From: Acidobacteriota bacterium
GTDB taxonomy: Bacteria; Actinomycetota; Acidimicrobiia; Spongiisociales; UBA11373
Length of the DNA stretch: 37,221 nt
Reading direction: 5' to 3'
Assembly: GCA_022571885.1 (NCBI GenBank)
Contig: JACZWZ010000009.1
Span: 1 to 37,221 of the forward strand
Shown: positions 1 to 37,221 of the stretch, piece by piece
How positions within the stretch are numbered: the stretch's first letter is position 1
Layout: every line of letters begins with the position of its first letter
Position numbers and translations under genes: made by a program
The notes under the pieces: model-generated
What the model saw: the letters and a program-made list of their open reading frames with translations, nothing else
Databases searched by the model: none
What the model was told of the DNA's origin: nothing

Positions 1-71
1 CAAAGCGCGCCCCGCGATCGCCTCGTCGAACGGTTCGAGGCCGAACAGGACTCGAACCGTGAGAAGCGTTG

Positions 72-145
72 TGGAGATGAGGGGATTTGAACCCCTGACC
101 CCCTGGTTGCAAACCAGGTGCTCTGCCTAGCTGAGCTACATCCCC
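72..145 (-). tRNA. tRNA-Ala (anticodon TGC)
   Basis: Read on the minus strand, a seven-base acceptor stem (GGGGATG with CATCTCC, one G-U pair) closes a complete cloverleaf. The D arm is AGCTCAG, the anticodon arm is CCTGG-TTTGCAA-CCAGG with TGC at the centre, and the T arm contains GGTTCAAATCC. The discriminator base is A at 72 and no CCA is encoded. It is divergent from tRNA-Ile 78 bases away. In mycobacteria the same two tRNAs lie near gyrA, which fits the origin-region synteny of this window. Confidence 0.95.
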
Positions 146-223
146 GGGATGCGCAATCTTAAGGGACTCGCCATGGCCACCCGACAATCAGCGTTCGCCG
201 GCTTGATAAACTCGCGTCCCCTC

Positions 224-298
224 GGGCCCATAGCTCAGCTCGGTTAGAGCGCATCCCTGATAAGGATGAGGTCCCTGGTTCAAATCCAGGTGGGCCCA
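224..298 (+). tRNA. tRNA-Ile (anticodon GAT)
   Basis: The acceptor stem GGGCCCA pairs with TGGGCCC, and the anticodon arm is CATCC-CTGATAA-GGATG, giving anticodon GAT. The T arm is CCTGG-TTCAAAT-CCAGG and the discriminator is A at 298; CCA is not encoded. The last six bases (GGCCCA) also begin a 113-bp tandem repeat that runs on downstream of the tRNA. Confidence 0.95.
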
Positions 299-525
299 CT
301 GTGCCGATGGTTCTTCGGCTGACGCCTCATCACGGTGTCGGCCGGGTCCCTACCCAGCCGACCGTGGGCCTCTCGCGCCGAGACGGTTCAAGTTTTGTCC
401 AGCTAGGCCCACTGTGCCGATGGTTCTTCGGCTGACGCCTCATCACGGTGTCGCCCGGGTCCCTACCCAGCCGACCGTGGGCCTCTCGCGCCGAGACGGT
501 TCAAGTTTTGTCCAGCTAGGCCCAC
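293..525 (+). repeat. 113-bp tandem duplication abutting the tRNA-Ile 3' end
   Basis: The octamer GGCCCACT occurs at 293-300 and 406-413, and GGCCCAC again at 519-525, always 113 bases apart. The two full units (293-405 and 406-518) differ at one visible position, GTCGGCC against GTCGCCC. Each unit can form a hairpin around GGGTCCCTACCC and another around GCCGA...TCGGC, and carries a GGTTCAAG segment like a T-loop near its end. The first unit starts inside the tRNA acceptor stem, so the duplication probably arose by slippage or recombination at the tRNA 3' end. No integrase gene is visible. Confidence 0.9.
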
Positions 526-814
526 CGGAGTCATACGAGTCCCTCTCCCGTTGCCGCCCCACCCAGCGCCGACGCTCGACATCGCCTCCTACCCGCACCC
601 CTCACCCCGCTGCCGGTGCCGCAGCCCGGGAACGGGTCAAACATGGGAATGAACCGCAGAAGGCTCGAATTCAGGCGAGTCCACGACCAAAAACCCTTAT
701 GCCGTAGGAGGTTTTTCCGTGTCTGAGATCCAGCCACGGGGGTTGGATGGCTGAATTGGGCGGTGTCGGCGGCCGCAAGGTATGGTTGCCGACTCTGGGT
801 GCAAGGAGGTTGCG
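526..814 (+). other. Intergenic region with an 11-codon ORF
   Basis: No recognisable gene lies between the tandem repeat and the lipoprotein. One item stands out: AGGAGG at 706-711 is followed seven bases later by GTG at 719, which opens an 11-codon ORF ending in TGA at 752-754 (peptide MSEIQPRGLDG). It could be a leader peptide for the lipoprotein that starts 60 bases further on, a remnant of a lost gene, or chance. No clear promoter is visible. Confidence 0.3.
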
Positions 815-1483
815 ATGCGTTCACGGTTCGTCCTGCAGGTTCTGCTGGCAGGCGCCCTGGTGGCGTCTGCTTGTTCGGACGACACCACTTCGACCACGAC
901 GGTGACAGCAGCGCCGGCCGCCACCAACGCTCCCGTGACTACCCAAGCTCCCGCAGCGACGACGGCCACGACTCAGGCGACAGCGACGACGGCTACCAGC
1001 ACGGGTGGGCTCCAGATTGTTCAAGTCGGATTCGACACCTCGTTCCAGGATGGCTGGGTCCTTCTGCAAAACACCGGCAATGCCCCGGTTTCGCTCAACG
1101 GCCATTTCTTGTGCCAACGACCTTCGTATTTCGCGCTTCCTGATGTCACGATCCCCGCCGGCGACATTTTTTGGGTCGGCGTTGGGGGTCCGGTAGACGC
1201 CGAGCCGACCGTTGGCGCCAATGGCGGCATGGGATCGTTCGACCCCGGCGGCGGCGAGGTGGGCCTGTATTCGTCGGGGTCTTTCGGCGACGCGAATGCA
1301 ATCCTGTCGTATGTCGAGTGGGGCTCTACCGGACATGGCCGGTCACCGGTGGCAGTCGATGCCGGCATCTGGGGCGCCGGGGATTTCGTGGCTGTACTCG
1401 ACCCCCTAGTAGGAGCGATCACCGTGTTCGACGCGGCCGGCCCTCCTGGAGCCTCCAACTGGGAGGAACTCGCAGCGCCGTAG
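815..1483 (+). CDS. Lipoprotein with lamin-tail-like domain
   Basis: This 222-residue protein is probably exported and lipidated. Residues 1-20 form a signal peptide ending in a lipobox, VASAC, with Cys20 as the lipidation site. Residues about 22-60 are a Thr/Ala-rich linker, common in actinobacterial cell-surface lipoproteins. The rest resembles a lamin-tail (LTD) beta-sandwich: GWVLLQNTGNAPVSLNGHFL followed by an IPAGDIFWVGVG stretch. ATG at 815 is chosen over an upstream in-frame ATG at 782 because AGGAGG lies seven bases before it and because it places the signal peptide at the N terminus. The LTD assignment rests on pattern only. LTD domains often accompany secreted nucleases or surface proteins, so a surface-binding role is inference. 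Confidence 0.8.
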   Translation: MRSRFVLQVLLAGALVASACSDDTTSTTTVTAAPAATNAPVTTQAPAATTATTQATATTATSTGGLQIVQVGFDTSFQDGWVLLQNTGNAPVSLNGHFLCQRPSYFALPDVTIPAGDIFWVGVGGPVDAEPTVGANGGMGSFDPGGGEVGLYSSGSFGDANAILSYVEWGSTGHGRSPVAVDAGIWGAGDFVAVLDPLVGAITVFDAAGPPGASNWEELAAP

Positions 1484-1544
1484 ACCCCAATCGCGTCCAG
1501 GGTGCGATCAGCACACAGTGACAACGGAGTTCTAGCCTGCTGTT

Positions 1545-2204
1545 GTGTCGCGCAATTCGATCATCGACGATGCGGTCGTCGGCTACGCCCTGGCCCACTC
1601 GAGCGGACCCGACCAGCTGCAACAAGCCTTGATCGACGCCACGTCCGCAGCCACGGGCAGCGCCGCCGGGATGCAGATCAGCCCGCTGCAAGGTGCGTTC
1701 ATGTCGATCCTCACTTCGATACTCCGACCAACATTTGCGGTCGAGGTCGGTACCTTTACCGGCTACTCAGCGCTGGCAATCGCCAGGGCCCTACCGGCTG
1801 GCGGACGGCTCCTGTGCTGCGACATCAGCGAGGAATGGACTGCGATCGGGCTTCAGTACTGGGAGAAGGCTGGCATAGCCGACCGGATCGAGCTCCGCAT
1901 CGGCCCAGCGATCGACACGCTCAGGTCGCTCCCCTCGACGCCTACGATCGACCTTGCATTTATCGACGCCGACAAGCCGAGCTACCACCAGTACTACGAG
2001 GAGCTTCTGCCCCGCTTGTCACCGACCGGGGTGATCCTCGTCGACAACACGCTGTGGAGTGGCGCTGTGCTCGACGACACTGCGACCGAAGAAAACACCG
2101 TCGCCCTACGCGACTTCAACGACCACGTGTTCGCCGATCCTCGTTCTGAGGTGGCCCTGCTCCCGCTCGGTGACGGCGTCTCGATGATCCGCCGCCTCGG
2201 CTGA
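1545..2204 (+). CDS. SAM-dependent O-methyltransferase (class I, caffeoyl-CoA OMT-like)
   Basis: A 219-residue cytosolic enzyme of the O-methyltransferase family 3 (YrrM/catechol OMT-like), expected to move a methyl group from S-adenosylmethionine to a hydroxyl in a metal-dependent way. Motif I is VEVGTFTGYSAL at about residues 66-77. The metal-binding region AFIDADKPSYHQYYE and the segment GVILVDNTLWSGAV match the family, as does the length. The start is GTG; GGAG lies about 15 bases upstream, so translation may be modest. It stands alone, with unlinked neighbours, and the substrate cannot be read from the sequence. Confidence 0.9.
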   Translation: MSRNSIIDDAVVGYALAHSSGPDQLQQALIDATSAATGSAAGMQISPLQGAFMSILTSILRPTFAVEVGTFTGYSALAIARALPAGGRLLCCDISEEWTAIGLQYWEKAGIADRIELRIGPAIDTLRSLPSTPTIDLAFIDADKPSYHQYYEELLPRLSPTGVILVDNTLWSGAVLDDTATEENTVALRDFNDHVFADPRSEVALLPLGDGVSMIRRLG

Positions 2205-2572
2205 AGCAACAAGGGACCGGGCGACGAACAGAGATGGCCGCGACCGGGCAGCGTGCCCCCACGACCGAAATCTCGCTCTGCGCAGGTGGTGCGTCGGGCC
2301 CGTTGATCCGAACGCAGCCGCGTCTCTGAATCCGGCCAGCAATCCGGCCCCCCATCGAGACGTCGGGTGAGCCGCCAGCAACCTCGGGATGCGTCTCAGC
2401 TGAGAAACCGCAAGGATCAAGGCCCGAGACTCCCACCGCCCTACCGCACCTTCAGTGCAGGGCCTCCCTTCAAGGGTGTGTCGGTGTGACCTGCCGGCAC
2501 GCCCGGAAGAGCAAAGCCTGTTCCCACACCTTCCCGGGAATGGTTCGACGAATGTGCGCGATGATCGCTGGT
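2205..2572. other. Intergenic region, no gene recognised
   Basis: This 368-base gap separates the convergent methyltransferase and small lipoprotein genes. Open frames in it are short and of low quality. I looked for tRNA, riboswitch and terminator patterns and found no convincing one. Confidence 0.4.
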
Positions 2573-3007
2573 TCATGCACGGATGCTTGGTTCCGAGCAG
2601 TTGGCGTCTCTCCACTCCTCCAACACGTCGAACGCATCGGCTGCCTCGTCGGTAACAAGAGCCCCCAGGGCTCCCTCTTCGACCTGATCTAGATCGAACT
2701 CAGCCGCCTCGGCGAGGCCGAGGTACGATCGGAAGGCGTCAGCCGCCACCTCAGCAGCGCCCCGGATCTCGCCGGGAACCACCTTTAACGCCTCGTGCAG
2801 GAATTCCCTCCCCCGACGAACAACCTCACGGGCTTCATCTGAGGGAACCTCGAAAGGGTCTTCGAGATCTCCGATCTTGAAATCGAGCTCACAGAACCGC
2901 TCCGGGTCGGCTGCGAAGTCCTCACCGCACGCCACAACTACCAGCAGCAAGGCCATCCCGAGTACGGATCGTTTCACTGAAGTCTTCGCTTTCCGCTCGT
3001 ATGCCAC
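2573..3007 (-). CDS. Small predicted lipoprotein, unknown function
   Basis: A 144-residue protein with a hydrophobic segment, GMALLLVVVAC, that ends in a lipobox with Cys at about residue 27. The mature part is acidic and largely helical, with three Cys in all (the lipobox Cys, one in RFCELDF, one near the C terminus in DANCSEP) that may form a disulphide outside the cell. I recognise no family. The start is GTG at 3007; an internal GTG at 2977 would give a more typical signal peptide, so the N terminus is uncertain. It lies 35 bases downstream of the DUF3179 gene on the same strand, so the two may be co-transcribed. Confidence 0.65.
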   Translation of the reverse strand: MAYERKAKTSVKRSVLGMALLLVVVACGEDFAADPERFCELDFKIGDLEDPFEVPSDEAREVVRRGREFLHEALKVVPGEIRGAAEVAADAFRSYLGLAEAAEFDLDQVEEGALGALVTDEAADAFDVLEEWRDANCSEPSIRA

Positions 3008-3042
3008 GCGACCTTACGTGTCTCCGGATCGTCGCGGCCGAG

Positions 3043-4200
3043 CTACCCCTGGTAGAGCTCCACCTCGGGGAACGCCGCCACGAATGCAAACCAAAAGGTG
3101 GTTCGGCTGGGAACGGGTACCAATACCGAGCCCTCCTGCGTCCCCGAAACGGCCATGCCGCCCGTGGTCCATACAGATCCGGTCGCGGTATCAATGAGAT
3201 CCCCATCCCGCACTTCGAATACCGATGTCTGGTCGTTGACGGTCGCCTGGAAGACCGCGGCGCCGCCGTCGGTCGGGAAAACCACTATCGGGCTTCCGGC
3301 CACATCGTCGTTGATCGGATCGACCAGACCATCCACCGGGTATGCCCGAACGACCCCATCGAGTACGACGCCGACCACCAGCGCTGCCGGTTGGAGCCGT
3401 TCATCCTGAGAGGCCTTGCTCACCGGGAATACGAACTGGCCCGAATCGAGATAGTCGGCATAGCTACCGAAGGAATCTCTCTCGTAGGGCCGTGAAAATC
3501 CGGTGTCACGGGTGAGGATCAGGGTGTCGGGATGCTGCGCCTTCCAGTCTGCCCAGGTGGCGACGACCGAGGGCAACGGATCGAGTGCAGCGCCGGTCAG
3601 TGTGCCGACGATCGCCGAGCCGGCGACCTGCCACCAGTACGAGCCGGTGTTGCGATCCACCATCACCAGATCCGACTCGTACAGAGCGCTGGAGTTTCCG
3701 AAGCTCAAGGTCTCACCATCGACCCGCCGGTCGTACACGATGGCGCTGCGACATAGCGGGCAGTAGCTGATGAGAACCGGAATCCCATCGAGTTCGTCAT
3801 TGACTATTTCGTGGAAGTTGAGAATCTTGAACGGGTAGCCGTAGGCCTGGCCGCCGGCGACGTACCCGAGCACCAGATCGGTTGGTTCGAGCCAGTCGCC
3901 TTCGGTGGCATCGCCGTACACCGGACGGTCGATCGGAGGGATTGCGTCCAACAGCCCCGCCCTCAACTCCGAAGTCGAATCGGAGAGCCTCACCGAGCCG
4001 CCGTCGAAGGTGTCGAAGTAGACCTCTTCGAGGGGAACGTCGTGGATGCTCAAATCGAGGTCCGGAGTTGTCGACTCACTGCCGTTGGCGGACGACGACA
4101 CTGCCGGCTCCGTCGCTTGGTCGCCGTCAGAGCCGCTGGCGCAGGCAGCGGCAACCAGGCTCATTGAGACAAGGACTGCCGCGGTTCTCCGATGACTCAT
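3043..4200 (-). CDS. DUF3179 domain-containing lipoprotein
   Basis: A 385-residue exported lipoprotein. The signal peptide ends in LVAAAC with Cys20, then comes a Ser/Thr-rich linker to about residue 48. The remainder carries the hallmarks of DUF3179: the NDELDGIPVLISYCPLCRSAIVYDRR region with C147 and C150, then a conserved block around LVMVDRNTGSYWWQ. The CPLC pair could bind a metal or be redox active, but the biochemical role of the family is not established to my knowledge. ATG at 4200 gives a good signal peptide although no strong Shine-Dalgarno is visible. It sits 58 bases downstream of the SRPBCC gene, same strand, and is followed by the small lipoprotein. Confidence 0.88.
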   Translation of the reverse strand: MSHRRTAAVLVSMSLVAAACASGSDGDQATEPAVSSSANGSESTTPDLDLSIHDVPLEEVYFDTFDGGSVRLSDSTSELRAGLLDAIPPIDRPVYGDATEGDWLEPTDLVLGYVAGGQAYGYPFKILNFHEIVNDELDGIPVLISYCPLCRSAIVYDRRVDGETLSFGNSSALYESDLVMVDRNTGSYWWQVAGSAIVGTLTGAALDPLPSVVATWADWKAQHPDTLILTRDTGFSRPYERDSFGSYADYLDSGQFVFPVSKASQDERLQPAALVVGVVLDGVVRAYPVDGLVDPINDDVAGSPIVVFPTDGGAAVFQATVNDQTSVFEVRDGDLIDTATGSVWTTGGMAVSGTQEGSVLVPVPSRTTFWFAFVAAFPEVELYQG

Positions 4201-4258
4201 TGTCGGAAGAACCGCGACGGCCGCCCTTATGATTCCCGGTGAACTCCTGAATCGATGA

Positions 4259-4759
4259 TCAGATGACGGTGACCGCGCTGCGGTCGACCTTCTGGCGACC
4301 CGCGACTGGATCGCCCGACTCGACGTGATGCTTCAGTCCGGCGAGTACCCCGGTGATTGCCTTCTGGTTCTGGCCTTTGAGTGCTCGACCGAGGAAACCG
4401 GAGAAGATACCGCCCTTGGCCTTCCATTCGAGAGACATGGTTACGACCGACCGATTGTCGCCCAGCGGTTCGACGGCGAGCGTACCGAGCGCTTTGGCGA
4501 ATGGATTGCGGGTGCCGTCGTATATCTCGATGGTGTACGAACTGCCCTCGTTCCATTCGACGATCCGCTCCTCGATAGTGGCTCCTCCGACGGCGAGGTC
4601 ACAGTGCCTGGCTGCACCGACCCCATTCGCCTCGTCGGTGGTCGAATAGGACTCGGTCACGGTGGGATTGAAAACGGAGACCTTTCCGAAGTCCGCCAGA
4701 ACACCCCACACCGTTTCTGCCGAAGCTTCGATCTCCACCTTGGCTGCCTGCTTCTTCAC
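4259..4759 (-). CDS. SRPBCC family protein (polyketide cyclase/dehydrase-like)
   Basis: A 166-residue single-domain START-like fold protein. The opening strand VEIEASAETVWGVLADFGKVSVFNPTV is typical of the SRPBCC/Polyketide_cyc2 family, followed by alternating strands and the long C-terminal helix around KAITGVLAGLKHHVE. Such proteins bind hydrophobic ligands in a deep cavity; no ligand can be named. I chose GTG at 4759 because AAGGAG lies six bases upstream; an ATG at 4801 would add 14 residues without a good ribosome site. An 8-bp inverted repeat lies about 27 bases upstream of the chosen start, possibly an operator. Confidence 0.82.
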   Translation of the reverse strand: MKKQAAKVEIEASAETVWGVLADFGKVSVFNPTVTESYSTTDEANGVGAARHCDLAVGGATIEERIVEWNEGSSYTIEIYDGTRNPFAKALGTLAVEPLGDNRSVVTMSLEWKAKGGIFSGFLGRALKGQNQKAITGVLAGLKHHVESGDPVAGRQKVDRSAVTVI

Positions 4760-4785
4760 AGCTTGCTCCTTAGTAGCGTCCACAC

Positions 4786-4809
4786 GTTGTGGACCGGTCA
4801 TTCCACAAC
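4786..4809 (-). promoter_or_regulatory. Inverted repeat upstream of the SRPBCC gene
   Basis: GTTGTGGA (4786-4793) and TCCACAAC (4802-4809) form a perfect 8-bp inverted repeat with an 8-base spacer. The spacing suits a dimeric regulator. No regulator gene is adjacent, so the role is inferred from position only. Confidence 0.35.
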
Positions 4810-4811
4810 TT

Positions 4812-4867
4812 CGGTGTCGGGTCGGACATTCCCGCCATGCCTGAAGACGATCCGACCCGCGACACCG
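4812..4867. repeat. Imperfect 15-bp inverted repeat (hairpin)
   Basis: The arm at 4812-4826 pairs with 4851-4867, with two unpaired bases (CG at 4858-4859) and a 24-base loop. It lies between the stop of the YgjV-like gene (4916) and the SRPBCC start, so it could end transcription of the former; there is no U-run. A 22-codon plus-strand ORF (4837-4905) starts in the loop but has no ribosome site. Confidence 0.45.
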
Positions 4868-4915
4868 GCCCGTCGCGCTCCTCGGCAGAAGCCCGGAGGC
4901 GTTGACGCTTCTCCT

Positions 4916-5548
4916 TCAGCCGCCCAGCGCTCGTTCCAGCACCCGGCGGCCGTAGCGCTCGGTCGGTCGGAAACCCATCCTCCCCAGGTACGCCGTGTGC
5001 TCCTCACTCCATGGTTCGGACCAGGCGCATATCGGACGACCGAAGATCTCGGAGTCATCCGAGTAGACGAACGGTCCCAGTTTGAAGTCCCGGTATTGCG
5101 GAGTGGCATAGTCGAGTTGGATCTCGAGCGAATCGTCGTCGCGGTGCACGGCAATCAGGAGCCCGGCCGGAATCATGTCGCGCAGCACGAACACCGGCAT
5201 CGTGTCGCCAGTCGGTGCGTATTCGAATCCTGGCTGGAATCGCTGGATCTGCTCGGCGTGGAACTCGAGGAACCGCTTCAGATAGAGCGAATCCGGCTTG
5301 ACCCGGAGGATCGAGAACACCTCGTTGCGCCCGAGCAGCTTGCGTAGGAAGTAGGCGTGGATGGCCATGATCACCACGTTGGTGATGGCGATCGGCACCG
5401 ATCCGATGAGCATCCCGTACGCAAAGAACCCGATCGACCCGGCAAGCCCGATCAGCCGAAGTCGAAGCACCGACTTCATCGACAGGGAAAACACCACGAT
5501 CGCCGAAGCGATGTAGCCGACGATCTCGTGCCAAAGCGGTCCGTCCAT
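4916..5548 (-). CDS. YgjV-like membrane protein with GNAT-like C-terminal domain
   Basis: A 210-residue protein in two parts. Residues 1-70 hold about three membrane segments (EIVGYIASAIVVFSLS, LRLIGLAGSIGFFAYGMLIG, PIAITNVVIMAIHAYFL) like the YgjV family. Residues 75-210 are soluble, and the pattern LEIQLDYATPQYRDFKLGPF...EEHTAYLGRMGFRP resembles the acetyl-CoA-binding half of GNAT acetyltransferases. The start is ATG at 5548; an upstream extension to 5695 is rejected because it would precede the membrane segments with 49 low-complexity residues. No clear ribosome site is present. The GNAT assignment is by pattern only. Confidence 0.75.
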   Translation of the reverse strand: MDGPLWHEIVGYIASAIVVFSLSMKSVLRLRLIGLAGSIGFFAYGMLIGSVPIAITNVVIMAIHAYFLRKLLGRNEVFSILRVKPDSLYLKRFLEFHAEQIQRFQPGFEYAPTGDTMPVFVLRDMIPAGLLIAVHRDDDSLEIQLDYATPQYRDFKLGPFVYSDDSEIFGRPICAWSEPWSEEHTAYLGRMGFRPTERYGRRVLERALGG

Positions 5549-5892
5549 GGGTGAGAGGCTACAAACCCTCGAAGGGGCCGTTGCTGAAAGTGTCCCGACT
5601 GTGTGCCCCAGACGCGCTGAAGATCTACCTCTGCCACCACAATTCGTCTTCCGTATCGCGCCGACGAGCCGTGGCACTCCACGAGTTTGCATCATCAGAC
5701 GGTCCCGCTGCCAGATCGTCGATCAGGCTGCCCCCAGGACCCCCAGTGCACCGGTGCAACCGGTCCACCAAGATTCGAAAGACGGCGGCTCCGGACGAAT
5801 TTCGACCATGCCTCCCTCGGTGAATTCGAAAACCACGGCGAACGTATCGAGAGCACCCTCGACAACCCCAGGGCCAAACGGGCGTCGGGCCG
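5549..5892. other. Intergenic region, possible coding remnant
   Basis: No intact gene is seen in these 344 bases. On the minus strand a frame ending at 5723 contains a protein-like stretch (FAVVFEFTEGGMVEIRPEPP, then SFESWWTG). A second minus frame ending at 5625 reads SLIDDLAAGPSDDANSWS and on to ELWWQR. The two could be parts of one small gene broken by a frameshift. Neither has a clear start or a recognised family. Confidence 0.25.
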
Positions 5893-7203
5893 CTAGACCC
5901 CGACCAGATCCAGGTCCGGAACCTCGACCTCGATGTCGCGGATCCGCCGGTTTTTCCAGGAGACGAACACGGTGAGCAACACCAATATCCCGGCGAGCAC
6001 AAACAACACCCCGATCCCTCGCCCGGGACCGGAGCCAAAGATGGTGCTTGCCATCCCCCCGGCCTCGGCCATCGCCGGTTCGAACACGTTGTCCGCCAGA
6101 GTACCGGCGAGCAGGAACGCTATCGGCGCCGCCGAGATGGCCGATACCTGCCGAATCGCAAACACCCGGCCCTGCAGGTTGGGAGGCACCTTCGACTGCC
6201 AGATCGACTGGCTGGAGGCACCCGCCACCGGATGGGTGAAATTGATCAACAGGATACCGGCGATCACCAGCCCGACGCCGGGTCGCAGACCGATCAGGAT
6301 CAAACCGATGCCCATCGCCAGGATCGGAAGATAGACACCGGCTATGCGGTCCTTGGGGCCGCCCCACACGCTCACCCCAAGACTGCCGACGACGATGCCG
6401 GCGGACGCTATCGAGACGATGAATCCCGCCCCCTGCTCCGTCGTCAGATTCAGCAGTAACGGGATCAGGAGCACGCCCTGGAAGGCGAACGCAAAGTTCA
6501 CTACGACGAACGACATCATCAGGATGAAGAGCGCCCGACGCTCCAGCACGAAGTCGAGCCCCTCCTTGGCCTCCAGCAAGAGACCGCGCACTCCCCTGCC
6601 TTTTCGCTCGCTGGGCTCGGCAGCCGGGAAACGAACCAGCAGCAGAGTCCCGACCGCAATCAGGAAGCTCACGAAGTCGAAGATGAACAGCGGTGTCAGC
6701 CCGACCCACACCACCACCCCCGCCGCCACCGTAGGGGCGGCCACCCGACCGATGCTCCCGGCCAATTGCAACAGACCCGATGCCCGGGCGTAGTGCTCTT
6801 TGCCGACCAACAGGGTTGTGGCGGCGCCATATGCAGGAAACTGGAACGCGGCAAAGGTGCCACTGAATGCCAGAGCCAAGTACAGATGCCAGGTCTCGAG
6901 GTTCCCGGTGGCGAGGAGCAACACGATCGCCAGCGTTCCGACGGCGGCGCCGGTGTCGGCCAGGATCATGGCCCAACGGCGATCCCACCGATCGATCAAC
7001 GCCCCGGCAAACGGGGAAACGAGCAGCATCGGGAGACGTGCCGAGAGAACGATGAGGGCGAGCCGAGTTGCCGAACCCGTCTCCTGATATACCCAGATAC
7101 CCAGTCCGAAACTGGTCATCGCCGAGCCGAGATTGGAGACCAGCTGGCCGATCCACACAATCCCAAAGATGCGGCCACCCGGCGTGTTGAGAAAATCCTT
7201 CAT
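5893..7203 (-). CDS. MFS transporter (EntS/MFS_3-like exporter)
   Basis: A 436-residue integral membrane protein with about twelve hydrophobic segments, of the MFS_3 type that includes the enterobactin exporter EntS and macrolide efflux proteins. The loop SPFAGALIDRWDRRWAMI after the second or third helix is the family's motif A (G-x-x-x-D-R-x-x-R-R). A cytoplasmic loop around residues 195-215 divides two six-helix halves. ATG at 7203 is directly preceded by two copies of a 12-bp direct repeat shared with the divergent marR gene, so MarR control of this exporter is likely. The substrate is unknown. Confidence 0.9.
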   Translation of the reverse strand: MKDFLNTPGGRIFGIVWIGQLVSNLGSAMTSFGLGIWVYQETGSATRLALIVLSARLPMLLVSPFAGALIDRWDRRWAMILADTGAAVGTLAIVLLLATGNLETWHLYLALAFSGTFAAFQFPAYGAATTLLVGKEHYARASGLLQLAGSIGRVAAPTVAAGVVVWVGLTPLFIFDFVSFLIAVGTLLLVRFPAAEPSERKGRGVRGLLLEAKEGLDFVLERRALFILMMSFVVVNFAFAFQGVLLIPLLLNLTTEQGAGFIVSIASAGIVVGSLGVSVWGGPKDRIAGVYLPILAMGIGLILIGLRPGVGLVIAGILLINFTHPVAGASSQSIWQSKVPPNLQGRVFAIRQVSAISAAPIAFLLAGTLADNVFEPAMAEAGGMASTIFGSGPGRGIGVLFVLAGILVLLTVFVSWKNRRIRDIEVEVPDLDLVGV

Positions 7204-7206
7204 GAG

Positions 7207-7231
7207 TTACTTTGCTAGATTACTTTGCTAG
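7207..7231. promoter_or_regulatory. Two 12-bp direct repeats, likely MarR operator
   Basis: TTACTTTGCTAG occurs at 7207-7218 and 7220-7231, a 13-bp period. Reading leftward, a TATAGT -10-like hexamer lies at 7235-7240, so a protein on the repeats would cover the start of the MFS transcript. The site lies between the divergent MFS and marR genes. Operator function is inferred. Confidence 0.6.
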
Positions 7232-7274
7232 CAGACTATACACCAGAGAATCAACTTTGTGCCACAATGGTGCG

Positions 7275-7727
7275 ATGGGACACGACGAACAACCTCTCTG
7301 GCGCCGGGCGGCCACTCACACCCTGCACACCTCGATTCTGCTCAAGGCCAAGCTGGAGGATCGTCTCCAGGGTGCCGAAGGCTTGCTGTTGGCCGATCAC
7401 GAGGCGTTGCTGAACCTCGAGCACTTCGGCGAATCCCTACGCATGTCCGACATCGCCCATCGGTTGGTCCTCAGCCGCGGCGGAACCACCAAGGTCATCG
7501 ATCGGCTCGAAGAGATGGGCTACGTCTCCAGGTCTTCCGATCCCGCCGACCGGCGCGCCACCATGGTCGGTCTGACCGCAGCCGGCCGCGAGGCGATCGG
7601 GCGAGCCAAACTGGTGATCGACGCCGGACTGGAAGAGATCTGGTCGACACATCTGACCGACGACCAAAGCATCGTCCTGATAGAGGTGATGGATCGGGTG
7701 CTCGAAGCAAATCGCGACTGGCATTGA
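7275..7727 (+). CDS. MarR family transcriptional regulator
   Basis: A 150-residue winged-helix regulator. The recognition region MSDIAHRLVLSRGGTTKVIDRLEEMGYVSRSSDPADRRATMVGLTAAG is textbook MarR: the second and third helices, then the beta-wing with the DxRR motif. Helices at both ends would form the dimer interface. ATG at 7275 is chosen; an upstream in-frame ATG at 7212 would run the protein through the operator repeats. It is divergent from the MFS exporter and probably represses it until a ligand binds. Confidence 0.92.
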   Translation: MGHDEQPLWRRAATHTLHTSILLKAKLEDRLQGAEGLLLADHEALLNLEHFGESLRMSDIAHRLVLSRGGTTKVIDRLEEMGYVSRSSDPADRRATMVGLTAAGREAIGRAKLVIDAGLEEIWSTHLTDDQSIVLIEVMDRVLEANRDWH

Positions 7728-7765
7728 GGCAGCGGAGCAGAGACACGCCGACTCCCGACAAAAGC

Positions 7766-8038
7766 ATGTCACCGAAACCGATCCGCCCGAGTCGAAGGAA
7801 CGTGACCAGTCGCCGACAAACCTCGATCAAGCGCACCGCCCGCAAGGCCGGGGTGGGAGCCGCCGGTGTGGCAACGATCGCCCTCGGCGTCGTCCTCATC
7901 CCCCTGCCCGGGCCGGGGTCGTTGGTGATCTTCGGCGGCCTCACGGTGCTCGGGTCGGAATTCCCCACCGCTCGGCGCCTCTCAGATCGAACCAAGGAAT
8001 CCGTCAGGAGAATGCTGCAGAGAAATCGTCGGCGCTGA
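7766..8038 (+). CDS. PGPGW-family transmembrane protein
   Basis: A 90-residue basic protein with one or two closely spaced membrane segments, GVGAAGVATIALGVVLIPLPGPGSLVIFGGLTVLGSEF, which matches the PGPGW family of small actinobacterial membrane proteins; here the last residue of the motif is Ser in place of Trp. The N- and C-terminal arms are rich in Arg and Lys. It follows marR by 38 bases and may be co-transcribed with it. The start could also be a GTG a dozen codons later. Function is unknown. A strong bidirectional hairpin terminator follows. Confidence 0.8.
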   Translation: MSPKPIRPSRRNVTSRRQTSIKRTARKAGVGAAGVATIALGVVLIPLPGPGSLVIFGGLTVLGSEFPTARRLSDRTKESVRRMLQRNRRR

Positions 8039-8063
8039 ACGAAGCGCGCCCTGACTACTCCAT

Positions 8064-8095
8064 GAGAAAGGGCGGCCGACCGGCCGCCCTTTCTC
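8064..8095. terminator. Bidirectional hairpin terminator
   Basis: A perfect 15-bp stem (8064-8078 with 8081-8095, two-base nominal loop) is GC-rich at the core, with AGAAAG and CTTTCT at the base, which supplies a T-rich 3' side on the plus strand. It lies between two convergent genes. Confidence 0.85.
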
Positions 8096-8110
8096 GCACC
8101 TGGCTTCCAG

Positions 8111-10357
8111 TTACCCGAGCGGAATCAACTGGCCTACTGCGAGGTCGTCGATCGAGTTCGACTGAAGCGACCGCCACGACAGGGTCCAGATCTGATCGCC
8201 TATCACCAGCGAGCGGGTGATCGCCGGATCCTGTGAGTCGAACTGGGGGAAGCAGACCTCGAGCCGATCCCCTTCGTCCATGATCGAGGTGAGATCGACG
8301 CCGTCCTCGGCTGCCAGCGCCACGACTTCGTCGTATGGCAGTGATTCGCATTCGAGTATTCCGGCACCGCCGCGCTGATCTTCGCTGCAGACCTGCACGA
8401 TAATCCCGCCGCCGAATTCGAACTCGGCGCCGAGTGCTCGAAGTTCGTCGACGGTCAACTGGCGGCAATCCGAGGCCACGGCTCCGGCATTGAGCGAGTG
8501 GGTGATTCGACCGAACTCACGGACTCCGTCGTCCGTCTTGAGCACCACCGCGCCGAAGAAGTTCTCCTGCCAGGACTGAACCGGCAGCACCGCCACCGAC
8601 TCTGGTGACCAATACAGGAACGCCAGGTGGTCCCACTCGACGTCGCTGTAGCCGCCTTCCATGGTCCAACTACCCAGTGCACGGGGGTTGGTGGGGTCGC
8701 TGACGTCGAACATGGTGGCCTTGGCTCCGGTGGTGAATCCGTCGTCGGTGGCGTCCTGGCCGATGCCGAGAATGCGATCTGGGCCGATCGGATGCAAGTA
8801 GCCCGAATACCCGGCGATCTTGAGTTCTCCGGCCACCTTCGGTGCCTCCGGGTCACTGAGATCGACCACATAGAAGGGGTCTACCTGGCGAAAGGTGACC
8901 ACATACGCGGCATCTCCGATGAAGCGGACCGAGAAGATTCGCTCCCCGCGGCCCATCTCGCCGACCCGGCCGATCTGCTCGAGCTCCCCGTTGCGTTCCT
9001 GCAAGACGGTCACAAAAGACTCAGAGGTGTCGTCGAAGCCCCACGGCGGACCCTCTGTGGTGGCTACTCGCAGGTTCCCTTCGAATTCATCCATCGCAAA
9101 CTGGTTGAGCAGGTGGCCTCTGACCGTCCCCGAAGCCCGGTACTCGGTCGAACCGCCCGAGATGTCAAACTTGTGAATGGCGGTCGAGTACTCCTCCTCG
9201 ATCCGGCGAACCACGTCCGTCCCCCACACCTCGCTGGGAACCCACACGTTGGTGGACACGTAGAGGCTTTCGGTCGAGGCGTACACCGTCTCGCCCTGGG
9301 CGATCACCGCGGTGCCGTCCGGAGCCCGCAGGCCGTCGGACATGTCGACCGTAAGCACCGCCAGGGTGTCGAACCCGGCGAACTCGGCCGGCCGATGGAC
9401 CTGACCGCAATCGACCAGGAGACCCTGGCTGATGACCTCACCGTCCGTACCGGCGACCAGTGTGTAGTTGGGGAGCCAGGTGTCGATGGTCGAATTGGCG
9501 ATCACCTGCTGATTCGTCTCCAGAGCGATCTGCTCGGCAGCTTGAGTCGACGGGTACACGAACGGGAGGTTGGAGGGATATGCAGAGACAACAATCCGCG
9601 CCGTCCCATCGATCGAACGGGCGCTCAAATAGTTGCCGTCGATGTGCATCGTCCGCACCACCGTCAGGTCTTCGGGATCGGAGAGGTCGACTTCGAACAC
9701 CAGGGTCTTGGGTCCCCCGTATGGTCCGATGCTGTCTGTCTCGCTCTCGGCGAGCAGTGGGATCGCAAATCCGTCGCCGCGGGCGAACACGATCGCCGTG
9801 TTGCCACTCAAGAAGAACCTGTGATCCCAACCGGGCAGAAACAGCGTTCCCAGGAGCCGGCCGGTGCCGTTCGACACCTCGACATAAGACAGTGTCTGGT
9901 TTACGAAGGCCAGAATCCGGCCGCCATCGGTCTTGATGATGTCCGGCTCGTCGACTCCGACGACCTGGACGTTGCTCCCCGAGAAATCGACGCCCTCGCG
10001 AGCCGCGCCGGACACGGAAGGCACCGGTGCGCCACCTACCGCGGCTGAGTCCTCAGCCACCGCAAATACCTCATCTTCGAAGAACGGCGTCGGGAAGAAG
10101 CCGCCCCCTCCGCTGAGACCGTATGGGCCGACCCGCGCCATCGCTTCCGTCTGGAAATAGGCCAAGACGTCGGCACAGGCGTCAAACCGCTGCAGCGAAG
10201 CAACAAACTGGATCGAGTCGGGGTCGAACGAGGCTGCGATGGCGGAGATGCCGGTGCCACCGGTACCCGTTCCGATTGTTGTCGACGACACATCGTCGTC
10301 GGTGCATGCCGACAGCAGCATTACGAACGCTGCGGCAATTGCTAGTGACTTGCGCAT
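8111..10357 (-). CDS. Secreted beta-propeller lipoprotein (Beta_propel family)
   Basis: A 748-residue exported lipoprotein. The signal peptide MRKSLAIAAAFVMLLSAC ends in a lipobox with Cys18, then a Thr/Gly linker. The hallmark VVGVDEPDIIKTDGGRILAF (about residues 125-145) marks the C-terminal beta-propeller domain family (COG4880-like). Repeated blade-like segments follow, for example YVVDLSDPEAPKVAGELKI and TMFDVSDPTNPRALGSWTM. ATG at 10357 has GGAG eight bases upstream; the further ATG at 10390 is less likely. The protein probably acts at the cell surface. Its ligand is unknown and no neighbour suggests one. Confidence 0.88.
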   Translation of the reverse strand: MRKSLAIAAAFVMLLSACTDDDVSSTTIGTGTGGTGISAIAASFDPDSIQFVASLQRFDACADVLAYFQTEAMARVGPYGLSGGGGFFPTPFFEDEVFAVAEDSAAVGGAPVPSVSGAAREGVDFSGSNVQVVGVDEPDIIKTDGGRILAFVNQTLSYVEVSNGTGRLLGTLFLPGWDHRFFLSGNTAIVFARGDGFAIPLLAESETDSIGPYGGPKTLVFEVDLSDPEDLTVVRTMHIDGNYLSARSIDGTARIVVSAYPSNLPFVYPSTQAAEQIALETNQQVIANSTIDTWLPNYTLVAGTDGEVISQGLLVDCGQVHRPAEFAGFDTLAVLTVDMSDGLRAPDGTAVIAQGETVYASTESLYVSTNVWVPSEVWGTDVVRRIEEEYSTAIHKFDISGGSTEYRASGTVRGHLLNQFAMDEFEGNLRVATTEGPPWGFDDTSESFVTVLQERNGELEQIGRVGEMGRGERIFSVRFIGDAAYVVTFRQVDPFYVVDLSDPEAPKVAGELKIAGYSGYLHPIGPDRILGIGQDATDDGFTTGAKATMFDVSDPTNPRALGSWTMEGGYSDVEWDHLAFLYWSPESVAVLPVQSWQENFFGAVVLKTDDGVREFGRITHSLNAGAVASDCRQLTVDELRALGAEFEFGGGIIVQVCSEDQRGGAGILECESLPYDEVVALAAEDGVDLTSIMDEGDRLEVCFPQFDSQDPAITRSLVIGDQIWTLSWRSLQSNSIDDLAVGQLIPLG

Positions 10358-10438
10358 GAGGTTTCTCCAGGTCTTTCCCGTTTCTGTCACCCATCAGACG
10401 GTAACGAGTAGGTCACAGGTTCCCGGGGAATCCGAGAC

Positions 10439-10489
10439 CCGATGCCCGATGCCCGATGCCCGAATCGGGAATCGGGAGTCGGGCATCGG
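10439..10489. repeat. Heptamer array GATGCCC with inverted partner
   Basis: Three tandem GATGCCC words (from 10441) are followed after AAT by a degenerate inverted copy. The arms 10439-10462 and 10466-10489 form a 24-bp hairpin with a few mismatches. It lies between the divergent beta-propeller and surE genes, so it is not placed like a terminator. Confidence 0.85.
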
Positions 10490-10540
10490 AAATCGTCGGA
10501 AGGTGCGAGAGCCTTTTGCCACCGGCACTAGCGTGCACCC

Positions 10541-11326
10541 GTGGTCTTCATCCTCCTCACCAATGACGACGGAATCGAAGCCACCGGGCTGCCCTCCTTT
10601 GCGGATGCTCTTGCAGGTCTTGGAGACATCGAGGTAGTGGTCCCGGATCGGGAGCGATCCTGGGTCGGCAAGGCGATAACTCGATTTGATCCGGTGGCGG
10701 TCAACCGGGTCGAACTGGCTGGCCGGGTGATGCACACCGCAACCGGATTCCCGGCAGATTGTGTCCAGTTGGGCGTGCACGCCTTGTTCGATGCTCGGCC
10801 CGACATCGTGGTCAGTGGCATCAACGTCGGCTACAACCATGGCGCTGCTTACCTCCAGTCGAGTGGCACCGTCGGCGCTGCTCTGGAAGGAGCCATCGCC
10901 GGAATTCCCTCCATTGCCTTCTCGATGGGCACGGCTGGAGGCGACTGGAACACGTGGAAGCTGTGGGCCGAGTCGCCCGAGTCGATCCCCACCTGGGAGC
11001 GCCTCGCCGAGTTGGCCGCCTCGATGGTGGATCAGATGCTGAAGTCCGGGAAGTCGGGTGCGGTGAGCGTCGGGTTACCAGACTCGGCCGACTCCGACAC
11101 CGAGCGCCGGGTGACGACCGTGGCGCGGGTCGGCTACGACCGCCTGTTCGCCGAGACGGCCACCGATGTGTACGAGCACACTTTTGGCGGCCTGCTGGAA
11201 ACCGATACCGACATGGCCGGTACCGACATCGAGGCGGCGCGTACTGGGGTGATCGCGATCACCCCAGTTGGAGGAGCAGGGTTCAGCGAGACGGCGCGAG
11301 CACTGGCCGAAGAGCTGCTGAAGTAG
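10541..11326 (+). CDS. surE: 5'/3'-nucleotidase SurE
   Basis: A 261-residue metal-dependent phosphatase that removes phosphate from nucleoside monophosphates. The N-terminal signature LLTNDDGIEA carries metal ligands Asp9 and Asp10. Ser40 in PDRERSWVG and Asn95 in SGINVGYNHG complete the metal site, and SGTVGAALEGAIAGIPSIAFS follows as in the family. Length is normal. The start is GTG at 10541, placed at the beginning of the first beta strand; no Shine-Dalgarno is visible. In many bacteria surE sits with pcm or nlpD; here its convergent neighbour is an M23 (NlpD-like) peptidase, which may be coincidence. Confidence 0.93.
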   Translation: MVFILLTNDDGIEATGLPSFADALAGLGDIEVVVPDRERSWVGKAITRFDPVAVNRVELAGRVMHTATGFPADCVQLGVHALFDARPDIVVSGINVGYNHGAAYLQSSGTVGAALEGAIAGIPSIAFSMGTAGGDWNTWKLWAESPESIPTWERLAELAASMVDQMLKSGKSGAVSVGLPDSADSDTERRVTTVARVGYDRLFAETATDVYEHTFGGLLETDTDMAGTDIEAARTGVIAITPVGGAGFSETARALAEELLK

Positions 11327-11353
11327 TCCGCCGCCGACTCCCGACGGCACATC

Positions 11354-11411
11354 GACACCCCCCACCAATCGGCCTTCGGCCGACTGACTCCTCCCAAAGG
11401 GGAAAGTGGGT
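11354..11411. repeat. Dispersed palindromic element, copy 1
   Basis: A stretch reading CACCCCCCACCAATCGGC, then a short loop, GGCCGACTG, then ACTCCTCCCAAAGGGGAAAG. It contains two adjacent hairpins. Two related copies in inverted orientation occur at 31434-31551. Here it separates convergent surE and M23 peptidase genes and may help end both transcripts. Confidence 0.7.
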
Positions 11412-11412
11412 T

Positions 11413-12294
11413 CTATTCACAAAGCTCGAACATCAGGAAGTAGGCGTTCTGCAGATTGTCGAGGTCGACGGTCTCGGAGCGAGGCATCCAGCCGAGATGC
11501 AGGTGCGGCGTCAGTGCGTTGCCGGAGGAGCCGGCCAGGCCGAGGAAGTCACCCGCTTCGAGACGGGTTCCCGTCCACAACCACCTGGGCCAGAATTCCA
11601 GGTGGGCGTAGTAGTAGACGTCGCCGGTCGAATCGGCCCTGACGTATACCTGGCGACCGCCGAGATAGTGCCAGTTCGCCTGGATGACGACGCCGTCCTC
11701 GATCGCCACCAACGGTGTACCCGGGTCGGCGTGGAGATCGACGCCCTTGTGGATCCGTCCCCAGGGGCGCGGGAACTCCCACTCATTGCGGAAGAAGGTG
11801 GGGCCATCGACCGGACAGACCCGGTCCGGTGAACCGGGCGCAGCAAGTTCACGGAGTCGCGTAATCGCCTGCTGAAAGCGGATCCAGTCTGGGGCAATCT
11901 GTTCTGATGCCCATACCGCCGCCGCCGACAGGTCGCTGGCGTCGAGGACGGTCGAGATGGCCGCCTCATCGAGTCTCGGATCGAGGTCGTTTACCAGGTG
12001 GGCCGCATCGGGTGGCAGCACAAAGTGGAGGAAGTCATTGGCTCGGGACCGCAGATACCCGATGAAGGCATCTGCTCTGAGCATCCGCGCCTCGACACGA
12101 GAAGCGATGTCGATGACGGGGAGCGGCAACTGCGCCTTCTCCACCCGGAATGCAGTCTCGTAGAAGGCAATCTCGGCCTCCGCCTCCAACACCAGGTCGG
12201 CGATCTCCGTTACTTCTTCGGCACCCGACGGATCGGTCGCCGCCGCCGGCGCGGCGACGACGAAGACAAGGAGGGTCACCAGGAACGATCGCAT
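11413..12294 (-). CDS. M23 family metallopeptidase
   Basis: A 293-residue exported protein with a signal peptide in residues 1-19 (cleavage near AAPAAA). Residues 25-155 are helical and may be a regulatory arm. The C-terminal LytM/M23 domain contains HKGVDLHADPG (Zn ligands His182 and Asp186), His231 in YYYAHLEF, and HLHLGW with ligand His266. All expected zinc and catalytic residues are present, so it should cleave peptidoglycan peptide bridges. ATG at 12294 is directly followed by the signal sequence. It is convergent with surE and divergent from the DUF6529 gene. Confidence 0.9.
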   Translation of the reverse strand: MRSFLVTLLVFVVAAPAAATDPSGAEEVTEIADLVLEAEAEIAFYETAFRVEKAQLPLPVIDIASRVEARMLRADAFIGYLRSRANDFLHFVLPPDAAHLVNDLDPRLDEAAISTVLDASDLSAAAVWASEQIAPDWIRFQQAITRLRELAAPGSPDRVCPVDGPTFFRNEWEFPRPWGRIHKGVDLHADPGTPLVAIEDGVVIQANWHYLGGRQVYVRADSTGDVYYYAHLEFWPRWLWTGTRLEAGDFLGLAGSSGNALTPHLHLGWMPRSETVDLDNLQNAYFLMFELCE

Positions 12295-12389
12295 CGGTGA
12301 GGAAAGGTTACGTCAATCACTCTGTTCAGCAACCCATGGCGTGGAGAATCGGGTTCGGCTAGCGTCTCGGCATCCACCTGAGGGGGTAG

Positions 12390-12953
12390 ATGACCACTGC
12401 TGCCGCGACGGCGCCAACGGTGAACCGACGGCTTGTTCTGGTGATTCTCGTCGGAAGCGCGGTCGCTCTCGGTTTGGGGACATACGGCAACGTCCATGAT
12501 CCGACCGGACGGTCGCTGGTCACCCTGATGTTCACTGCCACCATCAACGCCAAGGTGTGGTTGGCCACCATCGCGGTCGCCCTCGCCAGTTTTCAGCTCA
12601 TCTCGGCGCTTCGCATTTACGGCAAGATCGGCTCGGGTGACGCTCCATCGTGGCTCGGAGGTGCCCATCGCATCAGCGGAACGGCGGCGTTCGTCCTGTC
12701 CATTCCCGTCGCCTACCACTGCTTGTGGGCCCTCGGGTTCACTGCTGATGCCGGCACCAGGATCCTGGTGCACTCGATCCTCGGATGCTTCTTCTATGGG
12801 GCATTCGCGGCAAAGGTACTGGCCGTGCGCTCACCCGGTCTCCCATCGTGGGTTCTCCCGGTCGTGGGAGGGTCCGCCTTTTCGGCGCTGGTGCTCATCT
12901 GGTTCACCAGTTCTTTCTGGTTCTTCACCAACGTCGAATTCCCTGGATTCTGA
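12390..12953 (+). CDS. DUF6529-like membrane protein, possible heme b protein
   Basis: A 187-residue membrane protein with about five hydrophobic segments. Histidines fall at or in the helices: His36, His93 (GGAHRISG), His110 (AYHCLWALGF) and His128 (ILVHSIL). The spacing resembles the bis-His heme sites of cytochrome b561-like and ferric-reductase-like proteins. A GAGGGGG ribosome site lies just before ATG. The gene ends two bases before the start of a blue-copper protein, so the pair is almost certainly one operon. I assign DUF6529 from memory of the family pattern. Heme binding is inferred. Confidence 0.7.
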   Translation: MTTAAATAPTVNRRLVLVILVGSAVALGLGTYGNVHDPTGRSLVTLMFTATINAKVWLATIAVALASFQLISALRIYGKIGSGDAPSWLGGAHRISGTAAFVLSIPVAYHCLWALGFTADAGTRILVHSILGCFFYGAFAAKVLAVRSPGLPSWVLPVVGGSAFSALVLIWFTSSFWFFTNVEFPGF

Positions 12954-12955
12954 CC

Positions 12956-13444
12956 ATGGCCCACAAGAAGCCACTGAACACCGTGATCGGTTGGGTTCTA
13001 GGCACGGCAACTCTCGTGTTCGTCCTGCTGCTCGCAGGGGTTGCCTCGGGCGCCCTCACTGATGATCCACCCGCCGTCAGTCCATACGCATCGGGTCCAT
13101 CCGGCGACGGCGGTGACGCCTTCGATACCGATGGATACGACGCAGGGCCCGATTCGACGACCTCCGACACCACTGCGGCCACAGTCCCGACGGCGACTGC
13201 GGGGATCACGATCCAGAACTTTGCGTTTGGTGATCCAATCACCGTGGCGGCAGGCCAGGAAGTAGTGGTCACCAATAGTGATGGTGTGGCTCACACCTGG
13301 ACCTCGACCGACGCGATATTTGATTCGCGTTCGATTGCAGGAGGTGGCGGTTCGTTCACCTTCTCGTTCGATGAAGCCGGCGAGTACTCCTTCTTCTGCG
13401 CCATCCACCCGACCATGACTGGGTCGATCACAGTCACCGGGTAA
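12956..13444 (+). CDS. Membrane-anchored cupredoxin (type 1 copper protein)
   Basis: A 162-residue protein with an N-terminal membrane anchor (residues about 12-31), a 50-residue Asp/Ser/Thr-rich linker, and a plastocyanin/amicyanin-like domain from residue 84. The four copper ligands are all visible: His113 in VAHTW, then Cys148, His151 and Met154 in FFCAIHPTM. It should carry single electrons outside the membrane. ATG at 12956 follows the DUF6529 stop by two bases. The pairing with a possible heme b membrane protein suggests an electron-transfer module. Confidence 0.9.
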   Translation: MAHKKPLNTVIGWVLGTATLVFVLLLAGVASGALTDDPPAVSPYASGPSGDGGDAFDTDGYDAGPDSTTSDTTAATVPTATAGITIQNFAFGDPITVAAGQEVVVTNSDGVAHTWTSTDAIFDSRSIAGGGGSFTFSFDEAGEYSFFCAIHPTMTGSITVTG

Positions 13445-13536
13445 TCCACTCGGTGCCTGCCGACCGACCGCAGCGAGGTGATGCCGTCGGCGGCCTCGGC
13501 GACGTCAACGTGCGGTTTTCATCGCAGCCCACCTCT

Positions 13537-13542
13537 TACACT
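13537..13542 (+). promoter_or_regulatory. -10-like TACACT just before the VIT1 start
   Basis: TACACT ends eight bases before the ATG at 13551, and no Shine-Dalgarno lies between. This spacing fits a leaderless transcript, common in actinobacteria. The same hexamer stands six bases before the ATG at 17457. No good -35 is seen. Confidence 0.35.
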
Positions 13543-13550
13543 CTCTCTCC

Positions 13551-14279
13551 ATGACGACTCCCCGCCAAACCACCGAGGTCGCGATTCCCTACCGGCCCCA
13601 CGTAGGCCCGAGCCGGCAATACATGCGCGACATCATCCTCGGGGTCAACGACGGTCTGGTCTCGGTCTTCCTGCTGATCACCGGGGTCGTCGGCGGTGGA
13701 TTGGCAGCTCGTGAAGTCCTGCTGGCCGGGTTGGCTGCGAGCGCGGCCGGTGCCATCTCGATGGCGGCCGGCGAGTACATGGCCACCAAGTCGCAGGATG
13801 AGGTGTTCGAGTCAGAACGTGAGTTGGAGATCGAGCATCTGGAGTTCCACCGCGACGTGGAACTCGACGAGATCCGAGAAATGTTCGGCGAGATGGGGCT
13901 GGGGAAGGAGGACGTGGAAGGCATCGTGGAAGCGCTGGACCGCGACGACGAAGCCTTCCTCAAAGTGATGATGGCTCTCGAATTCGGCGTGGTCGAAGAG
14001 GAGCGCCGATCCGCCTACACCGCGGCCGCGTTGTCCGGCTTCTTGTTCCTCGCCGGGTCGTTGCCGTCGGTGGTCCCCTTCTTCTTGGTGGACAGCACCG
14101 GCACGGCCTTGCTGATCGCGGCCATCGGCTCCGGAATCGCGTTGTTCGGTGTCGGCGTCGCCAAGACCTTCGTCACCCGCAAGAACTGGGTGTGGAGCGG
14201 CACCGAAAATGTGCTCATCGCCACCGCCGGAGCGCTCATATCCTTTGGTGTGGGTGCGATCTACAACGCGCTCGCTTGA
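13551..14279 (+). CDS. VIT1/CCC1 family Fe/Mn transporter
   Basis: A 242-residue membrane protein of the vacuolar iron transporter family. The first helices carry the hallmark DIILGVNDGLVSVFLLITGVVGG and AAGAISMAAGEYMATKSQDEVFESE. An acidic cytoplasmic region (about residues 85-150, rich in Glu, with EFHRDVELDEIREMFGEMG) is the likely metal-binding hairpin. Three more helices follow the conserved EEERRSAYTAAALSGFLFLAGSLPS. The direction is probably metal export from the cytosol. The gene is convergent with the cobalamin importer, separated by a heptamer hairpin. Confidence 0.92.
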   Translation: MTTPRQTTEVAIPYRPHVGPSRQYMRDIILGVNDGLVSVFLLITGVVGGGLAAREVLLAGLAASAAGAISMAAGEYMATKSQDEVFESERELEIEHLEFHRDVELDEIREMFGEMGLGKEDVEGIVEALDRDDEAFLKVMMALEFGVVEEERRSAYTAAALSGFLFLAGSLPSVVPFFLVDSTGTALLIAAIGSGIALFGVGVAKTFVTRKNWVWSGTENVLIATAGALISFGVGAIYNALA

Positions 14280-14286
14280 GGAAGGC

Positions 14287-14337
14287 GTTAGGAGTTAGGA
14301 GTTAGGAAAACTCTGCTCTTCCTAATACCTAATACCT
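14287..14337. repeat. Heptamer array GTTAGGA with inverted partner; likely terminator
   Basis: GTTAGGA occurs three times in tandem (14287-14307). After a short loop, CCTAATA occurs twice (14321-14334), giving an imperfect hairpin of about 19 bp with G-U pairs. TTTT follows on the plus strand. The site lies between convergent genes, so it can serve as a bidirectional terminator. Confidence 0.8.
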
Positions 14338-14342
14338 TTTGC

Positions 14343-15113
14343 CTAGCCCCGCCGCCTCGGGACCACCACGATCTGGTCGTCGGGGCCTCTCATCACCGAC
14401 ACCCTGGCTCCGGAAAAGGCGGAGATCGTCGACTCCGTCAGTACCTCGTCGGCGGTGCCCTCGATGGTGATTCTCCCCTCGATCATCAGAGCCAGCCGGT
14501 CGGCGTACTGCGCTGCCAGCGTCAGATCGTGCATCGCCGCCAGCACCGCCAACGACCGCGTCCGGCGCAACTCTGCCACCAGGTCGAGCACCTGCTGACG
14601 GTGTCCAATGTCGAGCGCGCTGGTCGGTTCGTCGAGCAGCAGCACCGGGGCCTCCTGAGCAAGGGCCCGTGCCAGTACACACCGTTGCCGCTCCCCACCC
14701 GAGAGGGAACCGAGCGGCCGATCCGCCAGATGAATGATTCCCAGATCCCACAGTGCAGCCTCGGTGATGGCCACGTCGGCGTCAGTCTCTGCCGCCAGGT
14801 AGCCGAGGTGGGGAGTCCGGCCCAGCAGGACGTAGTCGATCACGTCCATCTCCTCTGGAAGCACCGGGTTCTGGGGCACCACGGCAACCGCTCGCGCCGC
14901 CTCTCGGCGACCCAACTCCGATGAAAGCCGACCCCCGATCCTCACCACTCCATCGTGAGCGACCGTCCCCGAAATGGCTCCCAACAACGATGACTTGCCT
15001 GCCCCGTTTGGTCCGATGAGGCCAAGCCATTCGCCCGGTGCCACCGATAGCGTTACTCCATCCACTGCCGCCCGCCCGTTGTAGCGAACAACGAGTCCCT
15101 GTGTCTCTATCAC
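14343..15113 (-). CDS. btuD: Cobalamin ABC transporter, ATP-binding protein
   Basis: A 256-residue ABC ATPase of the FecE/BtuD type. Walker A is GPNGAGKSS (34-42), the Q-loop Gln is 81, the signature is LSGGERQ (137-143), Walker B is VLLLDEP (157-163), and the H-loop His is in AAMHDLTLAAQ. ATG at 15113 overlaps the TGA of the permease gene, which implies translational coupling. Family members carry iron-siderophore, heme or cobalamin; the upstream cobalamin riboswitch makes vitamin B12 the likely cargo. Confidence 0.88.
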   Translation of the reverse strand: MIETQGLVVRYNGRAAVDGVTLSVAPGEWLGLIGPNGAGKSSLLGAISGTVAHDGVVRIGGRLSSELGRREAARAVAVVPQNPVLPEEMDVIDYVLLGRTPHLGYLAAETDADVAITEAALWDLGIIHLADRPLGSLSGGERQRCVLARALAQEAPVLLLDEPTSALDIGHRQQVLDLVAELRRTRSLAVLAAMHDLTLAAQYADRLALMIEGRITIEGTADEVLTESTISAFSGARVSVMRGPDDQIVVVPRRRG

Positions 15114-16144
15114 TGCGTGCCTCGTTTGCTGGTTCTCAGGATCACCACAAAGAACGGCCCGCCCACAAAGGCCGTCACAACACCGATTGGGATCTCGGAT
15201 GGCGACAAGGCCGTTCGCGCCACCAGGTCGGCAAGAACCAGGAAGGCTGCTCCGCCGAGCACGGTCATTGGGACGATGGCCCGATATGAGGAACCCACCA
15301 GAAGTCGGATCGTGTGCGGTACCACTATCCCTACGAACCCGATCAGCCCACTGGCGGCCACCGCCCCTGCGGTACCCAGGGTTGCGGCGATCACCACCGC
15401 AGCCCGAACCCGCTCCGACCGCACCCCGAGAGTCCTGGCCTCGTCTTCGCCCACCGCCAGCACATCGAGAAGCCTCCGATGCAGAAAGATCGCGACGATG
15501 GAGGTGGCGGCATACGGTGCCATCAGCGCTACATCGCCCCAGCCGGTGGTCCCCAGCCTTCCCAGGATCCAGGCATAGACCTCGCGGATCGTCTCGGCGT
15601 GACGTTGCTGCACGAAGGTCTGCGCAGCCGTCAGAAAGGCGGCCACCGCCACCCCCGCCAGAATCAGCGTGGTACCGGTGCGGCGTCCCCCTCCGGCCGA
15701 CCCCAGGCCGTAGGTGGCAACAACCGCCAGGACTGCTCCTCCGAATGCCGCGATCGGCACCATGACCGAGCCCGAACCGACGGCGACAATGGCGATGGTT
15801 GCCCCCAGACCGGCCCCGGCGGCCACCCCGAGCAGATACGGATCGGCGAGGGGGTTTCGAAACACCCCCTGATACGCTGCTCCGGCCACCGCCAGGGTCG
15901 CTCCGACGAGGGCTCCGAGCACAGCCCGGGGCAGTCGCAACTCCCAGACGATCGCCGCCTGTCGAGCATCGAGACCCGAATCGACATCGACCAACGGGAG
16001 ATGATCGAATATCTCCAGCAAGACGGCGGACGGCTTCAAGTCCACCGGGCCGATCATCACCGCGGCCAGTAACGCCACCAGTAGCACTCCCCCGATCGTC
16101 AGTAGGAAGAGGACCGGGGGGCGGCGGGAGTATCCGACGGTCAT
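15110..16144 (-). CDS. btuC: Cobalamin ABC transporter, permease
   Basis: A 344-residue FecCD/BtuC-type permease with about ten membrane segments. The conserved segments LRLPRAVLGALVGATLAVAGAAYQGVFRNPLADPYLLGVAAGAGLGA and GLIGFVGIVVPHTIRLLVG match the family closely. I chose ATG at 16144, whose ATGA overlaps the stop of the substrate-binding protein; an upstream extension to 16204 would overlap that gene further. With the ATPase it forms the membrane part of the importer. Confidence 0.9.
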   Translation of the reverse strand: MTVGYSRRPPVLFLLTIGGVLLVALLAAVMIGPVDLKPSAVLLEIFDHLPLVDVDSGLDARQAAIVWELRLPRAVLGALVGATLAVAGAAYQGVFRNPLADPYLLGVAAGAGLGATIAIVAVGSGSVMVPIAAFGGAVLAVVATYGLGSAGGGRRTGTTLILAGVAVAAFLTAAQTFVQQRHAETIREVYAWILGRLGTTGWGDVALMAPYAATSIVAIFLHRRLLDVLAVGEDEARTLGVRSERVRAAVVIAATLGTAGAVAASGLIGFVGIVVPHTIRLLVGSSYRAIVPMTVLGGAAFLVLADLVARTALSPSEIPIGVVTAFVGGPFFVVILRTSKRGTQ

Positions 16145-17049
16145 CCGACGCCGTAGACCTCCTTGGAAATGGTGCGCATCAGATCGACCAGTCGTGAGCC
16201 CCACCGTGAGGCAACACTGTCGTCCAACTCGATGACATCACCATTGTTGACGGCCGTCATCTGGTTCCAACCCGGCCGCGCCGCAATCGTCACCGCCGAC
16301 TGGCCGCAACACACGGTATCTGCCAGAAAGACGAAATCGGGATCGGCGCCGATGACGTATTCCGGGGAAAGTTGCGGAAACGGGCCGTCGGCCGGATCAG
16401 CAATATTCTCCAGCCCGAGCATTCCGAACACCGAATCGAGCAGGGTTCCCGTCCCGGCGGTAAACAAGGTCGAGTCGAGTTCGAGGAAGTAGGTGAAGGC
16501 TCGAACCGGCTGCGGGATCTGAGCCAGGATGTCTTCGATGTCTCTCGACACCTGATCTATCAGCGCCGCTGCCTCCTGGTTGTGAGCGGTGGCAGCACCC
16601 AGATCGCGCCACTCGGAGTAGACATCTTCGAGCGTGGCCGGCCCCGGCGCCGCAAAGAGCACGGCCGGAATCCCAAGGGCGGCCAGACCGGAAACCGCGT
16701 CACCCGGGTCGAATGACAGGATCACCAAGTCCGGATCGAGGGCTGCCACCGCTTCAACGCTGAGGTTGAAGGCGTCGATCTTCTCCGTCTCGTTCGCCGC
16801 CGCCGGGTAATCAGAGAACAGATCGGTTCCGATTATCGCCGGCCCGGCACCGATCTCGTAGAGGACCTCGGTATGAGTCGCCGAGAGTGAGACAATTCGC
16901 TGTGGCGGGTCCGGAATCTCCGTCCCTCTCACTGTTGCCGGGAATGCCCCGGCAGCCGGCGTGGTCGAATTGGAAACCCCCTGATCATCATCGCCGCATG
17001 ATGCCACCAGCAGCGTCAGGGCCAACATCAGGCCAACAAGCTTTCTCAC
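16141..17049 (-). CDS. btuF: Cobalamin ABC transporter, substrate-binding lipoprotein
   Basis: A 302-residue lipoprotein of the BtuF/FhuD type. The signal peptide VRKLVGLMLALTLLVASC ends with Cys18. The first lobe opens with PQRIVSLSATHTEVLYEIGAG, as in BtuF, and ALDPDLVILS precedes the single long helix that links the two lobes. A CC pair (DTVCCGQSA) is present in the second lobe. GTG at 17049 is chosen because AGGAGG lies seven bases upstream and because the signal peptide starts there. The Shine-Dalgarno lies inside the riboswitch hairpin. It is the first gene of a three-gene operon. Confidence 0.9.
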   Translation of the reverse strand: MRKLVGLMLALTLLVASCGDDDQGVSNSTTPAAGAFPATVRGTEIPDPPQRIVSLSATHTEVLYEIGAGPAIIGTDLFSDYPAAANETEKIDAFNLSVEAVAALDPDLVILSFDPGDAVSGLAALGIPAVLFAAPGPATLEDVYSEWRDLGAATAHNQEAAALIDQVSRDIEDILAQIPQPVRAFTYFLELDSTLFTAGTGTLLDSVFGMLGLENIADPADGPFPQLSPEYVIGADPDFVFLADTVCCGQSAVTIAARPGWNQMTAVNNGDVIELDDSVASRWGSRLVDLMRTISKEVYGVG

Positions 17050-17267
17050 AAGAAAACCTCCTCGTTGTCGAGGAGGAAAAAGTGGTGCCTCGAGGCGGCC
17101 ACCCTTCCTCCGAAGGTGTACCAAACCGACCCGATGGCAGGCGACCCGACTCGTCCCCGAGGGGCATCACGGTTGCGGGACAGTGCCGGATTCCAACCGG
17201 ACTTCGCTCTTGCGTCCCCCTTTGAGGAGGAACCGCCGAGTCGCCCGAGACCCGTATCTCGAGCACC
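17050..17267 (-). promoter_or_regulatory. Cobalamin riboswitch with SD-sequestering hairpin
   Basis: On the minus strand the core contains AATCCGGCACTGTCCCGC and, after a hairpin, GAGTCGGGTCGCCTGCC, both hallmarks of the cobalamin aptamer. Its ends pair: GGTGCTCGAG (17258-17267) with CTCGAGGCACC (17084-17094, one bulged G). Downstream, CCTCCTCG (17069-17076) and CGAGGAGG (17057-17064) close a four-base loop, and the second arm contains the btuF Shine-Dalgarno. Cobalamin binding should therefore reduce translation of the importer. Confidence 0.9.
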
Positions 17268-17336
17268 GGCCAGAGTAGCCTCCCTGAGGTAATCCCGCTC
17301 ACCTCCGAAAGATCACCTGGAGGAGATCGCCAGGCC

Positions 17337-17359
17337 GAGCGAAGCGAGGACGATTGCCC
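17337..17359 (+). repeat. GAGCGAAGC/GATTGCCC repeat, left copy
   Basis: A 23-base element reading GAGCGAAGCGAGG then ACGATTGCCC. A close match (22 bases) is at 18536-18557, on the other side of the two small genes. A partial copy with GAGCGCAGCGAGG lies at 17370-17398. The rest of 17293-17456 holds no other recognised feature. Confidence 0.6.
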
Positions 17360-17456
17360 CACGCAGTGGTTGCCCGCCGAGCGCAGCGAGGTGGTTGCTT
17401 CGTCCGTCCTAGACGCAGCAGATTCCTCACTCCTCTCCCGTGAATACACTCCGCTG

Positions 17457-17582
17457 ATGAGATCTCGCATGACCCGCTTGCTCGGCGCCGCCATCTTGAT
17501 CGCGGTGGGACTGTTAGCCCTTCGCCGAGCCGGGACCACCGAAACGCCGGTGGCCACGGGTTCGTGGGAACCGACAGAGTGA
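17457..17582 (+). CDS. Possible 41-residue membrane peptide
   Basis: A short ORF, with MRSRMTRLLGAAILIAVGLL at its N terminus, gives a basic N terminus, one hydrophobic segment and a polar tail. There is no Shine-Dalgarno, but TACACT ends six bases before the ATG, a spacing seen in leaderless genes. It ends 58 bases before the next gene on the same strand. I recognise no family. A frame of this size can arise by chance in GC-rich DNA. Confidence 0.4.
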   Translation: MRSRMTRLLGAAILIAVGLLALRRAGTTETPVATGSWEPTE

Positions 17583-17640
17583 GCGGTCCCAGTGTCGGGA
17601 TCGATCGACCCACCCGGGACTCGAATCGTCGGAGGCAGCG

Positions 17641-18390
17641 GTGAGAATCGCTCTCAACGCCATAGGTGAGGTTGGGACCAGAACCGGGAGAATTCTCACC
17701 GCTGAGGCCGATTTGGTCGCACTCGGGTTGTACGGTGACCACGCCGGAATCGCCCAGGACCGCCGGACACTTCCCATATCGAGCCTCGAGGGCTTCGACG
17801 TTCTGGTCACAGATGACCGCGAGGCCTCTTCTGCTCTCGCCGGCCTGGCGGTCGAAGACGGACTCGCCTGCGTGGTGCCCGGACCGATCTCATCAACGGT
17901 GGCCGAGCAATTCTCCCAAACGAACAAGGTCGTGCTCACCAATTGCTCTCTAGCCGGACTCGCCGAGACGCTGGCCGTCCACGAAGCAGCCGGAACCGAT
18001 GAGCCCCTCGACACCGTGATCGCCTGGACCGAACACGGCAAACCACTGCGCCGGGGTACCCCGGTGGCATTCCCCGACCCGGTCGGGGCCAGGTGGGGCC
18101 GCCGGATTGGGCGAGCCGCGACGACTACCCGTATCGCAGTACCGGTGGATGGAGAATGGGCCGGAGCAACCGCCACGATCGTCGGCAAGATCGGTGACGT
18201 CACCGAGACCCGCATCGTCGGGGTGGCCGACGCCGGAGACCATCTGGAGGCGATCGCCCTCGCCGCCGGAGCCGTCGTGGCGACCAAGACAGATATCTCA
18301 GGCGCAATCGAACCACGAGACGTTGCCGAGCTCTACCTCAGAACGGCCCTCGCAATGGGCCTAGGAGTAGCGGCGTACACGCTGGACTAG
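17641..18390 (+). CDS. Rossmann-like protein of unknown function
   Basis: A 249-residue protein. The N terminus MRIALNAIGEVGTRTGRILT resembles a degenerate nucleotide-binding loop (G-x-x-G-x-x-x-G), and alternating strand-helix segments follow: FDVLVTDD, KVVLTNCSLAGLAETLAVHE and LDTVIAWTEHGKP. The overall pattern recalls the dihydrodipicolinate-reductase or homoserine-dehydrogenase dinucleotide fold, but the loop is imperfect and I cannot name a family. GTG at 17641 has GGAGG a few bases upstream. It stands between two clusters of palindromic repeats. Function is not assigned. Confidence 0.7.
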   Translation: MRIALNAIGEVGTRTGRILTAEADLVALGLYGDHAGIAQDRRTLPISSLEGFDVLVTDDREASSALAGLAVEDGLACVVPGPISSTVAEQFSQTNKVVLTNCSLAGLAETLAVHEAAGTDEPLDTVIAWTEHGKPLRRGTPVAFPDPVGARWGRRIGRAATTTRIAVPVDGEWAGATATIVGKIGDVTETRIVGVADAGDHLEAIALAAGAVVATKTDISGAIEPRDVAELYLRTALAMGLGVAAYTLD

Positions 18391-18613
18391 ACCGAGACTC
18401 GACCCAAACGATCCCGTTCATCACGGCCCCGCAGCCTCACTTCGTTCGGCTGGGCAATCGTCGTCGGCTTCGCCGACTCCGGGCTCTCGCCGCGGGAGCG
18501 GCGGGCGATCCTATCAAGAAAACTTGATTGCCCACGAGCGAAGCCAGGTGATTGCCCAAGGTGGCGAAGCCACCGAGGATTGCCCGAGTCGGCGCCTGGC
18601 GCTGGCTCGGCTT
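18391..18613. repeat. Cluster of short palindromes (REP-like)
   Basis: Several perfect small hairpins are packed here: GTCGGC-TTC-GCCGAC at 18463-18477, ATCAAG-AAAA-CTTGAT at 18513-18528 and GGTGGC-GAA-GCCACC at 18560-18574. GATTGCCC recurs between them, and 18536-18557 repeats the element at 17337-17359. The region lies between convergent genes and may include a terminator. Confidence 0.65.
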
Positions 18614-19138
18614 CTACCCCGTCCGAGGGAATTCGGCCCCAGCAGACTCTCGGGTTTGTTCGGTGTCGTCTCGACGGGGTTCCTGGCTGATCACCGGCCT
18701 CACCTTGGGAAGTATCTCCCGACGCGGCGATGACATCTCTGTGGCGACGGGCAGGCTCACTCGCGGTCGTGTCCCCTGCGGAGCGCCCGTCTCCTCGAGG
18801 ACGATCACTTCAACGCCACCGACAAGATCGCTGATGAGGTTGTAGATCACGGCGCTCAGGGTGAAGAAGCCCGTCAGCATGATGGTTCCTATCACCGACA
18901 GCAGTATCACTATCCGGAAGTAGACCTGACCCTCGAGGTTGATCCCGCTTTCCAGGCCGATGAGAAGTGCCAGTTCGTTGATCCGCTCCGGAATTCCGGC
19001 GTTGACAAAAATCGCCCAGAAGATCACCGTCCCCAGCACAAAGACGAACGCCATCATGGCGTTGAATACCAGTGAGACCTTGAGCACGGTCCACGGGTCT
19101 ACTTTGCGGATAACGCGACGCACGCGCTGCACAGCCAT
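18614..19138 (-). CDS. DUF3566 membrane protein (gyrA-linked)
   Basis: A 174-residue protein with two membrane segments (residues about 25-50 and 75-110) separated by an extracellular loop, and a hydrophilic C-terminal tail. RVRRVIRKVDPWTVLKVSLVFN at the N terminus and the final IYNLISDLVGGVEVIVLEE are the signatures of DUF3566. In actinobacteria this family follows gyrA, as here. ATG at 19138 has AGGAG five bases upstream; an in-frame TTG further out is less likely. Its molecular role is unknown; conserved linkage suggests envelope or division function. Confidence 0.88.
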   Translation of the reverse strand: MAVQRVRRVIRKVDPWTVLKVSLVFNAMMAFVFVLGTVIFWAIFVNAGIPERINELALLIGLESGINLEGQVYFRIVILLSVIGTIMLTGFFTLSAVIYNLISDLVGGVEVIVLEETGAPQGTRPRVSLPVATEMSSPRREILPKVRPVISQEPRRDDTEQTRESAGAEFPRTG

Positions 19139-19257
19139 GCTGCTCCTGTCCAATACCGGCGCAGGTTACCGAGAAGGCTCCAAAACGAGTGGCAAAGACG
19201 AGTCGAGTGTCGTTGTTTCGGACGCGTTCACCCTTCTGGTGACCTACGGGCCTCGTT

Positions 19258-19371
19258 CGTTTCCCGTTTCCAGTTTCCCGAATTGGGTCGCGGCAGGCAT
19301 GGGCTGCAACGGATCTCTCATCGGGCTCATTATTCGGGAAACGGGGGACGGGAAACGGGAAACGGGAAACG
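19258..19371. repeat. Heptamer array CGGGAAA with inverted partner
   Basis: Words of TTTCCCG type at 19258-19283 pair with CGGGAAA words at 19332-19357, about 23 of 26 positions matching, around a 48-base loop; two more CGGGAAA words follow to 19371. It lies between gyrA and the DUF3566 gene, both on the minus strand. Confidence 0.85.
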
Positions 19372-19409
19372 TTTCCTCGACGATACGGCTAGAGAATTCT
19401 GGCTACTGG

Positions 19410-21845
19410 CTAAGACTCGTCCTCTTCCTCTACGGGCACCAGTGTGAACGAAGAAATAGATGCGTCCTTACCGACATCCATTACCTTTACACCGGTGGCG
19501 GCCCGCTTCTGACGGCTGATGGTGTCGGTCGCCATACGGATCACGATCCCGTCGGTCGAGGTCACGAAGATCTCGGCGCCGGGCCACACCGCACGGGCCG
19601 CCACCAGCGTGCCCCTGACCCGGGTCAGTTTGAGAGCCATGACGCCTACCCCCCCACGCTTCTGGGCCCGGAATTCGGTCATCTTGGTGCGCTTGCCGTA
19701 TCCACCGCTCGTCAGCAGCAGTACTTCATCTCCATTCTCATCTGAGGCGCCCGACACCACTTCGTCGCCCTCACGCAGTCTGATACCGCGGACGCCCTGG
19801 GTGTCGCGACCCATCGGCCTGATGTCGGATTCTTTGAATCGAATCCCCATCCCCTTCTGAGTGAACAGCAACAATTCGTTGTCGCCCGACGTGGTGTGGA
19901 CCGCCACTACCTCGTCACCATCTCTCAGACTGATGGCGATGAGTTGGTTTTGCCTGCTGTCGTACTCGGAAAACTTGGTCTTTTTGATCTGCCCCTTCTT
20001 GGTGGCAATCACCAGGTACTTCGCCGTCTCGTAATCCCTCATGTCGACGACGGCTTCTATCACCTCGTCGGGTTGAAGCGGCATCACCGACTGCGCCAAA
20101 ACGCCTTTGGCGGTCCGATCTTTACGCGGCAACTCGTGAGCCTTGATCCGATGGACCAGTCCCCGGTTGGTAAAGAAAAGCAGATATGAGTGTGCCGTCG
20201 TATGGAGCACCCGGGTGATCGCATCGTCTTGGCGCAAGCTCTCACCCTTGACTCCCCGACCACCGCGGCCCTGGCGGCGATAGGCCGAGGCATTGACCGC
20301 CTTGAGGTACCCGCTCCCGGTGACGGTGACCACTATCTCTTCATCCGCAATGAGGTCTTCCAGCGAGAGATCACCCTCATCGGGAATGATCCGACTGCGA
20401 CGCTTGTCGCCGAACTCCTCATGGATTTGCTCCAGTTCCTCGGCGATCATCTTGCGACGCTTGGCCGGGCTTTTGAGCAGGTCTTTGAGATGCTTGATGA
20501 GCTTCTGGAGTTCATCGAACTCGGCCCGCAACTTGCTGGTCTCGAGCGCGGTCAGCCTCCTCAGCGGCATATCCAGAATGTGCTGGGCCTGTATCTCAGA
20601 GAGTTCGAATGTCTCCATCAAGGAGCCACGAGCAGCATCGGTGTCGTCGGAGGCGCGGATGATGGCGACGACCTCGTCGATGTTGTCGAGGGCAATGAGT
20701 AGACCTTCGACGATGTGGGACCGGGCGTCGGCCTTGCCGAGCCGGAATCGGGTCCGTCGCTCGATCACCTCCATCTGGTGATCGACGTAGTGGCCGATCA
20801 TCTGGACGACGTTGAGGGTCCGCGGCACACCGTCGACCAGTGCCACCATGTTGACCCCGAACGTATCCTGGAGTTGGGTCATCTTGTAGAGCTGATTGAG
20901 AACAACCTGGGGAATGGCGTCTCGCTTCAACTCGATGACCATTCGCATGCCGTTGCGGTCGGATTCGTCACGCAGGTCGGAGATCCCGGTGATCTTCTTC
21001 TCGCGTACCACCTGGGCGATCTTCTCCATGATCCGGTCGCGCGACACCTGGTACGGGATCTCGGTGACGATGATCGCGGTGCGACCCTTACGAATCTCCT
21101 CGACATCACAGACGGCCCGCATCTTCACGGAGCCGCGTCCGGTCAGCAGGGCATCGCGCACCCCCTTGTTCCCGAGGATGAATCCGCCGGTCGGGAAGTC
21201 CGGGCCTTTGACGAACTGAAGCATGTCTTCGGCCGTCGCCCCCGGGTTCTCGAGTACGTGAAGAGTGGCGTCGATGATCTCGCCGAGGTTGTGCGGCGGA
21301 ATGTTGGTCGCCATACCGACCGCGATTCCGGTCGACCCATTCGCCAGAAGATTGGGGTATCGGGCAGGCAGCACCAGTGGCTCGGTACGCTCACCCGAGT
21401 AGTTGTCTCCGAAGTCGACCGTCTCTTCATCTATCCCGTCGAGTAGGTGCGCCGCCAACTTCTCGAGCCGGCATTCGGTATAGCGCATGGCCGCCGGCGG
21501 ATCGTCGACCGTGCCGAAGTTGCCCTGCGGAGCAATGACCGGGTACCTGGTGGCATGCTCCTGCCCCAGTCGGACGAGAGCGTCGTAGATGGCGTCGTTC
21601 GAATGGGGATGGAACCAACCCATGACGTCGCCGACGACGCGGGCGCTCTTACGGAACGGACTGTTGGGTCGGATTCCCGAATCCCACATTGCAAAGAGAA
21701 TGCGACGATGCACCGGCTTGAGTCCGTCGCGGACATCCGGCAGAGCTCGCGACACGATCACTGACATCGCGTACTCCAGGAAGGAGTTCTTCATCTCGAC
21801 CTCGATGTCGATCAGTTCGATGCGATCGGTTGGTGTGTCGGTCAT
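19410..21845 (-). CDS. gyrA: DNA gyrase subunit A
   Basis: The 811-residue breakage-reunion subunit of DNA gyrase, which with GyrB adds negative supercoils. The catalytic tyrosine is Tyr122 in [10 protein letters not shown]. The C-terminal domain has the expected blades, and the GyrA box is present as QGRGGRG (canonical QRRGGKG), so it is gyrase rather than topoisomerase IV. ATG at 21845 is chosen because conserved GyrA sequence begins there. The quinolone-determining region reads [10 protein letters not shown] (79-88) where most GyrA proteins have HPHGD(S/A)xxYD. It lies 121 bases downstream of gyrB. Confidence 0.97.
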
Positions 21846-21929
21846 CTCGCAGCCTCTGAATCTTTCCTTGAGCCGTGCGACGGTGGGGTGAAGCAATTCA
21901 CAATTGGTATTTCGAGTACCCCTTCTTGG

Positions 21930-21957
21930 GTATCGCCTGATGCGTATCGCCTGTTGC
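21930..21957. repeat. 14-bp (2 x 7) tandem repeat
   Basis: GTATCGCCTGATGC (21930-21943) is followed directly by GTATCGCCTGTTGC (21944-21957), one mismatch. The unit divides into two heptamers, TATCGCC and TGATGCG. It lies in the gyrB-gyrA gap and has no obvious inverted partner. Confidence 0.75.
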
Positions 21958-21966
21958 GGTTCCCCA

Positions 21967-23995
<2,029 letters not shown>

Positions 23996-24027
23996 GCCCT
24001 TGGCGGACCCTCGCTGACACCGATGTA

Positions 24028-24055
24028 AGTATAGCCTCGACCGGTGTCGGAACAA
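24028..24055 (-). promoter_or_regulatory. gyrB promoter candidate
   Basis: On the minus strand TTGTTC (24050-24055) is followed after 16 bases by TATACT (24028-24033), five of six matches to the -10 consensus. Transcription would start near 24021 and leave a leader of about 140 bases. Confidence 0.6.
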
Positions 24056-24079
24056 GGGTCGGCCGGGGGGTCTGAGTCA

Positions 24080-24111
24080 CGTAAAACGCCTGGTCAGAGG
24101 CCCTTTTTACG
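24080..24111 (-). terminator. Stem-loop at the end of dciA
   Basis: CGTAAAA (24080-24086) pairs with TTTTACG (24105-24111), and inside it GCCT pairs with AGGC around a six-base loop. It overlaps the dciA stop codon and could end the recF-dciA transcript. There is no U-run beyond the stem. Confidence 0.4.
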
Positions 24112-24408
24112 ATTTCCCACTCGAATCTTGATCCGATCGATGGCTTCGTCCCCAAAGTGACTTCTGAGCCGGTCGAGCAGCGGGCCCACCCGGTACCTGA
24201 GCAGACTGGCGGCGACTCCGTCCTTCACCTGCACCACCAGCTCTCCGTCCTTGAGTCCAACCGGTTCCGCCCCGGCGAACGGCTCTCCGGCGAGTTCTTC
24301 CCAATCCTCCACCAACTCGGCGAGGTCCAAGGAGGTCGGAATTCCCAGACGCTCCAACAGCGCATCCAGATCCCTTCCGATCGGTTCCAGATCGTGGTGT
24401 CCTCTCAT
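24094..24408 (-). CDS. dciA: DciA-like helicase-loading protein (DUF721)
   Basis: A 104-residue protein of the DUF721/DciA family, which helps load the replicative helicase in bacteria without DnaC/DnaI-type loaders. The core WEELAGEPFAGAEPVGLKDGELVVQVKDGVAASLLRY and the tail IDRIKIRVGN match the KH-like DciA fold. ATG at 24408 overlaps the recF stop as ATGA, so the two are translationally coupled. The position between recF and gyrB is the standard one in actinobacteria. Confidence 0.85.
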   Translation of the reverse strand: MRGHHDLEPIGRDLDALLERLGIPTSLDLAELVEDWEELAGEPFAGAEPVGLKDGELVVQVKDGVAASLLRYRVGPLLDRLRSHFGDEAIDRIKIRVGNRKKGL

Positions 24409-25508
24409 GCTGCTCTCACCCCGTCGGTGCTCACCGTCCAGCGATCCCCCACCAGCGGCACCTCCTCCTCTCGAGCCGATGTGACAAAAACCTGTCCCTG
24501 GGGGAGCTGCCCTACCAACCGCTCGCCGCGTCCCGGATCGAGTTCGGAGAAGACATCGTCCAGCAACAGGACCGGTGGCGTGCCGCGCCGGTCCAGCAGC
24601 ACCCGGTATGCCGCTACCCGCAGACCGAGAGCGATGGAGCGCTGCTCCCCCTGGCTAGCCCTGGTGCGAACGTCGCGATCATCGATCAGCATCACTACCT
24701 CATCCCGGTGTGGCCCGACCGTCGTGATACGCCGGTCGAGGTCCCCGGCTCGAGCGCCGGCCAGAGCATCGCCGAGCAGGGTCCGCAGCGAATCGGCAGA
24801 GCTCTCGCGATCCGGCTCTCCCAAGCCGGCTGCCTGATATCTCCACTCGACACGTCCCGGTCTCTCGGAGAGTTCACCGTAGAGCTCGGCCACGACGGGT
24901 TCAAGCAAGGCCACCACTGCCAACCTTCTGGCCAAAACCACCGATCCCAGAGATGAGAGCTTCTCGTCGAGGACATCGAGCGTGGTGACGTCGGCGTTGT
25001 GGCCCTCTCTTCGCAACAGGGCGTTTCGCTGACGAACGACTCTGTCGTACTCGCCGAACTCCGAAGCCGCCACCGGCCACACTTGAACCGCTGCCTCGTC
25101 GAGATAACCGCGGCGGTATGCCGGCCCCCGCTTTACCAGGTCGAGGTCATCGGGGAGAAAGGCCACCAGGGCTACCCGCTCGGCGATCTCGGCACGCCCC
25201 TTGGGTCTCTTACCGTCCAGCAGCACGCTACGGCGTCCCTGCGCCGGAATCGCTATCTCCACCAACGAGGATCTCTCCGCCGCGGTGAACTCACCCCTGA
25301 CTATCGCCTCATCCGATCCGTCGGCGACCAGCGAGGCATCCGGGGCATTCCGAAAAGACCTGAGCGAAGCCAGGTAGCCGATCCCTTCCAAGATCGAGGT
25401 CTTCCCGGTTCCGTTGTCTCCAATGAGAACATTCACGCCCGCACCCGGCTCGAAATGAAGTGATCGATAGGCCCGGAAATAACCGAGTTCGAGCCAGAGC
25501 AACCTCAT
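24405..25508 (-). CDS. recF: DNA replication and repair protein RecF
   Basis: A 367-residue SMC-like ATPase that helps load RecA at single-strand gaps. Walker A is GDNGTGKTS at about residues 30-38, the ABC-type signature is ASQGEQRSIALGLRVA, and Walker B is PPVLLLDDVFSELD. Family length is normal. ATG at 25508 begins the conserved first strand (LLWLELGYFRAYRSLHFEP). It lies downstream of dnaN with a 123-base gap that holds a heptamer hairpin, and overlaps dciA by four bases. Confidence 0.96.
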   Translation of the reverse strand: MRLLWLELGYFRAYRSLHFEPGAGVNVLIGDNGTGKTSILEGIGYLASLRSFRNAPDASLVADGSDEAIVRGEFTAAERSSLVEIAIPAQGRRSVLLDGKRPKGRAEIAERVALVAFLPDDLDLVKRGPAYRRGYLDEAAVQVWPVAASEFGEYDRVVRQRNALLRREGHNADVTTLDVLDEKLSSLGSVVLARRLAVVALLEPVVAELYGELSERPGRVEWRYQAAGLGEPDRESSADSLRTLLGDALAGARAGDLDRRITTVGPHRDEVVMLIDDRDVRTRASQGEQRSIALGLRVAAYRVLLDRRGTPPVLLLDDVFSELDPGRGERLVGQLPQGQVFVTSAREEEVPLVGDRWTVSTDGVRAA

Positions 25509-25516
25509 AAGCGAAA

Positions 25517-25591
25517 GTCTCCAGTCACCAGTCGCCAGCCAGAACTGACGGCGCGCCTCTTACTGGGGACTGGAGACTGGAGACTGGAGAC
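25517..25591. repeat. Heptamer array TGGAGAC with inverted partner
   Basis: GTCTCCAGTCACCAGT (25517-25532) pairs with ACTGGGGACTGGAGAC (25562-25577) with one G-T mismatch, and two more TGGAGAC words follow (to 25591). The same word recurs at 37193-37221. It lies between dnaN and recF on the minus strand. Confidence 0.85.
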
Positions 25592-25631
25592 GAGATCCAC
25601 TGGAGATCCGTGATTCGGGCCGACAGACGCT

Positions 25632-26711
25632 CTAAAGCCGGACGGGCATCAACAAGTAGAGGAAGTCTTCTCCCTCGCCGCCCCGAAGGACCCCCGGCTT
25701 GAGTGGGTCCAAGACGTCGAGAACAACCGTCTCCTCTTCGACGGCGTTGACACCGTCGTTGAGATACCTGCTGTTGAAGGCGATGATCATCTCTTCGCCG
25801 TTGTACTCGCCTTCAACATGTTCGGTCTCGCCACCGACATCTTGGCGGGACACGCTGAGTTCCACCCCGCCGGAGGAAAGCGCCAGCCGGATCGGGATGT
25901 GATCCTCAGCAACCAGCGAAGCGCGGTCGATTGCAGCCAGCAGGGCTTCACGACTCACCCGAAGCCGACTCGGGTACGACTCCGGAATGAGTTGGCGGTA
26001 ATTGGGAAATGTGCCTTCTATGACCCTGGCCGTCAGCGTTCCCCTGCTCGAAGAAAAGATCGCTTCGCGGCCGCCCACGGCCACCTGCAGTTCCGAGGCG
26101 CCAACGCTTCGGCCCAACTCCTTCAGCGCTCGCACCGGGACCAGACCAGACAGGTCGGCATCGACGGCGGGGACATCACGGACCGCCAACCGATAAGAGT
26201 CGGTAGCGACCAATCGAAGCTTGCCCTCCTCGTGCTCAAAGAACACGCCGGTCAGAATCGGTCTGGCGTCGTCGGTGCTGGCGGCAACCATCACCTGGCG
26301 CAATGCTTCTCCGAAGGCGTCTCCGTCTACACCCACCGCCTCGCTCATGTCGGGCTCCTCGATCTTGGGAAACTCATCGACCGACAGCTCCCGAAAGCGG
26401 AAGCGGGGGCCGCCACCGGTGATTTCTATCTCGCCTTCCTTCGCCTCGAGGACTACCGCACCCGGCGGGAGTTTTCGAACGGCTTCGGTGGCGAGCCGCG
26501 ACGGGATGACCGTTTGTCCTTCTTCGATCGTCTCGACTTCGAGTTCGGTCTTCACGGTCACCTCGAGATCGGTCCCGGTCACCCGCATCGTTTTGCCGGT
26601 TACCTCGACCAGGACGCCTTGGAGGATCGGCAACGGTGAACGGGTCCCTACTGCGCGACCGGCCCGGCTCAAGACATCAACCAGATCATCCCTTTCAGCT
26701 CGGATACGCAC
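25632..26711 (-). CDS. dnaN: DNA polymerase III sliding clamp (beta)
   Basis: The 359-residue beta clamp, a dimeric ring that tethers polymerase III to DNA. The N-terminal segment MRIRAERDDLVDVLSRAGRAVGTRSPLPILQGVLVEV, the repeated three-domain pattern (for example YRLAVRDVPA and NSRYLNDGVNAV) and the C-terminal YLLMPVRL are typical; the last residues form part of the protein-binding pocket. The start is GTG at 26711 with AAGG about ten bases upstream. It lies across the putative oriC from dnaA. Confidence 0.97.
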   Translation of the reverse strand: MRIRAERDDLVDVLSRAGRAVGTRSPLPILQGVLVEVTGKTMRVTGTDLEVTVKTELEVETIEEGQTVIPSRLATEAVRKLPPGAVVLEAKEGEIEITGGGPRFRFRELSVDEFPKIEEPDMSEAVGVDGDAFGEALRQVMVAASTDDARPILTGVFFEHEEGKLRLVATDSYRLAVRDVPAVDADLSGLVPVRALKELGRSVGASELQVAVGGREAIFSSSRGTLTARVIEGTFPNYRQLIPESYPSRLRVSREALLAAIDRASLVAEDHIPIRLALSSGGVELSVSRQDVGGETEHVEGEYNGEEMIIAFNSRYLNDGVNAVEEETVVLDVLDPLKPGVLRGGEGEDFLYLLMPVRL

Positions 26712-26909
26712 AGGTTGTCCCTTTCCTTCTTCTGCTTGGATAATTGAATTGAATCAAGTAGCAGTAGTAGGGGGTGTGGATTGTGGACGATGCTGCAAAA
26801 CCCCAGGTCGGAGGGGGGTTGGAGTATTCACAGGGTGTGGACCGAGCACCCCTGTTGCCCACAGTGCCGGTCGAAGCCTGGGGGAAGTGTGGAGAAGAGA
26901 GGGTGTTGT
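26712..26909. other. Putative oriC between dnaA and dnaN
   Basis: This 198-base gap holds several near-consensus DnaA boxes: minus-strand CAATCCACA (26775-26783), TCGTCCACA (26782-26790), CGGTCCACA (26836-26844) and TTCTCCACA (26888-26896), plus plus-strand TTGCCCACA (26855-26863). Reading the minus strand toward dnaN, the first two boxes are followed by CCCC (26771-26774), then triplets CTA-CTA-CTG-CTA-CTT (26756-26770), then the AT-rich stretch TTGATTCAATTCAATTATCC. That order equals the box/GC-cluster/DnaA-trio/unwinding layout of the basal origin-unwinding system. Actinobacterial origins usually lie in this gap. Confidence 0.8.
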
Positions 26910-28277
26910 TCACGGGTTTCTCCTCAGGCCTTGCATCAGCGCGGTGACACGATCGAAAAGCATTTCATCCTCGGACATGAGGCGGCTCACGGTGTTGATG
27001 CCGTGCAGCACGGTGGTGTGATCCCTGCCGCCAAAGATGACTCCGATCTTGGGAAGCGATAGATCTGTGGTCTCCCTCACTAGGTACATGGCTATCTGAC
27101 GAGCCCTGGCGAGGGGCTGATTGCGCCGCGGCCCCTCCAGGTCGGCGATCGAGAGACTGAAAGCCTCGGCGGTAGCCGCCAGGATACGGGCCGGACTGAC
27201 CGGAGCCTTGGAGTGCGCCGGACCGAGATCTTGCAGGACATCTTCGGCCATTTCGAGATTGATCGGCTGGTGGGTGAGCGCGGCGTAGGCCGTCACCCGG
27301 GTGAGGGCCCCTTCGAGTTCACGGATGTTGTCCACCACACCGGCGGCGATGAACTCGAGCACCGGCTCAGGAATAGGTTGTGGCGCGAACGCCGCGTTGC
27401 GTCGGAGGATCGCCAGCCGCGTCTCGACGTCGGGGGGCTGGATATCGGTGGTGAGGCCCCACTCGAATCGGCTGCGGATTCGCGCCTCGAGATTGGTGAG
27501 GCTCTTGGGGGGACGGTCGGCAGAGAAGACGAGCTGCTTTCCCGCCTCGTAGAGCGAGTTGAAGGTATGGAAGAACTCTTCGAGGATCTGCTCCTTCCCC
27601 TCGAGGAACTGCACGTCATCGAGGAGAAAGAGGTCCACGGTTCGATAGTGGGCCTTGAACTCGTCCATTCGCTTCTTGCGGATGCTGTCGATGAAGTTGT
27701 TGAAGAACTCTTCGGAGGAGACATATGAGATCTCGAGCTGCGGGTGGAGCAGCGCCGAGTGCTGGGCGACCGCGTGCAGCAGGTGAGTTTTCCCCAGGCC
27801 GGATCCGCCGTAGACGAATAGGGGGTTGTAGTTTCCTCCGGGTTGTTCGGCTATCGCCATTGCCGCTGCGTGGGCGAAGCGATTCGACGGGCCGACCACG
27901 AAATTCTCGAACGAGTACTTGGGGAGGAAACGCTGCGCTGTTGGCGATTCCTCGACCAGAATTGGCAACGCATCGGCCGGTTCGGGGTCGGAGTCTTCCT
28001 CGAGAAGGGGCTCGTAATGCGGTTCGTCGGGGGCGGAAAGCTCAACGATCAGCCCGGAACCAAAGGCGGTTGCGACCGCATCTTCTACCAGCGGCCGGAA
28101 TTTCTCGTTGACCCAACGGAGATGGAACTCGCTGGGTGCGGTGATGTGAATCACGTCGTCGGCAATAGACTCTGGTTGGAGCCCATCGAGCCAGGTCCTC
28201 CAGGTGACCGGGGTGACACGCCCACGGAGCGTCTGCCGGAACTGTTCCCAGTTCTCGGCGGCCGGATGCGCTTCCAC
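26910..28277 (-). CDS. dnaA: Chromosomal replication initiator DnaA
   Basis: The 455-residue AAA+ initiator that binds DnaA boxes and melts the origin. Domain I spans about residues 1-80 (WEQFRQTLRGRVTPVTWRTWLDGL), a short acidic linker follows, then domain III with Walker A GGSGLGKTH, Walker B FLLDDVQFLEGK and sensor 2 NIRELEGAL. Domain IV ends with the box-recognition helix GGRDHTTVLHG. The start is GTG at 28277, with GAGG about eight bases upstream. A promoter candidate and a DnaA-box palindrome lie upstream, which suggests autoregulation. Confidence 0.98.
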   Translation of the reverse strand: MEAHPAAENWEQFRQTLRGRVTPVTWRTWLDGLQPESIADDVIHITAPSEFHLRWVNEKFRPLVEDAVATAFGSGLIVELSAPDEPHYEPLLEEDSDPEPADALPILVEESPTAQRFLPKYSFENFVVGPSNRFAHAAAMAIAEQPGGNYNPLFVYGGSGLGKTHLLHAVAQHSALLHPQLEISYVSSEEFFNNFIDSIRKKRMDEFKAHYRTVDLFLLDDVQFLEGKEQILEEFFHTFNSLYEAGKQLVFSADRPPKSLTNLEARIRSRFEWGLTTDIQPPDVETRLAILRRNAAFAPQPIPEPVLEFIAAGVVDNIRELEGALTRVTAYAALTHQPINLEMAEDVLQDLGPAHSKAPVSPARILAATAEAFSLSIADLEGPRRNQPLARARQIAMYLVRETTDLSLPKIGVIFGGRDHTTVLHGINTVSRLMSEDEMLFDRVTALMQGLRRNP

Positions 28278-28313
28278 GTGTTGCCTCGCAGTGCCCTCGA
28301 ACTACTACTTCTC

Positions 28314-28345
28314 TTCTCCACAGGGGTATCCACACCTGTGGAGAA
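28314..28345 (-). promoter_or_regulatory. Palindromic DnaA-box cluster in the dnaA leader
   Basis: TTCTCCACAGG (28314-28324) and CCTGTGGAGAA (28335-28345) form a perfect 11-bp inverted repeat. Its ten-base centre holds GTATCCACA (28326-28334), eight of nine matches to TTATCCACA. Each arm is itself an 8/9 DnaA box. The site is 37 bases upstream of the dnaA start. Confidence 0.7.
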
Positions 28346-28441
28346 GCCCCATTTCCCCTATCTGGACCCCTCCGTCGGGTCGGACAGTCTCCGGACCGCC
28401 CAGTGCGGGAAGTAGGCAATCGATCGATCCGGTGGAAGGCG

Positions 28442-28471
28442 AGTATATGGGGTGGCACGGGGCGCCTACAA
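28442..28471 (-). promoter_or_regulatory. dnaA promoter candidate
   Basis: On the minus strand TTGTAG (28466-28471) is followed after 18 bases by TATACT (28442-28447), five of six -10 matches. The transcript would start near 28435 and run through the DnaA-box palindrome. The rest of the dnaA-rpmH gap includes a modestly AT-rich part (28520-28560) and no further recognised feature. Confidence 0.5.
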
Positions 28472-28670
28472 GAGAGACAAAACCGACCTTAGGCACACCC
28501 GGGCAGGTCGGCGTTGATCCTCATTAGCCCTTGTATATCAACGGATTTGAGATATTTCGGCCGGTGAGGGGGACCCCCTGAGAGGCCGATTCTATGTGTG
28601 GTGGGCCTTGATCTATCTTTCGCGACTCAAATCCATTTCTCGCGACCACGGTTACGCGGGACCTACACCT

Positions 28671-28699
28671 TTGACAAGCCCTCCGACCATCCGTATTCT
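28671..28699 (+). promoter_or_regulatory. rpmH operon promoter
   Basis: A perfect -35 TTGACA (28671-28676) is followed after 17 bases by TATTCT (28694-28699). Transcription would start near 28706, about 36 bases before rpmH. It is the best housekeeping promoter seen in the window and probably drives rpmH-rnpA-yidD-yidC-jag. Confidence 0.75.
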
Positions 28700-28741
28700 C
28701 CCGCTCCGACGCACTCCCCCACTCTTCGGGACGTCTCCTCA

Positions 28742-28876
28742 ATGAAACGCACGTATCAACCGAATGTTCGACGCCGCAAGCGCAAGCACGGCTTCCGGGC
28801 CCGCATGCGGACCCGGAGTGGGCGCGCCCTGCTCAAGCGTCGTCGCAACAAAGGTCGTCGCCGCGTCTCTGCGTAG
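28742..28876 (+). CDS. rpmH: 50S ribosomal protein L34
   Basis: The 44-residue L34 protein of the large ribosomal subunit. [41 protein letters not shown] is almost invariant in bacteria. It opens the rightward operon from the origin, just downstream of a strong promoter. The rnpA frame overlaps its 3' part, as discussed under that gene. Confidence 0.98.
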
Positions 28877-29198
28877 GGGTCGCCCCTACGCATCTCTTCG
28901 GACTCGTTCTGACATCGGGAGGGTGCGCCGGATCGGAATCCGACACCGGATCGGCGGCATCACAGTCTTCGCCGCACCGGGTGCGTCGGGACGGTGCCGT
29001 GCCGCGTTTGTGGCAGGGCGCGCGGTCGGGCCGGCGGTGCAGCGCAATCGCGCCAAGCGTCGCTTGCGCGAGGCCTTCGCTCAGGTTCCGATCCGGGTGG
29101 ACCGCGATTACGTGGTGACGGCCACATCGGCCGTCACCGAGGTTCCCTTCGAGGACCTGGTCGGCTGGCTCACTCGTGCCGTGACCGAGGAGGAGTGA
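28818..29198 (+). CDS. rnpA: Ribonuclease P protein component
   Basis: The protein subunit of RNase P, which trims tRNA 5' ends. The RNR motif region [15 protein letters not shown] and the preceding [17 protein letters not shown] and [13 protein letters not shown] identify it. The start is uncertain: GTG at 28818 gives 126 residues and overlaps rpmH by 59 bases; ATG at 28764 gives 144 residues and lies almost wholly inside rpmH; CTG at 28869 would give the family-typical 109. GTG at 28923 would remove conserved N-terminal residues. Every ATG or GTG start that keeps the conserved core lies within rpmH. Confidence 0.88.
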
Positions 29199-29200
29199 GC

Positions 29201-29488
29201 GTGGCGGAGAAGAAGAGGACTTTGCGGCCGTATCAGGCGGGCTGGTGGCTGCAGCGACTCATTCTCGTCTACCGCTTCGTGCTGTCGCCCGTGCTGGGTC
29301 GTCGTTGCATCTACCTGCCGACTTGTTCGGAATATGCATTCGACGCCATTGCGGAGTGGGGAGCCCTCCGGGGGACATGGATGGCCGTCAAGCGGGTCGG
29401 CAGGTGCAACCCGCTCAGGGAAGGTGGATTCGATCCTGTGCTCAGACGCGGAGGCGAATCCACGAACGTCGAGCTGGAGGCACACTGA
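29201..29488 (+). CDS. yidD: Membrane protein insertion efficiency factor YidD
   Basis: A 95-residue membrane-associated protein that aids YidC-dependent insertion. The core RRCIYLPTCSEYAFDAIAEWGALRGTWMAVKRVGRCNPLREGGFDPV carries the conserved cysteines and RCNP motif. GTG at 29201 has AGGAG five bases upstream, directly after the rnpA stop; a GTG six bases earlier is also possible. Its stop overlaps the yidC start (TGATG). Confidence 0.94.
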   Translation: MAEKKRTLRPYQAGWWLQRLILVYRFVLSPVLGRRCIYLPTCSEYAFDAIAEWGALRGTWMAVKRVGRCNPLREGGFDPVLRRGGESTNVELEAH

Positions 29489-30429
29489 TGTCTGCAATCT
29501 GGAATGGGATCCAGGAGATTCTCGGCGGAATCCTCACCTTCTTCTACGGAGTTATTCCAAATTTTGGTATAGCGATCATCCTGCTCACGGTGACCATCGG
29601 ATTGCTTCTTTTCCGACTCACCCTCAAGCAGACCCGTTCGATGAAGGCAATGCAGGAGATCCAGCCGGAGATCAAAAAACTCCAACGTGAACTAAAGCAC
29701 GACAAGCAGGCCCAACAGGCCGCGATGATGGAGTTGTACAAGGAGAAGGGCGTAAACCCGGCGGCCGGCTGCCTGCCACTGCTGATGCAGATGCCGATTT
29801 GGTTCGCACTGTTCAGTGTTCTGCGGTCGTTTGCCTCGAATGACCTGGCCGGGCGCTTGAAGTGGGTGTCGAGCGGAAGCGAACTCGAGGCAGCGATCTT
29901 GGATGGCCAGACGCTCGGTTTCCTGGGGATGGATTTGACGCGGACACCCAGTGCGGTCGGATTCGGCGAGACGGTGGACGGAGTCCAGATCGCCGGAGAC
30001 CTCGTCGCTGCGATCCCCTACTTCATCACGATCATCGTGGTGATGGCGACGGCTTACTACCAGCAAAAGCAGACGATGGCCAAGAGCAAGAGCCAGAACC
30101 AGCCACCACAGCCTGGACAGGCCATCATGAAGATTTTTCCATTCTTCTTCGGGTTCATCTCGTTCAACATGCCGGCCGGTCTGGTGGTCTACTTTGCGGC
30201 CAGCCAGATCTTCCGCATCGGACAACAGGCGTTGATCATCGGCCTCGACGAGAAGCACGCAGCGAAAAAGGCGGCCGAGGCCAAGGAAGTCAAGAAGAAA
30301 AAGCCAGCACCTGATCCGACCCCGGGGTCGGACGACGCATCTTCCGGGGACCCCACGGGTACCCCCTCTCCCAAGCGCCGTCCCCAGGGGTCGAAGAAGA
30401 AGCGCGGCAAAAAGCGGAGGAGACGGTAG
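29488..30429 (+). CDS. yidC: Membrane protein insertase YidC/Oxa1
   Basis: A 313-residue insertase of the short, Gram-positive type, without the large periplasmic domain of proteobacterial YidC and without a lipobox. The first helix carries the conserved Arg43 of the hydrophilic groove (LLFRLTLKQTRSMKAMQ), followed by a helical hairpin and NPAAGCLPLLMQMPIWFALFSVLRSF. The last 45 residues are strongly basic (KKKK, RRPQGSKKKRGKKRRRR) and probably contact the ribosome. ATG at 29488 has GGAGG nearby and overlaps the yidD stop. Confidence 0.96.
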   Translation: MSAIWNGIQEILGGILTFFYGVIPNFGIAIILLTVTIGLLLFRLTLKQTRSMKAMQEIQPEIKKLQRELKHDKQAQQAAMMELYKEKGVNPAAGCLPLLMQMPIWFALFSVLRSFASNDLAGRLKWVSSGSELEAAILDGQTLGFLGMDLTRTPSAVGFGETVDGVQIAGDLVAAIPYFITIIVVMATAYYQQKQTMAKSKSQNQPPQPGQAIMKIFPFFFGFISFNMPAGLVVYFAASQIFRIGQQALIIGLDEKHAAKKAAEAKEVKKKKPAPDPTPGSDDASSGDPTGTPSPKRRPQGSKKKRGKKRRRR

Positions 30430-31304
30430 TGCCGGAAGTCGAATGGGTTGAGGTTCGAGGTAAGGACGTGGCGGTCGCCGTGGCCGCCGCGGTGGAAGAG
30501 CTGGGGCTCGATGGCCCAGATGCCGCCGACGTCGAAGTGTTGCAGCAGCCGGAGCGCGGCTTTCTAGGAATGGGCGGTCAAGACGCCATTGTCCGGGTAA
30601 AGGCCAAGCAGCCAACGAGTCGGCGTCGCAGACGTGGCGGCCGGGGGCGCGGTAACGGTAGGGCCTCCGATTCCGGGAGAGCCGATCGGGACGCCAAGTC
30701 GAGCGGCGCCAGGAAATCGCAGAGCTCCTCGTCCGGCGGCGACAAGAAGCCGCGCAACGATCAGCCACGCCAGTCGCAGCGTCGCAATACCGAGGCGGCA
30801 AGGCCCAAGAGAGAGAAGGAGCCCAAGGTGGAAGTCGAAATCGATCGGGGCGAGCAGGCCGAGATGGTCAAGGACTTCCTGGTTGGGCTCCTCGATGCAT
30901 TTGGGCTGGAGGGAGAGGTGGAGTGCAAGGTCGAGGAAGACATCATCCTGGCCAATATCACCGGGGAACAGACCGAAGCGCTGGTTGGTCCGAAGGGAGC
31001 GATCCTGCAGGCGATCATGGAGTTGTCACGGACGATCGTGCAACGCAAGTCGCAGGCGGGCGCCCGTATCAGGCTGGATATCGGCGGTTACACCGAACGC
31101 CGCCGGGAGGCGTTGCGGATCTATACCGGACGACTGGTCGAGAAGGTGACCGAAGAAGGCGGAGAGGTCATGTTGGAGCCGATGAATGCTGCTGATCGCA
31201 AGGTGGTGCACGACGCGGCTGCAGATCTGGGTGGCGTGCGAACCTTTTCGGAGGGCGAAGAGCCACGACGCTCGGTCGTCATCGCAGCTCTCGAGGACGA
31301 GTGA
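30429..31304 (+). CDS. jag: Jag/KhpB RNA-binding protein
   Basis: A 291-residue RNA-binding protein in three parts. The Jag_N domain (residues 1-58) contains the conserved PERGFLGMGGQDAIV. A basic, disordered linker (60-135) follows. The KH domain holds the GxxG loop GPKG (187-190), and the R3H domain holds R257-x-x-x-H261 in NAADRKVVHD. Partners in other bacteria include KhpA, with roles in cell size and division. GTG at 30429 shares a base with the yidC stop. A terminator follows. Confidence 0.93.
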   Translation: MPEVEWVEVRGKDVAVAVAAAVEELGLDGPDAADVEVLQQPERGFLGMGGQDAIVRVKAKQPTSRRRRRGGRGRGNGRASDSGRADRDAKSSGARKSQSSSSGGDKKPRNDQPRQSQRRNTEAARPKREKEPKVEVEIDRGEQAEMVKDFLVGLLDAFGLEGEVECKVEEDIILANITGEQTEALVGPKGAILQAIMELSRTIVQRKSQAGARIRLDIGGYTERRREALRIYTGRLVEKVTEEGGEVMLEPMNAADRKVVHDAAADLGGVRTFSEGEEPRRSVVIAALEDE

Positions 31305-31325
31305 GGTCGAGGCCATAGTGTTCTC

Positions 31326-31357
31326 AGTGAAGGGACCCCGAAGCGGGTCCCTTCACT
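31326..31357 (+). terminator. Terminator of the rpmH-jag operon
   Basis: A perfect 13-bp stem (AGTGAAGGGACCC at 31326-31338 with GGGTCCCTTCACT at 31345-31357) encloses a six-base loop and is followed by ATTTCT. It lies 22 bases after the jag stop. Confidence 0.85.
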
Positions 31358-31433
31358 ATTTCTAGGCCCGACGGCGGCTCTGACTTCTCCACAAGGTGTC
31401 GGCTGGCGGCAGACGGCCGAGTGGTCTTTTCTA

Positions 31434-31551
31434 TCCACTCCCCCTTCAGGGGGAGTGGACCGATGAAGTCGGTCGGAGAGGGGATTCGTTGGTGAGCACC
31501 ACCCCCCACCAATCGGCTCTGCCGATTGACTCCCCCCAAAGGGAGAGTGAT
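31434..31551. repeat. Dispersed palindromic element, two inverted copies
   Basis: The left copy starts with the perfect 12-bp palindrome TCCACTCCCCCT (31434-31445) / AGGGGGAGTGGA (31448-31459), followed by a CCGA-TCGG hairpin. The right copy (31498-31551), read in reverse, has the same plan: CACTCTCCC...GGGGGGAGT, then AATCGGC...GCCGATT, then a G-rich run. The right copy matches the element at 11354-11411 closely. Confidence 0.7.
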
Positions 31552-31560
31552 CCGACCGTA

Positions 31561-31576
31561 TGTTTCACGTGAAACA
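31561..31576. promoter_or_regulatory. parS site 1
   Basis: TGTTTCACGTGAAACA, the exact 16-bp palindromic consensus bound by chromosomal ParB. It lies between jag and rsmG, about 0.96 kb upstream of parA. Confidence 0.97.
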
Positions 31577-31596
31577 ACACTGTCTGGTGATTGACG

Positions 31597-31612
31597 TGTT
31601 TCACGTGAAACA
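31597..31612. promoter_or_regulatory. parS site 2
   Basis: A second exact TGTTTCACGTGAAACA, 36 bp (start to start) from the first. ParB clamps would load here and spread to form the origin segregation complex. Confidence 0.97.
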
Positions 31613-31827
31613 AGTCACCGATTTCCCCTGACCCCAGAAACCCAGGGCCTAGAGCCGCCGATAGGGGCACAATCGGACCCCCCCTGTCGGCGGAGTTGAT
31701 CCGGGGAGGACCATCCGGCGCCTCCGGCGACCGCCGAGATGAAGAGAAGAAGCCATCAAACCCGATAGTATTGGTGGCTTCCGACCTCGAGATTCTCTCC
31801 GGGTCGGCTCGCACCACACGCCCTAAC

Positions 31828-31855
31828 TTTCACCACCAGAAGCTCACTCTATTAC
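31828..31855 (+). promoter_or_regulatory. rsmG-parAB promoter candidate
   Basis: TTTCAC (31828-31833) is followed after 16 bases by TATTAC (31850-31855), which would start transcription near 31862, 18 bases before rsmG. Matches are moderate. The stretch 31613-31827 holds no other recognised feature. Confidence 0.35.
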
Positions 31856-31879
31856 TCAGGACAACGCCATAATCAGGTC

Positions 31880-32527
31880 ATGGAATCGATCGAAGCGGCG
31901 CGACGGGCGGCGGCGTGGGCGCGCCATCCACTGGACGACACCGCCGCAGAGCTGTTGGAGGCCTACGCCCTCTGGCTGGAGGCCGAAGCAATTCCGGCCG
32001 GCGGACTCGGACCGCGAGAAGCAAAGCGAATCTGGTCGCGGCACGTGGCCGACAGCATTCTCTTCTCCGCCGGCTGGCCCGACGACCCCCCTCGCGAGAT
32101 CCTGGATGTCGGCAGCGGTGTTGGCTTACCTGGCATTCCCCTTGGCATTCTGTGGCCCGAGGCCGAGATCACCCTGCTCGACCGTGGCGGGCGGCGAATC
32201 CGCCTGCTCGACAGGGTGGTTCGGGTGCTCGGACTCGAAAACGTCCACATCTTCCAGGGAGATGTGTTCGATGTGGCCGACGAATGGTCCGGAGTCGTTT
32301 ATCGGGGGTCGGTCAAGGCATCTGAATCGGTCGGGCTGAGTGCTCGACTGCTCGATATCCCGGGAACAGCGGTCCTCGGGCTGAGCCGCAAGGCCGAACC
32401 GCCGGACCGGGCCCGCGACCTGGTTGGGGTGGCCCAAGCCTTGGGTCTCGATGCCGAGATCGTCGGCGTTCCACCGGAGATCCTTGACGCTCCTGCCTGG
32501 CTACTTATCATGCGGGCTGGTGAGTAA
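31880..32527 (+). CDS. rsmG: 16S rRNA (guanine-N7) methyltransferase RsmG
   Basis: A 215-residue SAM-dependent methyltransferase (GidB) that modifies G527 of 16S rRNA; loss gives low-level streptomycin resistance in several bacteria. IWSRHVADSILF, then DVGSGVGLPGIPLGILWPEAEITLLDRGGRRIRLLDRVVRVLGLENV, form the SAM-binding signature. The second half is less conserved. It is the first gene of the rsmG-parA-parB run, and its last eight bases overlap parA. Confidence 0.93.
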   Translation: MESIEAARRAAAWARHPLDDTAAELLEAYALWLEAEAIPAGGLGPREAKRIWSRHVADSILFSAGWPDDPPREILDVGSGVGLPGIPLGILWPEAEITLLDRGGRRIRLLDRVVRVLGLENVHIFQGDVFDVADEWSGVVYRGSVKASESVGLSARLLDIPGTAVLGLSRKAEPPDRARDLVGVAQALGLDAEIVGVPPEILDAPAWLLIMRAGE

Positions 32528-33308
32528 GTCGTCGAACCGCTTCATTGTGGCGGTAGCCAACCAGAAGGGTGGCGTGGGAAAGTCCACGACCACAATAAAC
32601 ATGGGTGCTGCGCTCGCCGGCATGGGGGAGCGCGTGCTGATCATCGACGCCGATCCTCAGGCGAATGCGACCTCCGGATTGGGGGTGAATCGACAGAGTG
32701 TGGCCGTCACTACCTATGACCTCATCCTCGGACAGGGAGACGTCGAGGACGGGATCGAGCCCACCAGTGTCAAGGACCTCTTTATCATTGCCTCTTCGAT
32801 CGACCTCGCCGCCGCCGAGATCGAACTTGTGGCTCGAATGTCTCGGGAGCATTTGCTGGCGAAGGCCCTTTCGGCCATGGAGACACCGTTTGATGCAATC
32901 TTCATCGATTGTCCGCCCAGCCTCGGCCTCATCACGGTCAACGCTTTGACGGCAGCCCAGGAGGTGCTGATCCCGATTCAGACCGAATACTACGCATTGG
33001 AGGGTCTCACGCAGCTATTGCGCTCGATCGAGGCGATTCAATCACACCTAAACCCTCAGTTACACATTGAGGGTGCGGTGCTCACCATGTACGATGGGCG
33101 CACCACCCTGGCTGCCGAGGTGAGTTCGCAGGTGCGAGACCATTTCGGAGAGACCACATACGATACGGTGATACCGCGGACCGTGCGGCTGGCAGAGGCC
33201 CCGTCATTTGGAGAACCGATCGAGTCGTTTGATCGCAACAGCAAGGGGGCGGTTGCCTACCGAGCGCTCGCCAAGGAATGGAGGAAGAGACATGGCCGTA
33301 GCACGTAA
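32520..33308 (+). CDS. parA: Chromosome partitioning ATPase ParA
   Basis: A 262-residue P-loop ATPase that positions ParB-parS complexes. The deviant Walker A is KGGVGKSTT (16-24), Walker A' includes IIDADPQANATSGLG, and Walker B is FDAIFIDCPPSLGLITVNAL. The start is GTG at 32520, which overlaps the rsmG stop by eight bases and puts the P-loop at the usual distance from the N terminus; a longer form from 32424 would add 32 residues from the rsmG region. Confidence 0.96.
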   Translation: MSKSSNRFIVAVANQKGGVGKSTTTINMGAALAGMGERVLIIDADPQANATSGLGVNRQSVAVTTYDLILGQGDVEDGIEPTSVKDLFIIASSIDLAAAEIELVARMSREHLLAKALSAMETPFDAIFIDCPPSLGLITVNALTAAQEVLIPIQTEYYALEGLTQLLRSIEAIQSHLNPQLHIEGAVLTMYDGRTTLAAEVSSQVRDHFGETTYDTVIPRTVRLAEAPSFGEPIESFDRNSKGAVAYRALAKEWRKRHGRST

Positions 33309-34149
33309 GTCGGGCTTGGGTCGCGGTCTGGATGCCCTACTGGCGGTCGACAAAGCCGACCTGACGGCGGGCACCATTCCGGTCGACAACATCGACCCCA
33401 ACCCACGCCAGGCTCGGACCAGGTTCGATGAAGAGTCACTCGAAGGGTTGGCGGCGTCGATCCGAGAAGTGGGAATCCTGCAGCCGATCGTGGTCGGACC
33501 GGCCGATCAGAATGGACGTCACGTCTTGGTGGCGGGGGAGCGGCGACTCCGCGCGAGCAAGTTGGTTGGTCTGGACCAGATCCCGGCCGTGGTGCGCGAG
33601 AGCGATGAAGCTGCACGACTCGCCGAGTCCCTCATCGAAAACGTCCAACGCGAGGATCTGGGCCCGCTGGAGGAAGCAGAGGCCTACCGAGCGCTTATGG
33701 AAGATTTTGACATGCGCCACGAGGATGTTGCGCAACGGGTCGGTAAGAGCAGATCCGCGGTGACGAACTCGGTGCGACTACTCAATCTGCCGGGTCAGAT
33801 CCAGGGGCTCATCGCCGATGGAGGGATCTCGGCCGGGGCAGGACGGGCCTTGCTCGGCCTGGAAGATGCTGCCAGGGCGGTGATGATCGCCCAGCGGGCG
33901 GCCAGCGAGGAATGGTCGGTGAGACAGGTGGAAGAAGCGGTGCGCGACCGCCGAGCGGGCACCACCAAGAAGGCTCGGTCCAAGCGGGAGCGGCCGGCTC
34001 AGATCATTGCCCTGGAGGAGCGGATGGAGGAGAGCCTGGGCACCACAGTCCGGATCGACTACGGGGCTCGCGGTGGAGGAAAGATGGTCATCAAATTCGG
34101 GTCTCTCGACGACCTGGAAAGGATCTACCTGGGTTTGCTAGGGGGGTGA
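33292..34149 (+). CDS. parB: Chromosome partitioning protein ParB
   Basis: A 285-residue CTP-dependent clamp that loads at parS. The N terminus RKSGLGRGLDALL is the ParA-stimulating peptide. The CTPase domain has IDPNPRQARTRFDEESLEGLAASIREVGILQPIVV, GERRLRASKLVGLDQIPAVVRE and ENVQREDLGPLEEAEAY. The HTH is VAQRVGKSRSAVTNSVRLLNLP, and the C-terminal dimer domain ends in MVIKFGSLDDLERIYLGLLGG. ATG at 33292 has GGAGG upstream and overlaps parA by 17 bases. Its target sites are the two parS palindromes nearby. Confidence 0.96.
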   Translation: MAVARKSGLGRGLDALLAVDKADLTAGTIPVDNIDPNPRQARTRFDEESLEGLAASIREVGILQPIVVGPADQNGRHVLVAGERRLRASKLVGLDQIPAVVRESDEAARLAESLIENVQREDLGPLEEAEAYRALMEDFDMRHEDVAQRVGKSRSAVTNSVRLLNLPGQIQGLIADGGISAGAGRALLGLEDAARAVMIAQRAASEEWSVRQVEEAVRDRRAGTTKKARSKRERPAQIIALEERMEESLGTTVRIDYGARGGGKMVIKFGSLDDLERIYLGLLGG

Positions 34150-34172
34150 ATAGCTCGCTGCGCTCGCTTGCA

Positions 34173-34235
34173 GTCCTTAGTCCTTAGTCATTAGTCCTTA
34201 GGAAGACGGAAGAGGCTGATGAAGCTTCTTCCTAA
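34173..34235. repeat. Heptamer array GTCCTTA
   Basis: Four tandem heptamers (GTCCTTA, GTCCTTA, GTCATTA, GTCCTTA) fill 34173-34200. TTAGGAAGA (34198-34206) pairs with TCTTCCTAA (34227-34235) as a 9-bp stem. It lies just after parB, between convergent genes. Confidence 0.8.
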
Positions 34236-34258
34236 TGGCTTGCTGCTCTTCTCTTGCT

Positions 34259-34303
34259 GGTGACTGGTGACTGGTGACTCCGCTACTGGTTACTGGCTAC
34301 TGC
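34259..34303. repeat. Heptamer array GGTGACT
   Basis: Three tandem GGTGACT words (34259-34279) are followed by related TACTGGT/TACTGGC words up to the end of the cwlM-like gene. A second array in the same 155-base gap, with a different word. Confidence 0.75.
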
Positions 34304-34304
34304 T

Positions 34305-35294
34305 TTACTCTCTTGCTCTTTCTGCTGCTTGGGAGCCCAACCAGCGATCCAGCGCATCGATGGTGAGCCGTCCCAGTTCGGCGTCGAGAGGCTCGGTGGC
34401 GATGACCACTGCCGGCGCTCGCGTCTCACGCAGAATCGGCATCACTCTCCCGTGTGGTTGGAGCCCGAGGGGGGAGGAGATACCGCTGGCGATGGCCAGG
34501 CCTGCCGCGCTGTGGCTCAGGGCCGAGGCGAACGAGTAGATCCCGGGAGTGTCGGTCGCCGGGAAAGCGAGAGAGACGACGATGTCGACGGCGCTCTCGT
34601 TGGCGTGCAGGGCTCGAAGCCGTTCGGCGGGTCGAGTGTCCGACGATCGTGAGGTGATCGGATGTGCCCCCAGATCGCGTAAGCGAGCGGCGGCGCCGAC
34701 ACCTGCTGCCCATGCCGATTGAGACTCTTCGAGCGAACGACAGAACGGGTCGACGAAGATCCGGTGACCGGCAAGAGTCGCCGGGAGCGAGGCGAGCCAG
34801 GCGCGCTCACGGATTTCGTGCCGCCCCATTTTCGAGGTCTCACGTGACATGAGCCTCAACTCACCGATCACGGCAGCTCCGGCAATGCCGTCTTCGGCCA
34901 TCCGCCTGTTGTGCTGGAAGTCGAGCAGAGACCGCAGAGTGTCGGGTCCCAGGATGCCATCGACGTCTCCGGCATCGAATCCGATGGCGTTGAGGCTCCG
35001 TTGCAACTCGGCGACATCATTGCCGTGGAGCATCGGCATCCGGTAATACAGCTGTCGATCTCCGAGCACGAATCCGGCATCGACCAGTGTGCGCCAGGTC
35101 TCGCGTCCAATCAGTCCATCGGCAGCCAGCCGCTGCGCCTCCTGGAAGCTCCGCACGGCGGCTTCGGTGGCCGGTCCAAAGTCGCCTGTGGCGTCGGGAG
35201 CAGTATCGAATCCCAACGCAGAAAGCCGGTCCTGGATATCCCGGACCGGCTCTCCCTGATCCCCAAGTCGATAGAGCGCCATGATTGGTGCCAT
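34305..35294 (-). CDS. cwlM: CwlM-like protein: two peptidoglycan-binding domains and a degenerate amidase
   Basis: A 329-residue protein with no signal peptide. Residues 8-70 and about 85-147 are PG_binding_1 domains (VRDIQDRLSALGF...DGLIGRETWRTL; VAELQRSLNAIGF...VDGILGPDTLRSLLDFQ). Residues 175-320 resemble Amidase_3, but the zinc residues are missing: the DPGHGG motif reads DPFCRS (His to Cys185), the SIHAN motif reads SLAFP (His to Ala243), and the late catalytic Glu is not seen. Mycobacterial CwlM, next to trxA/trxB as here, is a cytoplasmic regulator of MurA and peptidoglycan synthesis. A similar regulatory role is likely. The start may be ATG at 35294 or 35282. Confidence 0.82.
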   Translation of the reverse strand: MAPIMALYRLGDQGEPVRDIQDRLSALGFDTAPDATGDFGPATEAAVRSFQEAQRLAADGLIGRETWRTLVDAGFVLGDRQLYYRMPMLHGNDVAELQRSLNAIGFDAGDVDGILGPDTLRSLLDFQHNRRMAEDGIAGAAVIGELRLMSRETSKMGRHEIRERAWLASLPATLAGHRIFVDPFCRSLEESQSAWAAGVGAAARLRDLGAHPITSRSSDTRPAERLRALHANESAVDIVVSLAFPATDTPGIYSFASALSHSAAGLAIASGISSPLGLQPHGRVMPILRETRAPAVVIATEPLDAELGRLTIDALDRWLGSQAAERARE

Positions 35295-35333
35295 GCTCCC
35301 ACAGTCGGGAGCCTCGCTGCTCTGGCAGGCATC

Positions 35334-35383
35334 AGGTGTTAGGTGTTAGGCAGAGTCTTCCTAATCCCTAACCCCTAACGCCT
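35334..35383. repeat. Heptamer array AGGTGTT with inverted partner; likely trxA terminator
   Basis: AGGTGTTAGGTGTTAGG (35334-35350) pairs with CCTAACCCCTAACGCCT (35367-35383) apart from two positions. The words are close to those at 14287-14337. The array overlaps the trxA stop codon and probably ends trxA transcription. Confidence 0.8.
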
Positions 35384-35708
35384 AGTTCAAGAACTCCTCG
35401 AGCTCCTGGAGCAATGCGTGCTTGGGTCGTGCACCGACGATGCGCTTTTTCTCGATGCCGTCCTGGTAGACGATCAACGTCGGGATGCTCATGACGTCGT
35501 ACTCCATCGCGGTTTGCGGGTTCTCGTCGACGTTGAGCTTTGCCACGCTCAACTTGTCGGCATGTTCGCCGGCGATCTCGTCGACGATCGGCCCAACCAT
35601 TCGGCAAGGTCCACACCACTCGGCCCAGAAGTCGACCAGCACCGGCTTATCGCCGTTGATCAGGTCGTTGAATGCCTCGTCGGTCGCGGTGAGCGTGTTT
35701 TCAGCCAT
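35382..35708 (-). CDS. trxA: Thioredoxin
   Basis: A 108-residue thioredoxin with the active site WCGPC (Cys32, Cys35) in VLVDFWAEWCGPCRM, and the cis-proline segment SIPTLIVYQDG. It reduces protein disulphides in the cytoplasm and is recycled by thioredoxin reductase, whose gene lies 75 bases upstream. ATG at 35708 begins the domain as usual. GGCGG about 11 bases before the start is the only weak ribosome site; a stronger GAGGAGG lies about 30 bases away. Confidence 0.97.
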   Translation of the reverse strand: MAENTLTATDEAFNDLINGDKPVLVDFWAEWCGPCRMVGPIVDEIAGEHADKLSVAKLNVDENPQTAMEYDVMSIPTLIVYQDGIEKKRIVGARPKHALLQELEEFLN

Positions 35709-35783
35709 TGTGATTCGACCGCCTGGCGGCCTTCACCTCCTCAGTAATCAATTCCATCGGTATGAACCGGTTCGGATCTTGCT

Positions 35784-36701
35784 TCATTCCTGTGATTCGA
35801 GCCAGCGTTCGGCATCCAGTGCCGCCTCGCATCCCATCCCGGCCGCGGTGACTGCTTGGCGATAGGTGAAATCCACTACGTCGCCTGCTGCAAAGACACC
35901 GGCAACGGAGGTGGATGTGTTTTCGAAAGTCTCCAGATACCCCTTGGCGTCGAGGGAGAGTTGACCATCGAAAACAGACGTATTGGGGGTGTGACCTATC
36001 GCAATGAAAGCGCCGTCGACCGAGAGTTCTTCGGTCTCATCCTTGACGACATCCCGGAGGAGGACACCGGTTACGGCATCATCGCCAAGTATTTCTTCGA
36101 CAACGTTGTTCCAGCGGATCTTGATCTTGTCGTGGGCGAAGACTCGCTCGGCCATGATCTTGGAGGCACGAAACTCATCGCGACGATGGATGATCGTGAC
36201 CTTCGATGCGAATTTGGTCAAGAACAGCGCCTCTTCCAGAGCCGAGTCGCCGCCGCCGACCACGACGATCTCGCGATCGCGAAAGAAGAACCCATCGCAG
36301 GTGGCGCATGCCGAGACCCCATGCCCGCGCAACTTTTCCTCGCCGGGCACACCAAGCCATCTGGCGGAAGCGCCGGTGGAGATGATGACCGCCTCGGTCT
36401 CATGAACTTCGTCTCCTACCCAGATCTTGAAGGGACGCTTGGAGAAGTCGACCTTGGTGACATCTGATCGCAAGATTCGAGTTCCGAAACGTTCGGCCTG
36501 CTTGCGGAACAACTCCATCATCTCGGGACCCATGACCCCGTCGGGGAAGCCGGGGTAGTTCTCTACGTCGGTCGTGAGCATCAATTGTCCACCGGCCTCG
36601 ATGCCCTCGATCAACAGGGGTTGAAGGCTGGCGCGGGCCGCATAGACGGCTGCGGTCAGCCCGGCGGGTCCAGAGCCGACGATTATCATTTGTTCGGTCA
36701 T
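35784..36701 (-). CDS. trxB: Thioredoxin reductase
   Basis: A 305-residue flavoprotein that passes electrons from NADPH to thioredoxin. The FAD-binding motif is [19 protein letters not shown] (residues 6-24), the redox pair is CATC (Cys132, Cys135) in [11 protein letters not shown], the NADPH motif is [16 protein letters not shown], and the C-terminal FAD motif is [31 protein letters not shown] at 36701 overlaps the stop of the membrane protein gene as ATGA, so they are coupled. Confidence 0.97.
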
Positions 36702-37012
36702 GCTTCGTCCTCGGTCTTGGTGCGGGTACGGCGCGACCAGAACAACGCCCCCACCACCACCAATAATCCCGCCACGGCTCCGTATGAGATTTCCATCGCT
36801 TGCGAACAGTCGCAGACCTTGAATACCAGTTCTTCGAGAATCCGAAAGAGCCCCACCGCCAAGAAGATGAAGGCGATCCCCACCAGAGTGAAGGCCAGTA
36901 GGCCGAGGGTTACCAGCTTGATGACCCGGGCGACGCGATCAACCGTCATCTCACGAATTCGGGTCGTGAGCGACTCCAGGAAGTCGGCAACGCGGGTTGG
37001 GAAGTCCTCCAC
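36698..37012 (-). CDS. Small membrane protein, two helices, unknown function
   Basis: A 104-residue protein with a charged, amphipathic N terminus (about 1-30), then two membrane segments: [23 protein letters not shown] and [19 protein letters not shown] short loop between them contains a CDC motif. The C-terminal tail is charged. The layout resembles holin-like or phage-shock-type small proteins, but no family is clear. The start is GTG at 37012 without a visible ribosome site. It is coupled to trxB by an ATGA overlap, which hints at a redox or envelope role. Confidence 0.7.
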
Positions 37013-37192
37013 GATCTGAGATTAGCGACCCCGCGTAAGAGGTCTGCGACAGAGAGTCAGTGGGGAGTCAGCTCCCCCGGTCCAGGTCGAGCCGCCTCAG
37101 ACGCGGCGGACGCGCCCCAACGTCACCTGTAATCGCCCCAGTCGAGTAATCCGTCTTCCGAAGCACTCAGGCAGTCGTTCTCATTCTCTGAC

Positions 37193-37221
37193 TGGAGACT
37201 GGAGACTGGAGACTGGAGACT
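37193..37221. repeat. Heptamer array TGGAGAC, cut by the window end
   Basis: Four tandem TGGAGAC words run from 37193 to the last base of the window. The same word is used at 25517-25591. Any inverted partner lies outside. The preceding stretch 37013-37192 holds no recognised feature. Confidence 0.85.

Follow-up and report, generated by a model that had tools for sequence, protein, structure and literature searches.

The window, a stretch of 37,221 nucleotides (contig JACZWZ010000009.1), includes dnaA (26910..28277, minus strand; PF00308, PF08299, and PF11638) and dnaN (25632..26711, minus strand; PF00712, PF02767, and PF02768). Both genes are recognised by Pfam, and the module described below lies between dnaA and dnaN, as a reading of this DNA from its letters (the sequence-only reading) had maintained. 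The gene rpmH is located beyond dnaA, and dnaN is followed by recF, dciA (PF05258), and gyrB; dciA, at 24094-24408 on the minus strand between recF and gyrB, is in line with dnaA-dnaN-recF. The gap between recF and dnaN has short repeats of the CTGGAGACT and AGTCTCCAG type (25515-25595), which may be a repetitive extragenic element.

Read on the minus strand, the dnaA-dnaN module is TCGTCCACAATCCACA-CCCC-CTACTACTGCTACTT-GATTCAATTCAATTATCC. It comprises four parts, all of which had been described in the sequence-only reading and are present where it had placed them. (i) Two DnaA boxes of the same orientation are aimed at the trios: the upstream box 1, TCGTCCACA (26782..26790, minus strand), in which the TCCACA core is kept over 32 genera, and the trio-proximal box 2, CAATCCACA (26775..26783, minus strand). 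Box 2 starts 7 bp past the start of box 1, two bases are common to both, and each has two mismatches relative to the consensus, because of which their affinity for DnaA may be low. (ii) A GC spacer, CCCC (26771..26774, minus strand), separates box 2 from the first trio, and this gap is 4 nt in 93 of 105 class genomes. (iii) The DnaA-trio array, 3'-GAT-GAT-GAC-GAT-GAA-5' on the plus strand (26756..26770), shows conservation that reaches 2 bits per base; its minus-strand reading, CTACTACTGCTACTT, is CTA-CTA-CTG-CTA-CTT. (iv) An AT-rich stretch (26736..26769), the least stable of the window and a putative DNA unwinding element, overlaps the trios and continues beyond them. The 25-mer with the highest A+T content of the window begins at 26736, positions 26740-26769 are the least stable 30-mer in the 37 kb as calculated from nearest-neighbour energies, and the 20-mer that follows the triplets, GATTCAATTCAATTATCC, has the joint highest A+T content among the 20-mers of the window.

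Additional DnaA-box-like sites are found on both sides of dnaA. In the dnaA-dnaN spacer, TTCTCCACA (26888..26896, minus strand) and GTATTCACA (26824..26832, plus strand) each have one mismatch to TTWTNCACA and are matches to the consensus only. Three sites are located upstream of dnaA at 28314..28345, namely TTCTCCACA on the plus strand, GTATCCACA on the plus strand, and TTCTCCACA on the minus strand; this cluster, together with the dnaA-dnaN region, suggests a bipartite origin. The sequence CTACTACTT (28302-28322), just upstream of the dnaA start, adjoins box TTCTCCACA, but a module of the type discussed here would need it on the other side of the box. About 7 nt upstream of box 1, CCTGGGGTTTT (26797-26807, minus strand) is weakly conserved and recurs in families f1, f5, and f6.

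The expectation for such an arrangement by chance was evaluated with shuffled sequences. The pattern TCCACA-N(1-3)-TCCACA-N4-CTACTAC has one match in the window and none in 100 shuffles, and a scan that followed published rules (a box with at most two mismatches, a spacer of 0-16 nt, and at least three trios with a central adenine; PMC8287927) returned the module as the sole candidate with five trios in the window. A box with five trios was found in none of 200 mononucleotide shuffles, of which the best had four. Taken by itself, the triplet run is less remarkable: five in-phase CTN triplets, present once in the window, occurred at least once in 5 of 100 shuffles; the weight rests on the combination of parts and on their conservation.

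The source genome is a draft of 228 contigs, and the skew was therefore read inside its own contig and in one relative, G003, that is assembled as a single contig. Within the window, cumulative G-C is lowest at 26732. In G003, sampled in 20-kb segments along 2.2 Mb, the skew is negative ahead of dnaA/dnaN (1.357 Mb) and positive past them, with the exception of the sample at 1.95 Mb, which is slightly negative on the positive side; the opposite switch falls between the 111-kb and 222-kb samples. The sign thus changes at the homologous place in the relative, and the skew analysis that had been proposed for locating the origin points to the dnaA-dnaN spacer.

Conservation in relatives, also proposed as a check, is strong for both boxes and triplets. 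The same module precedes dnaN in 54 relatives, the nearest of which share the genus and the most distant the order. In an alignment of 32 genera of the order, with one genome per genus, most columns in the box cores and in the trios carry 1-2 bits, whereas those of the flanks are mostly at ∼0.2 bits with a few up to 0.7, and the base sequence past the trios is not conserved. The exact core pattern (tandem TCCACAATCCACA, 2-5 nt, and CTACTAC) is present in 77 of 395 class genomes, as a single copy in each, and a reversed control pattern is present in none of the 395. In the GTDB species set the pattern occurs on at least 118 contigs, mostly from Acidimicrobiia as judged by title or dnaN with a few from Gemmatimonadota, and among the matches listed nearly all lie between dnaA and dnaN. 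In other orders of the class, the module is found in most of 27 genomes. Module scoring identified no clear tandem-box module before dnaN in G276, G266, G186, and G154 (L277-L280); these loci, from genus g33 of family f3, may have one box and an array that has diverged. Three contigs titled Gemmatimonadota (L098, L132, and L153) have boxes with a 7-bp pitch and trios, which in L098 and L132 were displayed between dnaA and dnaN. The titles of L093, L113, L145, and L162 (Bifidobacterium breve, Thermoanaerobacterales, and Armatimonadetes) do not match their origin regions; the dnaN of L162 is 62% identical to that of the window, and the titles are therefore probably misassigned.

Spacing and base preferences were compared in 105 class genomes, 84 from the order and 21 from other orders, which were picked by module score and are mutually related. 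The pitch of the boxes is 7 bp in 90 of these genomes, 8 bp in 13, and 9 bp in 2. The spacing that the sequence-only reading had regarded as tighter than usual is thus the norm in the class. In the window, the first trio is 4 nt from box 2 and 11 nt from box 1; the latter distance is shared by 87 of the 105 genomes and falls within the peak of 10-13 nt reported for the box-to-trio distance across bacteria (PMC8287927). On the box strand, CTA predominates in trios 1 and 2 (C in 96 and 83% and T in 96 and 92% of the 105 genomes). Trios 3 and 4 keep the C that corresponds to the 3' guanine in 98 and 93%, but the T that corresponds to the central adenine in 53 and 60%, where C is the second most frequent base (26-27%); in trio 5, T returns to 86%. 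The overlapping set of 118 contigs gives C in 100, 86, and 85% versus T in 53, 56, and 64% for trios 3-5. Under the published search rule, conservation of the trio rests on its central adenine (PMC8287927), whereas the base that varies less in trios 3 and 4 of Acidimicrobiia is the 3' guanine; cytosine has been reported as a functional substitute for the central adenine. A novel reading of these letters, less bold than the convergent arrays considered below, is that DnaA of Acidimicrobiia may read the 3' guanine of trios 3 and 4 more strictly than the central adenine. The pattern falls short of proving a different recognition, and part of it may be drift, because the genomes are GC-rich and mutually related.

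The closest solved structure to the DnaA of the window is that of Bacillus subtilis DnaA in its complex with the basal origin-unwinding system, BUS (8btg, E=7.5e-122). The window protein has domain IV (PF08299), the trio-binding initiator motif, and the arginine finger. Among the B. subtilis DnaA residues that contact the trio strand (PMC10721633) or the neighbouring subunit, Glu183, Asn187, Ile190, Ile193, Lys222, Glu223, and Glu228 are identical in the window protein, as is the arginine finger, Arg264. Two contacts differ from those of B. subtilis: Arg202, which together with Glu228 holds the 3' guanine of the trio, and Asn196, which touches the third base (PMC10721633), are both replaced by Lys. 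Across the class loci, Glu228 and Arg264 are invariant and Asn187 is nearly so, and Lys222 and Glu223 are variable outside the order.

These features indicate that the module is very probably the BUS-type unwinding site of the chromosomal oriC of Acidimicrobiia. The two boxes, neither with more than two mismatches, face the trios; the distance to the first trio lies within the 0-16 nt range; the array has five trios of the 3'-NAN-5' type, where three are sufficient, with GAT next to the box; and the unstable stretch at 26740-26769 adjoins them. The resemblance to the B. subtilis type that the sequence-only reading had recognised extends to order, polarity, spacer length, and gene context. The B. 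subtilis BUS (oriC incC; PMC6669920 and PMC10721633) is likewise situated between dnaA and dnaN and has two co-oriented boxes (#6 and #7), trios of the 3'-GAT-5' type on the complementary strand that a short GC spacer separates from the boxes, AT-rich DNA on the far side of the trios, and a DnaA in which the trio-binding residues are mostly the same. It differs in that box #6 matches the consensus, whereas neither box of the window is perfect, and in that the central adenine of trios 3 and 4 is relaxed in the relatives of the window; the window boxes overlap by two bases. BUS modules have been predicted in 1755 of 2070 bacterial species (Pelliciari et al. 2021, PMC8287927); the module of the window agrees with the search rules used there and has GAT proximal to the box as those modules do, although the program permits up to 3 bp between boxes, whereas those of the window overlap. 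Clostridioides difficile oriC2 (PMC7561715) also has a trio sequence, CTACTACTATTACTACTA, that adjoins a predicted DUE in the dnaA-dnaN gap, in a Firmicute host and with a longer array.

From B. subtilis and other species, we infer the following course of events at the module. Two DnaA molecules would bind to the tandem boxes through domain IV, and the contact of their AAA+ domains above the CCCC spacer would start a DnaA-ATP filament. The filament would extend in the 3' to 5' direction on the trios of the plus strand, with each neighbouring pair of DnaA molecules taking up the first two bases of a trio (3'-G-A), and would stretch and split the duplex into the AT-rich DNA before dnaN, where the helicase would be loaded. 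DciA is a helicase-associated protein, and the product of the gene at 24094-24408 is a likely helper in the loading step.

The module belongs to the already known BUS mechanism and is a largely ordinary, well-conserved example of it. Its position probably locates the origin of an uncultured lineage of Acidimicrobiia to some tens of bases, and the BUS is close to constant in this class of a GC-rich phylum. A search of the open-access literature found nothing on origins of the BUS kind in Acidimicrobiia. The class-wide alignment provides natural variation on how two DnaA molecules fit boxes with a 7-bp pitch, and it also bears on why the central adenine of trios 3 and 4 may vary while the 3' guanine stays.

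Other explanations of the module were considered. Because it sits in the 5' region of dnaN, and because a cluster of DnaA boxes is also present upstream of dnaA, the boxes and triplets might form a DnaA-responsive control site for dnaN transcription, with the origin opening elsewhere, for example upstream of dnaA. A strict array with a 3-nt repeat, a fixed distance to the boxes, and conservation at the level of single bases are unexpected for a repressor site, and the module is retained in genomes in which its distance to the dnaN start is 86-206 nt rather than ∼60 nt. The skew minimum and the least stable 30-mer are both at the module, and the published-rule scan found no BUS-type array beside the boxes upstream of dnaA; this explanation is very unlikely. 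As a separate candidate, an origin in the rpmH-dnaA region was rejected, since the boxes there lack an adjoining trio array in BUS order.

Partial complementarity of the CTACTAC...GTAGTAG type in some relatives would be accounted for if, in the dnaN mRNA, the triplets supplied one arm of an RNA hairpin or leader element. Folding of the segment from the trios to the dnaN start is, however, no stronger than that of dinucleotide shuffles (mean z of +0.43, with 1 of 55 below -2), and a hairpin leaves the conserved DnaA boxes and their fixed spacing unexplained, which makes this reading extremely improbable. A hairpin between the main array and the second array described below was also rejected, as the folding z-scores give it no support. 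A coincidental match can appeal to the frequency of the five-triplet CTN run in shuffles, but the complete pattern is absent from them and is kept at the same place throughout the class, so that coincidence is hardly credible at all. The BUS-type unwinding site remains the preferred interpretation.

A candidate second array, AAG-CAG-AAG-AAG-GAA (∼26723-26737, minus strand), lies on the strand that does not carry the main trios. Many relatives in the order have A at every third base on this other strand from the AT-rich stretch to dnaN, for example CAGCAGTAGCAACAGCAG in G028. The triplets before dnaN have a periodicity above that of shuffles, and in-phase runs of at least five NAR triplets are present in 31% of 75 dnaN leaders and, among 148 leaders that belong to other genes, in 2. 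In the dnaN leaders of L003-L085, NAG/NAA triplets are strongest in families f2 and f3 and in part of f1, f6, and f8. These data could indicate that, in part of the order, two convergent trio arrays, one per strand, face each other across the AT-rich stretch; the single-stranded sequence tied to this reading is AAGCAGAAGAAGGAA. If it were true, DnaA could coat both strands and help to position two helicases. Families f4, f5, and f7 have a short run of NAR triplets or none, and the array is weak or absent in most genomes in which the dnaN start is far from the module and absent in other orders of the class. No conserved box faces it, since the ATACGCACA sequence at the dnaN start of the window, which has two mismatches, is lost in other families. 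The convergent arrangement is accordingly considered unlikely, and a second, convergent BUS was rejected on the basis of the patchy distribution of the array across families and orders and the lack of a conserved facing DnaA box within 16 nt. The most suitable interpretation of the second array is a purine-rich leader of dnaN that includes the ribosome-binding site.
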